Shown here: positions 1 to 62,746 of the stretch, piece after piece
How the letters are laid out: every line of letters starts with the position of its first letter
Position numbering within the stretch: the first letter of the stretch is position 1
Source: a virus
Virus record (IMG/VR): IMGVR_UViG_3300044971_000798
Coordinates: 1 to 62,746 of that record
Direction: 5' to 3' (one strand)
DNA length: 62,746 bases
Notes under the pieces: model-generated
Told to the model about the DNA's origin: nothing
Database searches by the model: none
What the model saw: the letters and a program-made list of their open reading frames with translations, nothing else
Position numbers and translations under genes: made by a program

Positions 1-435
1 TGGCTTGAAAGCATCCGCTACCAGATCAACACCAACCCGATCACAACGATGGAATTCGTTTCTCCTGATCAGGCGGCGATGTTGAAGGGTGCCAACGGGA
101 CCACCGGAAAGCCGATCTATTATACGCAGATTGGCCAGCAGTTTCAGGTTGTCCCGGCGCCGGATAGCGGGTCTGCCTATACTGGCGAGTTGACCTATTA
201 CGCCACGATCCCCGCGCTTTCGGTTTCCAATACGACGAATTGGCTTTTGACGGATTCTCCTGATCTGTACCTTTATGGCGCGCTTTTGCAGGCTGCGCCG
301 TATTTGCAGGACGATCAGCGTATTTCCACATGGGGCACGCTTTATGAGCGGTGTCTTAACGATCTGAAGGTTTCCGATGAGCGGAGCCGGATGGCAACCA
401 GTGCCCTTCGGATGCGGGCAAGGAGTTTTGGCTAA
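1..435 (+). CDS. Phage head-tail adaptor protein, 5' end missing
   Basis: The reading frame is open from base 1, so the start lies off the contig. The visible part is 144 residues. It ends with the pattern usual for small podovirus adaptor proteins: a beta-rich middle, then a helical stretch in which each subunit carries a 'LYLYGALLQAAPYL' helix, then a basic tail ending RARSFG. It resembles in kind, but not in sequence, the phage's own adaptor at 16325-16978. Adaptors of this family sit under the portal and connect the head to the tail. The stop codon overlaps the next start (TAATG). It probably belongs to the foreign branch 1-1916. Confidence 0.55.
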   Translation, partial: WLESIRYQINTNPITTMEFVSPDQAAMLKGANGTTGKPIYYTQIGQQFQVVPAPDSGSAYTGELTYYATIPALSVSNTTNWLLTDSPDLYLYGALLQAAPYLQDDQRISTWGTLYERCLNDLKVSDERSRMATSALRMRARSFG

Positions 436-827
436 TGACCACGAATGCCTTCACCAATTATCTTGAAAACAAGATAATGGCTTATGTGTTTTCTGGGACG
501 GCTTATTCTTCGCCGTCTGCCAGCCTTTATGTCGGGCTGTTCACCGCTGCCCCTGGCGAGGGTGGTGGCGGTACGGAAGTTTCCGGCAATGGTTACACCC
601 GCAAACAGGCGACGATGACCACCAGCGGTAACGCCAGCACCAATAGCGGGGCTATTGAGTTCGATACGGCGACGGGTTCCTGGGGCACGATTACCTATGT
701 TGGTATTTTTGATGCTTCCACATCTGGGAACCTGTTGGCTTACGGGGAACTGACCACCAGCAAGACCATTGGCACGGGCGACGTTTTCCGCATTCCGGCT
801 GGCGATCTCGACATTACCTTGGAGTAA
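435..827 (+). CDS. Small tail/fibre-associated protein (130 aa)
   Basis: The protein opens with a short helix (TNAFTNYLENKIMAYVF) and continues as Gly/Ser/Thr-rich beta sequence with 'LYVGLFTAAPGEGG', a pattern common in small phage tail proteins that sit between adaptor and fibre genes. The start overlaps the stop of the upstream adaptor, which suggests translational coupling. No enzyme motif is visible. The exact role is unknown; a virion beta-sandwich protein is my inference from composition and position. It lies in the probable foreign branch. Confidence 0.5.
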   Translation: MTTNAFTNYLENKIMAYVFSGTAYSSPSASLYVGLFTAAPGEGGGGTEVSGNGYTRKQATMTTSGNASTNSGAIEFDTATGSWGTITYVGIFDASTSGNLLAYGELTTSKTIGTGDVFRIPAGDLDITLE

Positions 828-832
828 TCTAA

Positions 833-1414
833 GTGGCTGGTTATGGCAGCGGCTTATATGGGCGAGGTAATTACGGCATAGACCCCAAAGAGGGGGCGGC
901 TGTAATTGACGCCATTGCTGATGTCACCAGTGTTGGGGTTCGTATTCAGCAGGGCGGTGTTGCCATTGATGGTTCCGCCACAACTGTTTTTGCTGGGCAG
1001 GTAGTTTACGGGACTACTATTTCTATAGATGCTATTGCCTCTCTTGCGGCGGATTCTCAGTTAATTCAGCAGGGTTCCGTCAATATAGAGTCAATAGCTT
1101 CTGTTGATGTATCTGGACAACAAATATATCAAGTTGATGTTACTATCGAAGGGGTTGCTTCGGTAGAAACTAATGCCATTGTCATTTATACTTCTTCAAC
1201 AGTTATCGATGCTTCCGCTAATATGGAAATCAATGGCGGAATCATTCAAAGCGGGGCCGCTGAAATCCAGGCATATTCTGAGTTTATAGCAAGTGCGATT
1301 TACAAATGGGAGCAAATCCCAGATGGCACGAAATCATGGACCGGAGCGCCTAATTCCTCTACAATATGGGTGCCCATTGCAGCAACTTCAGAAACTTGGA
1401 CGAGGGTTCAATAA
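833..1414 (+). CDS. Repeat-containing tail protein (193 aa), unknown function
   Basis: A GTG start at 833 is preceded by GGAG eight bases upstream. The N-terminus is Gly/Tyr-rich (AGYGSGLYGRGNYG). Residues about 25-150 are a series of imperfect repeats of roughly 25 residues in which an 'I(D/E)xIASV' strand alternates with 'QxIxQxx', typical of a beta-stacked fibre. The C-terminus (KWEQIPDGTKSWTG) is different. Base composition is more AT-rich than in most of the window. It is followed at once by the fibre gene at 1415. Function is inferred only from position and repeats. Confidence 0.5.
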   Translation: MAGYGSGLYGRGNYGIDPKEGAAVIDAIADVTSVGVRIQQGGVAIDGSATTVFAGQVVYGTTISIDAIASLAADSQLIQQGSVNIESIASVDVSGQQIYQVDVTIEGVASVETNAIVIYTSSTVIDASANMEINGGIIQSGAAEIQAYSEFIASAIYKWEQIPDGTKSWTGAPNSSTIWVPIAATSETWTRVQ

Positions 1415-2677
1415 ATGGCTGACACCACAACCCCCAACTTAGGGCTTACAAAGCCAGAGGTTGGCGCGTCTGCTGATACTTGGGGGACTAAGACGAACGA
1501 CGATTGGGACAAGGTTGATGCGGTCTTTGCCGCGGGCGGTACTGGCACATCGGTCGGTTTGAATGTCGGGTCCGGTAAGATAGTGGTCGTGGCTGGAACG
1601 TTGAATGCGACCGGCACGGTCAACCTTGATACCTCTGTCGTGATCAACGAAAGCGGCGCGGACAAGGATTTCAGGGTCGAGGGCGATACCGACGCGAACC
1701 TGCTCTTTACCGATGCTTCGACAGATCGTGTCGGGATTGGGACGGCATCACCAGACGCTGCGCTAACCGTGAATACCGTGGCATCTTTTGGTGCGGGAGC
1801 GGCGGCGTTGCCGTCTATCGCAGCTAAGGGCGACCTCAATACAGGCATGTGGTTCCCTGCTGCTGACACTATTGCTGCTAGCACGGGCGGCTCTGAACGC
1901 ATGCGTATCACGAATGGCGGCAACGTGGGGATTGGGACGAGTTCGCCTTCGGCATACGGCCTGACAGTAAGTAAGGCTTCTGGTGCCGCAGGAATGCAAA
2001 TTGCGTCAGGGGCTAATAATTCTGACTTTGTAATGAGTGGAACCGATTTATATATAGCAAATAATGTAGCGGGAACAATTCAATTTTATATTAACTCCGC
2101 CGAACGCGCCCGCATCACCGCTGGTGGTCGCATTGGCATCAAGACCTCGGTGCCGACTTCGTTGCTCACGATCAGCACGCCGGGCGACACAGAAAACATT
2201 ACAAAATTGACGATCAATGGGTACGGCGACTTTCGCGGCTACGGCTGCATCATGCAGCCGAATAATGATACCAATTGCGTGCCGTTCCTTTTTACAAATG
2301 CGGCAGGAACTATTGTCGGGTCCATCAGCACAAATGCTAGTGGAACCTCATTTACTACATCCTCCGACTACCGCCTCAAGCACGATGTGCAGCCGCTAAC
2401 CACCGGCCTTGCCACCATCGCTGCGCTTAAGCCGTCAACCTACAAGTGGAACGCTGACGATAGCCACGGCGAAGGCTTTATCGCGCACGAACTTGCGGAA
2501 CACATCCCGCACGCCGTGACCGGCGAGAAGGACGCGGTGAACGCTGACGGCTCCATCAAGCCGCAGGCCGTGGACTACAGCAAGATCGTGGTCCACCTCG
2601 TCGCCGCCTTGCAGGGACTGAAGGCCGAGAGCGACGCCCTCAAGGCCCGCATCGCAACTCTGGAAGCCCGCCAATGA
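1415..2677 (+). CDS. Tail fibre with C-terminal S74 chaperone; 5' part probably from another phage
   Basis: The open frame gives 420 residues. Residues 1-30 ([23 protein letters not shown]) form a common fibre attachment start. The middle has repeats of the type 'RVGIGTxSP' and 'NVGIGTSSP'. The last hundred residues carry the intramolecular chaperone domain (Peptidase S74): '[12 protein letters not shown]', 'GFIAHEL' and a final coiled coil. In this family the chaperone trimerises the fibre and usually cuts itself off. Bases 1917-2043 equal the contig end in the same frame. The phage's true gene is therefore probably 61740-62746 continued by 2044-2677 (about 546 residues), and 1415-1916 encodes an alternative N-terminus from another genome. 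Confidence 0.85.
1917..2043 (+). repeat. 127-base exact repeat, internal copy
   Basis: These bases are identical to 62620-62746, the extreme end of the contig. The base before each copy differs (G at 1916, A at 62619). Both copies are read in the same frame within fibre genes. A length of exactly 127 ending exactly at the contig end fits the overlap left by a de Bruijn assembler run with k=127. Confidence 0.95.
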
Positions 2678-2820
2678 AACTCGACCTTTCTCTCAACGAG
2701 ATCAACGTCATCATGCAGGCGCTGGGCAACATGCCCTACGCTCAGGTGTTTGAGCTTGTAGAGAAAATCCGCACCCAGGCGCAGGCACAGGTGCAAACCA
2801 CGGAGCAAGCAAATGGCTAA
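2674..2820 (+). CDS. Small conserved phage protein (48 aa)
   Basis: The start ATG overlaps the end of the fibre gene (CCAATGA). The short helical protein reads [16 protein letters not shown] then [15 protein letters not shown], a pattern often found in tiny proteins next to phage tail fibre genes. It ends by overlapping the start of the next gene at 2813. No function is known; association with the fibre or its assembly is a guess from position. Confidence 0.6.
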
Positions 2821-3142
2821 TACCTATACCTGGGTCATTGAGGCGATGGATTGCGTCCCTCAAGAAGACGGCCAGACCGATGTTGTGATCGCCGTGCATT
2901 GGCGCTTGAATGGCACCGACGGAACCAATACTGCAACGGTCTATGGCACTGTGGGTTTGACCTACACGCCGCGTTCCCCGTTCACGCCTTACACTAATCT
3001 GACGCAGGATCAAGTTATCGCATGGACGCAAGACGCGCTTGGCGATGAACAGGTGGCGTCGCTTGAGGCTAATGTGGCGGCGCAGCTTGCCAATCTTGTC
3101 AACCCTCCGGTGGTTTCCCCGCCGTTGCCTTGGGCTGCCTGA
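2813..3142 (+). CDS. Conserved phage protein downstream of fibre (109 aa)
   Basis: The N-terminus ([16 protein letters not shown]) starts a beta-rich domain of about 60 residues, followed by a helical segment 'YTNLTQDQVIAWTQDALG' and a Pro-rich end. Small proteins of this shape are common beside phage fibre genes, and the domain resembles a conserved phage family of unknown function (DUF7936-like; from memory, not searched). The start overlaps the preceding small gene by eight bases. Confidence 0.65.
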   Translation: MANTYTWVIEAMDCVPQEDGQTDVVIAVHWRLNGTDGTNTATVYGTVGLTYTPRSPFTPYTNLTQDQVIAWTQDALGDEQVASLEANVAAQLANLVNPPVVSPPLPWAA

Positions 3143-3162
3143 CACACCTTAGTGAACGGTAA

Positions 3163-5010
3163 ATGTCTTCTCCGCAGAAAATATCACAATTAACAACGGC
3201 AGGCCCGCTTACTGGCGCTGAGCTAGTTCCTGTCGTACAAAACGGCGGCACCCTACAGACCACTATATCGGTGCTTGCCGCGTTTGTAAACGTGTCTATT
3301 CTGCCCGTCGTATCAGCCCTTCAGACCCAGATTGAGCAGGTATCAGTCCTTACTTCTATCAATGCTGAATCTATTACCTCCTTAAATGCGGTAGTATCTA
3401 CTTTTGATTCTCGTATTGAAGCCGTGTCAGCGGGCATTGTTTCGGTAAATAATGCCGTTTCTGCTTTGGAAGTCCGCGTAAGTTCTGTTTCGGCTGCGGC
3501 CTCCAATGCTTCGGCAGCCATCACATCCATTAATAATGTCGTAAGCGCGCTTGAAGTTCGCGTAAGTGCCGTATCTGCCCTGACTTCAGTTAATTCGGCA
3601 GCTATCACATCCATCAATAACGCCGTATCCGCTTTAGAAATCAGAGTCAGCGCGGCTTCTGCAACAGGTGTGGCTAACTCGGCGGCTATTACTTCTGTCA
3701 ATAACGTAGTAAGCGCCCTAGACATTCGCCTTACCAATGTATCGGCATCCGTATCGGTACTTAATGTGCAAATGGGGCAGGCGCTTGCCTCGATTTCAGC
3801 TATCAATTCAGTCCTCGCTACCATCGACACTTCCGCTATCGCGGGCCTAGAAGTTCGCGTTAGCAACCTGTCAATTGCGGTGTCCACTAACTCCGCTGCT
3901 ATCACTTCTGTCAATGCGGTCGTCTCTTTAAAAGTATTCCGCAATAATGATTTCCTTACCAACGTCCAGTTCATCGACTTCGACACTACCACAAGCTACG
4001 CGGTGTGCGCCGGGCGCCTGACATGGGACATTACGCATGGTACCCTCGATTTAGGTCTAACGGGCACCGTCAACTTGCTTATTGGTCAGCGTACCGTCGC
4101 CCAAATCTATAACAATAGCGGCGGCACACTTCCTAAAGGAAAAGCCGTAAAGGTTACGGGCGCCCAAGGCCAACGCTTGACGGGCGCACTTGCCCAAGCT
4201 GACAGCGATTCGGATAGTGCTACTATCTTTGGTATTATGCTTGAGACGGTTTCTAACCTAGGCTCAGGCTACGTTGCAACAGATGGCGTCGTCAACAATG
4301 TCGATACGGCGGCCTATACTGACGGCGACATCGTATACTTATCTCCAGTATCTGCTGGTGAACTAACTCCCGTCAAGCCAGTAGCACCCCAGCATCTCGT
4401 GCAAATTGGCTACATCGTCAAGGGCGGTTCAGTTGGCGGCGGCTCCCTTTATGTCAAAGTCCAAAACGGCTATGAATTAGGTGAACTTCATAACGTCAAG
4501 ACCTCTGCCGAAGTATCCATAGCAAATGGTGAAGTTTTGGTATGGAATGCAAGCGCCAGTGTCTGGACCAACTCGACTGCCCTGCTTGACACGCAAGCTT
4601 CTGTTTCTGCCCTGCAAATCCAACTCAACTCTGTGTCGGCTGCCGTCTCCACTAACGCTGCCGCCATCACCTCCATCAATAACGTAGTCAGTGCCCTTGA
4701 AATCCGTGTCAGTACCGTGTCGGCACGGGCGTCTGCAATTCAAGCGCAAGTCAACAGTGTATCCGCTTTGGTGTCTGCTCTTGATGTGCGCGTGGCCGCC
4801 GTATCAGCTTCTATATCGGCCCTGCAAGTTCAAGTCAACAATGTTTCAGCCGCGCTTACTTCCGCTAACAACGTAGTAAGCGCACTTGAGATTCGCGTCA
4901 GTGCAGCTTCTGCTACAGGCGCTACCAATTCAGCATCTATTACCTCCATCAATGCGGTACTAACGTCCATTCTTGCAATTCTCAATTCCAACTATCGCGT
5001 CTTAGAATAG
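3163..5010 (+). CDS. Coiled-coil tail fibre with 28-residue repeats (615 aa)
   Basis: Residues 1-40 (KISQLTTAGPLTGAELVPVVQ) are a fibre attachment start that resembles the start of the gene at 61740. Residues about 70-250 and 480-600 consist of repeats 'SALEVRVSxVSA...AITSINNVV'. The SALEVRVS blocks fall at residues 100, 128, 156 and 184, a period of 28, equal to four heptads, so a long trimeric coiled coil is likely. Between the two coils, residues about 255-445 form a compact beta domain with 'GYVATDGVVNNVDT' and 'VQNGYELGELHNV', often seen in marine phage fibres. Related repeats end the protein at 17775-18374. Likely role: receptor-facing or stalk fibre. Confidence 0.75.
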   Translation: MSSPQKISQLTTAGPLTGAELVPVVQNGGTLQTTISVLAAFVNVSILPVVSALQTQIEQVSVLTSINAESITSLNAVVSTFDSRIEAVSAGIVSVNNAVSALEVRVSSVSAAASNASAAITSINNVVSALEVRVSAVSALTSVNSAAITSINNAVSALEIRVSAASATGVANSAAITSVNNVVSALDIRLTNVSASVSVLNVQMGQALASISAINSVLATIDTSAIAGLEVRVSNLSIAVSTNSAAITSVNAVVSLKVFRNNDFLTNVQFIDFDTTTSYAVCAGRLTWDITHGTLDLGLTGTVNLLIGQRTVAQIYNNSGGTLPKGKAVKVTGAQGQRLTGALAQADSDSDSATIFGIMLETVSNLGSGYVATDGVVNNVDTAAYTDGDIVYLSPVSAGELTPVKPVAPQHLVQIGYIVKGGSVGGGSLYVKVQNGYELGELHNVKTSAEVSIANGEVLVWNASASVWTNSTALLDTQASVSALQIQLNSVSAAVSTNAAAITSINNVVSALEIRVSTVSARASAIQAQVNSVSALVSALDVRVAAVSASISALQVQVNNVSAALTSANNVVSALEIRVSAASATGATNSASITSINAVLTSILAILNSNYRVLE

Positions 5011-5012
5011 CA

Positions 5013-5055
5013 AGTGGTGAGCAAGTGAGAATCCCCTTGCAACCAATCCTCACTT
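5013..5055 (+). repeat. GTGAG cluster facing a CTCAC site
   Basis: GTGAGCAAGTGAGAAT is followed about 20 bases later by CCTCACTT. The arrangement resembles the larger GTGAG/CTCAC units at 54955-55090 and 56442-56568 in the divergent control region. It lies between the fibre gene and the packaging/ATPase operon and could be a protein-binding site or hairpin. Confidence 0.4.
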
Positions 5056-5065
5056 AATGTAGGAT
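5037..5065 (+). promoter_or_regulatory. Possible sigma70 promoter before the packaging operon
   Basis: TTGCAA at 5037-5042 is separated by 17 bases from TAGGAT at 5060-5065; each hexamer matches 4 of 6 consensus bases. It would start RNA near 5072, leaving a short leader with AAGGAG before the ATG at 5090. The match is moderate. Confidence 0.35.
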
Positions 5066-5089
5066 GTGCTTCTGATCAAGGAGCCACAC

Positions 5090-6565
5090 ATGACAGACAA
5101 AGTAAATCGCGTCCAACTCCTAAACGACGCCAAAGCTCAACTAACACCCTGGACTACCGAAGACGGGCGCCTATTTTTGGATTACACCGACATGGGCACC
5201 CGTCGTACCATGGCCATCACGCCCACGGGCAACTGCGACTTCCGTGGTTGGTTCTCCTCGTTCTGCGTCGACCAAATCAATATCGTGCCCAATGGCGACC
5301 TCGTCAACTCCGCCCAAACCTACTTCGCACACTGGGCACGTACTCGTGGCCCCAAACTGAAAGACTATATCCGCGTAGGCGGGCGCATAGGTGAACTCTA
5401 CATCGATACAGGCAACGACGCCAACGACGCATGGCGCATCACCCCCAACGGTATCGAGCTTGTTAAGGGCGGCCCGACCCACATCCGCATGCTGCGTGGT
5501 GCTGGCGTCTTGCCCCTTGCCGACCCCGACTTCGACGCTGATCCGTCCGAATTCCCTACCCTACTCCGCAAGTACATCGCCTCCGACGACGACACCCTCA
5601 TGCTGCTAACGGCGTGGCTTCTCGGCTGCCTGCGCCCCGAAGGCCCCTATCCCGTCCTCACCATATCCGGCGAACAAGGTTCTGGCAAATCCACAGTTTT
5701 GCGCCTGATGCGCCGTATCATCGACCCCCATGCCCTCGATATGCGTACCCCGCCCGAAGACCAGCGCGACCTACAAGCCATGGTTCGCAACTCTTTTATC
5801 CTGGCCTTCGACAACGTGTCCTTCATTTCCAACAAAATGTCTGACGCTTTGTGCGTTATCAGCACGGGCACGGGCGCCCAGGGTGGTCGCGCGCTCTACA
5901 CCAACGCCGAAGAATCTGCCGTCCGCGTATGCCGCCCCGTCGCCATGAACGGCATCCCCGACGTCGTCGAACGCGGTGACCTAGTAGACCGCTCCATCCA
6001 CGTTCACCTGCCCCGCATCGACCCCCGCCTGCGCCGCGACGATATGGAATTTTGGGACAGCTTCCACACAGATCACCCACGCTTGCTGGGTTCGCTTATG
6101 AATGCAGCATTGAAAGCTATGCAAAACTATGGTAATGTAGTCTTGGCTGAAAAGCCGCGCATGTCTGCGTTTGCAGTGTGGGCCGTTGCTGCTGAACAAG
6201 CTTTCGGGTGGAAGCCGGGTCGTCTTATGGAAGTCTATAAGAACAACCGCTCCGCCGCCGAATCCCAAATGCTTGAGTTCAACGGCATGGCATCCGCCCT
6301 GTTGCGTATGATGGCGAAGCAAAAGGAATTCTCAGGTACGTATTCGGATTTGATTGGACAACTGGAAATGAACATCGGCCCGCGCGAGCGTCTGCCCCAA
6401 ACGTCCCATAGCTTTGCTGCTGAACTCAAGCGCATTCGTCCCGCCCTTGAACGGCAGGGCTTGCGCTTCTTCAATGCCGGGCGCTCGGGTTCCGTGGAGC
6501 AGAAGGGGCGTTCCCGTATTTCCATTGTGCGCCAAGACGACGACGAGGATGCTACGGTTTCATGA
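5090..6565 (+). CDS. P-loop ATPase, primase/helicase-like (491 aa)
   Basis: Residues about 193-202 hold a Walker A loop (SGEQGSGKST) and residue 241 the acidic end of a Walker B-like strand (FILAFDN). An arginine-finger-like 'RPVAMNGI' and 'DRSIHVHLPRI' follow. This layout matches phage proteins related to the C-terminal helicase part of primases (D5/superfamily 3 type). The first 150 residues do not show an obvious primase catalytic core. I chose the ATG at 5090 because AAGGAG lies seven bases upstream; a start at 5066 is possible in the same frame. It overlaps terS (ATGA). Role in replication or packaging is inferred; it is the only helicase-like protein seen. Confidence 0.6.
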   Translation: MTDKVNRVQLLNDAKAQLTPWTTEDGRLFLDYTDMGTRRTMAITPTGNCDFRGWFSSFCVDQINIVPNGDLVNSAQTYFAHWARTRGPKLKDYIRVGGRIGELYIDTGNDANDAWRITPNGIELVKGGPTHIRMLRGAGVLPLADPDFDADPSEFPTLLRKYIASDDDTLMLLTAWLLGCLRPEGPYPVLTISGEQGSGKSTVLRLMRRIIDPHALDMRTPPEDQRDLQAMVRNSFILAFDNVSFISNKMSDALCVISTGTGAQGGRALYTNAEESAVRVCRPVAMNGIPDVVERGDLVDRSIHVHLPRIDPRLRRDDMEFWDSFHTDHPRLLGSLMNAALKAMQNYGNVVLAEKPRMSAFAVWAVAAEQAFGWKPGRLMEVYKNNRSAAESQMLEFNGMASALLRMMAKQKEFSGTYSDLIGQLEMNIGPRERLPQTSHSFAAELKRIRPALERQGLRFFNAGRSGSVEQKGRSRISIVRQDDDEDATVS

Positions 6566-7278
6566 CCGACGAACCTTACGTTCCCAAAATCAGCGCCAAG
6601 AAACTTCCTGAATACTACGAACGCGCCCAGAAGAAGGCACTGGAACGTAAGGGTAACGGCCCCTCGCAAAAGGACCGGATTGCCAAGCACAAGCGTGAAC
6701 TCCGGGCCATGAACATTCATAAGCCCGGCCATGGCATTCGCGCCGAGAACGTCAAAGCCATCCGCAACCTACGCGAACACCTGCGCGAAACGTGGCAAGC
6801 TTCTTGGGACAAAATCAACAAGATCAAGAAGCTCACGCCCAAGCAAGTCGAATTCGCCCGTCAGTTCGCCTTGAATGGCCGCACCAACAAATGCGGTGCC
6901 ATGCGCCTAGCCGGATACGATAGCGTCAATCCGGCAGTGTTGCTATCCCTGGCAAACAAAAACCTATCCATCCCACACTTCCATGACCTAGTCACCGCAT
7001 TTGAAATCGAGGAGAAGGCCCGTATGAAAATCAACGTAGAAGATGTCGTCAAGTGGTTCAACGACATTGCCACCCAAGCCATGGGTTCCGGCGACTTCAC
7101 TAACGCCAACCGCGCCATGGAAAACCTTGCCAAGTACCTCGGCATGTTTGTCGAGAAGAAAGAAATCACGCACCGCACCATCCACTCCAAAGAAGAGTTG
7201 GATACCCGCATTAGCGAACTGACTGCTATCCTGCGTGAAGCCGAGCCGGAAATTGAACGCAAACTTAAAATCCACTAA
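6562..7278 (+). CDS. terS: Terminase small subunit
   Basis: The central part (residues about 95-125) reads LTPKQVEFARQFALNG then CGAMRLAGYDS, the helix-turn-helix signature of Terminase_2-type small subunits that recognise the packaging start on phage DNA. The N-terminus is very basic and the C-terminus (residues about 185-235) is helical, as needed for the ring. It starts on the ATGA shared with the upstream ATPase gene and overlaps the large subunit. Length (238 residues) is above the usual 150-200 because of the basic N-terminal extension. Confidence 0.75.
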   Translation: MTDEPYVPKISAKKLPEYYERAQKKALERKGNGPSQKDRIAKHKRELRAMNIHKPGHGIRAENVKAIRNLREHLRETWQASWDKINKIKKLTPKQVEFARQFALNGRTNKCGAMRLAGYDSVNPAVLLSLANKNLSIPHFHDLVTAFEIEEKARMKINVEDVVKWFNDIATQAMGSGDFTNANRAMENLAKYLGMFVEKKEITHRTIHSKEELDTRISELTAILREAEPEIERKLKIH

Positions 7279-8809
7279 CCCCGACGCAGTCCTTCAGTTA
7301 AAGGCCGAACTGGCCGAAGCCCTCCATCAAAAGGCGATATTGGAGGCGCAGGAAGACTTTTACGTTTTCGCCAAGCTCCTCGCCCCGCTCATGCTGGACG
7401 GCAACGACTACCGCGATGGGCGCCACATTGAAGCCATTGCCGCCACCTTGCAGGAAGTTGACCGGGGCCTAGTCGACCGCCTCATGTTGGCCCTGCCGCC
7501 CGGCTCCATGAAGTCTGTTCTCCTTATGCTGTTCGCCGCGTGGTGTATGGGCCGCCACCCAACATGGCGTATCATGTGGATTTCCCACACCACCGACAAA
7601 GCCGTGGAATGTTCTGGCCGTATCCGCGACCTAGTCCGCTCCACTGAATACCAAGAAATCTTCCCCGGTGTCCACATCCGTGATGACATGTCGGGCGTCA
7701 CAAACTGGAAGCTGGTCACGGGCGGGTCCTTCATGCCAGCGGGCGCGGGCAAGTCCATCGCTGGTTACCGCTTCAACTTAGGCATCCTTGACGACCCCCT
7801 CTCGGAACAGACCGCCAAGTCCGACGTAGAACGCGAGCGAGTCAACAACTGGTATGGCCCCGGCTTCCGGTCCCGTAAGCTGCCCGACTCCCGCATCGTC
7901 CTCGTCAACACCCGGTGGCATGTCCGCGACCTTTCAGGCTACCTCCTCGACAAGGCCGCTCGCAATGCCCGCGTCGACCAGTGGGAAGTCATATCCATTC
8001 CTGCCATCCTTGACAAGCCTTCAGCCGACTACCTCATGCTGCCCGAAGGCGAGTCCTACTGGCCCGAGTTCATTACCATGGATGACCTTATCGCTACGCG
8101 CGAGGGCCTGTCACGGGCAGACTGGGGCGCCCTGTACATGCAGACCCCAACCGGGGAGGATGGCAACGTCTTCAACAAAGACGACTTCCAAGACTGGGAA
8201 GATGACGACCCACCCGAATGCGACGAAATTATCCAGACCATGGACACGGCCTTCTCCACCAAAGCCAAGGCCGACTTCTCAGTCATCCAGACCTGGGGTA
8301 TTTTCCATCTGACATATACTGACGATAAAGGCTATGAATATCAAGAGCCTAACGCCATTCTCCTCAACCAAGTGCGGGGTCGCTGGTCCTTCCCTCAACT
8401 ACGGGCAGCCGCCAAAGAGCAATACGCCCAGTACAAACCCGACCGAATCATTATCGAAAACAAAGCATCGGGCCAATCTCTTTTGCAGGACTTGCGCCTT
8501 AACAAGTTGCCCGTATTGCCTTTTCAGCCAGATCGTGATAAAGTAGCCCGTGCCCATGCCGTCAGCGGTATAGTAGAGCGGCAGCGCGTCTGGCTTCCCC
8601 TGAAGAAGCGGTTCGCCGCCGAACTCCTACAGGAAGCCCTAGAGTTTCCCAAGGGCGCGCACGACGACGCCGTCGATACCATGGTTATGGCCCTGCTGTA
8701 TCTACGTCGCCGCTACGAACTAACGCAAGAGACGGTAACACAACCCGAGCAGTTCTCCCGCCGTCGATCTTTCAAAAGCTATTGGAGCCAGATGACCCAT
8801 GTCCGATAA
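7235..8809 (+). CDS. terL: Terminase large subunit
   Basis: The ATPase part shows Walker A LPPGSMKS (residues about 87-94) and Walker B GILDD (about 183-187). The RNase H-like nuclease shows its three acidic sites at D337 (TMDTAFS), E409 (IIIENKASG) and D478/D481 (GAHDDAVDTM). TerL pumps DNA into the prohead at the portal and cuts concatemers. The longest frame begins with GTG at 7235 inside terS, without a clear ribosome-binding site; a TTG at 7253 is an alternative. The end overlaps the portal start. Confidence 0.93.
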   Translation: MKPSRKLNANLKSTNPDAVLQLKAELAEALHQKAILEAQEDFYVFAKLLAPLMLDGNDYRDGRHIEAIAATLQEVDRGLVDRLMLALPPGSMKSVLLMLFAAWCMGRHPTWRIMWISHTTDKAVECSGRIRDLVRSTEYQEIFPGVHIRDDMSGVTNWKLVTGGSFMPAGAGKSIAGYRFNLGILDDPLSEQTAKSDVERERVNNWYGPGFRSRKLPDSRIVLVNTRWHVRDLSGYLLDKAARNARVDQWEVISIPAILDKPSADYLMLPEGESYWPEFITMDDLIATREGLSRADWGALYMQTPTGEDGNVFNKDDFQDWEDDDPPECDEIIQTMDTAFSTKAKADFSVIQTWGIFHLTYTDDKGYEYQEPNAILLNQVRGRWSFPQLRAAAKEQYAQYKPDRIIIENKASGQSLLQDLRLNKLPVLPFQPDRDKVARAHAVSGIVERQRVWLPLKKRFAAELLQEALEFPKGAHDDAVDTMVMALLYLRRRYELTQETVTQPEQFSRRRSFKSYWSQMTHVR

Positions 8810-11138
8810 TCTCGAAGAAGCTACGCCCGACATCGAATTTGAGTTTTCGGAAGATACCTTGGAAATCGAGGTTCCCGAAGAAGTCGTGGAAGTCGACATG
8901 TCCTTTGGCGCCAACCTAGCCCTGGCTATGGAAGACCCCATCCTACTGGACATCGGCTCGGCCCGCCAAGACGCCCTTCAAAACATCAAGAACTCCCGCC
9001 AGCAGTGGGAAGAGAAGATCAAGCAGGGCATCAGGTGGCTGGGCCTGAACACCGACGGCGAAGGCAACAGTGACGTCGAGGGCGCCTGCACGGCGGTCCA
9101 CCCCCTGCTGATCGAGAACGTGGTAAAGTTCCAAGCCAAGGCCATCCAAGAACTATGGCCCGCGCGTGGTCCCGTCCGCACCAAAGTCCGGGGCTACGTC
9201 GACACCACCCGTGAGCAGGTAGCTCAGCGCGTTCGCACTTACATGAACTATCAGCTTACCGAACAGGTGCCCGGCTTCTACTCAGACCTTGAACGCAACC
9301 TGTTCCGCGTGGGTTTCATGGGCATCGGCATCCGCAAGGCTGGCTGGAACGGCACCACGACCACGCCCGACCCTACCATCATCTACGCCGAAAACTTCTA
9401 CGTCGATCCGTCCGTCTCTCACCTGAAAGACGCCGAAGAATATATCGAAGTCATGGAATTGTCCACCCGCAAGATGGACAATCTGATCTTGGCCGGAACC
9501 TTCCGCGACATTTCCGAAAATGATTCCGAGGAAGTCCTCGACACCAACGAAATCACGGAAGCCATTGCCAATGCCCAGGGCTTTGACATGTCCCTTGAAC
9601 GTAAGGGCTTTACGGTAGGTGAGTCCCACTGCTACCTCGACTTGAACGGCGACGACCCTCTGCTGCCCGAAGGCGGCATGGCGCCCTACATCGTTCACTT
9701 CAATGTCAAGACTGGCAACGTCTACTCGATCCGCCGCAACTGGCGCGAAGACGACGACGCCATGGTCAAGCGCCAGTGGTACACCATCGACCAATTCATT
9801 CCGGCCTTTGGCATCTATTCGCTGGGCTACGTCCACCTGATCGGTGATCTGGCCGCTGCCTCCAGTGCCGCCCTGCGCGCCCTAGTCGACTCAGGTCAAT
9901 ACGCCAACTGGACGGCGGGCTTCAAATCCCAAGATGCCAAGTTCTCCGACTCCGACTCTCCTCTCGGCTTTGGCGAGTTCCGCGACGTAAACCTCGCGCC
10001 CGAAGAACTCCAAAAAGCCTTCTTGCCGCTTCCCTCCAAAGAACCCAACCAGACGCTCTTCTCGCTTCTGAAATTCATGGTGGAATCGGGTCAGAAGTTC
10101 GCTGACTCCGCCGATGAGGTCGTGGCCAACAGCACAAACTACGGCCCGGCTGCAACTACCCTAGCTTTGCTTGAAGCTTCTCAGCGGTTCTATTCCTCCA
10201 TCCACAAGCGCCTTCACCAGTCGCAGGGCGAATTCCTCAAGCTGATTGGGGAACTAAACTACGAGAACCTGCCGGACACCGTCAACTTTGTGGTGGGCGC
10301 CGAAAACCAATACGTTCAGCGCACCGACTTTGATCCGCAGATTGTTGACGTTATTCCCGCGTCGGACCCTAACGCCCTGACCGAATCACAACGTGTGGCC
10401 AAGGCGCAGATCGAATTGAACGTGGCCCAGCAGTTCCCCCAATTCCACGACATGCGCGAAGCTTTACGCCGTTACTACGTGGCGCTAGGCACCGAGTCCG
10501 TCGACAAGCTACTGACCAACCCGGAAGCCGAAGCTAAGAGCGCCGACCCCCTGACCGAAATCCAATTGGCTATGTCGGGCAAACCCATCAAGGCCCAGCT
10601 AGGTCAGAACCACGCGGCCCACATCGCCGTTAAGACCGCCTTCCTGCAAGCCCCGCAAATGCAGGGCGCCAACGACCCAACCATTGCTTTGGGCCAACAG
10701 GTGCTGTCAGCTAACATTGCCGAACACAAGGTCCTGATGTTCGTGGCCCAGGCTATGCAGTTGGCCCAGCAGATGGGTATGCCCATCCAAGACGAAAACG
10801 TCCAAGCCCAAATTGCTACCCAGCTTGTGCAAATCTCGGCGGCCAGCAATCCGCAGCAGCAGCAGGCCAGCATCGAACAACAGACGCTCCAGCTACAGGC
10901 GCAAGAGCTTCAGATGGCGGGCGAACGTATCCAATCCCAAGATACCCGCGAGGCAGCCAAGATTGCCCTTAAGCAACGCGAGCTTGACCTAAAAGAAACG
11001 TCTATGCTGCTCGACGCCCAAGAGAAGCAGAAAAGGAATCAAATCACAGCTTCTGGTAAAATACTTGACAACTCAGCTAAACTAGCGGATATTCAAGCCA
11101 AACAGCTTGCCGAAAGGGCAAATAATCCTATTCAATGA
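8799..11138 (+). CDS. Portal protein (779 aa)
   Basis: An acidic N-terminus (residues 1-45) leads into a portal core with 'WEEKIKQGIRWLGL', 'VEGACTAVHPLLIENVVKFQAKAI'-like and 'YADSADEVV'-type helices. The C-terminal 150 residues are a Gln/Ala-rich helical barrel (many QQ and AQ pairs), which is typical of long podovirus portals such as those of P22 type. The portal forms the dodecameric DNA gate bound by TerL. Position directly after terL and before the scaffold supports the call. Its stop shares ATGA with the next gene. Confidence 0.88.
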   Translation: MSDNLEEATPDIEFEFSEDTLEIEVPEEVVEVDMSFGANLALAMEDPILLDIGSARQDALQNIKNSRQQWEEKIKQGIRWLGLNTDGEGNSDVEGACTAVHPLLIENVVKFQAKAIQELWPARGPVRTKVRGYVDTTREQVAQRVRTYMNYQLTEQVPGFYSDLERNLFRVGFMGIGIRKAGWNGTTTTPDPTIIYAENFYVDPSVSHLKDAEEYIEVMELSTRKMDNLILAGTFRDISENDSEEVLDTNEITEAIANAQGFDMSLERKGFTVGESHCYLDLNGDDPLLPEGGMAPYIVHFNVKTGNVYSIRRNWREDDDAMVKRQWYTIDQFIPAFGIYSLGYVHLIGDLAAASSAALRALVDSGQYANWTAGFKSQDAKFSDSDSPLGFGEFRDVNLAPEELQKAFLPLPSKEPNQTLFSLLKFMVESGQKFADSADEVVANSTNYGPAATTLALLEASQRFYSSIHKRLHQSQGEFLKLIGELNYENLPDTVNFVVGAENQYVQRTDFDPQIVDVIPASDPNALTESQRVAKAQIELNVAQQFPQFHDMREALRRYYVALGTESVDKLLTNPEAEAKSADPLTEIQLAMSGKPIKAQLGQNHAAHIAVKTAFLQAPQMQGANDPTIALGQQVLSANIAEHKVLMFVAQAMQLAQQMGMPIQDENVQAQIATQLVQISAASNPQQQQASIEQQTLQLQAQELQMAGERIQSQDTREAAKIALKQRELDLKETSMLLDAQEKQKRNQITASGKILDNSAKLADIQAKQLAERANNPIQ

Positions 11139-11326
11139 CGTTACTATCAGATTACGTAGCAGAAGTACAGAAGCGAATAGAACGCGAAAAAGAGTCACTA
11201 GCTAGGGGGTCTGCGACCTCCTACGACGAATACGCTCGTAAGTGCGGCGTTATCAGCGGCATGGGTCTTGCCCTGGAAATCCTAAAAGACCTTTTTCAAT
11301 CAACACCTTCAGAGGAAAGGGACTGA
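11135..11326 (+). CDS. Small helical protein between portal and GroES-like gene (63 aa)
   Basis: A short charged helix (YVAEVQKRIEREKESLARG) is followed by 'SYDEYARKCGVISGMGLAL', a pattern found in tiny proteins coded between portal and scaffold genes in several phages. It is coupled on both sides (ATGA with the portal, TGATG with the next gene). Function unknown; portal or packaging accessory is only suggested by position. Confidence 0.65.
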   Translation: MTLLSDYVAEVQKRIEREKESLARGSATSYDEYARKCGVISGMGLALEILKDLFQSTPSEERD

Positions 11327-11742
11327 TGATTACTGCCCGCTCGGCTCTTGACGGGGCCATTACCAACGACCAGTGGGTCACACAGGACGAAATTCCTGAT
11401 CCGACTCCACTGCCTAGGATTCCTGGCGTAGGGATTCTTGTCCGGCCTGTGCCTATCCGGCGCAAGACTGCGGGCGGGGTCCTACTTCCTGACACGTTTC
11501 GTGAGGATCGGGAATACCTGAACACTGTGGGTCGCGTCCTTTCATTGGGCGAACTCGCATTCGTGGACGAAGATATATACCGGAAAGGCCCATGGGTCAA
11601 GCCCGGTGATTATATCGTTTACGCAAAATTCGCAGGCCAGAAGATTTGGTGGAAGGGCGTGAAGCTCCTCTTGGTCAAGGCTTCTAGCATCGAGTTGGTC
11701 GTAGACAAACCCGAATACCTAGACGCAAACTTCAAGGAATAA
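11326..11742 (+). CDS. GroES-like co-chaperonin
   Basis: The 138-residue protein has the Cpn10 beta-barrel pattern: 'GVGILVRPVPIR' as first strand, a mobile loop 'KTAGGVLLPD', then 'GRVLSLG' and 'VKPGDYIVYAKFAGQKI', and a final 'LLVKASSIELVV'. In cellular GroES the mobile loop binds GroEL and GGI(L)LP is its key sequence. Phage GroES homologues such as T4 gp31 help fold the capsid protein, and its place just before scaffold and capsid genes fits. I chose the ATG at 11326 (TGATG overlap, GGAAAGGG upstream) over an upstream frame extension. The N-terminal 30 residues are an unusual extension. Confidence 0.8.
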   Translation: MITARSALDGAITNDQWVTQDEIPDPTPLPRIPGVGILVRPVPIRRKTAGGVLLPDTFREDREYLNTVGRVLSLGELAFVDEDIYRKGPWVKPGDYIVYAKFAGQKIWWKGVKLLLVKASSIELVVDKPEYLDANFKE

Positions 11743-11745
11743 ATC

Positions 11746-12747
11746 ATGTCCGAATCCGGCTATCGAGAAATCGACCTCGACAATCCAGGCAAAGCGCCAA
11801 ACGCTTCAGAAGAATCCGACATTGAAATCGTGGAAGAATCTTCTGTTGCGCCACCTCCAGAAGCTGATCCGGTGCCCGAACCGGAACCCGCAGCCGCTTC
11901 CAAGTCCTCCGAAGATTCTGACGATGACGACAGTTCGACATCCGACGACTCCCCTTCTGATCGAAAGCGCCTAACCCGTAGCCAGCGCCTCAAGAACCAA
12001 CGGGACCTTTATGCCAGACAACTAACTGAAGCGCAAGCCCGCCTAGCTCAATTAGAAACCCGCGCCCAACGGGCTGAAGCTGAAGCTAGTGAGGGCGCCG
12101 CCATTGGCTACGACCTCTACATTAAGCAACTCGACACCTCGATGCAAGCCTTGCGCCGGGATTTCGACTCAGCTTACGACGCTGGCGACCGCGACAAAAT
12201 CTTTGAAATCCAACAGCAAATCGCCACCATCACGGCAACCAAAGCTCAGGCTGAAAAGGATAGGCGGTCGATCCCTACGCGGCAGGCACCTACTGGACAG
12301 GAAGCCCCGCAGCCGACCCAGCAGACACCGCCTGCACCAGCTAGACGTACCCCCAGCCCGGCTGCTATCGAGTGGTATGACCGCAACAAGGACTGGTTCA
12401 ACAAGGATGCGGTGATGACGGCCAGTGCCCGAGTCATTGACCAGCAAATGGTTCGCGACGGTTTCGCGCCCACCGACCCCGACTACTTCGAGGAACTGGA
12501 CAAGCGGCTTCAGAGGGAGTTCCCCCAGAAATTGGGGCGCCCCGTCGGTCGTCCGCCTGCCAACAACCCCACCATCCAGAACAGGTCTGCCCCCGCCCCA
12601 GCCCCCGGCAAAGTTCGCGTAACCATTACGCAGGCCGACCGGGAAATGGCCAACCACCTCGGCATTAGCGTGGAACAGTACGCCCGCGAGAAAGCCAAGA
12701 CGGAACGTGCCATGCAGACCACCAGCCAGTACACGGAGATTCTGTAA
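11746..12747 (+). CDS. Capsid scaffolding protein
   Basis: The 333-residue protein has a very acidic, Pro/Ser-rich N-terminal 75 residues, a long charged coiled coil (about 85-180), a Pro/Gln-rich linker, and a basic C-terminal region with '[18 protein letters not shown]'. The last motif is typical of phage scaffold proteins found between portal and capsid genes. Scaffold directs prohead assembly and then leaves. The stop overlaps the start of the next gene (TAATGA). Confidence 0.75.
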
Positions 12748-13238
12748 TGAAAACCAAACTGATTGCTACCCCTAGCAACGCCATCGACGAAGCACTTGAA
12801 AATTCTCTGGAAACAGAGTATAATCCTCCTAATGCGCTAGAAATCCCCCCAATGCCTGACAGTGACGCATTCATCTATAGGTGGATTCGTTTCCGGGTAG
12901 GGGACCAAGATGATTTCAACAACATCTCTCAGCGTATGCGAGAAGGGTGGGCATTCGTTCCAATCGGGGAAGTTCCCGACGGTTACGTTTTCCCTGGACT
13001 CGAAAGTAAGATTTCTGCTTTGGCAGGCGCGGCTATTAACGGCGACCTAGTCTTCGCTAAGCTGCCTCGACGGAAAGCGGAAGCCATCCAGAAATGGTCT
13101 GAAGATCGGGCCATTCAAGCAGAGCAGGCTTTCGATCTGAAGACAATCAGCTACGACGACAATATGGGCCGGGCACAACGCTTTGCCAATGAAGGTTCAA
13201 AACGCTTTTCCAGAGGGCGACGTCCCTCGTTTGGATAA
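12747..13238 (+). CDS. Conserved head-module protein (163 aa), unknown
   Basis: The protein has '[20 protein letters not shown]', 'GWAFV' and '[21 protein letters not shown]', ending in a Ser/Arg-rich basic tail. This pattern recurs in phage proteins coded between scaffold and capsid genes. No catalytic motif is visible. It is translationally coupled to the scaffold gene. A head-assembly or capsid-decoration role is inferred from position. Confidence 0.6.
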
Positions 13239-13259
13239 CACACAGAAGGAGGATAAAAG

Positions 13260-13850
13260 GTGCCCCAATCTTTCGCACCCTTCGGTCTTCGCGCTGTGGC
13301 TGCCCTCGGCACCCATGGTAACGAACTCCGCGCTTATCCGCTTCCCAACGGCGCTAACTGCCCGGACCTCGGTAAGGGTTCTCCGGTCAAGCTGTCGGGT
13401 GGCGTAATTGTTTCGGCTGGTACTGGTGGTGGCCCCCTGTTGGGTGTTGCTGCTGGTTTCGCGTGGATCGATCCGACCACGAAGCAGCCTCAACTCAAGA
13501 ACTCAATCCCCGCAGATACGTCTTCGGCTGGCCTGTACAACGGTTCCGACCGTCCGACGGCCTATGTCGTTGACAATCCCAACGCGCTCTTCATTGTGCA
13601 GGCTGACGCTTCCGTTACGGCGGGCGACCTCGGCTTGAACTTTGACGTGACCGCGTCTGGCGGCGATGTCAGTTCGGTGTACGGCACATCCCAGTATACG
13701 CTGGATGCGTCCACCCGTACCTCCGCTATTGGCACTGCGCTGAAGCTTGTGGGTTTGGCCAACATTCCCGACAACAACTGGGGCGATCCGTTCCCGATTG
13801 TGGTCGTGAAGCTGAACGGTCCGATCCTCCAGCAAGTTTCTGCGGCATAA
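13260..13850 (+). CDS. Probable capsid decoration or minor head protein (196 aa)
   Basis: A GTG start is supported by a very strong ribosome site (AAGGAGG, 7 bases upstream), which suggests high expression. The protein opens FAPFGLRAVAALG and is rich in Gly, Ala, Thr and Val, with short beta strands and no charge clusters, as in virion surface proteins. It sits directly upstream of the major capsid gene with 16 bases between. Decoration or head protein is inferred from context. Confidence 0.6.
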   Translation: MPQSFAPFGLRAVAALGTHGNELRAYPLPNGANCPDLGKGSPVKLSGGVIVSAGTGGGPLLGVAAGFAWIDPTTKQPQLKNSIPADTSSAGLYNGSDRPTAYVVDNPNALFIVQADASVTAGDLGLNFDVTASGGDVSSVYGTSQYTLDASTRTSAIGTALKLVGLANIPDNNWGDPFPIVVVKLNGPILQQVSAA

Positions 13851-13866
13851 TAGGGGGGACTAGACA

Positions 13867-14781
13867 ATGACTATTTTGACTCGCGCACAATTTGCGAAGC
13901 AGCTTGTTCCCGGCCTTAACGCCATCTTCGGCACTGCCTATAAGAGCATCGACAACGAACACACTCCGCTGTTCGACATCGAGAAGTCTGATCGGTCGTT
14001 CGAAGAAGAAGTGTTGATGACGGGCTTTGGTACGGCCCCGGTCAAGGACGAAGGCGATCAGGTGTTCTTCGACACCGCCTCCGAAGCTTGGACGAGCCGC
14101 TTTACCCACGAAACCGTTGCCATGGCTTTCGCCATCACCGAAGAAGCTATCGAGGACAACCTCTATGGCACGACGGGCAAGATGAAGGCGAATGCGATGG
14201 GCCGCGCGATGGCGAATGCCAAGCAGGTGAAGGCTGCTAACGTCTTCAACAACGGCTTCTCCACTAGCTCCCTCTACGCTGGTGGCGATGGTAAGCCTCT
14301 CTTCGCTACCGACCACCCCACGCTGGCGGCTGGTACGCAGTCCAACAAGGTTAGCTCGGACCTGTCCGAAACTGCCCTTGAGTCGGCCCTGATCAACATC
14401 TCGTTGACCAAGGATGACCGTGGCCTGCTGATCGGCGCCCGCGCCGTGAGCCTGCACATTCCTCCGCAGCTTCAGTTCGTTGCCCACCGTATTCTCTTCT
14501 CTGACCTGCGCGTCGGTACGGCTGACAACGACACGAACGCCATGAAGGACATGGGCCTGTTCTCGAAGGGCTACACCGTCAACCACCGCTTCACGGACAC
14601 GAACGGCTGGTTCATTCGCACTGACGTGCCGAATGGTACCAAGATGTTCATCCGTGCGCCGCTGGCCACCAAGGACGACGTGGACTTCCTGACGGGCAAC
14701 ATGCGCTACAAGGCCCGCGAGCGTTACAGCTTCGGCTGGTCTGACTGGCGTCAGTGGTACGGCTCCTCTGGTTCAACCTAA
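13867..14781 (+). CDS. Major capsid protein
   Basis: The 304-residue protein is of the Mu gpT/HK97-fold capsid type. It begins TILTRAQFAKQLVPGLNAIFG and contains 'FGTAPVKDEGD', 'AFAITEEAIEDNLYG', 'FATDHPTLAAGTQSN' and a C-terminal 'RYKARERYSFGWSDWR' block, which is the pattern of this family. A TTCG hairpin follows the stop codon, separating this highly expressed gene from the next. Confidence 0.88.
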   Translation: MTILTRAQFAKQLVPGLNAIFGTAYKSIDNEHTPLFDIEKSDRSFEEEVLMTGFGTAPVKDEGDQVFFDTASEAWTSRFTHETVAMAFAITEEAIEDNLYGTTGKMKANAMGRAMANAKQVKAANVFNNGFSTSSLYAGGDGKPLFATDHPTLAAGTQSNKVSSDLSETALESALINISLTKDDRGLLIGARAVSLHIPPQLQFVAHRILFSDLRVGTADNDTNAMKDMGLFSKGYTVNHRFTDTNGWFIRTDVPNGTKMFIRAPLATKDDVDFLTGNMRYKARERYSFGWSDWRQWYGSSGST

Positions 14782-14787
14782 TGGTTT

Positions 14788-14803
14788 GGGGGCTTCGGCC
14801 CCC
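14788..14803 (+). terminator. Hairpin after the capsid gene
   Basis: GGGGGC-TTCG-GCCCCC is a six-base-pair perfect stem with a very stable TTCG loop, seven bases after the capsid stop codon. The downstream ATTCCCTC has no clean T run, so it may stabilise the 3' end of capsid mRNA or end transcription only partly. Confidence 0.6.
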
Positions 14804-14829
14804 ATTCCCTCATCCTTAAGGAGAATCAG

Positions 14830-15273
14830 ATGACTACTTTTAGCTACCCTGTCAACATCGCCAATCACGAACCCGCTTCCGGTTCCGTTGTCGATTTGAC
14901 GCAAGCCCGCGTTCCTGGCCGTTACTCCGTAGTAGTAAACACTGCCAAGTCAGGCACGGCGGTTGGTGCGACCACCATCCCGTTGTTCGTGGCTCCGGCT
15001 GGCTCTAACTTCTACGAATGTGTTCTTGACATTACGACCGCCTACGATAACCTTGACACCAAGATTACCGTCGGCACCTCGGCCAACCCTGCTACCCTGT
15101 TCGCAGCTACGTCCGTGAACACCGCAGGTCGCCGCGATTACGCTGGCACTGCCGCCCAAGTTTCCACCAACAGCATTGCGCTGGCGGCGGATACCACGGT
15201 CCAGGCCATCGTGTCTATTGCTACTTCGACTGTGGCGGCGGGTTCCGTCATTGTCCACGTTGTGATCGGCTAA
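14830..15273 (+). CDS. Small virion protein (147 aa), possible head fibre or decoration
   Basis: The protein is Thr/Ala/Val-rich beta sequence with almost no charged residues: 'RYSVVVNTAKSGTAVGATTIPLFVAP' type strands and a C-terminal 'VAAGSVIVHVVIG'. AAGGAG lies six bases before the ATG. It stands alone between two hairpins (14788-14803 and 15281-15310), like the capsid gene, which suggests high separate expression of a structural protein. The exact role is not recognisable. Confidence 0.6.
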   Translation: MTTFSYPVNIANHEPASGSVVDLTQARVPGRYSVVVNTAKSGTAVGATTIPLFVAPAGSNFYECVLDITTAYDNLDTKITVGTSANPATLFAATSVNTAGRRDYAGTAAQVSTNSIALAADTTVQAIVSIATSTVAAGSVIVHVVIG

Positions 15274-15280
15274 CAAGTTC

Positions 15281-15310
15281 GGCAGGCTCCTCCTTTTGGC
15301 GGGGTCTGCC
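15281..15310 (+). terminator. Hairpin downstream of the 14830 gene
   Basis: GGCAGGCTCC pairs with GGGGTCTGCC (one G-T pair) across a 10-base loop containing TTTT, eight bases after the stop codon. TTACTTGCTTT follows. It is probably an intrinsic terminator or 3' stabiliser. Confidence 0.5.
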
Positions 15311-15332
15311 TTACTTGCTTTAGGAGCTTTCC

Positions 15333-15647
15333 ATGCCCGGCATTAAAACTATCCGCGTCGTCCCCTTCCAAGTCAGCACATCTGCGACTACGACGAGCGA
15401 CCCTATCGACCTTGACTACCGCTTTGACGGTTCGCCCGCCCGGTGCTTCTGGGTCCAGAAGAGCGCCGCCGCAGGCCCCTCCATTTTCTTGGAAGCCGCA
15501 CCCTTCGAAACTGGCCCGTGGATTCCGTTTGCTGAAGTCACTGCCGCAGTTACCACGACCCTTGTGCAAGTGATCTTCGACGTTCCCTACGTCCGCAGTT
15601 CCTATGCTGGTGGCGGTCCGCTCGTAACTATTTACGGAGTCGTCTGA
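15333..15647 (+). CDS. Small virion-type protein (104 aa), unknown
   Basis: The protein starts MPGIKTIRVVPFQVSTSA and is beta-rich, with 'DLDYRFDGSPARCFWVQKSAAAGP' and 'VPYVRSSYAGGGPLVTIYGVV' segments. TTTAGGAG precedes the ATG. It lies between the capsid block and the adaptor proteins. A head-completion or decoration role is possible; nothing specific can be seen. Confidence 0.55.
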   Translation: MPGIKTIRVVPFQVSTSATTTSDPIDLDYRFDGSPARCFWVQKSAAAGPSIFLEAAPFETGPWIPFAEVTAAVTTTLVQVIFDVPYVRSSYAGGGPLVTIYGVV

Positions 15648-15659
15648 GGAGTCGCGCCA

Positions 15660-16325
15660 ATGGCAACCAGCGGCGTAGCCTCCTTCGACCCCACCTTTGA
15701 CGAGATACTTCAGGATGCTGCTGCCATGGTAGGCGGCGGTCCCCTTCTTGCTGACGAACTGATTAGCGCCCGGCGCGGCCTCGATTACATGTTGACGGCC
15801 ATCCAAAACCAGAACGTCCTTCTCCACAAAATCGAAACCACGACCGTGCCTGTCACAACTTCCGAGGGCACTGTAACTTTTGGTCCTAGCATTTCCGACG
15901 TGCTTTCTGCCAGCACCCGTACCAGCACCACTGACATTCTGATGGACCGCGACGGCTACGAACGCTGGGCGGAAATCCCCACCAAATCCCAGACCGGGCG
16001 CCCCACTCGTTACTGGTGGGATCGGCGCCGCACTTCCAACATCCTGAACTTGTGGCCGTTGCCCGACCAATCCTACACCATCGTACTGACAATCCAAAAG
16101 AATACCGAAGACACACTGCGCGCCTTCGATAACATTGACGTGCCCCGGCGCTTCCTTCCCGCCGTCACCTATGGCCTTGCCTACTGGATCGGCTTGCGGC
16201 GCGGCACCCGCGTGGACCAGAACCGCCTTGTCCTTTTGAAGGCCGAGTACGAAGCCCAACTGAAAGAAGCAATGCGTGAAGACCGCGAGCGCGGCCCCTT
16301 CTTGGTTAGGATCGGGAGGCGGTAA
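15660..16325 (+). CDS. Head-tail connector / packaged-DNA stabilisation protein (221 aa)
   Basis: The N-terminus (TFDEILQDAAAMVGG) is helical and is followed by 'LISARRGLDYMLTAIQNQNVLLHKIE', then a beta segment ending 'YWWDRRRTSNILNLWPLP', and a helical C-terminus with 'RRFLPAVTYGLAYWIGLRRG'. These elements, including the WP-containing strand, are shared by P22 gp4-type and other podovirus adaptor proteins. It closes the portal after packaging. GAGGAG precedes the ATG, and the stop overlaps the start of the next adaptor (TAATG). Confidence 0.65.
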   Translation: MATSGVASFDPTFDEILQDAAAMVGGGPLLADELISARRGLDYMLTAIQNQNVLLHKIETTTVPVTTSEGTVTFGPSISDVLSASTRTSTTDILMDRDGYERWAEIPTKSQTGRPTRYWWDRRRTSNILNLWPLPDQSYTIVLTIQKNTEDTLRAFDNIDVPRRFLPAVTYGLAYWIGLRRGTRVDQNRLVLLKAEYEAQLKEAMREDRERGPFLVRIGRR

Positions 16326-16978
16326 TGGGCTACACCTACAGCACACTGATAGCCGACATTCAAGCCAACATGGAAGAGGACTCGGCTGAGTTCGTCTCTG
16401 CCCTGCCCGCGATTGTCGAGCGCGCCCAAAGCTACCTCCAACGCCGCCTTGACCCCATCAATACGTTTCGCTTTACCGAAGTATCGGTCAGCGCCTCCAC
16501 TCGTACCCTGTCGCTGCCCGCCGACCTGCTAGTCCTGAAATCAATTCAAGTGTGTGCGACGGGTGGCTGGACTAATCTGCTTGAGCAGAACAACGAATTC
16601 CTCACAGCCTACTGGCCGGACTATACTTCTTGCGCGCCCACCAAATACTATGCGCCCAAGGACAACGCCACCATCTTCTTAGCGCCGACACCCCCGGCCG
16701 ACACCACGGCCCTTATCGAATACATTCCACAGGTTACTATCCTTAGCTCCGCTAACCCAACCAATTACTTCTCGGAGCGGGCGGACTCGGCTTTCTTCGC
16801 AGCCGCGATGATGTACGCCAATGCCTGGACCAAGAACGCAAACGCCGTCCAAATCTGGAAGGGGCTGGCCGACGAAGAACTGGCGGTCCTGAACATCGAA
16901 TACACCCGCGCCCGGCGTTCCGACTCTTCCAATCGCAACCTAGGCTCACCAGAAAACACGCTGGCAGGGCAGCCCTAA
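16325..16978 (+). CDS. Phage adaptor protein (217 aa)
   Basis: The sequence shows the phage adaptor pattern: 'IVERAQSYLQRRLDPINTFRF' helix, 'LSLPADLLVLKSIQV' strand, 'PKYYA'-like 'PTKYYAPKDNATIFLAPTPP', then 'YFSERADSAFFAAAMMYANAW' helix. Such proteins add to the portal-adaptor stack. It is coupled to genes on both sides (TAATG at each end). It is the resident counterpart of the partial adaptor at 1-435. Confidence 0.75.
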   Translation: MGYTYSTLIADIQANMEEDSAEFVSALPAIVERAQSYLQRRLDPINTFRFTEVSVSASTRTLSLPADLLVLKSIQVCATGGWTNLLEQNNEFLTAYWPDYTSCAPTKYYAPKDNATIFLAPTPPADTTALIEYIPQVTILSSANPTNYFSERADSAFFAAAMMYANAWTKNANAVQIWKGLADEELAVLNIEYTRARRSDSSNRNLGSPENTLAGQP

Positions 16979-17196
16979 TGTCAGTCCTAGATATGTGGTC
17001 GGTCTGTGACCGATGCGGATTCGACTACAAACGCCGGGACCTTCGCAAAGAAACCACCAACTTCGTTGTCTGTATGGCTTGCTACGACGGACGCTTCGAC
17101 AGGAAAAGTCACCCGCAGAACTACTCGGCTAAACCCCGGCGCGAACTTAAGCCAGTTCCCGACGCCCGGCCAGACCAAACCAACTATGGTTCCTGA
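16978..17196 (+). CDS. Small zinc-ribbon protein (72 aa), copy 1
   Basis: Two cysteine pairs, CDRCG (residues about 10-13) and CMAC (about 32-35), with a basic 'KRRDLRKE' between them, form a likely zinc ribbon. The family occurs in phage tail modules near adaptors. The next gene is a diverged tandem copy. It is coupled to the adaptor gene (TAATG). A structural or DNA-binding role is possible; function unknown. Confidence 0.7.
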   Translation: MSVLDMWSVCDRCGFDYKRRDLRKETTNFVVCMACYDGRFDRKSHPQNYSAKPRRELKPVPDARPDQTNYGS

Positions 17197-17198
17197 TC

Positions 17199-17510
17199 AT
17201 GCGTATGGATGTATGGTCGCTTTGTGATAGGTGCGGACAAAAGTACTACAGGCGGCAGATGCGCCGCGAGTCCACCAAACTGGTGGTGTGTTCGTCCTGC
17301 TTCGACGGCGCCTACGATCTTAAGCGCCACCCGCAGAACAAGCCGCCCCGGCCCCGTCTAGAATCCAAGAAGGTTCCTGATGGGCGCCCGCTACAAAATC
17401 TAGATGCGTACCTCGCCAAAGAAGATATGGGGTTCTTGCTGACCGAAGACAACAATTACATACTCGTGACGCCCGTTCAATGGAATCCGTCCATGAGTTC
17501 GCCGGAATAA
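17199..17510 (+). CDS. Small zinc-ribbon protein (103 aa), copy 2
   Basis: The first 60 residues align with the preceding gene: MDVWSLCDRCG, 'RRQMRRESTKLVVCSSCFDGAYD' and 'HPQN' and 'VPDGRP' blocks are shared. Two CxxC pairs again suggest zinc binding. A C-terminal extension of about 35 residues ('GFLLTEDNNYILVT') is new. The pair clearly arose by tandem duplication. Start could be at 17199 or at the second ATG (17205). Confidence 0.7.
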   Translation: MRMDVWSLCDRCGQKYYRRQMRRESTKLVVCSSCFDGAYDLKRHPQNKPPRPRLESKKVPDGRPLQNLDAYLAKEDMGFLLTEDNNYILVTPVQWNPSMSSPE

Positions 17511-17514
17511 AGCC

Positions 17515-17775
17515 ATGGAACTTTCTGCTATGTGGAAATTCATTTCAGATGTTCTGTTGCCGTTAGCTCTAGCGTACGCTGCCTATTTGCACAAGGAATT
17601 GAAGACCATGGAACAGCGAATTGAAAAGCTACACGACCAGCACCATCAGCATGTAGCTCAGGTCAACAAGGACTTTGCAACGCGCGAGGTAGTGAGCGAT
17701 CTTGAAAATAAGCTAACAATTGTGTTAAATAGTATCGACGATAAAGTAACACGAATCCTTCAGGAGCGCAAGTAA
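17515..17775 (+). CDS. Small membrane-anchored coiled-coil protein (86 aa)
   Basis: Residues about 7-25 (MWKFISDVLLPLALAYAAYL) form one hydrophobic segment, followed by a charged coiled coil to the end. The layout resembles inner spanin-like or small holin-accessory proteins, but no Rz1 partner was found. It lies in the tail module, far from the endolysin, so a virion or injection role is equally possible. The stop overlaps the start of the next gene (TAATG). Confidence 0.5.
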   Translation: MELSAMWKFISDVLLPLALAYAAYLHKELKTMEQRIEKLHDQHHQHVAQVNKDFATREVVSDLENKLTIVLNSIDDKVTRILQERK

Positions 17776-18374
17776 TGCCCTCTACATACGATCCACTCTT
17801 AAGGCTTGAGCTTCAGGCGACTGGCGAAAACGCCACCACCTGGGGCACCAAGACCAACAACAACCTAGACCTGATTGCCACCGCAATCGCAGGCACAGCT
17901 ATTGTCAGCGTCTCTTCTGGCGACACGACCCTTTCGACTGCCAACGCGGCAACCGACCAAGCCCGCGCAGGCATCCTCCTAGTCCAAGGCACCCTGACTG
18001 GTAACGCCAATATCATCGTGCCCTCCTCACCCAAAACCTACGCAATCGTTCGCCAAACCACTGGCTCTTTCGACATCATCGTCAAGAACGCCGGAACGGG
18101 CGCGACCCTCCCACCAAGCGGCAATGAAATTATCATTTGCACTTCCGCTACTTGCGTCGGTCTTATCGGCGGCTTGACAGCCAACGTCTCTACCCTTCAG
18201 GTCCAAGTGAACGCAGTCTCCGCCGCCTTGACGTCTGCCAACAACGTGGTGTCTGCCTTGGAAGTCCGGGTCAGTAGCGTATCGGCTCAGACCTCCTCCC
18301 TGCAAGTACAACTTAACGCCGTGTCTGCTCTAGTCAGCGCCGTCAACGCCTTGAACATTCGTATCATCGAGTAA
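17775..18374 (+). CDS. Small fibre-like protein with VSA coiled-coil repeats (199 aa)
   Basis: Residues 1-33 (YDPLLRLELQATGENATTWG then TKTNNNLDLI) form a fibre attachment start related to that of the 1415 gene (both share TWGTKTN). Residues about 40-130 are beta-rich. Residues about 135-199 carry the same 'VSALEVRVSSVSA' heptad repeats as the long fibre at 3163-5010. It may be a short fibre, a neck whisker, or the partner that docks the long fibre through matching coiled coils. Confidence 0.6.
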   Translation: MPSTYDPLLRLELQATGENATTWGTKTNNNLDLIATAIAGTAIVSVSSGDTTLSTANAATDQARAGILLVQGTLTGNANIIVPSSPKTYAIVRQTTGSFDIIVKNAGTGATLPPSGNEIIICTSATCVGLIGGLTANVSTLQVQVNAVSAALTSANNVVSALEVRVSSVSAQTSSLQVQLNAVSALVSAVNALNIRIIE

Positions 18375-18376
18375 CC

Positions 18377-20233
18377 ATGTCGGCAACGCTCCAAGACCAG
18401 CGCCTCTCGGAACTAAATTTCAAAGTCGGTGTCATTAAAGAAAACACCGAACTGGACGCCTCTGGCCACTGGATTGACGCTGACAAAATTCGCTTCCGCT
18501 TCGGGCGTCCCGAACTCATGGGCGGTTGGCAGCGTCTTATCGACCCTTCACAGAACGACAAAATCGTGGGAGTTCCCCGCCTTCTAGACACGTTACGCAA
18601 TCGCCTCGGACAAGCAGCCGCGTTTATTGCCACACACCAAGGCGCCTTCTCCAGCGAGCTTTCTACCTTCTACAACATTACTCCGCGCGTGTCAACTCTT
18701 GCCACTTCCAATATTCTGTCGACGACGGCAGGCTCGACAAACGTAATCGTATCCGTATCTTCGCATGGCCTAACCGACGGCACCCTAGTTGAAATTGTTT
18801 CGGCGGCTGCAACCATTGGTGGCAACGTCCAAGTCAACACAATATCATCTGTGTCTGCCATGTTTGATGTAAGCGTCATAGACATCAACAGTTTCGCCAT
18901 CGACACGGGCACCACAGCGGCGGCAACTTCGATTGCTACTGGCGGCAACATCACCATCGGCTTCTGTTACAACGCTGGCACCCAAAATACCACCCAATTA
19001 GTGGGCTGGGGAACGGGCGTGTGGGGCGGTAACTTTGGCTGGAATGGAAGCGGCGGTACCGTAAACTCGCCCCTCCGCACATGGTCCGCCGATTTGTGGG
19101 GTACTGATCTTTTGGTAGTTCCATCCAAGGGTCCGCTCATGTACTGGAATACCAGCGCGGGCATCGTATCACCAATGACCATCGTTACGGCGGCCCCCTC
19201 AGTCAACCAGATTGTGCGCGTGGCTTCGGAAGCCCGTCACGTCCTACTCTACGGAACCCACGACGTTAGCGGCAGCTACGATCCGCTTTTGATCCGGTGG
19301 TGCAGCCAAGAAGACTTCACAGACTGGACGCCTTCAGGCATCAACAACGCAGGCGACTACCCACTGCCAAGCCGTGGCTCCGAAATCCTTGCGGTCAACC
19401 GCGTCAGCGATAAGACCGCGATCCTGACTGACTCGGACCTCTACATCCAATCCTACATTGGCGGCAATGACGTCTTCGGTTTCGTTGCGGCAGGCGAACA
19501 ATGTGGCGTGATTGCCCGCAACGCGGCCATCGAATACCGGGGCACCCTCTATTGGATGTCAAACAACGGTCAGTTCTACCAATACAATGGTCGCGTCCAG
19601 CCACTTCCCTGCACGGTGCTGCGCTTCGTCTATGACAACCTAGATCAAAACAACATAGACAAAATCTACGCAGCAGTCAATTCCACGTTCGACGAAATCA
19701 TGTGGTTCTATCCGTCCATAAATTCACCCGACGGCGAGAATGACCGCTACGTAATTTACAACACCTCCGAGCGGCACTGGTCTATTGGCACCATGGCCCG
19801 CACGGTATGGGAAGACGGCGGCACTTTCAACTATCCGTTAGCCCTCGGCACCGTACCTTCTGACCTTTACTATCAAGAATACGGCTATACGGCAGACACG
19901 TCGGCCTTGGCGGCCACTCTTGAAAGCGCCTACTTCGATACGAACGACGGCAACACCATCATGTTCGCCAACAAATTTGCGCCCGACTTCAGCAACATTT
20001 CCGACAACACACCCTACAGCGGCACCCTCAATATCTCGTTGCAAGCGCGCAAATATCCGGGCGGCACGGTCACAACCAAAGGCCCCTTCGCCGTGACGGG
20101 CACCACCCAGAAAGTATCGACGCGCCTTCGCGGACGGGAGTTTGCCATTCAAATCCAATCCTCGACTTCGTCAAATATGCCGTGGCGTATGGGGAAATTC
20201 CGCATGGCTATCGAACCGGACGGCCTACGATGA
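18377..20233 (+). CDS. Tail/stabilisation protein, possible beta-propeller (618 aa)
   Basis: The protein begins SELNFKVGVIKENTELDASG, followed by 'WIDADKIRFRFGRPELMGGW', the opening typical of a conserved podovirus protein related to P22 gp10-type DNA-stabilisation proteins. Later blocks include 'GSYDPLLIRWCSQEDFTDWTP', 'ILAVNRVSDKTAILTDSDLY' and 'GVIARNAAIEYRGTLYWMS', spaced like propeller blades. It likely forms the tail knob that connects adaptors to fibres. It follows the small fibre gene by two bases and shares ATGA with the next gene. Confidence 0.65.
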   Translation: MSATLQDQRLSELNFKVGVIKENTELDASGHWIDADKIRFRFGRPELMGGWQRLIDPSQNDKIVGVPRLLDTLRNRLGQAAAFIATHQGAFSSELSTFYNITPRVSTLATSNILSTTAGSTNVIVSVSSHGLTDGTLVEIVSAAATIGGNVQVNTISSVSAMFDVSVIDINSFAIDTGTTAAATSIATGGNITIGFCYNAGTQNTTQLVGWGTGVWGGNFGWNGSGGTVNSPLRTWSADLWGTDLLVVPSKGPLMYWNTSAGIVSPMTIVTAAPSVNQIVRVASEARHVLLYGTHDVSGSYDPLLIRWCSQEDFTDWTPSGINNAGDYPLPSRGSEILAVNRVSDKTAILTDSDLYIQSYIGGNDVFGFVAAGEQCGVIARNAAIEYRGTLYWMSNNGQFYQYNGRVQPLPCTVLRFVYDNLDQNNIDKIYAAVNSTFDEIMWFYPSINSPDGENDRYVIYNTSERHWSIGTMARTVWEDGGTFNYPLALGTVPSDLYYQEYGYTADTSALAATLESAYFDTNDGNTIMFANKFAPDFSNISDNTPYSGTLNISLQARKYPGGTVTTKGPFAVTGTTQKVSTRLRGREFAIQIQSSTSSNMPWRMGKFRMAIEPDGLR

Positions 20234-20502
20234 CCCGGCGTATCTCCTCGCGCACCCTTCCGGCGGCCCCCTATGAGTGGGACGAATCCTCCAAGGCTGC
20301 CTGGAACGCACTGACAACTGTGCTACAGCAAAGCGACCTTTTTGACCAGGGCCGCCGCACCCGCCCCGAGTTCATAATTCAGGGCACTGTCAGCGCGCCC
20401 ACCACCCTTGACATGAACAGCCCCTCCGTCACTGTCCTCACCAACGTGGTTGGCAAGCTGCTGCAAGCCCTTAATTCCAGCAACTTCGTTGACGTGAAGT
20501 AG
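20230..20502 (+). CDS. Small tail protein (90 aa), unknown
   Basis: I chose the ATG at 20230 because it overlaps the upstream stop (ATGA); an upstream start at 20182 in the same frame is less likely. The protein has 'YEWDESSKAAWNALTTVLQQ' helix, then a beta part, and ends 'LLQALNSSNFVDVK'. Similar small proteins follow the gp10-like gene in related phages. Function unknown. Confidence 0.6.
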   Translation: MTRRISSRTLPAAPYEWDESSKAAWNALTTVLQQSDLFDQGRRTRPEFIIQGTVSAPTTLDMNSPSVTVLTNVVGKLLQALNSSNFVDVK

Positions 20503-20504
20503 GG

Positions 20505-20533
20505 TTTATTTTCAATGAAATCCATGGTATAAT
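20505..20533 (+). promoter_or_regulatory. Extended -10 promoter before the 20553 gene
   Basis: A perfect TATAAT at 20528-20533 is preceded by TGG, making an extended -10 element (TGGTATAAT). TTTATT at 20505-20510 with a 17-base spacer is a weak -35. It would drive the internal-virion gene group from about 20540. GAGAGG before the ATG at 20553 would be in the leader. Confidence 0.55.
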
Positions 20534-20552
20534 GTCATCGAGAGGCACCTAA

Positions 20553-23060
20553 ATGTCAGAAACCTTCTTCAATCCCGATCTAAAAATAAAGCCTGGAGGC
20601 GATGAATACGCCACCATGGGAGGTATTTCTGTGGGTGTGCCAGGAACTCCTACTTATCGCGAACAGCCCATGATACTTCCAGGCGGAGACATCATCTACT
20701 CTGACATGGGACCGGGTAGCGGAGGTGCGCCTCCCGCTGGGCCTGTTAACATGGGACCGGAGAGCGGCGGCGGCATGATTCGCTACTTACCCCCTGAAAC
20801 GAAACCGGGCGGTATCGACTCTATTGGTGATGAGAACTTTTTTAATCCCGATCTAAACGTCGAACCGGGCGGCGATACCTTTAGAACCATGGGGGGCCTC
20901 GATGCACTACCCGCCGAAAGCTCGCCCACTTTTGATTTAGGTCAATTTATTGGGTCGGCTGCCCAGCTTGCCCAACTCTATCCGGGTAGCCAGAACCGCC
21001 CACAATATACTCCTGGCCTGACTGATCTGCGCTTTACCCGGAGCTTCCAAGGCGTATCTCCCACTGGTAGTGCCTACACGCCATCTGGTGCGGGAGCCGC
21101 GCCCGGCCCCGATCCCAACAAGATTGTCTATCAGCAGCCCTTCCCTGAGTATGACAGCGGCAACCTAGACGCCTCGCTTCTAAGCGGTCTGCTTGGCATG
21201 GACTGGTCGGGCGCCTACCAAGACTATCTCGACAGACTGGAAGCCGAGGCTCAAGATATTAACATTTCCAATGTCTTCACGCCTACCAACACCAACGTCA
21301 ATCAGCTTAGCCAAAGCCAATACCAAATTCAGGGCGATGGCTCCTCGAGCAGTTCACAAGATCAATCTGATCGTTTCGACTTTGACGACTCCCTAACTGA
21401 TGAGGCTCTTGGGGGTGGCCTCGACGATTTTTTTAAGTATGGCCCGGCAGCCCAAAATGCCGCAGAAGGAGCCGCTGCTTACGCTAAGGCTTCCGCAGAA
21501 GCTGAACGTAAGCGTGTAGCTGATGAACAAGCCCGCGTGGCTGCCGAACAAGCTAGACTACAGGCAGAGGCAGAGCAGGCCCGCAAACTTGCTGAGCAGC
21601 AACGCATCGCGGAAGAACAACGTCAAGCTGCCGAAGAAGCTAAACGTCAAGAAGAACAACGTCGCATTGCTGAAGAGCAATCACGTCAGGCGGAAGCTGC
21701 GCGTGAAGCAGAGCGCCAACGTCAACTTGCGGCTGAAGAAGCACAGCGTCAAGCTGCCGCTCAAGCCGAAGCTGAACGTCGTGCAGCAGCCCAAGCCGAA
21801 GCAGATCGTCAAGCCGCTGCCGCAGAAGCTGAGCGCCGACGTATAGCTGATATTCAAACTAAGACGGCCCCCGTTGTAAATCAAGCAACAACCAAATTTC
21901 AATCTGATATTGCAAACGCAATAAAGCAACGCGACGAAATCAAGAATGCACTTGACGAAGCGACGCGCGTAGTAGGAATGCATAAGGTTGATAAATTTAA
22001 ACGTCAAAGTTCGCCGCCAATTCCCCAAGAAGTAATTAATGATCTTCAGGCAAGATACACATCTCTTGACAATACCCTTAAGAATTACAACGTCGACGAA
22101 ATTCTTAAGAACCCGGACTACGCGCGCGAGCAGGCCCTGCAATCAGGCTCTAATGCCCTGCAAGCACTTACTAATCCAAGCAATCCGCCATCCCCTGACA
22201 CAGTAAACCGCGTACTTTCCAAGGTTGTTGATAGCGGCCTAGCTAATGTGGTTGCCCAAAACATCAGTAAAGAAGGTGCCAAGGCAATCTTACAAGCTGT
22301 TGGTGGCGATGCTGCCGTCGAGGCTTATGGCGGTGTGGCGGGGGACCTTGCGGGGCCAGTCGGTGCTGCCCTAGTTTCTTTGGCACAGGGCGACAGCGTA
22401 GGCACCGCTGCTGCTGAAGCTGCCAAAGCTTATGTCGTTGCGACTCTTGCTGCAATGCCGGGTGTTGGTCAGGCTATTGCGGCTACCATTGTTCTTGACT
22501 CCTTCCTTTCTGACGCCCTTGGCTACAAAAGCCCCATCAATGACGCGGTGGCCGGGGCTGCAAAGAGTGTAGACAAAGCCATTAGCTGGACAGGCAAGCG
22601 GGCGATTGGCGGCGATCCAATAGGTGCGATTGGCAGAGCGATTAGCAACCCCATTAGGTCTATTAGCCGCGCCTTTGGTTTTCAAGAGGGCGGCCTAGTT
22701 GATTTACCCGGCGATTCCATGTATAATGACAATAGCCAAGGAGTCTTACCTGACATTGAAGGCTACGCGCGCGGGGGCATCATTCCGTTGCCGGGCGGTG
22801 GCAAAATCGCCAAGGGACCGGGCGGCGGACTGGACGATCTAATCCCAACTACAATCGACGGTAGACGGGCGGCGGCCCTATCCGACGGTGAGTTCGTGAT
22901 CCCCGCTGACGTAGTGTCCATGATGGGCGACGGGTCAACCAACGCCGGGTCAAAGCGCCTGTATGATCTAGTCAAGCAGGTACGCCAACACAAGACAGGC
23001 ACGACCCGGCAGGCAGGCCCACTTCAGGTCGGCAAGATTCTTGAAAGGACTATGAGATGA
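20553..23060 (+). CDS. Large virion protein with TolA-like coiled coil (835 aa)
   Basis: The N-terminus holds a duplicated block, 'FFNPDLKIKPGGDEYATMGG' and later 'FFNPDLNVEPGGDTFRTMGG' (residues 4 and about 95). Residues about 310-430 are an uninterrupted Ala/Glu/Arg/Gln helix, like the shaft of TolA. A Gly/Ala-rich segment (about 580-660) may cross membranes. The C-terminus has 'GGIIPLPGGGKI' and 'AALSDGEFVIPADVVS', the latter common in phage internal or tail proteins. It has its own promoter. Likely an ejected internal-virion or tail protein; exact role unknown. Confidence 0.6.
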   Translation: MSETFFNPDLKIKPGGDEYATMGGISVGVPGTPTYREQPMILPGGDIIYSDMGPGSGGAPPAGPVNMGPESGGGMIRYLPPETKPGGIDSIGDENFFNPDLNVEPGGDTFRTMGGLDALPAESSPTFDLGQFIGSAAQLAQLYPGSQNRPQYTPGLTDLRFTRSFQGVSPTGSAYTPSGAGAAPGPDPNKIVYQQPFPEYDSGNLDASLLSGLLGMDWSGAYQDYLDRLEAEAQDINISNVFTPTNTNVNQLSQSQYQIQGDGSSSSSQDQSDRFDFDDSLTDEALGGGLDDFFKYGPAAQNAAEGAAAYAKASAEAERKRVADEQARVAAEQARLQAEAEQARKLAEQQRIAEEQRQAAEEAKRQEEQRRIAEEQSRQAEAAREAERQRQLAAEEAQRQAAAQAEAERRAAAQAEADRQAAAAEAERRRIADIQTKTAPVVNQATTKFQSDIANAIKQRDEIKNALDEATRVVGMHKVDKFKRQSSPPIPQEVINDLQARYTSLDNTLKNYNVDEILKNPDYAREQALQSGSNALQALTNPSNPPSPDTVNRVLSKVVDSGLANVVAQNISKEGAKAILQAVGGDAAVEAYGGVAGDLAGPVGAALVSLAQGDSVGTAAAEAAKAYVVATLAAMPGVGQAIAATIVLDSFLSDALGYKSPINDAVAGAAKSVDKAISWTGKRAIGGDPIGAIGRAISNPIRSISRAFGFQEGGLVDLPGDSMYNDNSQGVLPDIEGYARGGIIPLPGGGKIAKGPGGGLDDLIPTTIDGRRAAALSDGEFVIPADVVSMMGDGSTNAGSKRLYDLVKQVRQHKTGTTRQAGPLQVGKILERTMR

Positions 23061-24067
23061 GTGGCTTTTTTAGTTCCATTTTGGGAGGCGCCCCCGCCAC
23101 CACGGAAGGTGCCCTTAGCGGCCTTCTTGGTGTAGGCCCGTCGCAAACCTCCCGCATTACGACCCCAACCACTCCCCAGTCCGTTGTCGACACGCGCGAG
23201 GAACTGCTTGCCCGCACTCGTGGTTTTGCCGCCGAACCCTTCCAGCCCTACGTCGACGCCCAAGGCAATCCCGTCCCGCGCGTTGCCGAATTCACCCCAG
23301 ATCAGCAGCGGGCCTTCGAAGCTACGCGCGGTCTTGCCGATCAAGCAGGCGGCTTAAGCGCCCTGACGCCCGGCCTTACAACGCAGGGCATCTCCGCTAC
23401 TACGGGCCTCGCCACCACCCTGCCCGAAACCGACCTTTCTGGTTACATGTCGCCCTACACGCAGGCGGTCCTCGACCCGGCGATCCGCGACATTGAAGAA
23501 CGCGCCGCCAAGGAACGTCTCCGTCTCGGCCAGCAAGCGGGCATGCGCGGTTCCTTCGGCGGCTCCCGTCAAGCCATTGCAGAAAGCGAACTTGAGCGCG
23601 GCACCCAGCGCAATATCGGTGACATCTCCGCCAAAGAACGCGCCGCCGCCTACAATCAAGCTCTCGATCAGTTCCGCAAAGATCAGGAAAAGATTCCTGC
23701 TCTATACGCTTCAGCCCAAGGTCAACTTGGCACGGGCCTTACGCAAACTCAGAACGCCCTCGGCTCCATGGTCAATCCGCTCCTAGCTACGGGCGGCCTC
23801 CAGCAAGCGCGTGATCAGGCCGAGCTAGACGTGATGCGCCAGCAGTTCGAAGAAGAGCGTGACTATCCGCTGCGCGGCATTTCGGCCCTGCGTTCTACTC
23901 TTGGCCTGCCTTCTGCTACCCTCGGCATCGGCCAGCAGCAAACCGAAACCGCGCCGGGCCGTGACCTCCTCTCCGCTCTTGCTGGCGGCATCATGCAAGG
24001 CCCTGCTTTCCTTGATAACCTTCGCTTGCTCGGTCAGCAACTCGGCATCTCCAGTACCCCTTCTTAA
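23057..24067 (+). CDS. Internal virion/tail protein (336 aa)
   Basis: The protein has 'FTPDQQRAFEATRGLADQAGG', 'MSPYTQAVLDPAIRDIEERA' and 'GMRGSFGGSRQAIAESE', a set of motifs conserved in podovirus proteins coded upstream of the large internal protein. The middle is a long charged helix (about 145-260). It overlaps the previous gene by four bases (ATGA). It probably belongs to the DNA-ejection protein complex, by position and family memory. Confidence 0.6.
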   Translation: MSGFFSSILGGAPATTEGALSGLLGVGPSQTSRITTPTTPQSVVDTREELLARTRGFAAEPFQPYVDAQGNPVPRVAEFTPDQQRAFEATRGLADQAGGLSALTPGLTTQGISATTGLATTLPETDLSGYMSPYTQAVLDPAIRDIEERAAKERLRLGQQAGMRGSFGGSRQAIAESELERGTQRNIGDISAKERAAAYNQALDQFRKDQEKIPALYASAQGQLGTGLTQTQNALGSMVNPLLATGGLQQARDQAELDVMRQQFEEERDYPLRGISALRSTLGLPSATLGIGQQQTETAPGRDLLSALAGGIMQGPAFLDNLRLLGQQLGISSTPS

Positions 24068-24079
24068 GGAACTAATTCC

Positions 24080-24724
24080 ATGGGCGAAACAATGCAACCC
24101 TCTTTGCTTGAACAACTGCGGCAACGTCTTCAACAAGATATTGCACCGCCGCAAATGTCTGCGAATGAACGCTTGGCAGCCATGGGGCGCGGTATCCTTT
24201 CCAACCGTGGCAGCCTACTTGACAACCTAAGCGCGGGCCTTGCCGCACAAAATCAAGCTATGGCTGCGCGCCGCGAAGAAGCCCGCAAGGCCGCCGAACT
24301 CGAAGCCGAAATCGTACGCCGCGACGAAGAGATGCGCCTTAAACAAGAAGAACTCCGCAATCCAGACATCAGTGCGCTGCGCCAAGCCCAAGCTTTCTAC
24401 TACCGCCAACGCCCCGAAATGGCTGGCGCCGGGGCCGCCAATCGTTCGCGCGTATCTCCTGCTCAGTATGCTACGATGTATAACCAAGCAGAAGAAGCAG
24501 CCCGGCGTCAATATCCCGACCCGGCGCCCGGCATGCCAGAACCTGAGTCGGCGCGTCAAGAACGTCTTGCAAATCGGGAACGCTACCGGGACGCGCGTCT
24601 CCAGCAACTTTTGGAAGGGGCGGCACAAATTCAAAGTGGGCAACTGCCAACGCCGCAACCAGCGCAGCCGCAGCAAGGTCCCGGCCAGCGCGTACAAGTT
24701 CCGCTAACGGGCACACCGCGCTAA
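24080..24724 (+). CDS. Helical virion protein (214 aa)
   Basis: The start ATG follows a GGAAC site. Residues about 15-110 are a charged helix with 'NERLAAMGRGILSNRGSLLDN' and 'AARREEARKAAELEAEIVRRD'; the C-terminus is Pro/Gln-rich. It lies between two ejection-type proteins and shares TAATG with the giant gene. Role as an internal virion protein is inferred. Confidence 0.55.
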   Translation: MGETMQPSLLEQLRQRLQQDIAPPQMSANERLAAMGRGILSNRGSLLDNLSAGLAAQNQAMAARREEARKAAELEAEIVRRDEEMRLKQEELRNPDISALRQAQAFYYRQRPEMAGAGAANRSRVSPAQYATMYNQAEEAARRQYPDPAPGMPEPESARQERLANRERYRDARLQQLLEGAAQIQSGQLPTPQPAQPQQGPGQRVQVPLTGTPR

Positions 24725-27700
24725 TGCCCTTATATGAAGTTCCGTTACCTAACGGCACTATCGTAGAAATTGAAGGGCCTCCGGGCGTCGAGCGGCAAGT
24801 TCAAGCCCGCGCCCGCGAATACTTTCGGTCTGCGTTCCCCCAAGAATTTGAAAGCTGGCGGCGCACCCAAGTAGGCTTGGGTAGTTCCATTACACAGGGC
24901 GCTTCCCGCGCCGTTGACGAATTCCAAGGCCAACTATATTCAGCAGCCGAAGGTCTGGGCCAGTCGCTCAACATGCCGAGCCTTCAGCAATTCGGGCGCG
25001 AGGGCCGCATTGAACAGGCGCTGCAAGCTGAAGCTGCCCAGCCCCAAGCTCTTCGCACACCTATCCTAGAATCGCAAGGCCCCGGCGACGTCGGGCGCGC
25101 TGCTGCTGAAATCGTCACAGGCTCCCTTCCCCAAACCGCTACCGGAATCGGCGGCGCCCTAGCTGGTGCGCGTCTTGGTGCGCGGGCTGGTGCGCGCGGT
25201 GCCCTACTCGGCGGCTTCCTCGGCGCTTCCGGCGCGGGCTACCTTCCTACGGCAGGCGCCAACATCCAACGCAAAGTCGAAGAAGAAGCCAAGCGGCTAG
25301 GCGTAACTCCCGCTGAAGTCACACAAATCCCTAACCCCGGCGAATCCTTTATTGCCGCCATCCCGCAAGTCGCCCTTGAAAGCGCCGCTGACATTGCCAC
25401 CTTGGGCGCAGGTCGTTTCTTGGGGCGCCCTGTCGGTGAAGCAGCAGGTTCACTAGGCCAGCGCCTACTTCGAGGTGCTGGTGTAGGCGCCGCAACCGAA
25501 CCCCTTGCCGAAGTGCCGCAGGCTGCAATCGAACGCTACCAAGCCGGACTTCCCATCACAGGCCCCGAAGCCAACCGCGAATACTTGGAAGCGGGCCTTG
25601 GGGGCGCAATCGCTGGTGGCGTTCTTGGTGGTGCCGCGCGTGGTGCTTTCGGTGCGCGCCCCACACCCGAAGCTGCCCCCGCCCCAGAAGCCGCGCCCGA
25701 ACCTGCGCCCGTGCCCCGTGGGTCAGTGCCTGCCGTTGGCGTTGCCCCCACGCCGCCCGTAGCAGAAGCCGCACCAACGCCCGAACCTGCACCCGCGCCG
25801 CGTTTCGAGCCACTTACTATGCCGACGCGCCCGGAACCGTTAGCTTCTGTCGATCAGGTCGAAGCCTTCCTAGCCGAGAACCCGCGCTTCACACCACCTG
25901 TCCCGCTCGCCACACCTGAAGCTACCGTGGCCTTCGTCAATGCTGCGCGCGTAGCTGACTGGCAGCAAGCTTCAACCGACATGCGCCAGCGGGCCATTGA
26001 CGAATTCGTTGCCAAGCCCGCGCAGGAAGCAGACGCAGAGACGGTAGCCCCGTCCAGCCGCCAAGCTCAAGCCTCTGACTTCATTAGCAATCTTGCGGAA
26101 AACGCGCAACTTGCCAACGTCAATCTAAACTCCTTCACGCCTGCTGACGTTGCTCGCGCCGCTCTCGGTGCCCGCGATCTCGACCCTGGCCGCCCTTCGC
26201 GCGCCGAACAGAAAGCCGTATCCGAACAACTCAACGCGCTTGCCGACGCGGGCTTCCTTCGCAAATTATCGCCCAAAACTTTTGCAGTCGCCACCGAACC
26301 CGTCGCTCCCGCACCACCTACGCAGACTGACGTACAGCAGGAAATCGCTGCCTTCAACGAACAGCTTGCGACTGGGACTCTAACACCTGAAACCATGCAG
26401 CGCATGGGGGCCGAAGTTCCCGCCGCGCCAATCCAACCGCAAGACGAAGCTGCCCTGTGGCGCGGCTATTCCTTGAACGCTGGTCCGCAGGCGCGCAGTC
26501 CCTTCGTAGCGCAGGCTCGCAACATCGCGGCCATTCGCCAGCGCCCCTTCACACGGCCTGAGTTCATTGACTTCGCGCAACAATCCAGCGCGGCAGCTAC
26601 ACCCGAAGCGCGCGACCAAGTCTATAACGATTTCATCAATCGCCGCCAAGCCCCCACCCAAGCCGCCGCTCCACAACCTGCACCCACGCCTGCTGGTGAT
26701 ACGCCTGCTGCTGCTGCCGCTGCTGCTGATCCGCAATCGGGCGCAGGCAAGACTACCGATACGGTAGAAGAGGCGCTGTTTTCCCCGCCAGATAATGCCC
26801 CAATCAAGAACCTTCAAGCTTCTCTTGATAAGCAGATTGTCGATGGTTTCCGGGGCGGATTTATGGGTAAGTGGTTTGCTTCTCCCATTGCAACTTACAG
26901 CAAGAATCCCATATACAAAGGATCGGCGGACCAACTGGACCGCTTCTATGTTCGCAACCACCAAGCCTTGACACAGTCTACGGAGGCATACGAACCTGCG
27001 TTACGTTTGTCTGCCGAGTCGCAGGCCCGCATTGCCCTGACATTGCAAGACGCCCGCAGCAAACAGCAGATGTGGGATCGTTCTGCTTTCACGCCCGAAG
27101 AAAACGCGGCGATGGACGGCATCCTCCGTAGCTTTCAAAGCCTGTTTAACTTTTATGTTGATTCGTCTACAGCAAGCTATTTCAACCCAGCGTTGGCAAA
27201 GACTGCCGAAGATCGTGCGCGCCTTGAGGCTTTCCAGCGCAAGAAGGGCGACCGCCTTATCGGACAGATGCCTGATGAAGAAGTCAGGGCAGCCTCACCC
27301 ATTGGCCACCAAGAAGTAAAGCGTTATGAAAGGCGGCGCGATGCGTTCTTCTTCCCGCAAATCGCCCAGGGCAGCCACTTCGTTGCCGCTTACGAGAAAC
27401 TGCCCGGCAACAAGAAGCGTCTAGTCCGCATCTACTTCTACGATCCCGCGCGCAATATCCGCAAAGTTAGGCAAACTGTTGGATTGCAGCGCAACTTCGA
27501 AGATATTGCTGTCAAACGCCTGCGTGAAGAGTTCCCTGACAGCAAACGCTTCTATATCATGGAGCGGGGCATGGAAGCTACGCGGGACGAAAACGCCAAT
27601 AACCTTCGTCGTGATGGTGACTTCATTGCCCAGTGGCTACAAGAACTGAGCAAGGTCAGTGGCGCCGAAGCCAAGCAAGTCATTGACCGCATGACCAAAG

Positions 27701-29625
27701 AAATTAAGAAGGCGCAGATGGAACGGATGTTCCGCCCTAACAACGACTTGCTGCGGGCCGTCACCCCTGAGAACGCGACCGACTACATCCGCGACACAGT
27801 ACCTAACTACATCATAGCAGCCAGTAAGTTGCAGGCCCGTGAAGCCGTCCGCGATGACTTCAACAATTCACTAGATGGGTATAGCAACGAAGAAAAGCAA
27901 TACTGGAACGACACTTTTAATTACGCATCCACCCCGACGGAAGCTTTCGGTACGGGACGCGCGCTTGCCTTCCTCTGGTTCCTAGGCTTCAACTTCAGTA
28001 CCGCCGTCATTCAGTTTACGCAGAACCCGACCGTGATGGTGCCGCGCCTGCTTCGTGACGGAGCCGGGGCCAGCGCCCTGCGCTACTCGGCGTCTGCTGC
28101 CAAAGATGTATACGGCACACTCGACGTAATGAAATCCCTGGGCAAGGAACTTGACTATACCAAGAAGTTAATTGACCGGGGCGTATTGACTGCCGACGAA
28201 GTCACTGCTTTGAGGCGGGCCGTGAAGGACGGTCGCATCAATCCAGTGCAAGCCGTTGAACTTCGCAGCACCTTCTCCGCTGATGAAATGCGTAAGGCTG
28301 GCATTGCCGACAAGTCCGCTACGACCTTCGCCAAGAACGCCAACAAGATACTTGATTTGTCGGGCAAAATGCTTTCGGCAGTTGACGAAACCAACCGCGT
28401 GACTGCGTTCTTAGCAGCTTACCGTCTTGCGAAAGCGCGCCCCGAAGTGATGGCCCGCGCCAGCAAACTCGACAACCGCAATTACGCTACGCCCTACGAC
28501 TACGCTGAAGGCGTCACAAGCGACACGAACTTCCGCAGCACCAAAGAAGACCGTGCCCTGATCCAACGCTTCCACCCCATTGCTGAAGCCGCCACCCAGT
28601 TCCAAGGTCCCGTCTTTAAGATACTGGAACTATACACTAGAAGCGCGGCCCAGACAATTCGCGGCCTGCGCCAAAGCGACCCTGTCATGGCCAAGGCGGG
28701 CGCCATCCAATTTGCTGCCATGCTTTCAACCCAAGTGGCGCTGGCTGGTATATGGTCGCTGCCACTGGCAGAACGCATCCGCGAACTTGCCGAATTCATT
28801 CTGAAACTAGCATTTGAAAACGCTACCGACTTCGAACAAGAACTGGAACGCGCCCTCGGCAACGGCTTCCTAGCGTCCATGTTCAGCTATGGCTTGCCCC
28901 ACGCTTCCGGTACCTTGAGCTTGAACTCGCGCCTTAAGATCGACCCGCTACCCCAAGGCTCCGTTTCTGATTGGGATGTTCTTTCGTTCTTCGGTCCCGT
29001 AGGCGGGCTTGCAAGCAAAGCCGTAGATACATTCCAAGCCTGGAAGAAAGGCGACCCATGGGGAGCAATGGTTTCGTTCATGCCTAACGCTTTGGCAAAT
29101 ATTGCCAAGGGTGCGGAGATTGCAGTCAACAAAGAACAGTGGACGCGCGGCGGCGAACGCATGATTTCCCCCGCAGACGTCGATAAGGCATCACAGACAG
29201 GCTTCCTACCTCCGGCAATTCAACAGGCAATTGGTTTTGTGCCGCCTGAGTTTGCTGACATCCGGCGCGGGGCTACCCGCGTAGACGAATTGCGCCGCAT
29301 AAACCGCGACCCAACTGAACGCGCCAACCTAGAGCTTTCCCGCCTTCTGCTGCGGGCTTTGGAAGCGCGGGCAGCCGGGCGTGAACAAGACGTCGAACGC
29401 TTCTACAGAGAATACCAAAAGCGGTTCGCTGAAATTGACCAACAGCAAGAAAGCAAACCTGTTGCCCAGCGCGTAAACCTGAACCCGCAAGCTATCCTTG
29501 ATCGGGCGCAGAAAGACTACGCTGGCCGGGGCAACCCCGCCGTGCTTACCCGCCAGACCCGCGTTCCTGCCCGTGAAGAAGCTGCACGGATTGCCGAGGA
29601 AGCCCGCTGGCGCGAGCGTCAGTGA
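24724..29625 (+). CDS. Giant internal virion protein (1633 aa)
   Basis: The N-terminus (YEVPLPNGTIVEIEGPPG) starts a type of giant protein common in podoviruses. Residues about 120-250 are Gly/Ala-rich and could insert in a membrane. Residues about 310-360 are a Pro/Ala linker. Residues about 680-1300 form a long helical region whose 'NPTVMVPRLLRDGAG', 'DETNRVTAFLAAYRLAKARP' and 'RFHPIAEAATQFQ' blocks resemble large polyvalent-protein domains (LPD38-like; from memory). No lytic transglycosylase signature was recognised. Such proteins are ejected first and form the channel for DNA entry. The C-terminus is basic. Confidence 0.7.
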   Translation: MPLYEVPLPNGTIVEIEGPPGVERQVQARAREYFRSAFPQEFESWRRTQVGLGSSITQGASRAVDEFQGQLYSAAEGLGQSLNMPSLQQFGREGRIEQALQAEAAQPQALRTPILESQGPGDVGRAAAEIVTGSLPQTATGIGGALAGARLGARAGARGALLGGFLGASGAGYLPTAGANIQRKVEEEAKRLGVTPAEVTQIPNPGESFIAAIPQVALESAADIATLGAGRFLGRPVGEAAGSLGQRLLRGAGVGAATEPLAEVPQAAIERYQAGLPITGPEANREYLEAGLGGAIAGGVLGGAARGAFGARPTPEAAPAPEAAPEPAPVPRGSVPAVGVAPTPPVAEAAPTPEPAPAPRFEPLTMPTRPEPLASVDQVEAFLAENPRFTPPVPLATPEATVAFVNAARVADWQQASTDMRQRAIDEFVAKPAQEADAETVAPSSRQAQASDFISNLAENAQLANVNLNSFTPADVARAALGARDLDPGRPSRAEQKAVSEQLNALADAGFLRKLSPKTFAVATEPVAPAPPTQTDVQQEIAAFNEQLATGTLTPETMQRMGAEVPAAPIQPQDEAALWRGYSLNAGPQARSPFVAQARNIAAIRQRPFTRPEFIDFAQQSSAAATPEARDQVYNDFINRRQAPTQAAAPQPAPTPAGDTPAAAAAAADPQSGAGKTTDTVEEALFSPPDNAPIKNLQASLDKQIVDGFRGGFMGKWFASPIATYSKNPIYKGSADQLDRFYVRNHQALTQSTEAYEPALRLSAESQARIALTLQDARSKQQMWDRSAFTPEENAAMDGILRSFQSLFNFYVDSSTASYFNPALAKTAEDRARLEAFQRKKGDRLIGQMPDEEVRAASPIGHQEVKRYERRRDAFFFPQIAQGSHFVAAYEKLPGNKKRLVRIYFYDPARNIRKVRQTVGLQRNFEDIAVKRLREEFPDSKRFYIMERGMEATRDENANNLRRDGDFIAQWLQELSKVSGAEAKQVIDRMTKEIKKAQMERMFRPNNDLLRAVTPENATDYIRDTVPNYIIAASKLQAREAVRDDFNNSLDGYSNEEKQYWNDTFNYASTPTEAFGTGRALAFLWFLGFNFSTAVIQFTQNPTVMVPRLLRDGAGASALRYSASAAKDVYGTLDVMKSLGKELDYTKKLIDRGVLTADEVTALRRAVKDGRINPVQAVELRSTFSADEMRKAGIADKSATTFAKNANKILDLSGKMLSAVDETNRVTAFLAAYRLAKARPEVMARASKLDNRNYATPYDYAEGVTSDTNFRSTKEDRALIQRFHPIAEAATQFQGPVFKILELYTRSAAQTIRGLRQSDPVMAKAGAIQFAAMLSTQVALAGIWSLPLAERIRELAEFILKLAFENATDFEQELERALGNGFLASMFSYGLPHASGTLSLNSRLKIDPLPQGSVSDWDVLSFFGPVGGLASKAVDTFQAWKKGDPWGAMVSFMPNALANIAKGAEIAVNKEQWTRGGERMISPADVDKASQTGFLPPAIQQAIGFVPPEFADIRRGATRVDELRRINRDPTERANLELSRLLLRALEARAAGREQDVERFYREYQKRFAEIDQQQESKPVAQRVNLNPQAILDRAQKDYAGRGNPAVLTRQTRVPAREEAARIAEEARWRERQ

Positions 29626-29638
29626 CCTAACTAACTTG

Positions 29639-29667
29639 TTGACAAAACGCGGGAAGACTATTATCCT
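29639..29667 (+). promoter_or_regulatory. Strong sigma70 promoter of the glycosyltransferase cassette
   Basis: A perfect TTGACA (29639-29644) is followed after 17 bases by TATCCT (29662-29667). Only AGCGGC separates the -10 from the ATG at 29674, so transcription should begin at or next to the start codon. No Shine-Dalgarno sequence is present there, so the mRNA is probably leaderless. Confidence 0.7.
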
Positions 29668-29673
29668 AGCGGC

Positions 29674-30441
29674 ATGTCAAAGTTTGCCTACTACATTGGC
29701 GTAGACCACCGCGAACCGGATGCACTGCGAGTTACCGAGGCGTCTGTCCGTGCCTACGCCAGCAAGCCTGTCGAAGTGAAACGCTTAGAACACATCGACT
29801 TGCGCCGCCGCCAACTCTTCGACCGTCCATGGCGTATCAACGAAGACGGCACTTACACCGACGAGCGAGACGGCAAGCCATTCAGTGTACAGTTCTCCCA
29901 CACCCGTTTCCTCACGCCCATCGTCGCCAAGCTTGACGGCGTCACTGACTGGGCGCTCTTCACGGATTGCGACTGGCTCTGGCTCAATGACATCCATAAG
30001 ATTCTCCAAGAAGCTGATAGCAGCAAGACGGTGATGGTGGTACCACATCGCTTCGAACCTGACAAGACCGTCAAGATGGATGGCCAAGTCCAATCCCGCT
30101 ACAAGCGGAAGATGTGGTCGGCCCTCATGCTTTGGAACCTGAAGTCCAACAAGCTGCCCACCGTCGAGATGGTGAACGAAGCCAGCGGCAACCACCTCCA
30201 CACCTTCGGCTGGCTGCAAGACAACGACATCGGCTATCTGTCTGAACGCTGGCATTGGATTCCCAACTACAGCCCGACGACGGAAGCTGCCCAGGCCGCC
30301 GAAGATCAGAACCGCCCCATTCCGGTGGATGCTGTTCACTTCACATTCGGGCCGCCTGTGCCGGGCATGACCAATCGGGAGCCAACTCCCTTCGATAACT
30401 TCTGGACCAACGAACTCACGGACGCTTACAATGCACGCTAA
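29674..30441 (+). CDS. Glycosyltransferase, GT-A/GT8-like (255 aa)
   Basis: The protein has the GT-A pattern: an N-terminal 'YYIGVDHREPDALRVTEASV', a 'HTRFLTPIVAKLDGVTDWALF' helix and strand, and a metal-binding DxD in TDCDW (D98, D100). Later 'WSALMLWNL' and 'LQDNDIGYLSERWHWIPNY' fit the sugar-acceptor side of this fold, as in proteins acting on host surface glycans. It is cytoplasmic, without signal peptide. It overlaps the next gene by 11 bases, and its own promoter makes the pair a self-standing cassette between virion and lysis genes. Confidence 0.75.
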   Translation: MSKFAYYIGVDHREPDALRVTEASVRAYASKPVEVKRLEHIDLRRRQLFDRPWRINEDGTYTDERDGKPFSVQFSHTRFLTPIVAKLDGVTDWALFTDCDWLWLNDIHKILQEADSSKTVMVVPHRFEPDKTVKMDGQVQSRYKRKMWSALMLWNLKSNKLPTVEMVNEASGNHLHTFGWLQDNDIGYLSERWHWIPNYSPTTEAAQAAEDQNRPIPVDAVHFTFGPPVPGMTNREPTPFDNFWTNELTDAYNAR

Positions 30442-32575
30442 GATCATCACGACCATTGGCCCCAAAGGTTGGGAAACCTACGGACGCCGCTTCGCAGAAT
30501 CCTATCGCAAGTTCTGGCCTGCTGACATCCCCCTGGAGATTTGGCACCACGACCTGGACGGTAACGTCCCGTCATTCGAGGGCGTCACCTTCCGTGCATT
30601 GGAAGACACGGCTTCCTTCCATAAGCTCAAGGCGCGACTGGGTAGCGAAGCCAAAGACGGCCCGTCCCTCCAGTACTGCTTCAAGGCTGTAGCTCTGGCT
30701 TCCTCGGTAACGCCGGAACTTGACTGGATTGGGTTCATCGACGCTGACACGGAAGCTATGCGGCACGTCGACTCCCAATTGCTGGAGCAGCTTTTTGACG
30801 ATAACGTCCATCTCACCTACCTCTACCGTAAGTCTGTTGCGGAAAGCGAAGGCTCATGGTTCGCATTTAATTTGGCGACTGTCAAGGGCGCATCACTGCT
30901 GGCCGACTACTGGGGCCTGTACGATTCCTTCGAAGCCTTCCACTACAAGAAAGCCCACGACAACGCAGTCCTTGACCGCCTAGTCCTGTTGCATCGCGCC
31001 CACGGTCTTCTGGTGAAGGACCTGTCGCCGGGCGCCTTGGGTTTAGATGCGTTCCATCAATCGACCCTAGGCGCCTATATGATCCACTACAAGGGACCGG
31101 ACAAACAGACCATCGCCAACCCGGCACTGGGCGCCCCGGCCCGCTACGAAACGCTGTGCGAATTGCTGACCGCTTCCATCAAGGCGACAGGCAAAGCCAA
31201 CATCGTTGAAGTCGGCACATGGAATGGTAGCCGCGCCATCCACATGGCCGAGTGCGCCTTCGCTTCCGGCGCCACCCAAGTATCCTACGTGGGCTTCGAC
31301 ACCTTCGAAGAAGGCAACGACCGCCACTACGAAGGCCACACCAAACCACACGCCAACTCCTGGCTGGTGGGCAATCGCCTTAACAATTACAGCCGACTCA
31401 TGTCCCGCAAGGGCTTGACTTTTGACTACACTCTGATAAAAGGTAACACTCTTGAAACCCTGCCCAAGTCTGGGCAAGTAGTAAAGGAAGCCTCCTTCGC
31501 CTACATTGACGGCGGCCACTCCTACGAAACCACCAAGTCAGACTACCACCACCTGATGCACGTCCCCTATGTGGTGTTCGACGATGTGATTGCCCAGCCT
31601 GAAGAAGGCGCGCCCGAAGGCCCCATCCGCACTTGGACGGAAGCCGAAGGCCAGAAGCGCATGATCACTAGCGGCGACGGCTACGCTGGCCTGAAGCAAA
31701 CCATTTCCTTTGGGCTTGTGGTGCGGCCCGGCTTCCCAATGCCAGACCTCCGCACCCGCATCCAAGTCAAGCCCGTCGATTCCGTCGACAAGGGCGAGCA
31801 GCTTCAGCACATTGCTGAAAACGGGAAGGCCCTCCAAAAGTGGATTGGCAACTATCAGGCCCACACCAAGACCGCGATCTTCGTTAGCGCCGGGCCTACC
31901 ATTCCCCAGTACCTTGATGAAATCAAACGCAGGCAAGCTGAGGGCGCCACTGTCTTCACCGTCAAGCATGCCTTCCCTACCCTGAAGAAAGCGGGCATCA
32001 CCCCTGACTGGACCGTGATCCTGGACCCACGTCCAATCGACGGCAAGTCCACGCACGGCATTATCAGAACCGACTTGTTCGCTGGCGCCGGGCCGGAAGA
32101 TAAGTTCCTGTTTGCAACGATGACCCACCCGTCAGTACGCACCTATCTGGAAGGGAAGGGCGCCCAACTCTATGGCTGGCACGCACACACTAACGCCACG
32201 CTACAGGCCCGGCCCCCGGCCTTCGACATTGGCACGGTAGTTATGGGCGGCACTTGCTCCGCCACCCGTATCCCAATGCTGGCTTTCGTGATGGGCTTCC
32301 GGCGCTTTGACTTCTACGGCTACGACTTCTTCTACCCAGAAGAAACCAAGCAGGACGACGTGAAGCAATCCTTCATGAAGGTGACGCTGGGCGCCGACCA
32401 GAAATCCTACCTGACTACGGGCGAACTGGTCGCCGCTATGCAGGACCTAGGTCAGTGGAACAAGTGGCTAGTAGAAAACCGCATCAACGTCACGTTCCAT
32501 GGCGAAGGCGCGGGCGCGGCGATCTGGGAACAGACCGTCAACAACTACACTGCACCAACGGAGTATCCGTTCTAA
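30431..32575 (+). CDS. Three-domain protein: glycosyltransferase, SAM methyltransferase, DUF115
   Basis: Residues about 1-225 look like a GT-A glycosyltransferase with DxD at D104 and D106 (GFIDADTE). Residues about 240-390 are a class I SAM methyltransferase: motif I VEVGTWNGSRA (259-269), GFDTFEEG near 288, IDGGHSYETTKSDY (359-372) and VFDDV. Residues about 478-714 match DUF115 (MAF-type) proteins: 'AIFVSAGPTI', 'PDWTVILDPRP', 'GGTCSATRIPMLAFVMG' and 'FDFYGYDFFY'. MAF proteins transfer nonulosonic sugars to flagellin. A fusion of three sugar-modifying activities in a phage is unusual. Its stop codon overlaps the stop of the convergent gene at 32572. Confidence 0.75.
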   Translation: MHAKIITTIGPKGWETYGRRFAESYRKFWPADIPLEIWHHDLDGNVPSFEGVTFRALEDTASFHKLKARLGSEAKDGPSLQYCFKAVALASSVTPELDWIGFIDADTEAMRHVDSQLLEQLFDDNVHLTYLYRKSVAESEGSWFAFNLATVKGASLLADYWGLYDSFEAFHYKKAHDNAVLDRLVLLHRAHGLLVKDLSPGALGLDAFHQSTLGAYMIHYKGPDKQTIANPALGAPARYETLCELLTASIKATGKANIVEVGTWNGSRAIHMAECAFASGATQVSYVGFDTFEEGNDRHYEGHTKPHANSWLVGNRLNNYSRLMSRKGLTFDYTLIKGNTLETLPKSGQVVKEASFAYIDGGHSYETTKSDYHHLMHVPYVVFDDVIAQPEEGAPEGPIRTWTEAEGQKRMITSGDGYAGLKQTISFGLVVRPGFPMPDLRTRIQVKPVDSVDKGEQLQHIAENGKALQKWIGNYQAHTKTAIFVSAGPTIPQYLDEIKRRQAEGATVFTVKHAFPTLKKAGITPDWTVILDPRPIDGKSTHGIIRTDLFAGAGPEDKFLFATMTHPSVRTYLEGKGAQLYGWHAHTNATLQARPPAFDIGTVVMGGTCSATRIPMLAFVMGFRRFDFYGYDFFYPEETKQDDVKQSFMKVTLGADQKSYLTTGELVAAMQDLGQWNKWLVENRINVTFHGEGAGAAIWEQTVNNYTAPTEYPF

Positions 32576-32817
32576 CGGAACCGCTTGGCTAACTTGGCGG
32601 CGGAGGCGGGTTGCTTTGAGAATTGCTTACCCGCTTTTGTCGCCTTCCTTTTGGCAGCAGACGACGCAGCATACGTACTAGCTGGCATAGCTTTGATTGC
32701 AGCTTCTGGTAGATAGCGTTCACCTGTAGCTCCCGGTCCTTGGGTTGATGGCTTACCAGACTTGGTTCGCCACTTTTGTTTCGTCCAATCAACAAGCGAT
32801 TTCTGTGGGGCCTTCAT
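32572..32817 (-). CDS. Small basic phage protein, DUF5872-like (81 aa)
   Basis: The protein reads LVDWTKQKWRTKSGKPSTQG then 'GERYLPEAAIKAMPASTYAAS' and ends in a Lys/Ala-rich basic tail. This matches the phage DUF5872 family as I remember it. It is the last gene of the leftward block; its start shares ATGA with the gene at 32814. The stop codon overlaps that of the opposite-strand gene. Function unknown; the charge suggests nucleic acid or capsid binding. Confidence 0.65.
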   Translation of the reverse strand: MKAPQKSLVDWTKQKWRTKSGKPSTQGPGATGERYLPEAAIKAMPASTYAASSAAKRKATKAGKQFSKQPASAAKLAKRFR

Positions 32818-32996
32818 GACTTGTAGCCGCCGCCCTTAGCAGCGTATTCCTTAGCGAGCATTTGGGCTTTCCTGGCGCTCCAAGTTTGGGGCTTCCCGCC
32901 TTTGCCTCCAGCTTTGATCTTTTCGAACAACGCTTTCCGCATACCCGGCTTAGTGTAATTGCCTGCTTCGTTGACGCGGGATGGGGTCTTAGCCAC
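32814..32996 (-). CDS. Small basic phage protein (60 aa)
   Basis: The start is GTG inside the end of the preceding gene. The sequence 'YTKPGMRKALFEKIKAG', 'GGKPQTWSARKAQMLAKEYAAKGGGY' belongs to a type very common among phage small basic proteins (often annotated with DUF5872-like neighbours). It is strongly positively charged and Gly-rich. No function is known; it travels with three similar basic genes here. Confidence 0.65.
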   Translation of the reverse strand: MAKTPSRVNEAGNYTKPGMRKALFEKIKAGGKGGKPQTWSARKAQMLAKEYAAKGGGYKS

Positions 32997-33147
32997 GCTT
33001 CATCAGGCAGCCGCCTGCCTTCTTACAAGCAGCCGGATTGGGGCAGCCCTTGCACGGCACGAACCCACCCTTCTGCATCTTCACGGCCTTCTTTTTCATC
33101 GGCCCTTGCGTAACCTGCTTCGACATATTAGAACGCATCATAGCCAT
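32989..33147 (-). CDS. Small Cys-rich basic protein (52 aa)
   Basis: The protein begins AMMRSNMSKQVTQGPMKKK and ends with four Cys in 'PCKGCPNPAACKKAGGC', which may bind zinc or iron. Its start overlaps the stop of the upstream 414-residue gene by one base (TGATG) and its end overlaps the GTG of the next gene, so it is tightly coupled. Similar short 'CKGCP...C..AGGCL' proteins occur in many marine and freshwater phages. Confidence 0.65.
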   Translation of the reverse strand: MAMMRSNMSKQVTQGPMKKKAVKMQKGGFVPCKGCPNPAACKKAGGCLMKRG

Positions 33148-34391
33148 CACTTACATCCTTTCGCCATGCCACCTTTGGCATACATTGCACGACCGCCGCC
33201 CATCATCTTCTTGACAGGCTTGGCCGCAACCTTACCGCCCTTCATCATCTTCTTGGGCGCGGGCACCTTGCCACCAGACTTCATCTTCTTGGCCGGGGAC
33301 TTGATAGCGCCGCCCTTCTTGAAGCCAGACGAACGCATGCGTTCCTTCTCGGCACCTGTCAGCGGCCCGCTATCCATGCCAGCTTCCATGCGGCCAGCCT
33401 TGCGCTCCTTGTCGGAGATTGGCTCGCGCGCACGTTCACGACGCATCACATCTTCGGCCATTTCCGCACGACCCTCTTGGGCCTTGGGAGATTGCATGCC
33501 CTGACGAATCGGGCCGCCTTCACGGTACTTCATAACCTTGCCACCTTTCTTCATCATGGTCTTGGACTTGATTTGGCCGCCCTTTTTGAAGCCAAGGGTG
33601 CGGCCAAGCTCACGAATGTCTTCGCGGAAGTTGCCAGTGCTGGGGCGGCCTTCGCCCGTTTCGTTGGTGCGACGAATACCCAGGCGCTCGAAGAACCCAC
33701 GCTCGGGCTGTTCATAGCCACCCTTCATCATGTCACTCAAAACAGCACCAAGAGCTATACGCTCAAGCTCACGCTGGTTCAGGGCATCAGCTTCAGATTG
33801 TGACGGACGACGCGCAGGCTGCTGACGGGTACGGGGACGCTGCACTTCTTCGTACGGAGGCGGCTCCATGTCCGGCAAATTATTAGGAATCGGCATCGAA
33901 GGGCGAGCCGGACCCTCGTCAGGACCCGTGTCGGGTGTGCGCGCAGGCATGGAACGGTACGCACGGCGGGCGGCATCGCCTAGGCGCATCGCTCCTTCAG
34001 CAGCACGGCCAATTGCAGCACCCCGTCCGCTTCCCATGGCGCGAGCCATCGGGCTTTGCATCGCACCGCGCATGGCTTCGGCAGCGCCGGGCGGCACACG
34101 GATGCTGGGCATACCTTCGCGGCGGACAGCAGGCAGGTTTTCGCCACGGGGTGAGGCGACTTCGCGGCCACCGGATGGAGCGGGCGGACCACCACGGCCA
34201 CCACCTTCAGGCGCGGCAGGCAGACGCTCTTGGTAGGGAACCACCGACCGCGTTGACGGAGTCATTGACGGGCCGGATGCTTGACCTGCGCGGCGCGCGG
34301 CTTCTGCTTCACGGGCGCGGCGGCCTACATTCAAACGCCTACGGGCTACGTCGCGGGGGTCTTCGCCTGGGCGACCAATATCATCAGCCAT
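33147..34391 (-). CDS. Low-complexity basic protein with KKGG repeats (414 aa)
   Basis: The N-terminal half is Arg/Gly/Pro-rich and looks disordered. The C-terminal half carries repeated 'GFKKGGQIK', 'MMKKGGKVM', 'GFKKGGAIK', 'MKSGGKVP' and 'MMKGGKVA' units, then 'YAKGGMAKGCK'. The repeats resemble the 'GG' plus hydrophobic motif seen at the end of the 835-residue virion protein (EGGLV, RGGII). A strong GGAG site precedes the ATG, right after the upstream stop. It may be a packaged virion or DNA-condensing protein; this is inference. Confidence 0.6.
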   Translation of the reverse strand: MADDIGRPGEDPRDVARRRLNVGRRAREAEAARRAGQASGPSMTPSTRSVVPYQERLPAAPEGGGRGGPPAPSGGREVASPRGENLPAVRREGMPSIRVPPGAAEAMRGAMQSPMARAMGSGRGAAIGRAAEGAMRLGDAARRAYRSMPARTPDTGPDEGPARPSMPIPNNLPDMEPPPYEEVQRPRTRQQPARRPSQSEADALNQRELERIALGAVLSDMMKGGYEQPERGFFERLGIRRTNETGEGRPSTGNFREDIRELGRTLGFKKGGQIKSKTMMKKGGKVMKYREGGPIRQGMQSPKAQEGRAEMAEDVMRRERAREPISDKERKAGRMEAGMDSGPLTGAEKERMRSSGFKKGGAIKSPAKKMKSGGKVPAPKKMMKGGKVAAKPVKKMMGGGRAMYAKGGMAKGCK

Positions 34392-34859
34392 TTACTTTCT
34401 CCTAGATTTCTTGTTAAGAGTTACTTGGCCGCCACGGCGCATAGCAGTGCGTTGTCTTGCTGCCGCTGGCCCTTTAGATACATCGAATTGCTCAGGCGTA
34501 AAACGCATTTGCATGCGAGTCTGCGCGAACTTGGGGAACTGATCTTCGACCTGACCAGATTGATTTGGAAGCGGCAAATACTCAGGCGTCTTACGTTGCG
34601 GCGCCTCTTCCTGCTGGTTGCGCGTCTGACTTGCAGTCCGCGTTGAAGTTGATGTGCGGGTAACTGATCCGCCCGTCGCATACTTCTGGGGCTTAGGTTT
34701 GCCAGCTTGGCGGAGGGAGATGGCAACGGCCTGTTTGACGGCGGCCTTCTTGTTGGCTGGCTTTGAAGTGCCAATGCGCCCGCTCTTGGTGTAGTCTTCA
34801 ACCAGAGTGCGGATGTTTGCGCTGACGGTCTTTTGGGAAGAACCCTTCTTAAGCGGCAT
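34392..34859 (-). CDS. Small basic phage protein, DUF6496-like N-terminus (155 aa)
   Basis: The N-terminus MPLKKGSSQKTVSANIRTL and the later 'KKAAVKQAVAISLRQAGK' reproduce the DUF6496 phage family as I recall it, which is usually about 50-60 residues; here it has a disordered extension with TRTST repeats, a 'QFPKFAQTRMQMRFTPEQFD' block and a basic tail. It overlaps the endolysin gene by 11 bases. Function unknown; likely part of the same basic-protein set as its neighbours. Confidence 0.65.
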   Translation of the reverse strand: MPLKKGSSQKTVSANIRTLVEDYTKSGRIGTSKPANKKAAVKQAVAISLRQAGKPKPQKYATGGSVTRTSTSTRTASQTRNQQEEAPQRKTPEYLPLPNQSGQVEDQFPKFAQTRMQMRFTPEQFDVSKGPAAARQRTAMRRGGQVTLNKKSRRK

Positions 34860-35358
34860 GCAAAGCTTCCTTTTCAGTTTCGTCTACGCGGCGCAGCCAG
34901 CCCTTGCCAAATACAGGAAAGGTCTTCAAGCTTTTGTAGAAGTCACGGCGCGCCTCGGATACCTTAGCAATGAAGTCGCGGGGGTCTATGGCATTGATGG
35001 CGGCCATACTCTTAGGCCCAAGCGCCCCGTCTTCTGCAACGCCTGCCGCCCGCTGCATTAGCTTGGCTGCCCGGCCCACACCTTTGTTGACTGCCATGTC
35101 GAAGGCCAACAGGTCGACGCCCGGCTTCAGTTCGTCACAGCGTACCGCATCCCAGTACTTAGTCTTATAGATGGCGTGAAGGTCGGCATCCGAAATGGCG
35201 CGAAGTTCTTCCTTGGCCATCGCCCGGCCCTTGAATTCTGAGAAGCTGGCCAAGGTCACGCCCTTCATAGTGGCGCCGCCCGGATCATCCCTGTGGTCGC
35301 TCCACAGCCCCTCGTGCTTCAGAATCAAAGCCAACGACTTGTCGAAATTCTCTTTCAC
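34849..35358 (-). CDS. Endolysin, GH108-type N-acetylmuramidase
   Basis: Residues 13-32 contain the catalytic HEGLWSDHRDDPGGATMKGVT region of glycoside hydrolase 108 muramidases, whose Glu in HEG is the catalytic acid. The C-terminal part has 'FDMAVNKGVGRAAKLMQRAAG', 'DGALGPKSMAAINA' (a peptidoglycan-binding-like end of this family) and a helical tail. It cleaves the glycan strands of the cell wall at lysis. There is no signal peptide, so it needs the holin. It starts with GTG on the GTGA shared with the holin stop. Confidence 0.9.
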   Translation of the reverse strand: MKENFDKSLALILKHEGLWSDHRDDPGGATMKGVTLASFSEFKGRAMAKEELRAISDADLHAIYKTKYWDAVRCDELKPGVDLLAFDMAVNKGVGRAAKLMQRAAGVAEDGALGPKSMAAINAIDPRDFIAKVSEARRDFYKSLKTFPVFGKGWLRRVDETEKEALHAA

Positions 35359-35891
35359 TTGCTGGCCATCCTATTCATAGCTTCAGTCTTTTCTTTGGAA
35401 CCCGCGCTGCTGCCAAAGTAATAGGCCATAATACCGCCCCAGGCGGTGCCAAGGGTGCCTAGCATCACAAGCATGGCCTCAGACCCACCCGTGGTTGGAA
35501 GACCATGGGTTAGCATGTAGAACAGAACACCAAAATAACCAGTCGTAACCGACCAAGCCAGGATGCGAGGGGTCCAGTCTTTGGTTTTGATTTCCCGGTT
35601 GCGCGCCGAGTTACGGTCTTCGTTGGCGATCCGCTCCAGATCAATGTCCAGTTCGCGCATGCGTACAGCAAAGTCTTGCTCGGCATTCTTCAGGGCAAGC
35701 AGTTGCTCGGGCGTAGCTTTGGCCGCAGCTTCCACAAGTTCCGTCTCAGTACCGTCGGGCTTTCCCAGCAGAGCTTCAGAGATGGCGCGGGTAGCCATGC
35801 CAGCCAGCGGACCACCGACGGCAGACGCAATAGTGGGCGCAACAGTGCGAACTAAATTAAGGAGCGCGTCCAACTTATTTCTCCAGTACAA
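35355..35891 (-). CDS. Holin, 3TM gene-transfer-release type (178 aa)
   Basis: A hydrophobic N-terminal segment (VAPTIASAVGGPLAGMATRA) is followed by a charged coiled coil (residues about 55-105) and two more hydrophobic segments, 'ILAWSVTTGYFGVLFYMLT' and 'MLVMLGTLGTAWGGIMAYYFG'. This is the pattern of the 3TM holins linked with gene transfer agents (PF11351). It opens the inner membrane for the endolysin. The gene overlaps the upstream membrane-protein gene by 17 bases; an internal TTG (LDALLNLV) is an alternative start. Confidence 0.85.
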   Translation of the reverse strand: MYWRNKLDALLNLVRTVAPTIASAVGGPLAGMATRAISEALLGKPDGTETELVEAAAKATPEQLLALKNAEQDFAVRMRELDIDLERIANEDRNSARNREIKTKDWTPRILAWSVTTGYFGVLFYMLTHGLPTTGGSEAMLVMLGTLGTAWGGIMAYYFGSSAGSKEKTEAMNRMASK

Positions 35892-36339
35892 ACGTCAAGT
35901 TCGGGTGACGGGGATACGTCACAGTGCGTTCGCCTTCGGGGCACTTGTAACGGATCGTCGCTAGAAGGGTTGCCCTACCGGGCGCAATGGTATCTTTGTC
36001 TGCAATATCAAGCATGTAGGTGAAGGTATCAATTTTGGGGCCAGCGGGGCCTGTAAAGCGGGTCATGCTGGGGGCGGCTTCATGAATGACGCTGGCACTG
36101 TCGCGGATCGTAACCTTGAAATCCTCGACTGAGCAGTCGTCGCGTTTCTTGATGCGGGCCACAGTGACAGCCACAGGCTGGCCGATCTTGGTATCAACGA
36201 TCCTGAAATGCTCCGGCGCCCACGCAATAATCTCGTTCTTGAACCAGCCAAACTTTTCACCCGCAGAATAGCCACCGACCGCCAACGCGAAAGCAGCCGT
36301 AAAGAACTGAACAACAGGCGTGATCTTAGGTAGCTCCAC
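35875..36339 (-). CDS. Membrane-anchored protein of the lysis cassette (154 aa)
   Basis: One N-terminal hydrophobic helix (VVQFFTAAFALAVGGYSAG) is followed by a beta-rich soluble domain of about 110 residues ('VAVTVARIKKRDDCSVEDFKV', 'RATLLATIRYKCP') with two Cys that could pair in the periplasm. It sits immediately upstream of holin and endolysin. A spanin-like or anti-holin role is possible but no known signature is visible. Confidence 0.6.
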   Translation of the reverse strand: MELPKITPVVQFFTAAFALAVGGYSAGEKFGWFKNEIIAWAPEHFRIVDTKIGQPVAVTVARIKKRDDCSVEDFKVTIRDSASVIHEAAPSMTRFTGPAGPKIDTFTYMLDIADKDTIAPGRATLLATIRYKCPEGERTVTYPRHPNLTFVLEK

Positions 36340-36348
36340 GACACGGCC

Positions 36349-36603
36349 TTAACAGTTCCAGGCCCGCAGGCTTTTGTTGATGCGGGAGTTGGGATCATTG
36401 GCCGTCTTGGCGCTGGTCAACTTCTTCTTCATGCCCTTCATGCGGGCGCAAAAGGAATCGCGGCGCGGGCCACCCTCTGGTTGGGGAGCCTTCAAGCCGG
36501 GCTTGCCGGGGTTCGCACGATTGTAGGAGGCACGGCCTTTGGCATTGAGTCCACCAGCGGGATTCTTACCTTCGGCCCGTTGCCATGCTGGGGTCTTGGC
36601 CAT
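36349..36603 (-). CDS. Small basic phage protein, DUF6321-like (84 aa)
   Basis: The protein reads KTPAWQRAEGKNPAGGLNAKG then 'RASYNRANPGKPGLKAPQPEG' and 'RRDSFCARMKGMKKKLTSAK', a very common phage protein type (DUF6321 as I recall). It ends RAWNC. GGAGG lies three bases before the ATG and a full promoter lies directly upstream (36610-36638). Function unknown, possibly virion-associated because of its positive charge. Confidence 0.7.
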   Translation of the reverse strand: MAKTPAWQRAEGKNPAGGLNAKGRASYNRANPGKPGLKAPQPEGGPRRDSFCARMKGMKKKLTSAKTANDPNSRINKSLRAWNC

Positions 36604-36609
36604 GCCTCC

Positions 36610-36638
36610 ATTATACTACAGTTAGTTCAATCTTTCAA
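36610..36638 (-). promoter_or_regulatory. Sigma70 promoter for the lysis and basic-protein genes
   Basis: On the minus strand, TTGAAA (36638-36633) and a perfect TATAAT (36615-36610) are 17 bases apart. The -10 is only six bases (GGAGGC) from the ATG at 36603, so RNA would begin near the start codon. The -35 lies in the end of the phosphoesterase gene. It allows late expression of the lysis genes apart from the long early transcript. Confidence 0.7.
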
Positions 36639-37398
36639 GACTGATAGACTCGACGTCGAACTCGCCGGGCGCGTAGAAATGTAACAAATGTACACCATTC
36701 CACCATAACTTCTTGGCTGCCTTGGCATAGGAGAAGTCCCCCTTCGGGTCGACGAAGCACCCGGCCACTAGGGCGTGGAGCTTGGAGCCGTCGGCCTTGG
36801 TGCGGGTGGCCGTCGACAGGAGATGGGAGTGCCCGCAAATGCAGGAGGCGTGCTGAGATTTCAGCAGGTTATTGGCGTGGTGTTCGCCGCCTTGCGGGCG
36901 CCCCATTACCCCGCTCACGAAGTAGTGTTGAAAGACTGCACCCATGAGTGTAACAGGTTTCAGGAAGGGGTGGAACTTCACGTTCGCTTGCGGTCGGTAG
37001 TTCTTCAGCAGTTGCTGGACAGTTTGCGGAAAGCCCGAAGTCAGCAGGCGGTTGTCGGACTTCATCCATTTGTTATAGCGATCCTCGTGATTGCCTTCGA
37101 TGAAATGGATTTCCGCCTTGCCGTAGGCGTGGGCTATGGAGACGATCCAATCAAGGGCTTCAAGCCCGGCCTGGATGTCGTCGCTAAGGGAACGCTTGTA
37201 CCAGTCGGGGGAGTCCATGTCGTGGGTGCAGAGGGAAGCGAAGTCCCACAGGTCGCCAATGTGGACGATCTTGTCAAGTGTGGCGTTACGCTTATCAAGG
37301 TAAGCCATCAGTTTGCCGAAGCGTTCAAGGCTGTCGCCCGGCATGGCGTGGGTGTCTGGGATTAGCAGCACCGTCTGGGGCTTGAACTTACTTGTCAT
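36622..37398 (-). CDS. Calcineurin-like metallophosphoesterase
   Basis: The metal-binding motifs are complete: PDTHAMPG (residue 14 on), GDLWDF (about 48), GNHEDRY (about 102), and GHSHLL (about 195). The 258-residue length is normal. Phage members act on nucleotides, cyclic nucleotides or DNA ends; which of these applies here is not visible. It overlaps the DUF5664 gene by four bases, placing it in the nucleotide-metabolism group. Confidence 0.85.
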   Translation of the reverse strand: MTSKFKPQTVLLIPDTHAMPGDSLERFGKLMAYLDKRNATLDKIVHIGDLWDFASLCTHDMDSPDWYKRSLSDDIQAGLEALDWIVSIAHAYGKAEIHFIEGNHEDRYNKWMKSDNRLLTSGFPQTVQQLLKNYRPQANVKFHPFLKPVTLMGAVFQHYFVSGVMGRPQGGEHHANNLLKSQHASCICGHSHLLSTATRTKADGSKLHALVAGCFVDPKGDFSYAKAAKKLWWNGVHLLHFYAPGEFDVESISLERLN

Positions 37399-37784
37399 GA
37401 ACTGGCAGTTCCCTTCAGTTCCCTTGTGTTATCGGAAATGTAATCGGGGGTGTAGCCAGCAAGGGGGCGGTCGTCACGCAACCAAACACCGCTATGGGCA
37501 TCCATCAGAATGCACAGATTGGCAGCGGCATGGGCTAGGTGTTGGAGCTTCGTTTCGGGATCACAGTCTTGACCATCCCACCACGCCATCAGGTGACGCA
37601 TGGCAGCGTCGTAGTAGGTGGAGGCGGAGACGGAGTCTTTGCGCCAATTCATCGGGCCATACTTCGCCGCGCCTGCCGCCATGACTTCTCCAATGGCAAA
37701 GATGGGAACGGGTGGCACGTTGCTCAAGCCGGGTTTCGCCAGACCGTATTGGGTTTTGGGGTTGGTGTCCATCACAGCCCCCAA
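37395..37784 (-). CDS. DUF5664 family, probable dATP/dGTP diphosphohydrolase
   Basis: The sequence has 'AAGAAKYGPMNWRKDSVSAS', 'YYDAAMRHLMAWWDGQDCDP' and 'LQHLAHAAANLCILMDA', the all-alpha signature of the phage DUF5664 family, named as a dATP/dGTP diphosphohydrolase domain in Pfam as I recall. The acidic and His residues of the helices would bind Mg and the triphosphate. It would cleanse or reshape the dNTP pool together with dUTPase, ThyX and RNR. The start may be the second ATG (MDTNPKTQYG). Confidence 0.7.
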   Translation of the reverse strand: MGAVMDTNPKTQYGLAKPGLSNVPPVPIFAIGEVMAAGAAKYGPMNWRKDSVSASTYYDAAMRHLMAWWDGQDCDPETKLQHLAHAAANLCILMDAHSGVWLRDDRPLAGYTPDYISDNTRELKGTASS

Positions 37785-37954
37785 ATCATAGCAAGGACCG
37801 CAACAACCGCGCTAAGTAGGGTGCAGGTTGCAGCAGTCATGCCGAGACGGTCGATCCAATTCAAGGGCGAATCATAAGTGACGAATTGCGAAGTCACGAA
37901 AGCCACCACGGCAAACAAGATGCAGGCTGTTGCGCTGATTTGGGATATGATCAT
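37772..37954 (-). CDS. Small two-helix membrane protein (60 aa)
   Basis: From the ATG at 37954 (AGGAG seven bases upstream) the protein is nearly all hydrophobic: 'ISATACILFAVVAFVTSQFV' and 'LGMTAATCTLLSAVVAVLAMI'. The two segments are joined by a short polar loop (TYDSPLNWID). It could be a second holin, an antiholin or a superinfection-exclusion protein. There is no decisive motif. Confidence 0.6.
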   Translation of the reverse strand: MIISQISATACILFAVVAFVTSQFVTYDSPLNWIDRLGMTAATCTLLSAVVAVLAMIWGL

Positions 37955-37955
37955 G

Positions 37956-38474
37956 TCAGACTCCTGTCGAACCGAGGCCACCAGCCCCGCGCTCTGTGGT
38001 TGTAAGGTCAGATACTTCTGCAACTTCTAGTTGTGGCAGGGGGAGGATCATCAACTGAGCGATACGCATTCCCTGTTCGATCATAATGATGTCGGGCGAC
38101 GGCCACTGCGGGGAGAAGGGCAGGCGCCCCAAGATAACCTTCAGTTCGCCACGGTAATCTTCGTCAATGACGCCGGGCGCGTTGATTACGTGGATGCCTT
38201 CCTTGGCGGCAAGACCAGAGCGGGAGCAGACTAAGCCGACGTGACCGGGGGGTAGCTCGATGGCGATGCCAGTGCCGACGGTGCGCCGGGTCCGCATGTC
38301 GTCAAGCCATTGGGCTTCGTCTGCGTATAGGTCGAAGCAGGCAGCACCGGAGGTGGCGCGGGTGGGGATGATGGCGGTGTCGGTAAGCCGCTTGAACTTT
38401 ATGGTCGGTAGTATCGTCATAATCCTTTCTTGTAGAGAATCTACACGGGATGCGAATTTGATTGGACTACCCAT
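37956..38474 (-). CDS. dut: dUTP diphosphatase
   Basis: All five dUTPase motifs are present: ATSGAACFDLYA, SRSGLAAKEGI, GVIDEDYRGELKV, GMRIAQLMI and the C-terminal ERGAGGLGSTGV. The trimeric enzyme turns dUTP into dUMP, feeding ThyX and keeping uracil out of DNA. I kept the start at 38474 because AAGGAG lies six bases upstream; an internal ATG at 38420 gives a more usual N-terminus of 154 residues. Confidence 0.93.
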   Translation of the reverse strand: MGSPIKFASRVDSLQERIMTILPTIKFKRLTDTAIIPTRATSGAACFDLYADEAQWLDDMRTRRTVGTGIAIELPPGHVGLVCSRSGLAAKEGIHVINAPGVIDEDYRGELKVILGRLPFSPQWPSPDIIMIEQGMRIAQLMILPLPQLEVAEVSDLTTTERGAGGLGSTGV

Positions 38475-38492
38475 TCTGTTCTCCTTCGTTAA

Positions 38493-38948
38493 CTAAAGTC
38501 CTAACCATTGGCATTCCTTGTACTTGGTTGGAGGAATATCTTCAAGCTTATATATACTAAAAGGTTTCTTATGGGAAGAAGTTTTTGCGTTCTTGTAGAC
38601 TTGCAAATAAGATAAGGTGGCATTGGGATAGATTGCCTGGACGATGGGGCCATAAAATTCCATCAGCTTTTTGCGGACGGGGCGCATCCATGACAGTTTG
38701 ATTTCGACTATGCAGATGTGGTCGTCTGCCAACCAGACCAGGGCATCAGGCTGGCAGACACCGCTACGCCGGGGCGTCTTGTAGTAAAGCCAAGGCGATA
38801 TGTCGATGCGCGGGTATAGGGCAGTCAGTCGCTTGTGGACTGCGCGCTCGAAGGAGATACCCGCCTGCTGTGCTTTAGTGCGTTTCTGCTGGGGGAACTG
38901 GGGAATGTAGTCAGCATGACGCGCTACAACAGGCGAGCCTAGTTTCAT
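38493..38948 (-). CDS. PD-(D/E)XK nuclease (151 aa)
   Basis: The catalytic pattern is visible: E in 'ISFERAVHKRL', D in CQPDALVWL, and EIK in CIVEIKLSW, in correct order and spacing for a small PD-(D/E)XK nuclease. The rest has no added domain. It probably acts as an endonuclease or Holliday-junction-type resolvase in replication and recombination. It overlaps the upstream small gene by four bases. Confidence 0.75.
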   Translation of the reverse strand: MKLGSPVVARHADYIPQFPQQKRTKAQQAGISFERAVHKRLTALYPRIDISPWLYYKTPRRSGVCQPDALVWLADDHICIVEIKLSWMRPVRKKLMEFYGPIVQAIYPNATLSYLQVYKNAKTSSHKKPFSIYKLEDIPPTKYKECQWLGL

Positions 38949-39250
38949 CCGCCGTTAAGATTCCTGAAGAAAGAGTTTTCCAGCACCTTGATAAGCAAGG
39001 CAAAGTCGCGGGCTTCGATAGGGGACGACAGCACCCGGCATTCGGTGTCGGTGCCGTTGGGTGCGTCCATGCTGAAGCTACACACGAAGTTACGAATGGC
39101 ATGTTTGTTTTCGAGCATGAACTCCACCATGTCCGTGATGGACTGGATCAGTTCGGTTTGCTCTGGCGTGAAGTCGGCGGTCACAATCTCTGGCTGCGCT
39201 GGCTTAGCGGAAGTGATTACCCGGAAGGGCACTACGTTTTCATTCGACAC
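38945..39250 (-). CDS. Small early protein (101 aa), unknown
   Basis: I chose the GTG at 39250 (GGAG eight bases upstream; protein MSNENVVPFRVITSAK) over the longer frame that starts at 39424, whose extra residues are unlike real protein. The core 'FTPEQTELIQSITDMVEFML' is helical; the rest mentions no motif. It overlaps both neighbours slightly. Confidence 0.65.
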   Translation of the reverse strand: MSNENVVPFRVITSAKPAQPEIVTADFTPEQTELIQSITDMVEFMLENKHAIRNFVCSFSMDAPNGTDTECRVLSSPIEARDFALLIKVLENSFFRNLNGG

Positions 39251-39446
39251 TGTATCCACTCCTTGCGTTTGATACGGTTTGCACAATGTTAGAACGGATG
39301 ACCCAGATGTTGGTTCCGTTCGAGGGGTCGATTGCCTTCTCAAGCCACACGCGGACGATGTAGCCGCGCTTCCGCCACCAGTTCTTGATGTCGGCCATGA
39401 GCTTGTAGTTGGCTGCTCGATCACTTAGGTAGTCATGCTTTGCCAT
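39240..39446 (-). CDS. Small early protein (68 aa), unknown
   Basis: A compact sequence with 'LMADIKNWWRKRGYIVRVWL' and 'GTNIWVIRSNIVQ' that overlaps the polymerase gene's end by 14 bases and the next gene by 11. The WW and basic content suggest a small winged-helix or nucleic-acid-binding fold, but this is only a guess. Confidence 0.6.
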   Translation of the reverse strand: MAKHDYLSDRAANYKLMADIKNWWRKRGYIVRVWLEKAIDPSNGTNIWVIRSNIVQTVSNARSGYSVE

Positions 39447-40872
39447 TGGACCTCCATTTCTTCAGGCCCCCCGGATTGCTGGTGCTGGCCTTACCCCAGT
39501 TATATCCGATTTCCACATCGAATGGAATAACTATTTCGCGTTCTATTCCCTTGATGTCTTTGATCGGAAACGGAAAGTTAAGGCAGTCAAGAACTTCTGG
39601 CAGCAACTGGTCGGCCTTGTCAATGCGGACCTGACCAAGCACGGCATCGTGTAAGTTCAGTAGTATCTGGACGTCGGCGCCGGGCTTACCTTCGAAGCGT
39701 TCCCACAAACGGTAGATGCCCACGTTCATCAGAACGCCGACACAGTGCTGGGGTACGAAGGCAATGGCTTCGCGCAGGGTAGCATCGTCCCAGCGGCGGG
39801 ACCAGAAGGTGCGGCGTATGCCAAAGGGACTGACCAGATAGCCCTTGGTCTGTAGCTCATGGGCTACCCACACATGCCAGTCGCTGATGCCAGGAAACCG
39901 CTTGAAGTACTGCGCTTGGAAGGCTTCGGCAACGGCAGTCTCCACCTTCATCTGCTGTGCCAGAGTAAAGGGCTTTCCATAGTAGTTACTTCCGTGGGCG
40001 CCCCGCTTCGTGATGTCACGATATGAATAGCCACGGTAGTACTCACGTTCAGCCAACTCGCGTTCAGGCGGGAAGCCAAAGACCATGGAAGCGACCATTG
40101 TGTGTGAGTCACCACCTTCAACTGCGGCGATGTAGTTTTCATCTCCCGAAAGATACGCAACAATCCGCGCTTCTGCGCCCTGTTGATCAGAATAGAATAG
40201 TACGTAGCCGGGGTCCGCGACAAAGCAGGTGCGCGCTTCTTTCGGTATGTTCTGAAGGTTACTCCCGATACGGAACGGATGTTCACTAGACGAAAGTCGG
40301 AACGTCTCAGTCCCCGCAATATTGAACGAAGCGTGGAAGCGATTGGTTGGCGACAGCTTCTTGGAAAGGAATTCAATCTGCTTTTCAAGGTCGCGGATGC
40401 GGAGGATGTGGTTGGCGAAGAAGGCGCCGCGTGGGTATTCGCGGGTGATGCGTTCAAGGATTTCACGGTCTGCTCCTACTTTGGTTTCCCCCTTCTTGGA
40501 TTTGGTTTGCTCGGGGATGGCAAGGAATTCGTAGAACAGGGTGGTAAGCTGGGGCGTGGAGTTGTGATTGATGGTCGTACCCCACAATGCTTCACACACT
40601 AGATCGAAGTTGGCTTGCACCTTGTCGGCGCGGAGGCGCAGCCCTTCGACTAGACGGTCGCGCCGTTCGGTGTCGATCTGTACGCCACGTCGCATCATGG
40701 TAAGGATGGGACCCAGCATCAGTTCGCTGTAGCGGTAGGTTGTCGCGGCCCAGTCAGGCAAAAGGCCCTCATCATATATTTCTTTGAGGGCCATTGTCTG
40801 CATGGTATCGAGCGAGTTGTAAACTATCTCCTGCGTTTCAGGAGTCGGGGTCAGGTCCGTCAGTATCTTCAT
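39433..40872 (-). CDS. Family A DNA polymerase, polymerase half
   Basis: This 479-residue protein is the polymerase domain alone. Motif A is YSDQQGAEAR (227-236, metal-binding D229), motif B is KRGAHGSNYYG (289-299) and motif C is LHDAVLG (H408, D409, A410). In most family A enzymes motif C is HDE; here E is A. The exonuclease half is coded separately at 41707-42651, with an HNH gene and another small gene in between. The first residues (VYNSLDTMQTMALKEIYDEG) are normally internal, right after the exonuclease, which shows that this is a split polymerase. The two halves probably assemble. Confidence 0.9.
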   Translation of the reverse strand: MKILTDLTPTPETQEIVYNSLDTMQTMALKEIYDEGLLPDWAATTYRYSELMLGPILTMMRRGVQIDTERRDRLVEGLRLRADKVQANFDLVCEALWGTTINHNSTPQLTTLFYEFLAIPEQTKSKKGETKVGADREILERITREYPRGAFFANHILRIRDLEKQIEFLSKKLSPTNRFHASFNIAGTETFRLSSSEHPFRIGSNLQNIPKEARTCFVADPGYVLFYSDQQGAEARIVAYLSGDENYIAAVEGGDSHTMVASMVFGFPPERELAEREYYRGYSYRDITKRGAHGSNYYGKPFTLAQQMKVETAVAEAFQAQYFKRFPGISDWHVWVAHELQTKGYLVSPFGIRRTFWSRRWDDATLREAIAFVPQHCVGVLMNVGIYRLWERFEGKPGADVQILLNLHDAVLGQVRIDKADQLLPEVLDCLNFPFPIKDIKGIEREIVIPFDVEIGYNWGKASTSNPGGLKKWRSNGKA

Positions 40873-41164
40873 GCGGCTCGCCTTTCAGGAACGTGTTTCG
40901 CATACGCGACAGGAGGTGCAGAGTCAAGGGCGGTCCTTCGTAGGACTTGGCAAAGCGCCTGACGCGGGTGGGGTCTAGGTCGGCGGCCAAGCAGACTTCG
41001 TCAAAGTTCTGGGCGGTCGTGCCAAACTCTGCCGTAAGCCATGCATGGGCCTGCCGTTTGTTGACGTGAGCAACAGGCGTCTTGGGTTCGGACGTAGCGT
41101 CAATCAACGCTTGAATAATCACGCTCGCCCATAGGCGCCGGATACTCGCATCATCTTCAGTCAT
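40838..41164 (-). CDS. Small protein inside the split polymerase locus (108 aa)
   Basis: The pattern 'IRRLWASVIIQALIDATSEP', 'AHAWLTAEFG' and 'FDEVCLAADLDPTRVRRFAK' matches small proteins of unknown function common in alphaproteobacterial phages and prophages. It overlaps the start of the polymerase half by 35 bases, so the polymerase half is coupled to it. Whether it came in with the HNH gene or was there before is unclear; its base composition looks like the phage, not like the HNH gene. Confidence 0.65.
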   Translation of the reverse strand: MTEDDASIRRLWASVIIQALIDATSEPKTPVAHVNKRQAHAWLTAEFGTTAQNFDEVCLAADLDPTRVRRFAKSYEGPPLTLHLLSRMRNTFLKGEPHEDTDGPDPDS

Positions 41165-41177
41165 TTGTAATTCAGTT

Positions 41178-41717
41178 TCATTTAAACGTGTTACCTTTCC
41201 GTATGTTTTCTGTGGCTTCTATCACTTGCAAATTCCAAGGGACATGAAGCCCGCAGACTAGTGCATTGCTTAATGGTACTATGTGATCAACATGATACGA
41301 TATTCCTATGGTATCTGTCAAGTGTTTAGCTATTAGATAGAATGCTTTTAATTGAAGTTTATCAACCCATTTAGGGCAAGCTTGTTTCTTTATAGCTCTC
41401 CGCCTATTTACCCTTTCTAAATTGTTTATTGGATTTTTATTAGACCACTCACGAGAAGCTTGTCTGCACTTTTCTCTATTGTTATTTTGCCATTCACGTT
41501 GGCGCTGTTTTCTTTTATTGTCGGTTTTCCAACGCGATCTGCTTTGTTCATTTATAGATTGCCTGTTTTGTTTAGAATACTCACGCGACCAAACAGCGTG
41601 GCAAGTGTGGCACTGTCCGGTTTTACTATACCGAATCTTGGTGCCACACTTCTTACAGGGATTTTGGCTTGTATAAAACATGATTCCCTGTTGTAAAGAT
41701 TCTTTTCTAGTCAACAC
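41178..41717 (-). CDS. HNH homing-type endonuclease splitting the DNA polymerase gene
   Basis: Two cysteine pairs near the N-terminus (CKKCGTKI and CHTCHAVW) make a zinc ribbon. A very basic helical middle (KRKQRQREWQNNNREKCRQ) follows, and the C-terminus has the HNH core YHVDHIVPLS, 'LHVPWNLQVIEATENIRKG'. The gene is clearly more AT-rich than its neighbours, a sign of recent arrival. It starts within the last codons of the exonuclease half (GTG at 41717; an ATG at 41681 is the alternative). Such nucleases cut intact alleles and spread themselves. Confidence 0.88.
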   Translation of the reverse strand: MLTRKESLQQGIMFYTSQNPCKKCGTKIRYSKTGQCHTCHAVWSREYSKQNRQSINEQSRSRWKTDNKRKQRQREWQNNNREKCRQASREWSNKNPINNLERVNRRRAIKKQACPKWVDKLQLKAFYLIAKHLTDTIGISYHVDHIVPLSNALVCGLHVPWNLQVIEATENIRKGNTFK

Positions 41718-42651
41718 TTCCAGCCTTATTAAACTCTTTCTTAGCTTTTGTACGAAGGTGTTTCCAAGCCCTGGTCGGTATGTGCATTGATGCTAGAAAA
41801 CCTAAAGATTTTTCCCACTCTGGTTGCCACGCATGGTGCCTAAGCATGGTATCAAATATGGGTCCCTTGGGTTTAATACCATACGCATCAAGGTAAGTCA
41901 AATCGAAGGTGGCATTGTGGAATCCCCAACCTAGGTCGGGGCGCTGCGCCAGATACCAAAGCCACAACCAGATGTCGCGTTCGTTCTGCTCTGACCAAAT
42001 GCTTTCGTATGCACGATCTTCTAGCTGCACATAAAGACATTCGGTTGAGGAGGTGGCGACCGAGAACTCCGTGATGCGGCAAGCCTTGTTGGTTTCTACA
42101 TCGAATACGATTTCGTCTTTGATGTAGCGGGTGGCGAAGTCGTATAGGTCGGCTACGTTTTCGGGTAGGAATATAGTCCGGTCCTTGTGGGCCAGACGCT
42201 GCTTGACTTTACGCATGGCGGATACGACCACGGGCCGCTCGGCCCAAGCCATGCGCGCAAAGATGGTGGGCGAATACGAAGGCACCACTTGCAAGCCCTT
42301 GACAAAGGGACTGTCGATATGTGTGCCACGGAAAGTATCCAGCTTGGTTTCGCCCGTCAGGCAGAACATAGCGTGTTGCCCTAGGGTCAGGGCCATGTCG
42401 TAGCCTTGCAGGTCAGCGCGTAGCTTGGCACGGTCAGCTTCTGCCAGTTGCGTGAGGGGGCCGCCCGGCTTGTTGCCGACGAATAGCGTGGGCCACTTGG
42501 CAGTATAGGCGCGGAAGGCAGTGAAGGTGCCGGAAGGCACAAGCCCCGCAGCACCTAACAGTTCTTGCGTAACCTTCCACTCCCACTCTGATAGGGGGTG
42601 GCCAGTCATTGCGTCAACGGAAGGCCAATCAAGTACCAGGGCGATCTTCAA
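41707..42651 (-). CDS. DNA polymerase exonuclease half with UDG-like N-terminus
   Basis: I place the start at a TTG (42651) with GGAG seven bases upstream; residues before it in the same frame are unlike protein. Residues about 1-150 resemble the uracil-DNA-glycosylase-like domain found at the start of SPO1-type phage polymerases ('MALTLGQHAMFCLTGE', 'FRGTHIDS', 'VVPSYSPTIFAR'). Residues about 180-290 are a DnaQ-type 3'-5' exonuclease: ExoI DVETN (D184, E186), ExoII NATFD (246-250) and 'DTMLRHHAWQP'. It ends EFNKAGSVD where a normal polymerase would go on into the polymerase domain. ExoIII was not clearly seen. Confidence 0.8.
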   Translation of the reverse strand: MKIALVLDWPSVDAMTGHPLSEWEWKVTQELLGAAGLVPSGTFTAFRAYTAKWPTLFVGNKPGGPLTQLAEADRAKLRADLQGYDMALTLGQHAMFCLTGETKLDTFRGTHIDSPFVKGLQVVPSYSPTIFARMAWAERPVVVSAMRKVKQRLAHKDRTIFLPENVADLYDFATRYIKDEIVFDVETNKACRITEFSVATSSTECLYVQLEDRAYESIWSEQNERDIWLWLWYLAQRPDLGWGFHNATFDLTYLDAYGIKPKGPIFDTMLRHHAWQPEWEKSLGFLASMHIPTRAWKHLRTKAKKEFNKAGSVD

Positions 42652-42823
42652 GGGGAAGCTCCATCTGCATGGGGTCTGGCATACGATTGACAACAGGTAT
42701 GTTTTTCCAATCACCATGTTTGTCTTGGTATTGAATAGCATACTTCGAAGGGTAGGGTATGCCTTCTTCGTTGCGGCTCCACTCTTGAAGAACGCGCAGG
42801 GTAGGCACGGTGTTGCGGCACAT
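42629..42823 (-). CDS. Small early protein (64 aa), unknown
   Basis: The protein CRNTVPTLRVLQEWSRNEEG then 'YPSKYAIQYQDKHGDWKNIPV' is a plausible small beta-type protein. Its start overlaps the previous stop (TGATG) and its end covers the ribosome site and TTG start of the exonuclease half, so the two are coupled. No function can be given. Confidence 0.65.
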   Translation of the reverse strand: MCRNTVPTLRVLQEWSRNEEGIPYPSKYAIQYQDKHGDWKNIPVVNRMPDPMQMELPLEDRPGT

Positions 42824-43077
42824 CAGAGTGGCGTCTCCGATTTGTAAGAGGCGAGGTCGAGGGGTTTGGCGCCGTAGTATACAAGCAGTTCGTTGACGGC
42901 ACCTAGGATTTTCATGTTGTCGCCAATGTCAGTCCAGTTGTGGGGGCCGCGCCCTTCCGCAAGATATTCGTGGGCTTTGCGGATACACCAGATGGCAGTG
43001 TCACCAGTATTTTGGAGCATCTTAATCATGAACTGGTCAGCCGCGTCGGCGTCGATGGTGATGGTGAGATTTGGCAT
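42823..43077 (-). CDS. Small early protein (84 aa), unknown
   Basis: The sequence 'LTITIDADAADQFMIKMLQN', 'GDTAIWCIRKAHEYLAEGRG' and 'MKILGAVNELLVYYGA' is a mixed helical protein typical of phage early regions. It lies one base after the SleB-type hydrolase gene and shares TGATG with the gene downstream. No motif identifies a role. Confidence 0.65.
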   Translation of the reverse strand: MPNLTITIDADAADQFMIKMLQNTGDTAIWCIRKAHEYLAEGRGPHNWTDIGDNMKILGAVNELLVYYGAKPLDLASYKSETPL

Positions 43078-43078
43078 G

Positions 43079-43597
43079 TCAGCGATCCTTGTAGAAGATA
43101 TGGTTGTCGATGCGCGTGGTGCGCCGTAGATGGTGCCACCCTACCACAGAAGTATCGTGGAAGTAAAGGGCGCCGCGCGTCAGGTCGGGCATGTTGCTTA
43201 GCACTAGCTGGGCAGAGTGTTGTGCTTCATGCCAATCGTCTTGATTGGAAGGTGCTAGGGTGCGGCGATTCGTGCAAGCCCATGTGAACTGGCAGGAGTT
43301 GCCGCGCCGCTGATAGACTACGTCGCATACGTCAGCAGGGAAGCGACGGTCATTGGCCCGGTTCAGAATGACTTGACCCACGGCTATCTGCCCGGCGCGG
43401 GATTGGCCGCGAGCTTCCCAGTAGATGGCGCGCGATATGCAGTTGAAGTGGCGGTCCCGGTTGTTGGTGTCGTTCCATTCAACGGGGATGGGGCTGGGCG
43501 GTACGGCTATGGCGGGTAGCGGCTGCATCCATGTTAGCAGGGCCAGCAGCAGGACGGGCCAATAGATCAGCAGGTCACGGCCTAGGCGTAGGTTCAT
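43079..43597 (-). CDS. Cell-wall hydrolase, SleB/Hydrolase_2 family, exported
   Basis: A basic start and a hydrophobic segment (LLIYWPVLLLALLTWMQPLPA) act as a signal peptide or membrane anchor. The catalytic domain has AIYWEARGQSRAGQIAVGQV with the key Glu in YWEAR, then 'VILNRANDRRFPADVCDVVYQ', CQFTWAC and ALYFHDTSV, all typical of SleB-like peptidoglycan hydrolases. It is a second lysis-type enzyme, placed with replication genes and far from the endolysin, so it may help in an early or different step. Confidence 0.85.
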   Translation of the reverse strand: MNLRLGRDLLIYWPVLLLALLTWMQPLPAIAVPPSPIPVEWNDTNNRDRHFNCISRAIYWEARGQSRAGQIAVGQVILNRANDRRFPADVCDVVYQRRGNSCQFTWACTNRRTLAPSNQDDWHEAQHSAQLVLSNMPDLTRGALYFHDTSVVGWHHLRRTTRIDNHIFYKDR

Positions 43598-43787
43598 GGC
43601 TAGGGTTCTCCTTGGTTCGATGGCATTCGGGTTGGGAGGTAAACATAGCGATGGGTGCGCCGGGCTTACCCCACCACTTAGCGGCGGCGTCGTGGATGGC
43701 TGGCGTCAGGGCACGAGGGCAAGTGGCGGCGTGAATGCAATCAGCATTGAAAGGGCAGAACGTCATGTCACGAAAACATAGCGGCAT
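43575..43787 (-). CDS. Small Cys-containing protein (70 aa)
   Basis: The ATG at 43787 has GGAG nine bases upstream. The protein starts PLCFRDMTFCPFNADCIHAATC, with four Cys in the order of a small metal-binding knuckle, followed by a helical 'PAIHDAAAKWWGKPGAPIAM'. It overlaps the hydrolase start by 23 bases and the upstream 44-residue gene. Function unknown. Confidence 0.6.
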   Translation of the reverse strand: MPLCFRDMTFCPFNADCIHAATCPRALTPAIHDAAAKWWGKPGAPIAMFTSQPECHRTKENPSHEPTPRP

Positions 43788-43902
43788 CGGGTTTCTCCAG
43801 TTCACAAAGGGCTTCGGCTGCGTCGGCACGGGTAGGAAATGGGTAGCCATAGAAGCACCCAATTCCAACCAAATACCACCAGCCATTCTTCTCTTTGATC
43901 AT
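43768..43902 (-). CDS. Very small protein (44 aa)
   Basis: The sequence KEKNGWWYLVGIGCFYGYPF then 'PTRADAAEALCELEKPDAAMFS' is plausible. AGGAG lies seven bases before the ATG, which sits on the ATGA shared with the upstream gene. It is too short for automatic lists, but the chain of overlapping starts on both sides supports it. Confidence 0.6.
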   Translation of the reverse strand: MIKEKNGWWYLVGIGCFYGYPFPTRADAAEALCELEKPDAAMFS

Positions 43903-44117
43903 TCCTTTTCTCCTGGCTCCAGTTTGAAGTCTTTGGGAGGGTGGCCTAGATAGTCAGCTTCATAGAAGTGGACATAAGCTCGTTGGCTTTCAGGGATCAA
44001 CAGATGAATTTTCCCGTCTACCGCCATGATAATTCTGGCCACCCCTTCACCCACCCTTAAACGCCCAATACTCATTGGTATCGGTTGGCCAGTGGCAAAG
44101 TCTCTTTCAAAGATCAT
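43899..44117 (-). CDS. Small early protein (72 aa), GEK tail
   Basis: The protein 'DFATGQPIPMSIGRLRVGEG', 'VARIIMAVDGKIHLLIPESQ' and 'YVHFYEADYLGHPPKDF' ends PGEKE. Its last codons GGA GAA AAG also serve as the ribosome site for the next gene, and TGA overlaps the next ATG. Function unknown. The beta pattern suggests a small compact fold. Confidence 0.65.
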   Translation of the reverse strand: MIFERDFATGQPIPMSIGRLRVGEGVARIIMAVDGKIHLLIPESQRAYVHFYEADYLGHPPKDFKLEPGEKE

Positions 44118-44407
44118 TCCTTTTCTCCCAGCGCCGCGCGGGCGGGCTTCATAATGGTTTCCTCAATGCGCTTCCGGTTTTTCTTCATGCTTGTCAGCAT
44201 TGCGTGGCATCGCGCAACGCCGCTAATGCTGACCGCGTCTGCTGTTTCAGCAAACGCATAAAGAGAACCAATCACTGCCGCCGCATTGGTCAGCGCCGCC
44301 CGCAGCTTTTCGTTCTCGGCTTGGATCATCTGCCCAATCGCAGCCGCCGCCTCTGCGTTGAGCGTCAGGCCGGTGGCGGCGTAGATTTTATCTGCGATAT
44401 CGCTCAT
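44114..44407 (-). CDS. Small coiled-coil protein (97 aa), LGEK tail
   Basis: This helical protein has 'IGQMIQAENEKLRAALTNAA' and a C-terminal 'MKPARAALGEKE'. It is one of a set of three neighbours that share a coiled coil with 'LRAAL' and the tail RAALGEK or RAVLGEK. The tail codons form GGGAGAAAAG, the ribosome site of the next gene. The set probably arose by tandem duplication. Function unknown. Confidence 0.7.
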   Translation of the reverse strand: MSDIADKIYAATGLTLNAEAAAAIGQMIQAENEKLRAALTNAAAVIGSLYAFAETADAVSISGVARCHAMLTSMKKNRKRIEETIMKPARAALGEKE

Positions 44408-44703
44408 TGCTTTTCTCCCAGCGCTGCACGGGCGATTGCTACAGTTTCTTCTTCATAGGCTCGCTCGGAAACGATCTGAGTATCGCCCGCTATTGGTCCT
44501 GCCCATTCCAACAAACCCCGCAGCGCCGCCCGCAGATTTTCGATTTCACCTCTGGCTTCTTGGTAATCAGATAGATAAGCATGGTTTGAGGCGGCGAGTT
44601 TCGCGTTCTCCGCCCGCAGCTTTTCGATTTCCTGTGCCGCAGTTTCCATGTCGCCTTCGGTTGGTTCTGCGTCCAGCCGCAGCCGTTCCACAATGTCGCT
44701 CAT
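44404..44703 (-). CDS. Small coiled-coil protein (99 aa), LGEK tail
   Basis: The start MSDIVERLRLDAEPTEGDME and 'AAQEIEKLRAENAKLAASNH' are typical of alphaproteobacterial phage coiled-coil proteins. 'ENLRAALRGLL' and the end 'VAIARAALGEKQ' are shared with the two neighbours. It is coupled on both sides through ATGA overlaps. Confidence 0.7.
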   Translation of the reverse strand: MSDIVERLRLDAEPTEGDMETAAQEIEKLRAENAKLAASNHAYLSDYQEARGEIENLRAALRGLLEWAGPIAGDTQIVSERAYEEETVAIARAALGEKQ

Positions 44704-44951
44704 TTCTTTTCTCCCAGCACTGCGCGGGCGATAGCCTGCGCGCTTTCTTCATCGCCTTCTGGTTGGATGGTTATATCACGCAGCGCCGCCCGCAAGTTTT
44801 GGATTTCGGTTTCGGCTTGGGCGAGGCGTTTGCGGAGGGCATCGTAGGTTACTTCGGACATGGGTTCTCCTTCGTTTGCTAGGGCTTCGAGGGCACGGCG
44901 CCTTACCTCATGGGATGGCGTGGTGTCGGTAGCGTAAGCGTCGATTATCAT
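44700..44951 (-). CDS. Small coiled-coil protein (83 or 53 aa), LGEK tail
   Basis: Third member of the set: 'MSEVTYDALRKRLAQAETEI', QNLRAALRDI and the end 'AQAIARAVLGEKK'. Two starts have good ribosome sites: the ATG at 44951 (GAGG) gives 83 residues and the internal ATG at 44861 (AAGGAG) gives 53 residues, the length closest to related proteins. The longer form is listed. A terminator (44962-44996) lies directly upstream. Confidence 0.65.
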   Translation of the reverse strand: MIIDAYATDTTPSHEVRRRALEALANEGEPMSEVTYDALRKRLAQAETEIQNLRAALRDITIQPEGDEESAQAIARAVLGEKK

Positions 44952-44961
44952 AAGTACCTCA

Positions 44962-44996
44962 CAAAGAAAAGGGGAGCAAGCCGAAGCCTACTCCCC
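44962..44996 (-). terminator. Intrinsic terminator after the SSB-like gene
   Basis: On the minus strand GGGGAGTAGGC-TTCG-GCTTGCTCCCC (one G-T pair) is followed by TTTTCTTTG, a classic intrinsic terminator. It follows the stop of the SSB-like gene by about 20 bases and would end the highly expressed SSB transcript while some read-through feeds the next genes. Confidence 0.85.
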
Positions 44997-45015
44997 CTGT
45001 TGAACTAAGCCGAGG

Positions 45016-45474
45016 TTAGGCGGCCTTCTTGTTGGTCATGTACCAGTCGACCGAGTAGTAACGGGATGCCGTAAGGCGCGGCGTATTAAGGGGCTTGCCG
45101 TCACGGTCCTCGGTTTCGTGACCGACCGTAATGACAACCTCGCTACCGGGCAGGATGTCAAGAGCATCCCGAATGGAATTGCCCACGGTATCCTGGGAGA
45201 TACGGGCCAGACGTTCCTGCACGATAGGCAGCGACTTCTCGGAAATCCAAAGCGTGTCACGCATACGGCACTTCGAAAGATCGACGCCCGTCATATCGTG
45301 GTCGTGCATAGGCTCCATCAAAGTGTAAGAAAGCTCAAGACCTTGCGTACCAGAATTGGCCTTGACAATCTTGACGGACTGAACCGTAGCAAGGTAATCG
45401 CCCACGGGCGCCTGACGGAAAGCCGGGCGGTCGGCGGCGGTTGCATTGACGACGGTATCGAAAAGGTCAGCCAT
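45016..45474 (-). CDS. Probable single-stranded-DNA-binding/recombination protein (152 aa)
   Basis: The sequence PAFRQAPVGDYLATVQSVKI, 'GLELSYTLMEPMHDHDMTGV' and 'SIRDALDILPGSEVVITVGH' has the look of OB-fold, DUF669-type phage SSB proteins. The gene has its own strong promoter and its own terminator, as expected for an abundant protein, and is near the Sak4-like ATPase, a frequent neighbour. The assignment is by pattern and context. Confidence 0.6.
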   Translation of the reverse strand: MADLFDTVVNATAADRPAFRQAPVGDYLATVQSVKIVKANSGTQGLELSYTLMEPMHDHDMTGVDLSKCRMRDTLWISEKSLPIVQERLARISQDTVGNSIRDALDILPGSEVVITVGHETEDRDGKPLNTPRLTASRYYSVDWYMTNKKAA

Positions 45475-45519
45475 TGGCTGTGTTCTCCATAAGGGGTTGT
45501 GTCACATAGGACAGGACGG

Positions 45520-45548
45520 GATATACATCTGGGCGCCCGCCCTGTCAA
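45520..45548 (-). promoter_or_regulatory. Strong sigma70 promoter for the SSB-like gene
   Basis: On the minus strand a perfect TTGACA (45548-45543) and TATATC (45525-45520) are 17 bases apart. The spacer contains the palindrome GGGCGCCC. Together with the terminator at 44962-44996 it frames a one-gene transcript. Confidence 0.75.
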
Positions 45549-45563
45549 GTCATGCCCAGAAAT

Positions 45564-45746
45564 TTATTTGTGCTTAGTCAGGTCCACGTTAGGGCCAAGC
45601 ACAATCCCACGCGCAGCAAGATACTTATTTAAAGCAGTCTTGCCCGTCGCCTTTGCCGTAACCCAACCTCCCCTTTTAACATTGGAAGATTGCATTACGC
45701 TATAATCAATAGGCCGCTTAGGGAATTTAAGTTTGAGTTGGGCCAT
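45564..45746 (-). CDS. Small basic early protein (60 aa)
   Basis: The sequence AQLKLKFPKRPIDYSVMQSS then 'GWVTAKATGKTALNKYLAAR' is basic and compact. It starts two bases after the Sak4-like gene ends. It might bind DNA; no family is recognised. Confidence 0.6.
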   Translation of the reverse strand: MAQLKLKFPKRPIDYSVMQSSNVKRGGWVTAKATGKTALNKYLAARGIVLGPNVDLTKHK

Positions 45747-45748
45747 GG

Positions 45749-46552
45749 TCAGGCTCCTTTCGTCAGGCGGTCAAGCATGGAGGCGAGGTCGTAGGGTTCG
45801 GCGCCCTTGATCAGGCTGGGCGCAGAGGTGCGAAGCGAAGCCTTGTCAGTGGCTGCCGTCTTGAAGGTGCGGTTGCCCGCCCGGTCCACTTCCAAATGCC
45901 AGATGTCAGAGAAGTAGGTCTGCATCTTCTTCGAAAACTTTTCGCCTACGCCGACAGGTACGTCGCGCGCCTTGCCAATGATCTTGCCTTGGTCGTCCTT
46001 CTCACCCGTCTGCATTAGGTGGGTAAGCATGATGACGGTGGCGCCCATCTTGTTGCCAGTCAGGTGATCGAGGATGGCGCCGTAGTATTTGCCCGCCACG
46101 TTGTAGAGGGAGCGCCCGTCCTTCTTGGTTTCGGGGTCCTCCTGCGCGGCCAGCAATAGCAGTTCACCTAGGAAGGTGCCGCTGTCAATGACCACCACAT
46201 CGCGCGGGGTCCAGCTAGTGCAAGCACCTAGGTCCTCGGCACCCGCCACCTTCCACTGCTCCAACATGGAACAGAAGCGCCGCATCTCCGACAGCGCCTG
46301 CTTGCTGGCTTGACCTGACCCGGCAAACAGATTGGTGCCTGTGATCTTGGCGGCGGCGTAAGTGTTAAGATAGACTTCGGCAGCCTTGTCGGTCAGGTAG
46401 GAACCAATGACCCGTGAGTTCTGGTCGAAGTCGTGGATCATCAGACGGTAGCCAGCGTTAGCAAGCTGAGCGAGTGCGCCCGTCTTGCCTGCTGCTGGTT
46501 CGCCACAGATCAGGATGCGGGGTGGCAGTTTCACTTCATTAAACTTGGGCAT
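45749..46552 (-). CDS. Sak4-like RecA-fold ATPase (267 aa)
   Basis: Walker A GEPAAGKT (residues 17-24) and Walker B VVVIDS (D123) are present, followed by 'GATVIMLTHLMQTGEKDDQG' with the sensor-like Thr-His. This is the AAA_24 (Sak4) pattern: a single-strand annealing and recombination ATPase. It overlaps the Cas4-like nuclease gene and lies near the SSB-like gene, the usual recombination set in phages without RecA or RecT. Confidence 0.8.
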   Translation of the reverse strand: MPKFNEVKLPPRILICGEPAAGKTGALAQLANAGYRLMIHDFDQNSRVIGSYLTDKAAEVYLNTYAAAKITGTNLFAGSGQASKQALSEMRRFCSMLEQWKVAGAEDLGACTSWTPRDVVVIDSGTFLGELLLLAAQEDPETKKDGRSLYNVAGKYYGAILDHLTGNKMGATVIMLTHLMQTGEKDDQGKIIGKARDVPVGVGEKFSKKMQTYFSDIWHLEVDRAGNRTFKTAATDKASLRTSAPSLIKGAEPYDLASMLDRLTKGA

Positions 46553-47426
46553 TGAACAGTGTCTCCGATATGGATTGTTTGTTGCGTGGGTCGTACCGCC
46601 ATTGCTGGCAGAACTCAGATACAGGGCACCAGCTTTGGCAGCGCACTGCTTCGCCGGGCCTATGCTCTACATACAGGTTACTTGCCGTACCTGCAAGTGC
46701 CTGCGCTTCGATTGGGTCGTCGAACAGCTTGACTGCACGGATGTTGCCGCGCTTCATGACTGCCCACTTCTCAGGCTTAGTCCAACGATCTTCGTCTGTG
46801 CATAGGGCTGGCACTTCTGCTTGGTGCATAGCTATACGCTGGTTGATGAAGGCGTCAGCTTCTTCTTCTGACCACAGGGGCACGTCCAGCAGTTTGACTT
46901 GGGATTGCGGGTAGTCAGGGCTACGGGCAGCTTCGTTACGTGACCAGTCGCGCAGCACGGCAAGGACTGACATACGATTGACGATCAGGCCCTTCTCCTT
47001 GATAAGCAAACGGCGGTAGGTGTTGGTCTGCTTCTCCCAATCAGAAGGCACGACCCCGCCCTTGACCTTCCAAGCAGACGTAACCTTGAAGTCGAACAGG
47101 TGGCTGTCAGACAGGACCACGTTGTCGATCTGCCCCTTCAGTTTCCAACCACCGTATCCAGAAGTAACGGTCACTTCAGTTAGGACGTTGGGCAGGGCAA
47201 GGCTGGCACGTTCGATGATGGTATGAACTGACTGACCAAGCAAGGACCAGATGCGGTCGCTCACATCTTCAGATAGTTCTTCGTAGTGCTTCAGCTTGAG
47301 GTGCCGTAGCTGGGGCGGCGACAGCAATTCCGTTACGGAAATGTCGGCATCGCCTTTGGTGTAGCTGTCATTCATGATGGCAGCAACGATAGCTTCCGGC
47401 AAGTTGTGGTTGTTGGTTAGCTTCAT
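46539..47426 (-). CDS. Cas4/RecB-like PD-(D/E)XK exonuclease
   Basis: The nuclease signature is complete: 'GQSVHTIIERAS' (His and Glu), 'LKGQIDNVVL' (Asp), and 'HLFDFKVTSAW' with the D-x-K. Near the C-terminus, 'YVEHRPGEAVRCQSWCPVSE' and FCQQW give three close Cys that with an earlier Cys could hold an iron-sulphur cluster as in Cas4/AddB. It probably makes 3' tails for Sak4 annealing. It shares ATGA with the upstream gene. Confidence 0.78.
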   Translation of the reverse strand: MKLTNNHNLPEAIVAAIMNDSYTKGDADISVTELLSPPQLRHLKLKHYEELSEDVSDRIWSLLGQSVHTIIERASLALPNVLTEVTVTSGYGGWKLKGQIDNVVLSDSHLFDFKVTSAWKVKGGVVPSDWEKQTNTYRRLLIKEKGLIVNRMSVLAVLRDWSRNEAARSPDYPQSQVKLLDVPLWSEEEADAFINQRIAMHQAEVPALCTDEDRWTKPEKWAVMKRGNIRAVKLFDDPIEAQALAGTASNLYVEHRPGEAVRCQSWCPVSEFCQQWRYDPRNKQSISETLFNAQV

Positions 47427-47713
47427 AGCTTGGTGTCCAGTAGGTTGGCGGCAAGGGTAGGCGCGGCCTTCTTCTTGCGGGTTGCGGTGTTTGCCTTCTT
47501 AATCTTCGCAGCAGATGCGGCGATTGCGGCATCGTCAGCGCGGGCTTTGCGATTGCGTTCGTTGATCTTCCTAATTTCCACAATCACCTGTTCGAGGTGG
47601 GCATGAGTTAGGTTCTCGGGATCACGGGCAAAGACCTGGGCGCGGGTCAGCTTTTCTAGAGGAGAAGCAGCGCCGCCAGGATTATCATCAGGTGGATTAG
47701 TCGCATCCGTCAT
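47423..47713 (-). CDS. Helical basic early protein (96 aa)
   Basis: I chose the ATG at 47713 (GGAG eight bases upstream; MTDATNPPDDNPGG). The body 'HAHLEQVIVEIRKINERNRK' and the Ala/Lys-rich C-terminus suggest a helix that binds nucleic acid. It is coupled to the nuclease gene, so it may be an accessory factor of the recombination pair; this is inference. Confidence 0.6.
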   Translation of the reverse strand: MTDATNPPDDNPGGAASPLEKLTRAQVFARDPENLTHAHLEQVIVEIRKINERNRKARADDAAIAASAAKIKKANTATRKKKAAPTLAANLLDTKL

Positions 47714-47742
47714 ATCCATATCTCCGGTTAGGGTCATGAGAA

Positions 47743-47766
47743 GGGGGAGAGCCTAAGCCCTCCCCC
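47743..47766 (-). terminator. Hairpin after rIIB-like gene
   Basis: On the minus strand GGGGGAGGGC-TTAG-GCTCTCCCCC forms a ten-base stem (one G-T pair) ten bases after the rIIB-like stop, followed by TTCTCAT. It is a probable but weak intrinsic terminator. Confidence 0.6.
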
Positions 47767-47775
47767 ACTGGCGCG

Positions 47776-48585
47776 TTAGTCGTCGTCGCCTTCCTGAAAG
47801 ATGGTCCCCCAGAAGTAGCTGTTTTCTTCCGAGTCATAGATAGGCGATTCGTCTTGGTAGTAGGCTTGGTCCTTGAAGATGTCGGCAGCGCCGGGAATAT
47901 CAAAGACCACCGAATACTTGCAGCACCGGAGCTTTTGATTGTTATAGTCAGACGGCACCGATACTACGTCGCATGGGCGAATCTTGACGGCAACCAGCTT
48001 GTCGCCCCCAGACATGAAGCCCTTAGCATATTCGTAGGCAGCGGCATGGAAGCCGTAGCTACAAGTCTGCTCGCGATTATCGTCAACGTCATGGCGCCAC
48101 ATCTCAAGCGTGACGCCGGGTGAGTTGTCGAACTTGCCAGTGTGCTTGTCCTTGAAGTCGCTAGTCACTGCCTTGTAAGCAAGGAAGCAACCATCTTCGG
48201 TGATAGGAAGGTTTGCGGCTTCCAAGAACAGGAACAATTCGTTGCGGCTAGTCATCGAAGGATTGGACATAAGGTTGTCGAGGAACAGGCAGTAGTGTTC
48301 GACAGGCAAGCCCTCGTTAAAGAACTGGTGCAGCTTGTTGGCAAGGTAGCCAGTAAGCGGGGCGCCGTTGAAGGTGACGCCCTGTTCGTTGACGGACACG
48401 CGCCCCTTGCTGATCGTGTTAAGGTAGGTCTTGACGCTCGCCATTTCAAGGGCAGTGTCGAAGTCCTTGTCCTTGATAGCATCGACCACCGCTTGGAAAT
48501 TCATGTGGGTGGAGTCGATAGTTACCGGACCCTGACCAGCAGGGAACAGGGACACGGAGTTGGAGGTGAGGATGTAAGGGATCAT
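47776..48585 (-). CDS. rIIB-like protein (269 aa)
   Basis: The C-terminal domain is the conserved rIIB part: 'LFLFLEAANLPITEDGCFLA', 'YKAVTSDFKDKHTGKFDNSP', 'GVTLEMWRHDVDDNREQTCS' and 'GFHAAAYEYAKGF'. The N-terminal part has 'VSVNEQGVTFNGAPLTGYLA'. In T4, rIIA and rIIB act at the membrane to counter exclusion systems such as RexAB and influence lysis timing. The partner rIIA-like gene is directly upstream with 25 bases between. Confidence 0.82.
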   Translation of the reverse strand: MIPYILTSNSVSLFPAGQGPVTIDSTHMNFQAVVDAIKDKDFDTALEMASVKTYLNTISKGRVSVNEQGVTFNGAPLTGYLANKLHQFFNEGLPVEHYCLFLDNLMSNPSMTSRNELFLFLEAANLPITEDGCFLAYKAVTSDFKDKHTGKFDNSPGVTLEMWRHDVDDNREQTCSYGFHAAAYEYAKGFMSGGDKLVAVKIRPCDVVSVPSDYNNQKLRCCKYSVVFDIPGAADIFKDQAYYQDESPIYDSEENSYFWGTIFQEGDDD

Positions 48586-48610
48586 GGGTTTTGTTCCTAG
48601 GTTTGGGTTG

Positions 48611-50761
48611 TTACTTGGAGAGATACTGAAGGATAGCAGGTTCGGACTGGCTAGTCCAGTTTACGAACTGCAACATAGGTCGGGCTGCATAGATAGCATC
48701 CCATGCTTTACGATATTTAGTGGCCAGCGTCAAGCAGTCTGCCTGAATACGCTTAACGACGGCGGGGTCAATGACGCGCAAGCAGTCGTCGTCAAATTCC
48801 GAGTTATGGAAGTAGGTGTCGCGCATCGTATCCTTGTAGGGACGCAACACATCAAGCATTGCGCTTACCTCTGGGATACAATTGCCATAGGTTGCGTCAT
48901 ACAGCTTGAAGAGCTTTGCAACGTCGAAGTTACCGCCACCATGAGCAAGGGAGCCTGCCGTATAAGTAAGCATAGCTTTGCTAAGCAGGTTGAGCGGGGT
49001 GATGCTTGCCACATAGTCAGGCGACAGGAAGAACCAGCCCGCCTTCTCCATGCGCTTGACCAGAGCAGGCGAGTTCTTGATCTTGCTTTCGGACATACCA
49101 AGGTAGCGGTTCGCCGGAGCAAACAGCCCATAGCGAAGCGCCCTTCTATAGAAAACCAATTCGTTAGTGCCTTTCATGGTGCCTTGGCTGAAGGGGATTA
49201 CAACGCCGCCGCCTGTCAAGTCTATGTCCTTCGTAATAATATCCTCGGCTACTAAGACAGGCTGGTTGTTGGTATTGTGTTCGACTTTGACGCCATAGCC
49301 CTGCGTAGTCAGCTTGGTGGTCGGACCCTTGGTAATCTTGGGCGGGTCCTCCAAGGTAGCTAGGTCGATGGGTTCCGGCCAGCCCTTGCTGGCGAGCGTC
49401 TGCTTGAGGGTGTCGAAGGGGACGCCGTTGAACAGTAAGATACGATGGTAAGCGCGAGGGGCGTTAGGGTCGGTGTAGTTGTGGGTAACCTTGCGCGATA
49501 CCTTAGATGATGCCGGAGCATCGGTCCACAAAACCTTCGTATCTTCGTCGGCTGCTGAATGGGTAAGAACTACTTGGCCTGACGTATAGCTTTCGCGCTG
49601 GAAGTTTTTCCAATGTGACCGCTTCATAAACTCCGCAACGGTGTAGGGCATAGGCATATCGACCTTGGTGTCGATGTCAGACTGAAACTCGATATTGTGG
49701 CCGCGCCACTTCAGCTTACCGTGCCTAGCCATATCGCGCATCAAATTGGTGATGCTATTCCTAGGGCCAGCATAAACGTATTGCCGGGCTTCGTAAAGGG
49801 AGGGCTGGTTTGCGAGGTCCTGCTTAGCTGTGTCAATGACTTCACGGGCAACCTCGGCAGCCTTCTTAACTAGGGCCGCTGACGTATTGTTGTCATAGGA
49901 CAACGCTTCGCGGCTGGGGCTGATGCTTAGCGAACCGACAGGCATATTCAAGACGAAGCCTGTGTCTGAGAACAGGGTCGCAACCTCGGGCGGCAGGCCC
50001 TTGATAGCCGAAGTCTGAAGGCGATAGGCAACTAAGCCCATCAAAACATACGAAGCATTGGAGTTAATGATATACCAGTCAGGGATGCCGTTGGTTTCGG
50101 ACGCTGACTTGATAAGCATATCATGCTTCGGGATTGTGCTTAGTAGTTCGGTGCCCTTAGTGCCCGTGAAGGTAGGAAGTTCGGGCCACCAGCAAAAGAA
50201 GTTACGGGCTTCACGTTCCCACCAAGGCAGGTCGCTGCTCTTAGCGGCAACGCTAACTGCTAGGCCCGTTTCGGTGCCACATGGTTCGCTAGATACCACG
50301 TTGACGCGGGGCAGCCCGCCGTCCTTATAGCAAACGTAGGTAGTCTTAGCGCCGCCATGCCATGAGGTGACAGTGAACTGGTCGGCTACTGAGAAGGGCG
50401 ACTTTGAACCTAGGCCGAAGCCCCCAATCAGATCGTTGCTCGTGTCCTTGGTTGATCGGAAGTATGTGGTGTAGAGGGACAGCACATCCTCCCTAGACAG
50501 GCCGGAACCAAAGTCCCGTACCCTGAACTCGGGGTCCGCCCAGGTAGGAATGTGAACCCCTATCTCAGATAGGGGCAGCCCGGCTACCTTGTGGGCGTCG
50601 GCTGCATTGCAAGTTATCTCGCGGATAACAGCCAGGATTTTGTTCTGATACAGGTTACTGGACAGAACCTCGAACGCCTTAGCTGAAGCGGCAATCGTGA
50701 ATGAATTGCCAGCACCAAGGCCCTCGGACTGGATAAGGTCGCGGTCTTGTGTGAGCAACAT
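48611..50761 (-). CDS. rIIA-like GHKL ATPase (716 aa)
   Basis: The N-terminal ATP-binding fold of GHKL type is clear: 'ILAVIREITCNAADAHKVAG' (N box with E..N), 'FRVRDFGSGLSREDV' (DxGxG) and 'IGGFGLGSKSPFSVADQFTV' (G-rich lid). The remaining 450 residues are an uncharacterised body. This is the pattern of T4 rIIA and its many homologues. I chose ATG at 50761 (MLLTQDRDL, AGGGGA upstream) over an in-frame start 12 codons earlier. Confidence 0.85.
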   Translation of the reverse strand: MLLTQDRDLIQSEGLGAGNSFTIAASAKAFEVLSSNLYQNKILAVIREITCNAADAHKVAGLPLSEIGVHIPTWADPEFRVRDFGSGLSREDVLSLYTTYFRSTKDTSNDLIGGFGLGSKSPFSVADQFTVTSWHGGAKTTYVCYKDGGLPRVNVVSSEPCGTETGLAVSVAAKSSDLPWWEREARNFFCWWPELPTFTGTKGTELLSTIPKHDMLIKSASETNGIPDWYIINSNASYVLMGLVAYRLQTSAIKGLPPEVATLFSDTGFVLNMPVGSLSISPSREALSYDNNTSAALVKKAAEVAREVIDTAKQDLANQPSLYEARQYVYAGPRNSITNLMRDMARHGKLKWRGHNIEFQSDIDTKVDMPMPYTVAEFMKRSHWKNFQRESYTSGQVVLTHSAADEDTKVLWTDAPASSKVSRKVTHNYTDPNAPRAYHRILLFNGVPFDTLKQTLASKGWPEPIDLATLEDPPKITKGPTTKLTTQGYGVKVEHNTNNQPVLVAEDIITKDIDLTGGGVVIPFSQGTMKGTNELVFYRRALRYGLFAPANRYLGMSESKIKNSPALVKRMEKAGWFFLSPDYVASITPLNLLSKAMLTYTAGSLAHGGGNFDVAKLFKLYDATYGNCIPEVSAMLDVLRPYKDTMRDTYFHNSEFDDDCLRVIDPAVVKRIQADCLTLATKYRKAWDAIYAARPMLQFVNWTSQSEPAILQYLSK

Positions 50762-50763
50762 GA

Positions 50764-50997
50764 TTATTTCCCCTTGTGTGTGCGGTTGTAAGCCCAAGCA
50801 TGGGCTTCTTGGAAGGACTCAGCAACACGAACTATCTGCCAAGCATGGGCGCGCCAACCCCCTGTGCTACGGAGGTAGGAAGCTAGGACTTCTGGCTCAC
50901 TGTCCAGATAGTCGTCAGGCCAGGGCATATATGCCCAGACGTTGACAAGGCCGTCGATGCGGCGAGAGAAGTCGAACCCATTGAAATGCTTAGACAT
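50764..50997 (-). CDS. Small early protein (77 aa), unknown
   Basis: The ATG at 50997 has GGAG nine bases upstream. The sequence 'FNGFDFSRRIDGLVNVWAYM', 'EVLASYLRSTGGWRAHAWQI' and 'QEAHAWAYNRTHKGK' is a compact protein found between rIIA-like and gp88-like genes. The preceding gene ends inside its start region. Function unknown. Confidence 0.65.
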   Translation of the reverse strand: MSKHFNGFDFSRRIDGLVNVWAYMPWPDDYLDSEPEVLASYLRSTGGWRAHAWQIVRVAESFQEAHAWAYNRTHKGK

Positions 50998-51703
50998 TGT
51001 GATTGTCTCCAAGGAAGGAGGATTGGGGGGACTTGCGAAGCGGACCCTTAGCTTTCAGGCCCACGATGCAAGGGGACGGATCAAGAAACCGGAGGTCGTC
51101 GGCATCGCCGTCGATAACCGGATAGCCAAGCCAAGTCGCGGGCAGCCCGTTCAGGAAGGGAACTGCTACGTTCATGCCATTGGCAAGCGCCTTGCGGCAG
51201 TCGCTTAGGTTGTTGCCCGAGAAGCTGAACGTCAGCTTGTAGTTAGGGGGCAGACCCTTGCGATTAGGAATCTTGGTGTAGTCATAGAAGCCTAGCATGG
51301 ACCACCGCTGGGGTATGCCATGTCGCTCCCACCTAATGTCGGACAGGATGTTCAAGCGCAGCACCGCTTCCATGTCCAGGGCCTGGGCGTTGCGATGGAA
51401 CTGATAAATGTCAGAGTTGAGAAGGTCAAAGAAAGCAGGGCGATCCTCAAAATACATGAGGGTTCGCCGGATACGAGCGTCCTTGACCTTCTGCATAGCA
51501 CCACGACCAGCGAAGAAAAGGCAGGCCGCGCTACATTCGGTGCTGTGATTAGCGCAGGTATTGTGACCAGATTCCCAAGCCGGAGCAAGAGAAAGGCCCG
51601 CCGTAGCGAAGCCCCTCTCCATGCCCTTGATAATCTTAGGATTGCCTACCGTCAGCATACTCACATTGCGAGAAAGCTGATAGACAAGCTGGGTTGTATT
51701 CAC
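50990..51703 (-). CDS. Gp88-like phage protein (237 aa)
   Basis: The protein 'NPKIIKGMERGFATAGLSLA', then CANHSTECSAACLFFAGRG with three closely spaced Cys, then 'RRTLMYFEDRPAFFDLL', 'LRLNILSDIRWERHGIPQRW' and 'FYDYTKIPNRK' matches the phage 'gene product 88' family (PF17338 as I recall). The Cys may bind metal. Its activity is unknown. It begins with GTG on the GTGA overlapping the upstream stop. Confidence 0.75.
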   Translation of the reverse strand: MNTTQLVYQLSRNVSMLTVGNPKIIKGMERGFATAGLSLAPAWESGHNTCANHSTECSAACLFFAGRGAMQKVKDARIRRTLMYFEDRPAFFDLLNSDIYQFHRNAQALDMEAVLRLNILSDIRWERHGIPQRWSMLGFYDYTKIPNRKGLPPNYKLTFSFSGNNLSDCRKALANGMNVAVPFLNGLPATWLGYPVIDGDADDLRFLDPSPCIVGLKAKGPLRKSPQSSFLGDNHNV

Positions 51704-51948
51704 TTGCGGATTCCTATGAAGCGAGCGCGCTCAATCAGGGCGAGGAGGTCATGATGAAACGCCTCTAGTTCAGGGTTGATGTCGTAGTGCTTGGCCCATT
51801 CCTCGCTACCAGAGGGCAGACCTTCACCTAGCCTGTCATAATCAGCATTGATCATGGCGCCCACCGTAGCGGCATCTTCCATAGCTTCTTCAATGTCCCA
51901 CCTAGCTTTGGGCCAGTTAACATACTCGGGTTCACGGATTTCCGGCAT
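51700..51948 (-). CDS. Small acidic early protein (82 aa)
   Basis: I chose ATG at 51948 (MPEIREPEYVNWPKA) with GGAGG seven bases before it, just after the upstream stop. The protein is helical and acidic: 'DIEEAMEDAATVGAMINADY', 'PELEAFHHDLLALIERARF'. No known family; typical early accessory protein. Confidence 0.6.
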   Translation of the reverse strand: MPEIREPEYVNWPKARWDIEEAMEDAATVGAMINADYDRLGEGLPSGSEEWAKHYDINPELEAFHHDLLALIERARFIGIRK

Positions 51949-51950
51949 TG

Positions 51951-52304
51951 TCATTCCTCCCATTCGATCTTAATCGTTGCAACAGCGCCATTACCAACAG
52001 TTTCAGCTTGTTCCTCAGTAGGGTATAGCACACCGACTGAGGCTTCACCAAGGGTTGACCTGTATATATTGACCCATCCCTTCCGCTTCACCTTCACGTT
52101 GCGGATTTTTACACTGATATACCTGTTAGTTCCTTGAACATTATAATAATGCAGGCTGCTTTCGCCCATCCTTTCTACTTGCACAATCACCTGAAGTTCG
52201 CCGGATGATAGTAGGTAATCCCTTGATATGACCCGCGCCGGAAACCCTTCCGTGGTTTCGATAGGCTTGTCCCAATCAATAGGCTTGTCCCAATCAATTG
52301 CCAT
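51951..52304 (-). CDS. Small early protein (117 aa) with N-terminal repeat
   Basis: The N-terminus repeats IDWDKP twice in a row (an 18-base tandem repeat at about 52262-52301). The rest is beta-rich: 'FPARVISRDYLLSSGELQVI', 'NRYISVKIRNVKVKRKGWVN' and 'YRSTLGEASVGVLYPTEEQA'. Similar beta proteins with a 'DWSKPIET' start are common in phages. The role is unknown. Confidence 0.65.
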   Translation of the reverse strand: MAIDWDKPIDWDKPIETTEGFPARVISRDYLLSSGELQVIVQVERMGESSLHYYNVQGTNRYISVKIRNVKVKRKGWVNIYRSTLGEASVGVLYPTEEQAETVGNGAVATIKIEWEE

Positions 52305-52314
52305 GACTTTTCTC

Positions 52315-52503
52315 CTACAGTTGACCTAGATACTTGACGACCGGATTGCGGCAGCCAGCCTTAGCATAGGCTTCAGCGGCTTCCATCGACTCATGGTAGT
52401 TAGCCAGTTCCCACTTGGTTGTCCAGAAGGGGAGCCACCACCGCCACACTTGCACTTGATACCAGCTTTTGTAGCGGATGATCCTATAGTAGGGCTTCAA
52501 CAT
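52315..52503 (-). CDS. Small aromatic-rich protein (62 aa)
   Basis: The ATG at 52503 has GGAGG seven bases upstream inside the preceding mini gene. The protein 'YYRIIRYKSWYQVQVWRWWL', 'PFWTTKWELANYHESMEAAE' has eight Trp, which is striking, and a helical end. Function unknown. Confidence 0.65.
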   Translation of the reverse strand: MLKPYYRIIRYKSWYQVQVWRWWLPFWTTKWELANYHESMEAAEAYAKAGCRNPVVKYLGQL

Positions 52504-52601
52504 TACCAAATCCTCCAGAGTTTGCGGCCCCACCGTAGGTAGAGCCAACCAAGAGCGCCCTGGCTAATCCGGGGAACCCAAAAGAACGGACGTTCAGGCA
52601 T
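52503..52601 (-). CDS. Mini gene (32 aa), Trp-rich basic peptide
   Basis: An ATG at 52601 overlaps the upstream stop (TGATG), and the stop TAA overlaps the next ATG (TAATG). The peptide 'PERPFFWVPRISQGALGWLY' then LRWGRKLWRIW is basic and aromatic. The exact coupling at both ends supports real translation; the peptide may simply pass ribosomes to the next gene. Confidence 0.5.
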   Translation of the reverse strand: MPERPFFWVPRISQGALGWLYLRWGRKLWRIW

Positions 52602-53005
52602 CACTTCACCCTAGTGACGAAGATGCCCGGCTTATCATTACGCAAGCCGCGCTTAGTGCTAACCTGAATGTCCTGACCACGTTCACGAAGGCGAACCGCC
52701 GTGTTCATGAAAATCTTAGACACGCGCCGCTGATCCTTAGCCTTATAGAACTTGGTGCTGCCAAGGCGCATAGCCATGATAAACTCGGCAATGCGGTGCT
52801 GCTCTGAAGTAGGGCGGAAGAACGGGGTCTTAACCTCGGCACTCTGCTCAGGCATAGCAAACAATTCCGCCTGGGGTTCAGCCAAAGGGGTGATGATGGT
52901 GCGGGGCTTAGCTTCTGAAGCCTGCTTCTTCGCCATCTCGGGCAGCTTGTCGAGGGGAATGTCCAGCTTAAGGGAGCCAAGGGTGATGGTAAGGATGTTA
53001 GACAT
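52601..53005 (-). CDS. Early protein with possible DNA-binding C-terminus (134 aa)
   Basis: The start 'NILTITLGSLKLDIPLDKLP' is followed by a linker and a basic domain 'FYKAKDQRRVSKIFMNTAVR', 'LRERGQDIQVSTKRGLRNDK' and PGIFVTRVK, which looks like a winged helix. A regulatory role is possible. It precedes the mini gene at 52503. Confidence 0.6.
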   Translation of the reverse strand: MSNILTITLGSLKLDIPLDKLPEMAKKQASEAKPRTIITPLAEPQAELFAMPEQSAEVKTPFFRPTSEQHRIAEFIMAMRLGSTKFYKAKDQRRVSKIFMNTAVRLRERGQDIQVSTKRGLRNDKPGIFVTRVK

Positions 53006-53049
53006 AGGTGCTTCTCCATTGAAGCGGTTAGGATATGCAGCGGATGCTG

Positions 53050-53103
53050 CCAGAACCAGCCATCATGACTAGTTCTGGAAGCACCCCACCGTAAGGCAGG
53101 GTG
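53050..53103 (-). promoter_or_regulatory. Two inverted repeats between early genes
   Basis: CCAGAAC (53050-53056) and GTTCTGG (53072-53078) form seven-base arms, and CACCC/GGGTG (53082-53103) form a second hairpin. They fill the only gap of about 100 bases in the early leftward block, between 53006 and 53110. They may end or process the leader transcript or bind a regulator; no T run is seen. Confidence 0.4.
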
Positions 53104-53110
53104 TCCTACG

Positions 53111-53296
53111 TTAGGCAGCCTCCTCGGCAAGATCATAGTAAGGATAGACCCCCTTACCACGGGTTTGAAGGCTGAGCAAGGTGCGATCAGCGACCGCCCT
53201 AGCTTCCCAAATGGACGCAACCACGATGGGCTGCTGCTGCTCAATCATGTTACCCCACTTGTTAGCGAGGTAGAAGGACGCGGTGAACCGCTTCAT
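53111..53296 (-). CDS. Small early protein (61 aa)
   Basis: The sequence KRFTASFYLANKWGNMIEQQ then 'PIVVASIWEARAVADRTLLS' is a beta-alpha small protein. It starts three bases after the stop of the upstream gene. AAGGAG precedes the ATG. Unknown function. Confidence 0.6.
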   Translation of the reverse strand: MKRFTASFYLANKWGNMIEQQQPIVVASIWEARAVADRTLLSLQTRGKGVYPYYDLAEEAA

Positions 53297-53299
53297 GGC

Positions 53300-53623
53300 T
53301 TAGGCTCCTTGTGAAAGGGGTTTGCGAATGATGAGGCTGACGGGGACGCGATCTTGTTTAGACCAGCCTTCATCCCACTTGCGGTTCCTTTCTATAACGG
53401 CATCGACCGCGTCTTGATCTTCTAGGGGTCCACGAAGGGACCTGCTCCAGCGATCCCCGCAGCAGGGGCAATCCATATTCTCATCGACACCATCGAAGTA
53501 AAGACCATTGGCTTCAGCAATGGTGTCAGCTTCCTCGTGACTTGAAGCTTCGATAAATACATTCAAGGCGGGTTCCATAAAAACCCCACCTGAATTGTTC
53601 TGATCGTAGTGATAGAAGGGCAT
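53300..53623 (-). CDS. Small early protein with zinc knuckle (107 aa)
   Basis: The protein 'LNVFIEASSHEEADTIAEAN', 'GLYFDGVDENMDCPCCGDRW' has CPCCGDRW, a short Cys cluster that may bind zinc, and a C-terminal 'VSLIIRKPLSQGA'. This pattern, with 'DCxCCGxRW', is common in phage early proteins (a DUF7296-like family, from memory). AAGGAG precedes the ATG. Confidence 0.7.
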   Translation of the reverse strand: MPFYHYDQNNSGGVFMEPALNVFIEASSHEEADTIAEANGLYFDGVDENMDCPCCGDRWSRSLRGPLEDQDAVDAVIERNRKWDEGWSKQDRVPVSLIIRKPLSQGA

Positions 53624-53626
53624 GGC

Positions 53627-53848
53627 TTAGGCTCCTTGTTTGGCTAGGAAGTCGGCAGCTTCGACCAGCTTTTTGGCTAGGTCGCGTAGCTGTTGGGCGG
53701 TGAAGTAGATGCAGGGCGCTGCGTCTGCCGTTACCATTTCAATCTCAATTGAGAAAGTGTTATCGAATTGCGGTGCATAGATAGAGGCACCACGATAACC
53801 TAGGTGAAGGAGGTCGCCGTCGATGTCCTTAAAGGCGATGGGTTCCAT
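53627..53848 (-). CDS. Small early protein (73 aa)
   Basis: The sequence 'IAFKDIDGDLLHLGYRGASI', 'FSIEIEMVTADAAPCIYFTA' then 'QQLRDLAKKLVEAADFLAKQ' is a beta-then-helix small protein like many phage early proteins. It is spaced three bases from both neighbours' coding ends with AGGAG sites. Unknown function. Confidence 0.65.
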   Translation of the reverse strand: MEPIAFKDIDGDLLHLGYRGASIYAPQFDNTFSIEIEMVTADAAPCIYFTAQQLRDLAKKLVEAADFLAKQGA

Positions 53849-53851
53849 GGA

Positions 53852-54118
53852 TTAGTCCTCCTGCGGAAGGGCGGCAATCCTAGACATAATAGCAAGGACT
53901 TGATCGGGGGTCTGGTAGCCTATCACGTCATCGTGTTCGCCTAGCTTGACCCATTCACCGCCGTGGCTCTTGAACGCTGCTACTTCAGCATTAGCTGACT
54001 TAGCGCCGTCCTTGCCATGGCGGTTGGCACAGTAGTTTCCGTGTCCGAATTGAACAGAAACTGTATAGCCGTTGGCAAAGAGCATCTTAAAGCCCTTGCC
54101 CATTGTGATGTTGAACAT
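53852..54118 (-). CDS. Small early protein (88 aa)
   Basis: The ATG at 54118 has GAGGAGG upstream and is preferred over a start seven codons earlier. The sequence 'FANGYTVSVQFGHGNYCANR', 'SANAEVAAFKSHGGEWVKLG' and 'VIGYQTPDQVLAIMSRIAAL' matches a small phage protein type with a beta hairpin and terminal helix. Unknown function. Confidence 0.65.
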   Translation of the reverse strand: MFNITMGKGFKMLFANGYTVSVQFGHGNYCANRHGKDGAKSANAEVAAFKSHGGEWVKLGEHDDVIGYQTPDQVLAIMSRIAALPQED

Positions 54119-54122
54119 GAGA

Positions 54123-54386
54123 TTAGTCCTCCTCGGCAAAGTCGGCAGCTAGGCGCATACGTCTAGCTTCGTTGATTTCGTATTGTCCATCATTAGCGTC
54201 AGAGTCACGCTCTTCTAGATAGGCTTTAATGGATGAGAGGGCATAGTCAATGCGATGCTTGGCTACATTAACGAATAGCGGCTCTTCTCTAAGCGCGTCT
54301 TTGGCATCGCTCAGTAGATCCGTAAGGCGTCTCAAGAGCTTGGTTTCGTCGATCATGTGCATGAACAATTCAGCATTCATGGGCAT
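54123..54386 (-). CDS. First gene of the leftward block (87 aa)
   Basis: The start at 54386 has GGAG eight bases upstream; a second ATG two codons on is possible. The protein is helical: 'MIDETKLLRRLTDLLSDAKD', 'FVNVAKHRIDYALSSIKAYL'. It is the first gene after the leftward promoter at 54667-54695, with a leader of about 275 bases. Unknown function. Confidence 0.65.
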   Translation of the reverse strand: MPMNAELFMHMIDETKLLRRLTDLLSDAKDALREEPLFVNVAKHRIDYALSSIKAYLEERDSDANDGQYEINEARRMRLAADFAEED

Positions 54387-54405
54387 AGGTCAGCACTCCT
54401 GCTAA

Positions 54406-54441
54406 CTAGAACAGTCAGGCACGATTGCACGGCTGTTCTAG
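54406..54441 (-). promoter_or_regulatory. Inverted repeat in the leader before the leftward genes
   Basis: CTAGAACAG (54406-54414) and CTGTTCTAG (54433-54441) are perfect nine-base arms around an 18-base loop. The hairpin lies 20 bases before the first ATG, just outside the ribosome site, so it could control translation or bind a regulator. Confidence 0.5.
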
Positions 54442-54616
54442 GTAACAGGGAATAGGCCCGCAGTCATAGACTACAGGTTCTTCCCTATCGGATTATGGCT
54501 AAATTCGCTCTTTATTGGGCTGTTGCCAAGATGTCTCGACGGCTGCGAGGATACTGCCACATATCCTATTCGCTACATTTACACCCAGCGCATTTTAATG
54601 ATGGGTCCACCGCAAA

Positions 54617-54630
54617 GATAATCTTATCTG
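54617..54630. promoter_or_regulatory. Palindrome in the leftward leader
   Basis: AGATAA-TC-TTATCT is a palindrome with six-base arms about 40 bases downstream of the leftward promoter start. It is a candidate operator or small hairpin. Its role is not shown. Confidence 0.35.
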
Positions 54631-54666
54631 CACCTCTCGACCGGGCAGATCGGGGTGACGGCCAGA

Positions 54667-54695
54667 ACCATAGACCGGATCGGCGAACGTGTCAA
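54667..54695 (-). promoter_or_regulatory. Main leftward sigma70 promoter
   Basis: On the minus strand a perfect TTGACA (54695-54690) lies 17 bases before TATGGT (54672-54667). RNA would start near 54660 and read into the early block 54386 to 36349 and beyond. No gene is seen between 54387 and 55461; an open frame at 54495-54755 lacks a ribosome site. Confidence 0.6.
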
Positions 54696-54817
54696 GCGAA
54701 TTTTTTTCGGCAGCGATTTCAACGGCTTGTGGGTCGATCCTCATGCGGTTTGTGAAGTTGCCGACTGGCAATCATTGCGATCCGGCAAGCAGCCTTCCGT
54801 GTAAATAGACCTAGGGC

Positions 54818-54846
54818 TTGATTTACTGACTAGCCTAAGTTACTAT
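54818..54846 (+). promoter_or_regulatory. Possible rightward promoter in the control region
   Basis: TTGATT (54818-54823) and TACTAT (54841-54846) are 17 bases apart. A transcript would read through repeat unit A and the TG tract toward the gene at 55462. It is also placed where a primer transcript for replication could begin. Confidence 0.4.
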
Positions 54847-54926
54847 GTAGTCTAGTGCTATACTGCCAATACTCCGCGCCCCTGCCTAGCTTGGTGAGGG
54901 GGCTAAATAGATTCTCACCAGAGAAG

Positions 54927-54947
54927 CCAATGAAATCAATAACTTAC
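54927..54947 (+). repeat. Control-region 21-base motif, copy 1
   Basis: CCAATGAAATCAATAACTTAC. Three more copies follow in the same orientation at 55068, 55332 and 56548. The shared core is CCAATGAwwTCA followed by a TTA. All lie in the divergent control region, so they are candidate iterons or operators. Confidence 0.6.
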
Positions 54948-54954
54948 AAGCCCA

Positions 54955-55055
54955 GGTGAGGGAGTGAGAATGGTGAGCAGCTAACTTCCAGATTAGGAAA
55001 AGAAGCTATATAATATAATAGAAGTTTGCCCCGACCCACGCTCACTTTCTCACCC
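54955..55055. repeat. Cruciform-like unit A: GTGAG cluster, AT core, CTCAC cluster
   Basis: Three GTGAG words at 54956-54976 face CTCAC words at 55041-55055 across about 60 bases with an AT-rich core (TATATAATATAATAG, 55006-55020). The two flanks are rough inverted repeats, so the DNA or RNA could fold into a long hairpin. Copy 2 of the 21-base motif follows at 55068-55088. The arrangement is repeated as unit B at 56442-56543. Confidence 0.7.
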
Positions 55056-55067
55056 GCGCCCACTTTC

Positions 55068-55088
55068 CCAATGATTTCAGTAGCTTAG
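55068..55088 (+). repeat. Control-region 21-base motif, copy 2
   Basis: CCAATGATTTCAGTAGCTTAG, 13 bases after the CTCAC cluster of unit A, as in unit B. Confidence 0.6.
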
Positions 55089-55173
55089 CTAGTGAAGGTT
55101 TACGAATGACACTCACCCTCTCTCACTCTAACTCTGCCCTAGCTCTAGCCTAGATGCGCGTATGCGCGCGGGC

Positions 55174-55224
<51 letters not shown>

Positions 55225-55331
55225 CGTGCGCGTGCATAGGCGCGTGCGACTAGGGCAGGCTAGGTAGGGAACAAAGAGGGAACGAGCAGGGGGCTAGATG
55301 GGCCAAAGAGAATTGTAACAAAATGTAACTG

Positions 55332-55352
55332 CCAATGATTTCAATGGGTTAG
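55332..55352 (+). repeat. Control-region 21-base motif, copy 3
   Basis: CCAATGATTTCAATGGGTTAG, 110 bases upstream of the gene at 55462. A direct repeat GTAAC-AAAAT-GTAAC lies just before it (55315-55329). Confidence 0.55.
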
Positions 55353-55461
55353 GGCTATTGCAATGCCTGGGGCTTTGTGAAATTATAATTGGGCCAAGGC
55401 GGAAAGCGCTAAGGCGGGACCGGACCCTATCCGGGGCGCATAACCTAAGGAAATCAGCGCC

Positions 55462-55884
55462 ATGTCTATTAAAATCAATACCTATGTTTCGAAGGCTGGT
55501 AAGGAATTTCGTTCGCTTAGCGTTGCCGATATTTTCGCGGCGCTTGGGATGCCGGAGCAAGCGGCGGCGGGATGCGGTTTGACGCCAGACGGTAAAACCC
55601 TGCTTTTGTGGGAACCGAAGGCGCCTAAGCAAGAGAAGGCGCCGCACATTGCCAAGGAAATGCAAGCCGCCATTACCGCATGGGCGGAGCATATCAAAAG
55701 CGGGGCTGGCAAGCTTGAAGATATTCAAGACAAGGTGTTGCGGGATAGCGTTGCACGCCTAATGAAGCCCGCCCCTATTCAAATGCCGCCCACCAAACAG
55801 GCAATCCAGATGCCCCCCGCGCGCCAAGTAAATGAAACTGGTCCTGTTGGCGTGACCATCACCCGGCGGAAAAAGGTAGCATAA
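55462..55884 (+). CDS. Protein coded inside the control region (140 aa)
   Basis: The start has AAGGA upstream. The N-terminal part 'INTYVSKAGKEFRSLSVADI' and 'FAALGMPEQAAAGCGLTPDG' looks like a small folded domain; the C-terminus repeats 'IQMPPTKQAIQMPPARQ' and ends in basic RRKKVA. It stands alone, framed by the repeat region and a perfect terminator, between the two divergent gene blocks. A gene in this place might encode an origin-binding or regulatory protein, but no family is recognised. Confidence 0.7.
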   Translation: MSIKINTYVSKAGKEFRSLSVADIFAALGMPEQAAAGCGLTPDGKTLLLWEPKAPKQEKAPHIAKEMQAAITAWAEHIKSGAGKLEDIQDKVLRDSVARLMKPAPIQMPPTKQAIQMPPARQVNETGPVGVTITRRKKVA

Positions 55885-55896
55885 ACAAAGAGTTAG

Positions 55897-55926
55897 CCCC
55901 TAGGCAGAAATGCTTAGGGGTTTTTT
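55897..55926 (+). terminator. Intrinsic terminator after the 55462 gene
   Basis: CCCCTAGGC-AGAAAT-GCTTAGGGG (one G-T pair) is followed by TTTTTTC. It is a textbook intrinsic terminator 13 bases after the stop codon and isolates this gene's transcript. Confidence 0.92.
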
Positions 55927-56140
55927 CTTGCCTAGGCCTAGGTATATTTTCCTATCTAGCCTCTAGTCTAGAGGGAATCTATTCCCATCCGACCAGGGCG
56001 CCGCCAGGAATCTATTCCGCCAGCCGAGGGGGTAGGCCGGGGCGGGGCTGGAAAATTACGCCCGGTCAGGCTCTGTATCAGTATGCCCCTACCAAAATCG
56101 CGCGTATTTTTAGACTTGCCTTTCTTTCGCCACAATCCCC

Positions 56141-56320
56141 CTATCCCATTTTCATAGGCCCGCCACCCGTATAGCCCCGCGACAACGCCTTCAACATTTC
56201 GTAAAGCGCCTGCTGCACTTCCGTCTCGGTAAACGCCCGGCCATCCTTCGCATAAGCTTCCCGCATGCAATCCTGCAAACTAGACCACATCTGCTTTGCA
56301 AATTCTTCGCGTGTCACCAT
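56141..56320 (-). CDS. Possible small helical protein (59 aa)
   Basis: From the ATG at 56320 the frame gives VTREEFAKQMWSSLQDCMRE then 'AYAKDGRAFTETEVQQALYE', a convincing amphipathic helical protein. The ribosome site is weak (GGGTGTGGG). It is the only leftward frame in the control region. The flanks 55927-56140 and 56321-56441 show no gene. Confidence 0.45.
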   Translation of the reverse strand: MVTREEFAKQMWSSLQDCMREAYAKDGRAFTETEVQQALYEMLKALSRGYTGGGPMKMG

Positions 56321-56441
56321 GCCCACACCCTACCCGAAACCCAGGCGCCCGTCAACCCCCGGCGCGGGTGAGTTTCTGTTTGTAAAGCTCACCGCAACCC
56401 TCACCAAAAAGATGTAGTCATATCAAGCGATTAGCTCAAAA

Positions 56442-56543
56442 GTGAGAAAGGTGAGGAAGGTGAGCGCCCCCTTCTTATCAGAGAAGAAAGTATATAATAT
56501 ATAAAAGGTAGGCGATTTTACGCTCACCTCACTCACCGCTCAC
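56442..56543. repeat. Cruciform-like unit B: GTGAG cluster, AT core, CTCAC cluster
   Basis: GTGAGAAAGGTGAGGAAGG then GTGAGCG (56442-56466) faces CGCTCACCTCACTCACCGC then TCAC (56521-56543); GGTGAGCG and CGCTCACC are perfect complements. Between them lies the AT core TATATAATATATAAAAGG (56491-56508). The order of elements, including motif copy 4 five bases downstream, is the same as in unit A about 1.5 kb away. Confidence 0.7.
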
Positions 56544-56547
56544 TTAT

Positions 56548-56568
56548 CCAATGATATCAATGACTTAG
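56548..56568 (+). repeat. Control-region 21-base motif, copy 4
   Basis: CCAATGATATCAATGACTTAG, the copy closest to the consensus, with a central TGATATCA palindrome. It follows the CTCAC cluster of unit B. Confidence 0.6.
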
Positions 56569-56730
56569 CCCGCGCCCCCGAGGTGAAGAAGAGTGACCTT
56601 CTCTCACATCGTTTCGTTTAGCTACCATCTCTAGACGCCGGGCGCATTTCGGCAAGGTAGACTTATATATACCAGAAATCTACTCCAAATACAAGCCCTC
56701 GGCCCCGACGGGTCCCGCGCAGACGCGCCC

Positions 56731-56759
56731 TTGACATCCGGCGCAGGCTTTGTTATATT
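56731..56759 (+). promoter_or_regulatory. Strong sigma70 promoter, rightward
   Basis: A perfect TTGACA (56731-56736) and TATATT (56754-56759) are 17 bases apart. RNA would start near 56766 and carry a leader of about 260 bases toward the thyX operon. Confidence 0.75.
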
Positions 56760-56770
56760 GCGCCCTGTGA

Positions 56771-56852
56771 TCTGATCCTGCACCAAGCAGGGGTAGGACC
56801 GCACCATGCGGGAGACAGGCCATATGCGTCCAGTCAACTTCCTGCGTCACTA
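56771..56852 (+). ncRNA. Candidate structured leader with mini reading frame
   Basis: Directly after the promoter start, CCTGC-ACCAA-GCAGG and CCGCA-CCA-TGCGG form two consecutive hairpins with similar sequence around the loops (GCACCA). A nine-codon frame (MRPVNFLRH, 56823-56852) with GGGAG upstream follows. The arrangement could be a leader peptide or riboregulator for the dNTP-synthesis genes. It is not a known riboswitch that I can identify. Confidence 0.3.
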
Positions 56853-56941
56853 AACTACACTAATAGCTCCTTTCGTAACTAGCCGGGCGACTGTCTTTCT
56901 ATAGGGTCTTGGGGCGTCTCGCCCACCGGCATTTTCATATC

Positions 56942-56957
56942 ATTACAAAAATGTAAT
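56942..56957. promoter_or_regulatory. Palindrome before the thyX promoter
   Basis: ATTACA-AAAA-TGTAAT has perfect six-base arms, 12 bases upstream of the -35 of the next promoter. It is a good candidate operator. Confidence 0.4.
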
Positions 56958-56968
56958 TCGTCGACACG

Positions 56969-56997
56969 TTGACACCCTCGCGTCCCTGCCTTATACA
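56969..56997 (+). promoter_or_regulatory. Sigma70 promoter for the thyX-RNR operon
   Basis: A perfect TTGACA (56969-56974) and TATACA (56992-56997) are 17 bases apart, placing the RNA start near 57004, 22 bases before the GTG of the first gene. Together with the promoter at 56731 it gives two rightward starts. Confidence 0.75.
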
Positions 56998-57025
56998 CAT
57001 CTTCCCACCAACAAAGGAGAGGGCA

Positions 57026-57226
57026 GTGGAACTACCTAGTGCAGATCGATTTGATCTGGAACAAGCCATCATGCAATGCTGGGGCGTTGTCGATGACCTG
57101 AAGTCTTTCGTAGCCCAGGACGCTGCGCCAGAAGACTACACGGCCATGGCCCGCGTCTATCAGAAGCACTTTGAATATCTGATGGCTATCTTCGAAAAGA
57201 TGCTGGAAGATCGGAAGCTAGGATGA
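57026..57226 (+). CDS. First small gene of the rightward early operon (66 aa)
   Basis: A GTG start (57026) follows AAAGGAG. The protein is an acidic helix: 'LPSADRFDLEQAIMQCWGVV', 'YQKHFEYLMAIFEKMLEDRK'. Small proteins with 'DLEQ.IM.CW.V.DDL' are common beside phage nucleotide genes; function unknown. It overlaps the next gene (ATGA). Confidence 0.7.
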   Translation: MELPSADRFDLEQAIMQCWGVVDDLKSFVAQDAAPEDYTAMARVYQKHFEYLMAIFEKMLEDRKLG

Positions 57227-57435
57227 CTGACGACACCATGGAACTCACCCACCAAGATTTGGTCGAGGCGCTGGATCGGATCATCCGTCAGCTTGAAGTC
57301 CTTGACAACGCAGCCATCATGAAGTCCCTGAACCTGGGCATGTTCGATATTGACGAGATGATCAAGATCGTCGTACTGTACAAAAGTAAGGTGGTCGTTG
57401 ACGCCCACAAGCAAGGAGTTCTGGAATGGAAGTAA
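57223..57435 (+). CDS. Small helical protein (70 aa)
   Basis: The sequence 'LTHQDLVEALDRIIRQLEVL', 'MFDIDEMIKIVVLYKSKVVV' is a compact helical protein coupled to both neighbours: it starts on ATGA with the upstream gene and its end overlaps the thyX start by ten bases. Function unknown; possibly a partner of the upstream protein. Confidence 0.65.
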   Translation: MTDDTMELTHQDLVEALDRIIRQLEVLDNAAIMKSLNLGMFDIDEMIKIVVLYKSKVVVDAHKQGVLEWK

Positions 57436-58469
57436 CATATCTTAGTCACATGGGTGATGATCGCATGGTTGTGAACGCTGCCCGCGTGTCCTTCGGCAAG
57501 CGCACCCAAGAGTTCCGGCCCGGCAAGGACGACCGCCTGCTGGCCTTCCTAGCGCGCCACAAGCATGAACTGCCGTTTGCCCACCCCCACGTCAGCTTCC
57601 ACTTCAAGGCGCCCATCTTTGTGGCCCGGCAACTGGCCAAGCACCAAGTAGGCTTCGTGTGGTCGGAGATCAGCCGTCGCTACGTCAAGGATCGGCCCGA
57701 ATTTTATATTCCGTCCTACTGGCGCAAGGCGGCAGAAAATGTAAAGCAGGGCAGTTCTTTGGAACCTGTGGATATTTCTCCGCGTGGTAAGTGTAATCGT
57801 TGTGGTATACCTGTCAGCTATCCTAAACGGCTTTGGTGTAGCTCTGAGTGTCAAACGCTTTCTTGGCGAGAAAACAACCGCTATGCGTATATATTCTCGA
57901 AATGGGGCGCCGCTGCCAAGTTTGAGAATATTCCTTTTACTATCACGCCGGACGATCTTGCGTGGCCCGATAAGTGTCCGTATCTAGATATCCAGCTTGA
58001 TTACACTCCCGGCGACAAAAACGACAATAAGGCATCTCTGGATAAAATTGTGCCTGCTCTTGGTTACGTTCCAGGGAATGTGCAAATTGTTTCTTTGCTT
58101 GCCAATAAGATGAAAAGTTCTGCGTCCTTGGAGCAGATTAAGACTTTTGCAAAAAACGCCTTGTTTATTCACGGTGGGGTTTTTGCAGAAACTTCTCACT
58201 CCTACGCAGATTATTGTGAAAAGGCTGCTGACCTTTATGTGGAACTTATCTCACAGGGTGTTTGCGCTGAACAGGCTCGCATGGTATTGCCCCAAGCGCA
58301 ACTAACGGAATGGCACTGGACCGGAAGTCTGCTGGGCTGGAGCCGGGTCTGGAACCTGCGCGTAAAGCCTGATGCCCAGGCCGAAACCCGTGAAATTGTG
58401 CAACTAATTGGGCCAACCATGAAAGCTTTATTTCCGTTTTCTTGGTCTGCTTTGACTGGCGACCGCTAG
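57426..58469 (+). CDS. thyX: FAD-dependent thymidylate synthase with inserted endonuclease domain
   Basis: Residues 1-111 and 255-347 together make a normal-sized ThyX: 'HPHVSFHFKAPIFVARQLAK', the signature region HQVGFVWSEISRRYV (residues 73-87), and after the insert 'YVELISQGVCAEQARMVLPQ' and 'WHWTGSLLGWSRVWNLRV'. ThyX makes dTMP from dUMP with folate, NADPH and FAD. Residues about 112-254 are an in-frame insert with CNRCG and CSSEC zinc-ribbon pairs, 'CPYLDIQLDYTPG' and 'SLDKIVPALGYVPGNVQIVS', related to the HNH protein at 60565. The insert is more AT-rich. No intein splice motifs are seen, so it is either an embedded domain or is removed at RNA level. Confidence 0.88.
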   Translation: MEVTYLSHMGDDRMVVNAARVSFGKRTQEFRPGKDDRLLAFLARHKHELPFAHPHVSFHFKAPIFVARQLAKHQVGFVWSEISRRYVKDRPEFYIPSYWRKAAENVKQGSSLEPVDISPRGKCNRCGIPVSYPKRLWCSSECQTLSWRENNRYAYIFSKWGAAAKFENIPFTITPDDLAWPDKCPYLDIQLDYTPGDKNDNKASLDKIVPALGYVPGNVQIVSLLANKMKSSASLEQIKTFAKNALFIHGGVFAETSHSYADYCEKAADLYVELISQGVCAEQARMVLPQAQLTEWHWTGSLLGWSRVWNLRVKPDAQAETREIVQLIGPTMKALFPFSWSALTGDR

Positions 58470-58486
58470 AAATTTCTGGCGTTCTT

Positions 58487-58495
58487 TGGTATACT
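58487..58495 (+). promoter_or_regulatory. Extended -10 promoter before the RNR gene
   Basis: TGGTATACT is an extended -10 element; no good -35 is seen at 17 bases. RNA would start near 58502, leaving a short leader with CAGGAG before the ATG at 58523. Confidence 0.5.
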
Positions 58496-58522
58496 GACCC
58501 TTCATCCAAACAGGAGCTTTGA

Positions 58523-60565
58523 ATGCGTAATTCACCCGAAGTGCGTACACCGTCCGTGCGCGCTGCTACCATTACTCGTCGCACTTACTCCCGCCCACTG
58601 GAAGGCGGCGGCTTTGAAAGCTGGGACGACATTGTCGGTCGCGTCGTCAGCCACCAGCGTTGGCTGTGGCAGCGGGCGCTGGGCGACGTCCCCTTGGACA
58701 AGAAGCAAGAAGATGAACTTGAAGAACTGCGTGACGTGCTGCTGCGCCGTAGCGGTTCTGTGTCTGGCCGTACCCTGTGGCTGGGCGGCACCGAAGTAGC
58801 CAAGCGCCGCGAGGCGTCCATGTTTAACTGCGCGTTCACGAAGGTGGAGACGGTCCATGACGTTGTCGACTCCTTCTGGCTGCTGTTGCAGGGCTGCGGC
58901 GTCGGCTTCGAACCCGTTGTCGGTACGCTCAATGGCTTTACTGCGCCGATGGAAATCGAAGTGGTACGGTCCCAGCGTCATCTACTGGAGCAAAAGAAAG
59001 GCCGCGAAACCAATGTCGAAACGTATACTACCGAAGGCGACCGACTCTGGGGCCGCAAAACGGTATGGACAATTAGTGTGGGTGATTCAGCAGAAGCGTG
59101 GGCAAAGTCGGTCGGTAAAATGCTGGCTGGCAAGCGGAAGGCTGATGTGCTACGACTTGACTTCTCGCAGATTCGTCCAGCCGGGCAACGTCTTAAGGGC
59201 TATGGGTGGATTTCGTCGGGTGATGAAACTTTTGCGCCTGCAATGCAGCATATCGCGGAAATCCTCAACAATCGCGCTGGTCATCTCCTTTCCCGAATCG
59301 ACATCCTCGACGTCCTCAACCACCTTGGCACAACCCTCTCCTCACGTCGTTCGGCTGAGATTGCGCTCGTTCCTTACGGCGATGCCGAATGGGTAGACTT
59401 TGCCAAGGCCAAAAAGGACTTCTGGCTACATAACAACTACCACCGCCAGCAATCTAACAACTCCGTCACTTTCCACGCCAAACCTGCGCGCGAAGACATT
59501 GCCGGGTTGTTCGACATGATGCAAGATGCGGGCGGCTCCGAGCCGGGTTTCATCAACTTTGTGGAGGGCAAGCGCCGGGGTCCGTGGATGTCGGGCGTCA
59601 ATCCCTGCGCCGAAATCCTGCTGCCCAACAAGGGCTTCTGTAACTTGGTGGAAATCAATCTGTCACACTTCAACGGCATCCACGCCAAGAAGCTGTGGCG
59701 GGTGGCGGAACTGCTGGCCCGTGCCAACTACCGCCAGACCTGCGTCAATCTGGTGGACGGCGTCCTTCAGCGGGCGTGGCACGAGAACAACGAGTTCCTG
59801 CGGCTGTGTGGCGTGGGCGTCACAGGCGTTGCCGAATGGGAACCAGCGGGTGATCCGTCCGTCTGGCGCATGCTTCGCGACAAAGTCAAGCGGGCGGCGA
59901 ATGGTATGGCCGACGAACTGGGGCTGCCGCGTCCCAAGGCCGTCACTACGGTCAAGCCGTCGGGCACCCTGTCGAAGATTATGGACACGACCGAAGGCGT
60001 TCACAAGCCGCTGGGCCGCTATATCTTCAATAATGTACGCTTCAGCAAGCACGATCCGTTCGTTCAGGAACTGGTGGACGCCAACTATAAGGTGATTCAG
60101 GACCCGTCCAGCCAGGATGCGGTGCTGGTTACGTTCCCGGTGGCCTACCCACGGGTCCAGATGGACGAAGTAGACGGTAAGTTCGTCAACTTGGAACCCG
60201 CGACGGTCCAGTTGGCTCGCTACAAGACCATGATGGACAATTATGTGGACCATAACTGTTCGGTTACGATCAGCTACAGCCCGGAAGAAGCACCGGAAAT
60301 CGTGGATTGGCTCCATGAAAACTGGGAATCCTACGTGGGCGTGAGCTTTTTGTACCGGACAGACCCCACTAAGACGGCCAAGGACCTTGGCTATTTATAT
60401 TTGCCCCAACAGGTTGTTACAGAAGAAGAATATAATGAGTATGTAAGTACCTTGAAGCCTATAAAAGGGGAAGAAATGGGTACGAATGAACTTGTAAAAG
60501 AAGCTGACGACTTTGAAATCGACACCGGAAGCGAATGTGCAACTGGTGCGTGTCCTGTACGGTAA
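58523..60565 (+). CDS. Class II (B12-dependent) ribonucleotide reductase, monomeric type
   Basis: The 680-residue enzyme has the active-site Cys pattern of adenosylcobalamin-dependent RTPR: C103 (FNCAF) and C373 (GFCNLVEI) as the redox pair, C362 (NPCAEILLPN) as the thiyl radical site, and C672/C677 (ECATGACPVR) as the C-terminal shuttle. 'GCGVGFEPV' and 'TVKPSGTLSKIMDTTEGVH' are also typical. It turns ribonucleoside triphosphates into deoxy forms and needs B12 from the host. It follows thyX and precedes an HNH gene on TAATG. Confidence 0.92.
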   Translation: MRNSPEVRTPSVRAATITRRTYSRPLEGGGFESWDDIVGRVVSHQRWLWQRALGDVPLDKKQEDELEELRDVLLRRSGSVSGRTLWLGGTEVAKRREASMFNCAFTKVETVHDVVDSFWLLLQGCGVGFEPVVGTLNGFTAPMEIEVVRSQRHLLEQKKGRETNVETYTTEGDRLWGRKTVWTISVGDSAEAWAKSVGKMLAGKRKADVLRLDFSQIRPAGQRLKGYGWISSGDETFAPAMQHIAEILNNRAGHLLSRIDILDVLNHLGTTLSSRRSAEIALVPYGDAEWVDFAKAKKDFWLHNNYHRQQSNNSVTFHAKPAREDIAGLFDMMQDAGGSEPGFINFVEGKRRGPWMSGVNPCAEILLPNKGFCNLVEINLSHFNGIHAKKLWRVAELLARANYRQTCVNLVDGVLQRAWHENNEFLRLCGVGVTGVAEWEPAGDPSVWRMLRDKVKRAANGMADELGLPRPKAVTTVKPSGTLSKIMDTTEGVHKPLGRYIFNNVRFSKHDPFVQELVDANYKVIQDPSSQDAVLVTFPVAYPRVQMDEVDGKFVNLEPATVQLARYKTMMDNYVDHNCSVTISYSPEEAPEIVDWLHENWESYVGVSFLYRTDPTKTAKDLGYLYLPQQVVTEEEYNEYVSTLKPIKGEEMGTNELVKEADDFEIDTGSECATGACPVR

Positions 60566-60993
60566 TGCCCCATAAGGACAGAGATCAGGACCGGGAGTAT
60601 AAGCGCCAATATTACTCCCGGCGCCGCCGCGAAGACCCTGAATACAGCCGAAAAGGCCAGTACGACTGGCGTGTTAGGAACCCGAAGAAGTATTTACTGT
60701 CTAGGGCCAGGGGCAGAGCTAAGGTAGAGGGTATTCCCTTTGCTATTACAGATGAAGATTTTGAAATACCTGAATATTGCCCAATATTTAGGCATCTCAA
60801 ATTGCAATTTAGTAATGGCAGAGGTAGTAGACCTGATAATATACCCACTCTAGATAAGATAATACCCGCTTTGGGGTATGTTCCGGGTAATGTAGCTGTA
60901 ATATCAATGCGGGCTAATCGCCTAAAGAGCGATTCTACGGCACAAGAATTGCAAGCTATATTGGATTGGATCAATGATCAAACAGCAAGCTAA
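60565..60993 (+). CDS. HNH-type endonuclease downstream of RNR (142 aa)
   Basis: The ATG at 60565 overlaps the RNR stop (TAATG). The protein has a basic N-terminus ('YKRQYYSRRRREDPEYSRKG') and a C-terminal core 'CPIFRHLKLQFSNGRGSRPD', 'TLDKIIPALGYVPGNVAVIS', MRANRLKSD. The core is closely similar to the domain inserted in ThyX (LDKI then PALGYVPGNV identical in both). It is AT-rich compared with the RNR. It is probably a free homing endonuclease of the same family. Confidence 0.8.
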   Translation: MPHKDRDQDREYKRQYYSRRRREDPEYSRKGQYDWRVRNPKKYLLSRARGRAKVEGIPFAITDEDFEIPEYCPIFRHLKLQFSNGRGSRPDNIPTLDKIIPALGYVPGNVAVISMRANRLKSDSTAQELQAILDWINDQTAS

Positions 60994-61162
60994 GAAAAGG
61001 AGTCCGTGTCGTGGAATATGCCATATTGTTAGGGGTCCCTATAGCCGCATGTGCGGTGGCTGCCTCCGTTTTCTTACGGAAATTGAAAACTGGAGCCGAT
61101 ATACTGATGAAGAACGGGCGAATATCCTCCGGCTACTACCACTAAGGGTAGAACAGACTTGA
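60974..61162 (+). CDS. DUF1289 family small protein (62 aa)
   Basis: The pattern SPCRGICHIVRGPYSRMCGG then CLRFLTEIENWSRYTDEERA and 'LRLLPLR' is the proteobacterial DUF1289 family, which has four conserved Cys and is described as a putative iron-sulphur or zinc protein. It is usual in bacterial chromosomes; in a phage it may be captured from the host. It overlaps the HNH gene by 20 bases. Confidence 0.78.
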   Translation: MIKQQAKKRSPCRGICHIVRGPYSRMCGGCLRFLTEIENWSRYTDEERANILRLLPLRVEQT

Positions 61163-61217
61163 TTTTATGGAGCCAGTGGGGTATTATCCTGCTGGCTTCA
61201 TCTATTTGGGGGTACTC

Positions 61218-61424
61218 ATGAAGTTTTCCGTTACATACGAGGATGGACTGTGGACCTTCAGCCTGGAATCCACTGATCCGCAGTCCGATTACTACGAAGA
61301 ATTCGAAATTATGGACGAAGACGAAGCCAAGACCGTGGCCGCCGAGCTTATTGGCGAGATTTCCATAGCCGACGACGACCTAGACCTAGAAGAAATGGTT
61401 GCCAACAGGATCGACCCCGAATGA
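61218..61424 (+). CDS. Small acidic protein (68 aa)
   Basis: I start at the ATG at 61218 (GGGGG upstream; KFSVTYEDGLWTFSLESTDP) instead of an in-frame ATG at 61167. The protein is acidic: 'QSDYYEEFEIMDEDEAKTVA', 'ADDDLDLEEMVANRID'. Its charge and size recall DNA mimics, but this is speculation. It overlaps the next gene (ATGA). Confidence 0.65.
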   Translation: MKFSVTYEDGLWTFSLESTDPQSDYYEEFEIMDEDEAKTVAAELIGEISIADDDLDLEEMVANRIDPE

Positions 61425-61672
61425 CCCAGTCCAAAGCTTCAGCTATCGAACAATTCCAAGAGATGGTGGACCTGGACCGTAAAATAGCCAGCACCGTCGC
61501 CAAGGTTATGGCCCAGTCCCCGGTAGCTATCATGATTGCCTGGGAAGATGCTGAAGGTGGCGTTAAGGCTACCAGCATTCCCTTCTCGGCCTGCCTTGTC
61601 AAGGGCATGGTCGACACCCTTTTCGATATGGTATTTGACAATGATCCAGAAGCTGATGACGATGTATCGTAA
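61421..61672 (+). CDS. Small helical protein (83 aa)
   Basis: The sequence 'AIEQFQEMVDLDRKIASTVA', 'VAIMIAWEDAEGGVKATSIP' then 'CLVKGMVDTLFDMVFDND' is helix, strand, helix with an acidic end. It is the last gene of the rightward early operon before the fibre promoter. Unknown function. Confidence 0.65.
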   Translation: MTQSKASAIEQFQEMVDLDRKIASTVAKVMAQSPVAIMIAWEDAEGGVKATSIPFSACLVKGMVDTLFDMVFDNDPEADDDVS

Positions 61673-61685
61673 AGCACGGTATGTC

Positions 61686-61714
61686 TTGCATAATTTAGCC
61701 CACTATGTTATACT
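61686..61714 (+). promoter_or_regulatory. Sigma70 promoter for the tail fibre gene
   Basis: TTGCAT (61686-61691) and TATACT (61709-61714) are 17 bases apart. RNA would start near 61721; GGAGA at 61726-61730 serves the ATG at 61740. Confidence 0.65.
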
Positions 61715-61739
61715 AGTTCGCTAATGGAGATGCCAACCC

Positions 61740-62746
61740 ATGCCAAATTTTAAAATCTCGCAGCTTACGACGGCAACTGCCGTCTCGGCCACCAACCAAT
61801 TTGAAATCAATCAGAACGCCGCTTCCCGCAGCTTGGAAGTATCGGTGCTTTCTACCTATATTCGCAGCGGCGATTCCGGCAAAGCTATTGTAGTATCCGT
61901 AAGTACCGCATCTGACGCCGTCCGTATCACCCAGACAGGCACTGGCAACGCGCTGGTAGTTGAGGATAGCACAAATCCCGATAGCAGTCCGTTTGTGGTA
62001 GATGCTTCCGGCAATGTTGGCGTGGGAACTGGAACCCCAACCGCTAAACTAGACATTGGTTCGGGCAACCTTTCGTTCACCAGTACGGGGCAGCGCATTA
62101 CGGGGGACTTTAGTAACGGCACACAAAGCAATCGTGTATTTTTTCAAACCACAACCGCAGGCGGCGGTACCTCAGTTGGCACCATCCCAAATGCAACGGG
62201 AGTTAACAGTGCCTTTAATGCTTTTGGAGGGCCAGACCCAGGCAACGCATCTTTTGCTCAACTTAGGGCTGGTTCAGATACGTCAGATGTTCGTTTGACT
62301 TCTGGCATAAATGGAACTGGCACCTACTACCCCATGACGTTTTACACAGGCGGCTCCGAGCGGATGCGCCTGGATACGTCTGGCAACGTTGGGATTGGGA
62401 CGACAAGCACCACTGCAAATGCAAAGTTGGCGGTGGAGCAGGGTATAGTCGCACGGGCTTCAACAGCAGGGTTAGTTCCTTACCTACAGTTGTATAACTC
62501 AAATGCTGGCACTGATCTAAAAACATGGCGGTTTGGCGGCGATTCTGCTGGGTCGCTTTCAATTGAAACAGTTAATGATGCTTATAGCGCTGCTGTGCAG
62601 CGTTTGGTTATTAACAGCAGCGGCAACGTGGGGATTGGGACGAGTTCGCCTTCGGCATACGGCCTGACAGTAAGTAAGGCTTCTGGTGCCGCAGGAATGC
62701 AAATTGCGTCAGGGGCTAATAATTCTGACTTTGTAATGAGTGGAAC
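61740..62746 (+). CDS. Tail fibre, N-terminal two thirds; continues at 2044
   Basis: The frame is open to the contig end (335 codons plus two bases). The N-terminus PNFKISQLTTATAVSATNQF resembles the fibre at 3163 and is an attachment domain. The body has repeats of 'SGNVGVGTGTPTAKLDIGSG', 'ERMRLDTSGNVGIGTTST' and '[20 protein letters not shown]' type, which often precede an S74 chaperone. The last 127 bases equal 1917-2043 in the same frame, so the protein most likely continues through 2044-2677 to the S74 domain and stop. Confidence 0.85.
   Translation, partial: MPNFKISQLTTATAVSATNQFEINQNAASRSLEVSVLSTYIRSGDSGKAIVVSVSTASDAVRITQTGTGNALVVEDSTNPDSSPFVVDASGNVGVGTGTPTAKLDIGSGNLSFTSTGQRITGDFSNGTQSNRVFFQTTTAGGGTSVGTIPNATGVNSAFNAFGGPDPGNASFAQLRAGSDTSDVRLTSGINGTGTYYPMTFYTGGSERMRLDTSGNVGIGTTSTTANAKLAVEQGIVARASTAGLVPYLQLYNSNAGTDLKTWRFGGDSAGSLSIETVNDAYSAAVQRLVINSSGNVGIGTSSPSAYGLTVSKASGAAGMQIASGANNSDFVMSG
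62620..62746 (+). repeat. 127-base exact repeat, terminal copy
   Basis: These are the last 127 bases of the contig and equal 1917-2043 exactly, in the same frame. The distance between copies is 60,703 bases, the inferred genome length. Confidence 0.95.

Follow-up and report, generated by a model that had tools for sequence, protein, structure and literature searches.

Which glycan could be built, and on which acceptor, by a viral pair of sugar-modifying genes, one of which joins a glycosyltransferase, a methyltransferase and a MAF/DUF115-type domain in a single protein? The pair lies in a 62.7-kb viral contig (IMG/VR record IMGVR_UViG_3300044971_000798), the whole of which was analysed and is here called the window. 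The left side of the window encodes TerL, portal, major head protein, SU10-type adaptors and DNA ejection proteins, the right side carries lysis, replication and nucleotide genes, and the cassette is found between an ejection protein gene and the lysis genes. The TerL is closest to those of the podophages HTVC023P, HTVC027P and DSL-LC04 (about 36-39%). In the reading that we favour, with a probability of roughly 45%, virion proteins receive a glycan that is O-methylated and possibly capped with a nonulosonate; modification of the host surface is a close rival.

Both open reading frames expected from the original prediction are present on the + strand: a GT-A-type glycosyltransferase of 255 aa (29674-30441) and a fusion protein of 714 aa (30431-32575). 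The fusion ATG lies inside the end of the glycosyltransferase gene, and this 11-nt overlap (30431-30441, + strand), which is retained as an overlap or near-overlap in most relatives, suggests coupled translation. The cassette is preceded by a sigma-70-type promoter (29639-29667, + strand), which is the only exact match to TTGACA-N17-TATCCT in the window. A consensus scan of the window found two matches for 1.3 expected, a count that alone is not distinguishable from chance. Of 20 relatives, 18 retain both hexamers (TATCCT or TATGCT in the second), the spacer and the gap of 6-7 nt to the ATG, many of them with differing upstream flanks; in the two most distant ones (L024 and L041) the promoter is degenerate. 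This recurrence at the same place beside diverging flanks argues that the promoter, already singled out in the original prediction, is real. Since it ends 6 nt 5' of the ATG in the window and 6-7 nt in the relatives, the transcript would start with the ATG itself or immediately beside it, giving a leaderless message. Separately, a second promoter-like site (TTGAAA-17-TATAAT, 36610-36638, - strand) ends 6 nt before the ATG of an 84-aa ORF, in a leaderless arrangement like that of the cassette.

The first protein, predicted as a GT-A enzyme, matches PHROG 28018 (E 9e-50, profile positions 5-241 of 262), and both aspartates of its DxD motif at residues 98-100 (D98 and D100) are invariant. It is 39% identical to gp129 of CcrColossus, annotated as "nucleotide-diphospho-sugar transferase", and shares about 33-40% identity with GT-A-type proteins encoded by Caulobacter and Pelagibacter phages; a profile search of PDB sequences gave nothing credible. 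Comparison of its profile with that of the GT-A part of the fusion found no significant similarity, and a recent duplication is therefore not supported.

The N-terminal domain of the fusion (residues 1-229; 30431-31117, + strand) has no match in Pfam, PHROG or PDB sequences. Modelled alone from a 34-sequence alignment (pLDDT 88.6), it matches GT-A glycosyltransferases over its whole length, with an E-value of 1e-9 for alpha-1,3-galactosyltransferase and Z-scores of 15.2 for BoGT6a, 14.8 for glycogenin and 14.8 for a PBCV-1 capsid-glycan glycosyltransferase (2p72, which we take to be the first domain of A064R), the last at only 7-8% identity. GT6 and GT8 enzymes tie in Z, and neither CAZy family is matched in sequence. 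The DxD motif (D104 and D106) is invariant in all 34 sequences, whose groups are only about 20-25% alike, and the same alignment, which includes unfused phage homologues, also keeps R133, E140, N147, H176-D177 and H219xK221-G222. The domain is thus predicted, on its confident model, to be a GT-A fold glycosyltransferase with a DxD motif.

The central domain (residues about 235-434; 31133-31732, + strand) contains Methyltransf_24 (PF13578) at residues 259-377, above cut-off (E 5.2e-9); the Pfam TylF family (PF05711) scores 13.4 bits, under its cut-off of 23, and the profile search of PDB sequences found nothing credible. The full-length model of the fusion is poor overall (pLDDT 62) and matches were taken only from its better parts. 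There, the central domain resembles SpnH (Z 13.8), NovP (13.3) and MycF (13.3), the range including CalS11 being 12.5-13.8, with other class I O-methyltransferases and TrmR scoring like the sugar O-methyltransferases. It shares with these four TylF-type enzymes the fold and acidic residues at comparable motif positions; they are antibiotic tailoring enzymes, whereas the phage domain misses the TylF cut-off. The residues E260VGTWNGS (motif I), D360GGHSY and D384D385 are invariant. We therefore predict a SAM-dependent sugar O-methyltransferase of the Methyltransf_24/TylF fold.

The C-terminal domain (residues 458-700; 31802-32530, + strand) is a MAF/DUF115-type transferase domain by PF01973, which matches residues 458-637 with an E-value of 6.4e-16 and 59 bits for a cut-off of 34.6. 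The NCBIfam PseD model gives a partial match at residues 468-640 (E 3.2e-8), far below its cut-off. The best solved match is the Magnetospirillum Maf 5mu5 (Z 16.6, 199 residues, rmsd 3.8), and Maf is also the only credible profile match among PDB sequences; archaeal MptE (8sd5), a pterin pyrophosphokinase of PF01973, reaches a Z of 13.2. Conserved motifs are S486AGPT, G522ITPDWTVILDP and G606GTCSATR...G630YDFFYP; all three domains of the fusion keep their catalytic motifs. The catalytic PF01973 domain is common to the phage protein and to the Maf flagellin glycosyltransferases (Magnetospirillum AMB-1 5mu5, PseD and CbMaf), and the structural match covers this domain in 5mu5 (residues 268-500). 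Outside it the architectures differ: model residue 700 corresponds to residue 500 of 5mu5, and the phage protein ends at 714 without the C-terminal helical domain of the 666-residue Maf chain, while a complete methyltransferase, itself behind a GT-A domain, occupies the position of the degenerate Rossmann-like N-terminal domain of Maf. A Foldseek alignment of the phage-encoded fusion with 5mu5 spans 570 columns with a poor overall superposition. The order glycosyltransferase, methyltransferase, DUF115/MAF that had been proposed was thus recovered: Pfam, searched with 30431-32575, found both the methyltransferase and the MAF/DUF115 domain above cut-offs, and the GT-A domain was recognised by modelling.

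Further complete copies of the fusion number at least 26 (25 at 71-98% identity, a few contigs being near-identical, plus L041 at 63%), and about a dozen partial copies were also found; all are in uncultured viral contigs, podovirus-like for the complete ones. Every contig long enough to show it has the order ejection protein, GT-A enzyme, fusion. Relative to the window, the relatives have a median identity of 79% in the fusion and 77% in the GT-A gene but 51% in the adjacent ejection protein, and the endolysin is often not recognisable in them. Each fusion domain is under strong purifying selection (dN/dS 0.06-0.20). A TerL scan for cassette-free relatives returned none: the fusion is present in six of six TerL-bearing contigs that reach the site, and contigs without a match end before it by coordinates. 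Conservation exceeding that of the ejection protein gene, together with the strong purifying selection, indicates that the cassette is a core gene of a phage clade and not a swapped-in extra. The description of the cassette as self-standing holds for transcription, but the cassette itself is a fixed core element of its clade.

Outside this clade, two short-peptide scans of 84,980 genomes, which detect close relatives only, returned no bacterial or prophage copy. Among 50,697 annotated phage records nothing matched beyond the first fusion domain, the methyltransferase and MAF parts having no match at E <= 1e-3, and no stand-alone relative of either part was seen in other loci at E <= 0.01. No paper combining a phage with this glycosyltransferase, methyltransferase and DUF115/MAF combination was found in the literature search, so neither these records nor the papers searched contradict the view that no phage protein with this triple order had been described. 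The families are known ones; with their domains fused in a combination not found elsewhere, they make up a variant form of the glycosylation modules of phages.

Unfused counterparts occur in other phages. In the Pelagibacter phage Mosig (genes 00188-00191), homologues of the GT-A enzyme and of the first fusion domain (33% and 25% identity) are encoded by adjacent genes beside two FkbM methyltransferases; in contrast with the phage fusion, all genes are separate, the glycosyltransferase order is reversed and the methyltransferases are FkbM-type, and the Mosig genome has no PF01973 protein. In L128 and L131, a homologue of the first domain belongs to a gene row that also encodes a TPR protein, a methyltransferase and a DegT sugar aminotransferase (L128:4640-9118 and L131:4668-9188, clusters beside structural genes), directly behind an SU10-type major capsid gene in L128. 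The TPR protein and glycosyltransferase of these clusters recall the flagellin enzyme FlmG (PMC7591256). In the Caulobacter phage CcrColossus (gp126-gp131), a tail gene on one side and the endolysin on the other flank the homologue of the 29674-30441 product and, near it, a stand-alone PF01973-like, "sialyltransferase-like" protein, but here again as separate genes, with a GT9 enzyme instead, and the methyltransferase and N-terminal glycosyltransferase were not found there. The PF01973-like protein of this phiCbK-like phage (gp126, L137:3611-4261) adjoins the tail gene and matches with an E-value of 1.5e-7, just below cut-off. The fusion thus unites components that are found separately in the glycosylation clusters of these phages. 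A functional parallel is A064R of the Chlorella virus PBCV-1, in which two glycosyltransferases and a sugar methyltransferase acting on the capsid glycan are united in one three-domain chain (PMC7019647). It differs from the phage fusion in its GT-GT-MT order, its rhamnosyltransferases, its algal virus origin and the lack of a MAF domain, and the resemblance is functional only.

Starting from the observed folds, catalytic motifs, co-location and purifying selection, we infer the donor sugars, the order of the steps and the acceptor as follows. Both proteins would be made together from a message that host RNA polymerase starts at the promoter of the cassette, for a phage-encoded assembly of a glycan in the cytoplasm. 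Each of the two GT-A units, the 255-aa enzyme and the N-terminal part of the fusion, would attach a sugar of hexose type taken from a nucleotide donor; O-methylation of a sugar would fall to the central domain, and the MAF/GT42-like domain would transfer an acidic sugar, nonulosonic acid or Kdo, in CMP-activated form. The latter would have to be supplied by the host, since no nonulosonate-synthesis gene was seen among the window genes scanned. Fusion would allow one protein to carry out consecutive steps, as in A064R. The cassette proteins have no hydrophobic stretch suggesting a membrane protein, and soluble enzymes that each keep their catalytic motifs point to a short glycan, carrying an O-methyl group and an acidic sugar, that is put together in the cytoplasm. 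The likeliest acceptor would be one or more virion proteins of the phage, favoured by the position among virion genes, the core conservation and the A064R precedent; the location of the cassette and of its unfused relatives beside virion genes (ejection, major capsid, tail) counts for the same acceptor. The sigma-70 promoter counts against it, as it makes early expression possible, which virion decoration does not need. Decoration of the phage's own particle is compatible with the evidence and remains the favoured reading. The more specific scenario in which a Maf-type catalytic domain was freed from flagellin and turned to virion-protein glycosylation (O-methylated, nonulosonate- or Kdo-capped), a trait then fixed throughout an uncultured podovirus clade, is on balance rather unlikely.

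The same enzymes could instead act during infection on a glycan of the host surface (LPS core, O-antigen or capsule) and change it, the added sugars and methyl cap masking the receptor and thereby blocking superinfection or keeping progeny from sticking to debris. We hold this to be a serious, somewhat less probable alternative, kept strong by the independent host-type promoter, which with the leaderless message suits early expression. GT6/GT8-like, GT42-like and sugar O-methyltransferase folds are common in surface glycan synthesis, peripheral enzymes of the GT8 and GT42 fold classes can act on the LPS core, so that the lack of membrane segments leaves a host-surface acceptor possible, and core conservation also fits receptor masking. 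However, no membrane flippase or Gtr-type protein lies beside the cassette, which is fixed and conserved and not variable, and which sits among virion genes; its unfused relatives adjoin capsid genes.

Glycosylation of host flagellin by the MAF domain, altering motility or blocking flagellotropic phages, had been suggested at the outset and now seems improbable as the natural role. Among solved structures the domain is most like a Maf that modifies flagellin, PseD matches in part, and the GT-A enzyme has homologues in phiCbK-like Caulobacter phages, described as related to flagellotropic phages (PMC9266447). The Maf match is nevertheless limited to the catalytic domain, and the missing C-terminal helical domain, the part that has been compared with flagellin and FliS (PMC11339370), speaks against a flagellin target, as does the absence of any flagellar gene nearby. 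Also improbable, and rated marginally lower, is the reading in which the PF01973 domain works like the pyrophosphokinase MptE, or activates nucleotides, and so readies a donor for the glycosyltransferase domains: PF01973 includes MptE, and among 14 control genomes matches to this family were seen only in archaea, but Maf is the better match in Z and in residues aligned, and the context is one of glycosylation without pterin genes. MAF activity is therefore the more probable of these two readings. Finally, glycosylation of modified bases in the phage's own DNA is very improbable: phages do use glycosyltransferases on hydroxymethylated bases and the window encodes a dUTPase and ThyX, but no hydroxymethylase or base-modification gene was seen there, we know of no role of MAF and sugar methyltransferase domains in DNA glycosylation, and it is the virion module, and not the replication module, that contains the cassette.

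To our knowledge, few phages have been described whose particles are glycosylated, mycobacteriophage capsids being one example. A precedent for virion decoration is given by the capsid glycans of mycobacteriophage Che8 (cited in PMC11256854). A compact two-gene core cassette in an environmental podovirus clade, paralleled in other phages by unfused clusters next to capsid and tail genes, suggests that decoration with sugars by phages is commoner than annotated. As a tool for methylated or sialic-acid-like protein glycans the cassette would be small and testable, and if the host surface were the target it would be a superinfection-exclusion system of unusual build.

Some other features of the window deserve mention. 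A small basic protein of 81 aa (32572-32817, - strand), without a Pfam match, converges on the fusion gene and has a median identity of 93% in relatives, above that of the cassette. DNA polymerase A is split (39433-42741, - strand) into an exonuclease ORF (41707-42741) and a polymerase ORF (39433-40872), with two unassigned ORFs of 179 and 108 aa between them. In the ThyX ORF (57426-58469, + strand; PHROG 3322/1035), Thy1 is matched in two pieces separated by an endonuclease-like insert (residues about 119-248), possibly an intein or an in-frame homing endonuclease.

Follow-up and report, generated by a model that had tools for sequence, protein, structure and literature searches.

An HNH / Endo VII-like homing endonuclease appears to lie, unspliced and in frame, within a surface loop of the thymidylate synthase ThyX of an uncultured phage (IMGVR_UViG_3300044971_000798), after the ThyX motif KQGS. 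We give this reading a probability of roughly two in three. The whole stretch of DNA analysed, 62,746 nucleotides, is referred to here as the window, and L-numbers are labels for the loci of its relatives. At the level of sequence, the gene carries an in-frame endonuclease domain with no intein parts, both the ThyX sequence and the HNH core are intact, the domain is embedded in about 620 bp of imported DNA, and sibling genes of the same family are optional. From the same data we infer the absence of RNA and protein splicing, the activity of ThyX, cleavage of DNA by the HNH domain, and active homing.

In the proposed mechanism, the complete 347-residue chain would be translated and retained with no splicing machinery, and the ThyX core would fold around the added domain and remain active. 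The HNH domain would then cut or nick the uninterrupted thyX of co-infecting phages, and repair off the interrupted allele would copy the endonuclease together with short flanking ThyX stretches. That the product is a working single-chain ThyX–HNH protein, in which the homing endonuclease travels from phage to phage as an internal part of a metabolic enzyme of the essential type and is never spliced out, seems somewhat better than an even bet.

Homing endonucleases located inside genes are thought to require an intron or an intein to spare the host gene. In the phage studied here, an HNH endonuclease apparently made its way into the interior of a gene for dTMP synthesis without the aid of either, and the footprint of its copying is still visible. 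If true, this would represent a third in-gene lifestyle of homing endonucleases, besides the intron- or intein-borne and the free-standing ones, in which insertion into a tolerant loop replaces splicing. Should the fusion prove active as ThyX, it would demonstrate directly that loop tolerance can stand in for splicing, and it would provide a compact, testable model of the way in which selfish genes give rise to domain insertions and bifunctional proteins.

The interrupted thyX gene

The thyX ORF extends from 57426 to 58469 on the plus strand and comprises 347 codons in a single open frame with no internal stop. Pfam Thy1 matches it at 8.8e-40, split into two stretches around the insert, and the NCBIfam model TIGR02170 matches it at 2.6e-31, above the cut-off. 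A ThyX profile search of the genome gave matches at 57441-57728 and 58188-58436, on either side of the insert. The N-terminal part of ThyX (residues 1-111; 57426-57758, plus strand) contains the ThyX motif up to SRRY as well as KQGSS. The C-terminal part belonging to the resident clade (58303-58469, plus strand; 53 codons) was delimited by codon-by-codon DNA comparison, and its last 17 codons are identical in DNA to those of L003, L006 and L007.

The segment that separates KQGS from EQAR is 171 residues long in the window, compared to 33 to 50 (mostly 36) in intact relatives, a net gain of about 135 amino acids. The insertion site is best read as a length-variable surface loop of ThyX after KQGS, and because the length of this loop varies, the edges of the insert are uncertain by about 10 residues. 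An earlier note on this DNA had described an insert of about 143 residues at 57759-58190, following KQGSS, with ThyX resuming at SHSYADYCEKA. The insert and the two ThyX halves are borne out, but the net size is about 135 residues with the uncertainty just given, the foreign DNA reaches from 57685 to 58302, and ThyX sequence of the donor type picks up from near T256. The relatives with uninterrupted thyX that the note had recommended looking for were found: the insertion site is empty in the close relatives L002 to L026 and in the more distant L027 to L029.

The HNH endonuclease insert

The inserted HNH domain (57762-58180, plus strand) was assigned by matches to two PHROG families, an alignment of HNH-family proteins (A3), an AF2 model and fold comparisons. 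The PHROG endonuclease family phrog_3322 matches residues 145-244 with an E-value of 2.9e-27, and phrog_1035 (Endo VII) matches residues 119-248 at 4.7e-13; none of the Pfam HNH models reached E 5 on the insert. Zinc-ribbon-like Cys pairs, CNRC and CSSEC, lie at residues 123-142 (C123/C126 and C138/C142; 57792-57851, plus strand), and the motif of the HNH catalytic region, SLDKIVPALGYVPGNVQIVSLLANKMK, lies at 58041-58115 on the plus strand. All 10 residues that are invariant among the 14 aligned HNH proteins of A3 are present, the first two of them, C79-P80, just upstream of SLDKIVPALGYVPGNVQIVSLLANKMK. The two zinc-ribbon Cys pairs and the HNH-type core that the note had described are both borne out. 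The note's description of the insert as AT-rich with an open frame holds as well: the G+C content of the insert is 0.449 versus 0.602 in the upstream part of thyX, with 0.551 for the whole record, and the frame is free of stops over all 347 codons.

The insert shows no ATG of its own before residue 229 of the ThyX–HNH chain, no Shine-Dalgarno-like site before its last quarter and no stop codon belonging to HNH. Translation of a separate HNH protein from an internal start was considered and rejected, as only TTG and GTG codons occur near the left edge and their upstream context is weak. Since the insert has neither start nor stop of its own, and its sibling genes elsewhere do have their own starts, the HNH endonuclease should be produced solely as part of the ThyX chain.

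Splicing

In phage thymidylate synthase genes, endonucleases are classically carried by introns, as in T4 td. An in-frame insert in thyX might conceal an intron that splices itself, is a multiple of three nucleotides long and carries an endonuclease frame continuous with both exons, as with T4 td/I-TevI. The earlier note had left room for such a hidden intron. For a splicing ALTERNATIVES, the Rfam intron search gave no match even at E 10, and RNA folding is ordinary (z -0.82). The Rfam test is only moderately sensitive: in a control on T4 it found the nrdB intron and missed td, so true group I introns can be overlooked by the model, which leaves a hidden intron some ground. As this test is imperfect, the stronger argument is one of space. 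HNH homology spans about 390 of the 405 to 430 inserted nucleotides, filling nearly the whole insert, and little if any space is left for a group I core (the Rfam model has 253 nt). On these grounds group I and group II introns were set aside, and the hidden intron is now disfavoured as quite improbable.

An aberrant intein that lacks a recognizable splicing domain would be a second way of sparing the enzyme. Inteins in ThyX do occur elsewhere, for example in Ter ThyX (PMC3620165), and a Ser is found at the left edge of the insert. However, searches of the ThyX–HNH ORF for an intein or Hint-type splicing domain gave no match at E<=1 to 5, the terminal His-Asn is absent, and the HNH homology takes up the room required by a splicing domain, which is about 130 aa long. 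The note had seen no intein blocks, and the profile searches agree; with splicing domain, terminal residues and room all lacking, an intein of any kind is hardly credible. An unspliced endonuclease domain within ThyX, which the note had put forward, is the best-supported reading.

Imported DNA around the insert

The DNA foreign to the rest of thyX is larger than the HNH insert. It forms a tract of about 620 bp, at approximately 57685-58302, and includes ThyX sequence on both sides: an upstream part at 57685-57758 (plus strand; about codons 87-111), which is L047-like, and a downstream part at 58191-58302 (plus strand; about residues 256-293), which resembles distant ThyX. Both parts are marked by a drop in DNA identity. 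Compared codon by codon to L006, L003 and L007, the window is 83-100% identical in DNA over most of codons 13-84; identity falls to about 67% or less in codons 85-111, lies at 42-61% in codons 271-294, and recovers to 92-100% at codon 295 and beyond. Across close relatives, it is about 64-75% in the upstream part of the tract versus 83-94% just before it, and 42-69% in codons 271-294 versus 72-100% after them. Against L006, the fraction of identical positions in thyX is 0.919 outside the tract and 0.562 inside (Fisher p 6e-20).

A hypervariable region of ThyX could look similar to an import. In 136 pairs of ThyX genes from the window's own clade, used as a control, identity was 0.794 in the tract codons and 0.775 outside (mean difference -0.019), and the largest contrast in any such pair was 0.089, compared to a smallest contrast of 0.139 in comparisons with the window. 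Within the clade, variability in the tract codons does not exceed that of the remaining codons; as own-clade pairs show no contrast, the tract represents an import, and the hypervariable explanation was rejected.

Protein comparisons tell where the tract belongs. L047 ThyX is 84% and 71% identical to the window in the two parts of the tract and 55% identical elsewhere, whereas the window's own clade is 52-72% and 54-58% identical in these parts and 82-95% elsewhere. Near T256, where ThyX sequence of the donor type picks up, the window reads TSHSYADYCEKAADLY versus FSAAYKDFINKAEDFY in Vibrio phage BA6, and the pattern of the helix after the insert, SHSYADYCEKAADLY, fits the ThyX of Vibrio phage BA6 and Pseudomonas phage Lana. 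A DNA similarity search for the donor gave no match. An open ThyX frame nearly identical to that of podovirus BA6 was also seen, mostly unannotated, in Vibrio phage V05 (L159, MT135024) at ~900-1800.

Because the tract is unlike the window's own clade and like distant ThyX, the endonuclease and its flanks probably came in together, by recombination between conserved ThyX motifs. Together with the optional siblings described below, the tract is, on sequence grounds, the footprint expected of homing with co-conversion of flanks, and it is this mosaic that points to spread of the thyX insert itself.

With metagenomic data, a foreign tract of some 620 bp could also arise when two phages are joined into an assembly chimera. 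Such a chimera is extremely improbable, as the resident gene resumes on both sides of the tract, the DNA shared at the edges is short (~26 nt at the left one), and the window matches a second contig, IMGVR_UViG_3300033994_000893, at 100% identity across 10,304 nt. This identical twin makes a simple assembly error unlikely, and still represents one lineage.

Neither further carriers of the fusion nor a donor ThyX with the insert were found among 50,697 phage records, in which no place covered 80% of the query, or in the viral contigs and species genomes searched; the pattern searches for carriers reach only sequences of similar spacing and motifs. Among 78 viral loci collected by searching with the HNH-family alignment, the window's twin was the only one to continue past the HNH core into part of a host gene. 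Two loci, L080 and L081, were considered as N-terminal HNH fusions and set aside, since the extra stretch appears, as judged by eye, to be upstream read-through before a plausible ATG.

Sibling HNH genes in related phages

Members of the same HNH family occur optionally at three more places, filled in some of the phages and empty in others: at the stop codon of a reductase gene, at an intergenic site and at the 5' end of thyX. Downstream of thyX in the window lies a 680-aa ORF (58523-60565, plus strand) which, from recognition of its sequence, we take to be ribonucleotide reductase-like, and which is 94-95% identical in L003 and L006. At its stop codon, a second HNH gene (60565-60993, plus strand; ~42% identity to the insert) begins with a TAATG overlap. 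L003 and L006 lack it, and the stop codon that ends their reductase gene corresponds to the one that ends the HNH gene in the window. A third member of the family in L006 (~1520-1960) has an AAGGAG-type site and an ATG and occupies an intergenic site whose counterpart in the window, near 54842, carries no such gene. In L010, an HNH gene at ~4785-5330, also with an AAGGAG-type ribosome site and an ATG, sits at the 5' end of thyX; there, a short duplicated start of thyX is followed by the HNH gene, and a complete thyX start is supplied anew downstream. These empty and filled sites indicate that HNH genes come and go at several positions in these phages, with thyX struck at least twice. On a distant viral contig, L031, a same-family HNH gene was seen shortly downstream of an intact thyX (~6040-6515).

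The behavior of the siblings bears on a further possibility, namely that the enzyme is bifunctional and domesticated, its nuclease serving the phage, for example by coupling breakdown of host DNA to dTMP synthesis or by excluding rivals. An intact HNH core and ThyX on one chain would suit such a role, and a role in phage competition has been reported for an intron endonuclease of phage PhiPA3 (PMC11620839). However, the insert is absent from the close relatives examined, the siblings act as optional elements, and any action against rivals would itself amount to homing carried further. A bifunctional enzyme, as entertained in the earlier note, is possible and unneeded; the population data favour a mobile homing endonuclease, and domestication is regarded as very improbable.

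Predicted structure and the state of ThyX

For structure prediction with AF2, the ThyX and HNH parts were modelled with separate alignments, the alignment for the full-length model holding ThyX rows only. In the full-length model, pLDDT is 80-98 in most ThyX blocks and about 72 beside the insert, and confidence within the insert is low. Foldseek matched this model to the T. maritima FDTS up to residue ~343 with a probability of 1.00. Modelled alone with its HNH relatives, the insert reached a pLDDT of 80, and its best fold matches are HNH nucleases, with middling Z-scores (PacI 3ldy, Z 6.7; 4h9d, Z 4.9) and Foldseek E-values of about 1. The ThyX core is thus predicted to be intact around the insert.

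These results have to be weighed against the possibility that thyX has been inactivated, the endonuclease having fallen into the reading frame accidentally and the fused product being dead as an enzyme, with the insert a parasite or the phage relying on the enzyme of its host. Host cells normally possess a thymidylate synthase of their own. Moreover, the fusion event is recent, as judged from its restriction to a single lineage and from the last 17 codons, so purifying selection on the fusion cannot show itself and is immeasurable. Several observations argue against inactivation. First, both edges of the insert are in frame, there are no stops, and all 41 columns that are invariant across the 31 ThyX sequences of alignment A2 are kept in the fusion, on both sides of the insert. 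Second, the ThyX core is predicted to be intact, and the insertion falls in a loop of variable length. Third, the HNH domain has no stop of its own, and a parasite to which ThyX did not matter would normally be expected to retain one, as the siblings do. Finally, a genome search found no second thymidylate synthase in the whole record; as thyX is the only one, a dead enzyme becomes less likely. Inactivation is on balance unlikely, and a ThyX that would work with the HNH domain in its loop is preferred.

Relation to known systems

The note had considered an unspliced endonuclease domain in ThyX to be novel. This has to be toned down, as precedents of the kind exist in phage methylases such as Taj_79 (PMC9957025), and in ShiLan (PMC11855218). 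The present case is set apart by bringing together an HNH domain, a shared reading frame, ThyX as the host enzyme and a tract of import that can still be seen. The literature searched, which excluded subscription journals, yielded no previous description of an HNH domain read in frame with ThyX.

In actinophage DNA methylases of the Taj_79 type, a LAGLIDADG domain lies in frame, no intein or intron was detected, and the domain was predicted to be separate and not to disturb the enzyme (PMC9957025). The window resembles this case in having a homing endonuclease domain in frame in a phage enzyme with no intein or intron detected. It differs in that the Taj_79 domain is a LAGLIDADG in a methylase and apparently vertically inherited, whereas the window has an HNH domain in an enzyme of dTMP synthesis, within a freshly imported tract. 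The ShiLan domain is likewise an HNH insert that leaves the host frame open, with no splicing element found and a patchy distribution (PMC11855218). However, the ShiLan HNH is read in another frame with its own GTG and TAA, while the window's HNH uses the ThyX frame and has neither start nor stop.

Invasion of a critical region of a gene for nucleotide or DNA metabolism by an HNH endonuclease is also shared with mobE in Aeh1 nrdA and mobA in the T4 topoisomerase gene, but in those cases the insertion breaks the host gene into distinct coding regions (PMC2988022), in contrast to the single chain here. As with the group I intron of T4 td and its I-TevI, a homing endonuclease lies within a phage thymidylate synthase gene; that td gene is of the ThyA type and its intron is spliced, whereas in the window the gene is thyX and no intron core was recognized. 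That mobile elements target ThyX, and can interrupt it in frame, is evident from the Ter ThyX intein (PMC3620165); unlike the window's insert, which has no splicing domain, this intein is splicing-competent. Finally, the match to the PHROG endonuclease VII profile implies a distant family relation to F-CphI and the Endo VII-like homing endonucleases (PMC6083498). Unlike the insert in the window, F-CphI is free-standing beside an intron-bearing gene (PMC6083498).

Repeats in the record

Two minor features concern the record as a whole. An exact 127-bp direct repeat occurs at 1917-2043 and again at 62620-62746, where the record ends. This points to a genome of about 60.7 kb that is circular or circularly permuted, in which case bases 1-1916 would be surplus sequence from the assembly. 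At 3448-3725 there are two overlapping diverged repeats of 194 bp, with 67% identity and a shift of 84 bp.
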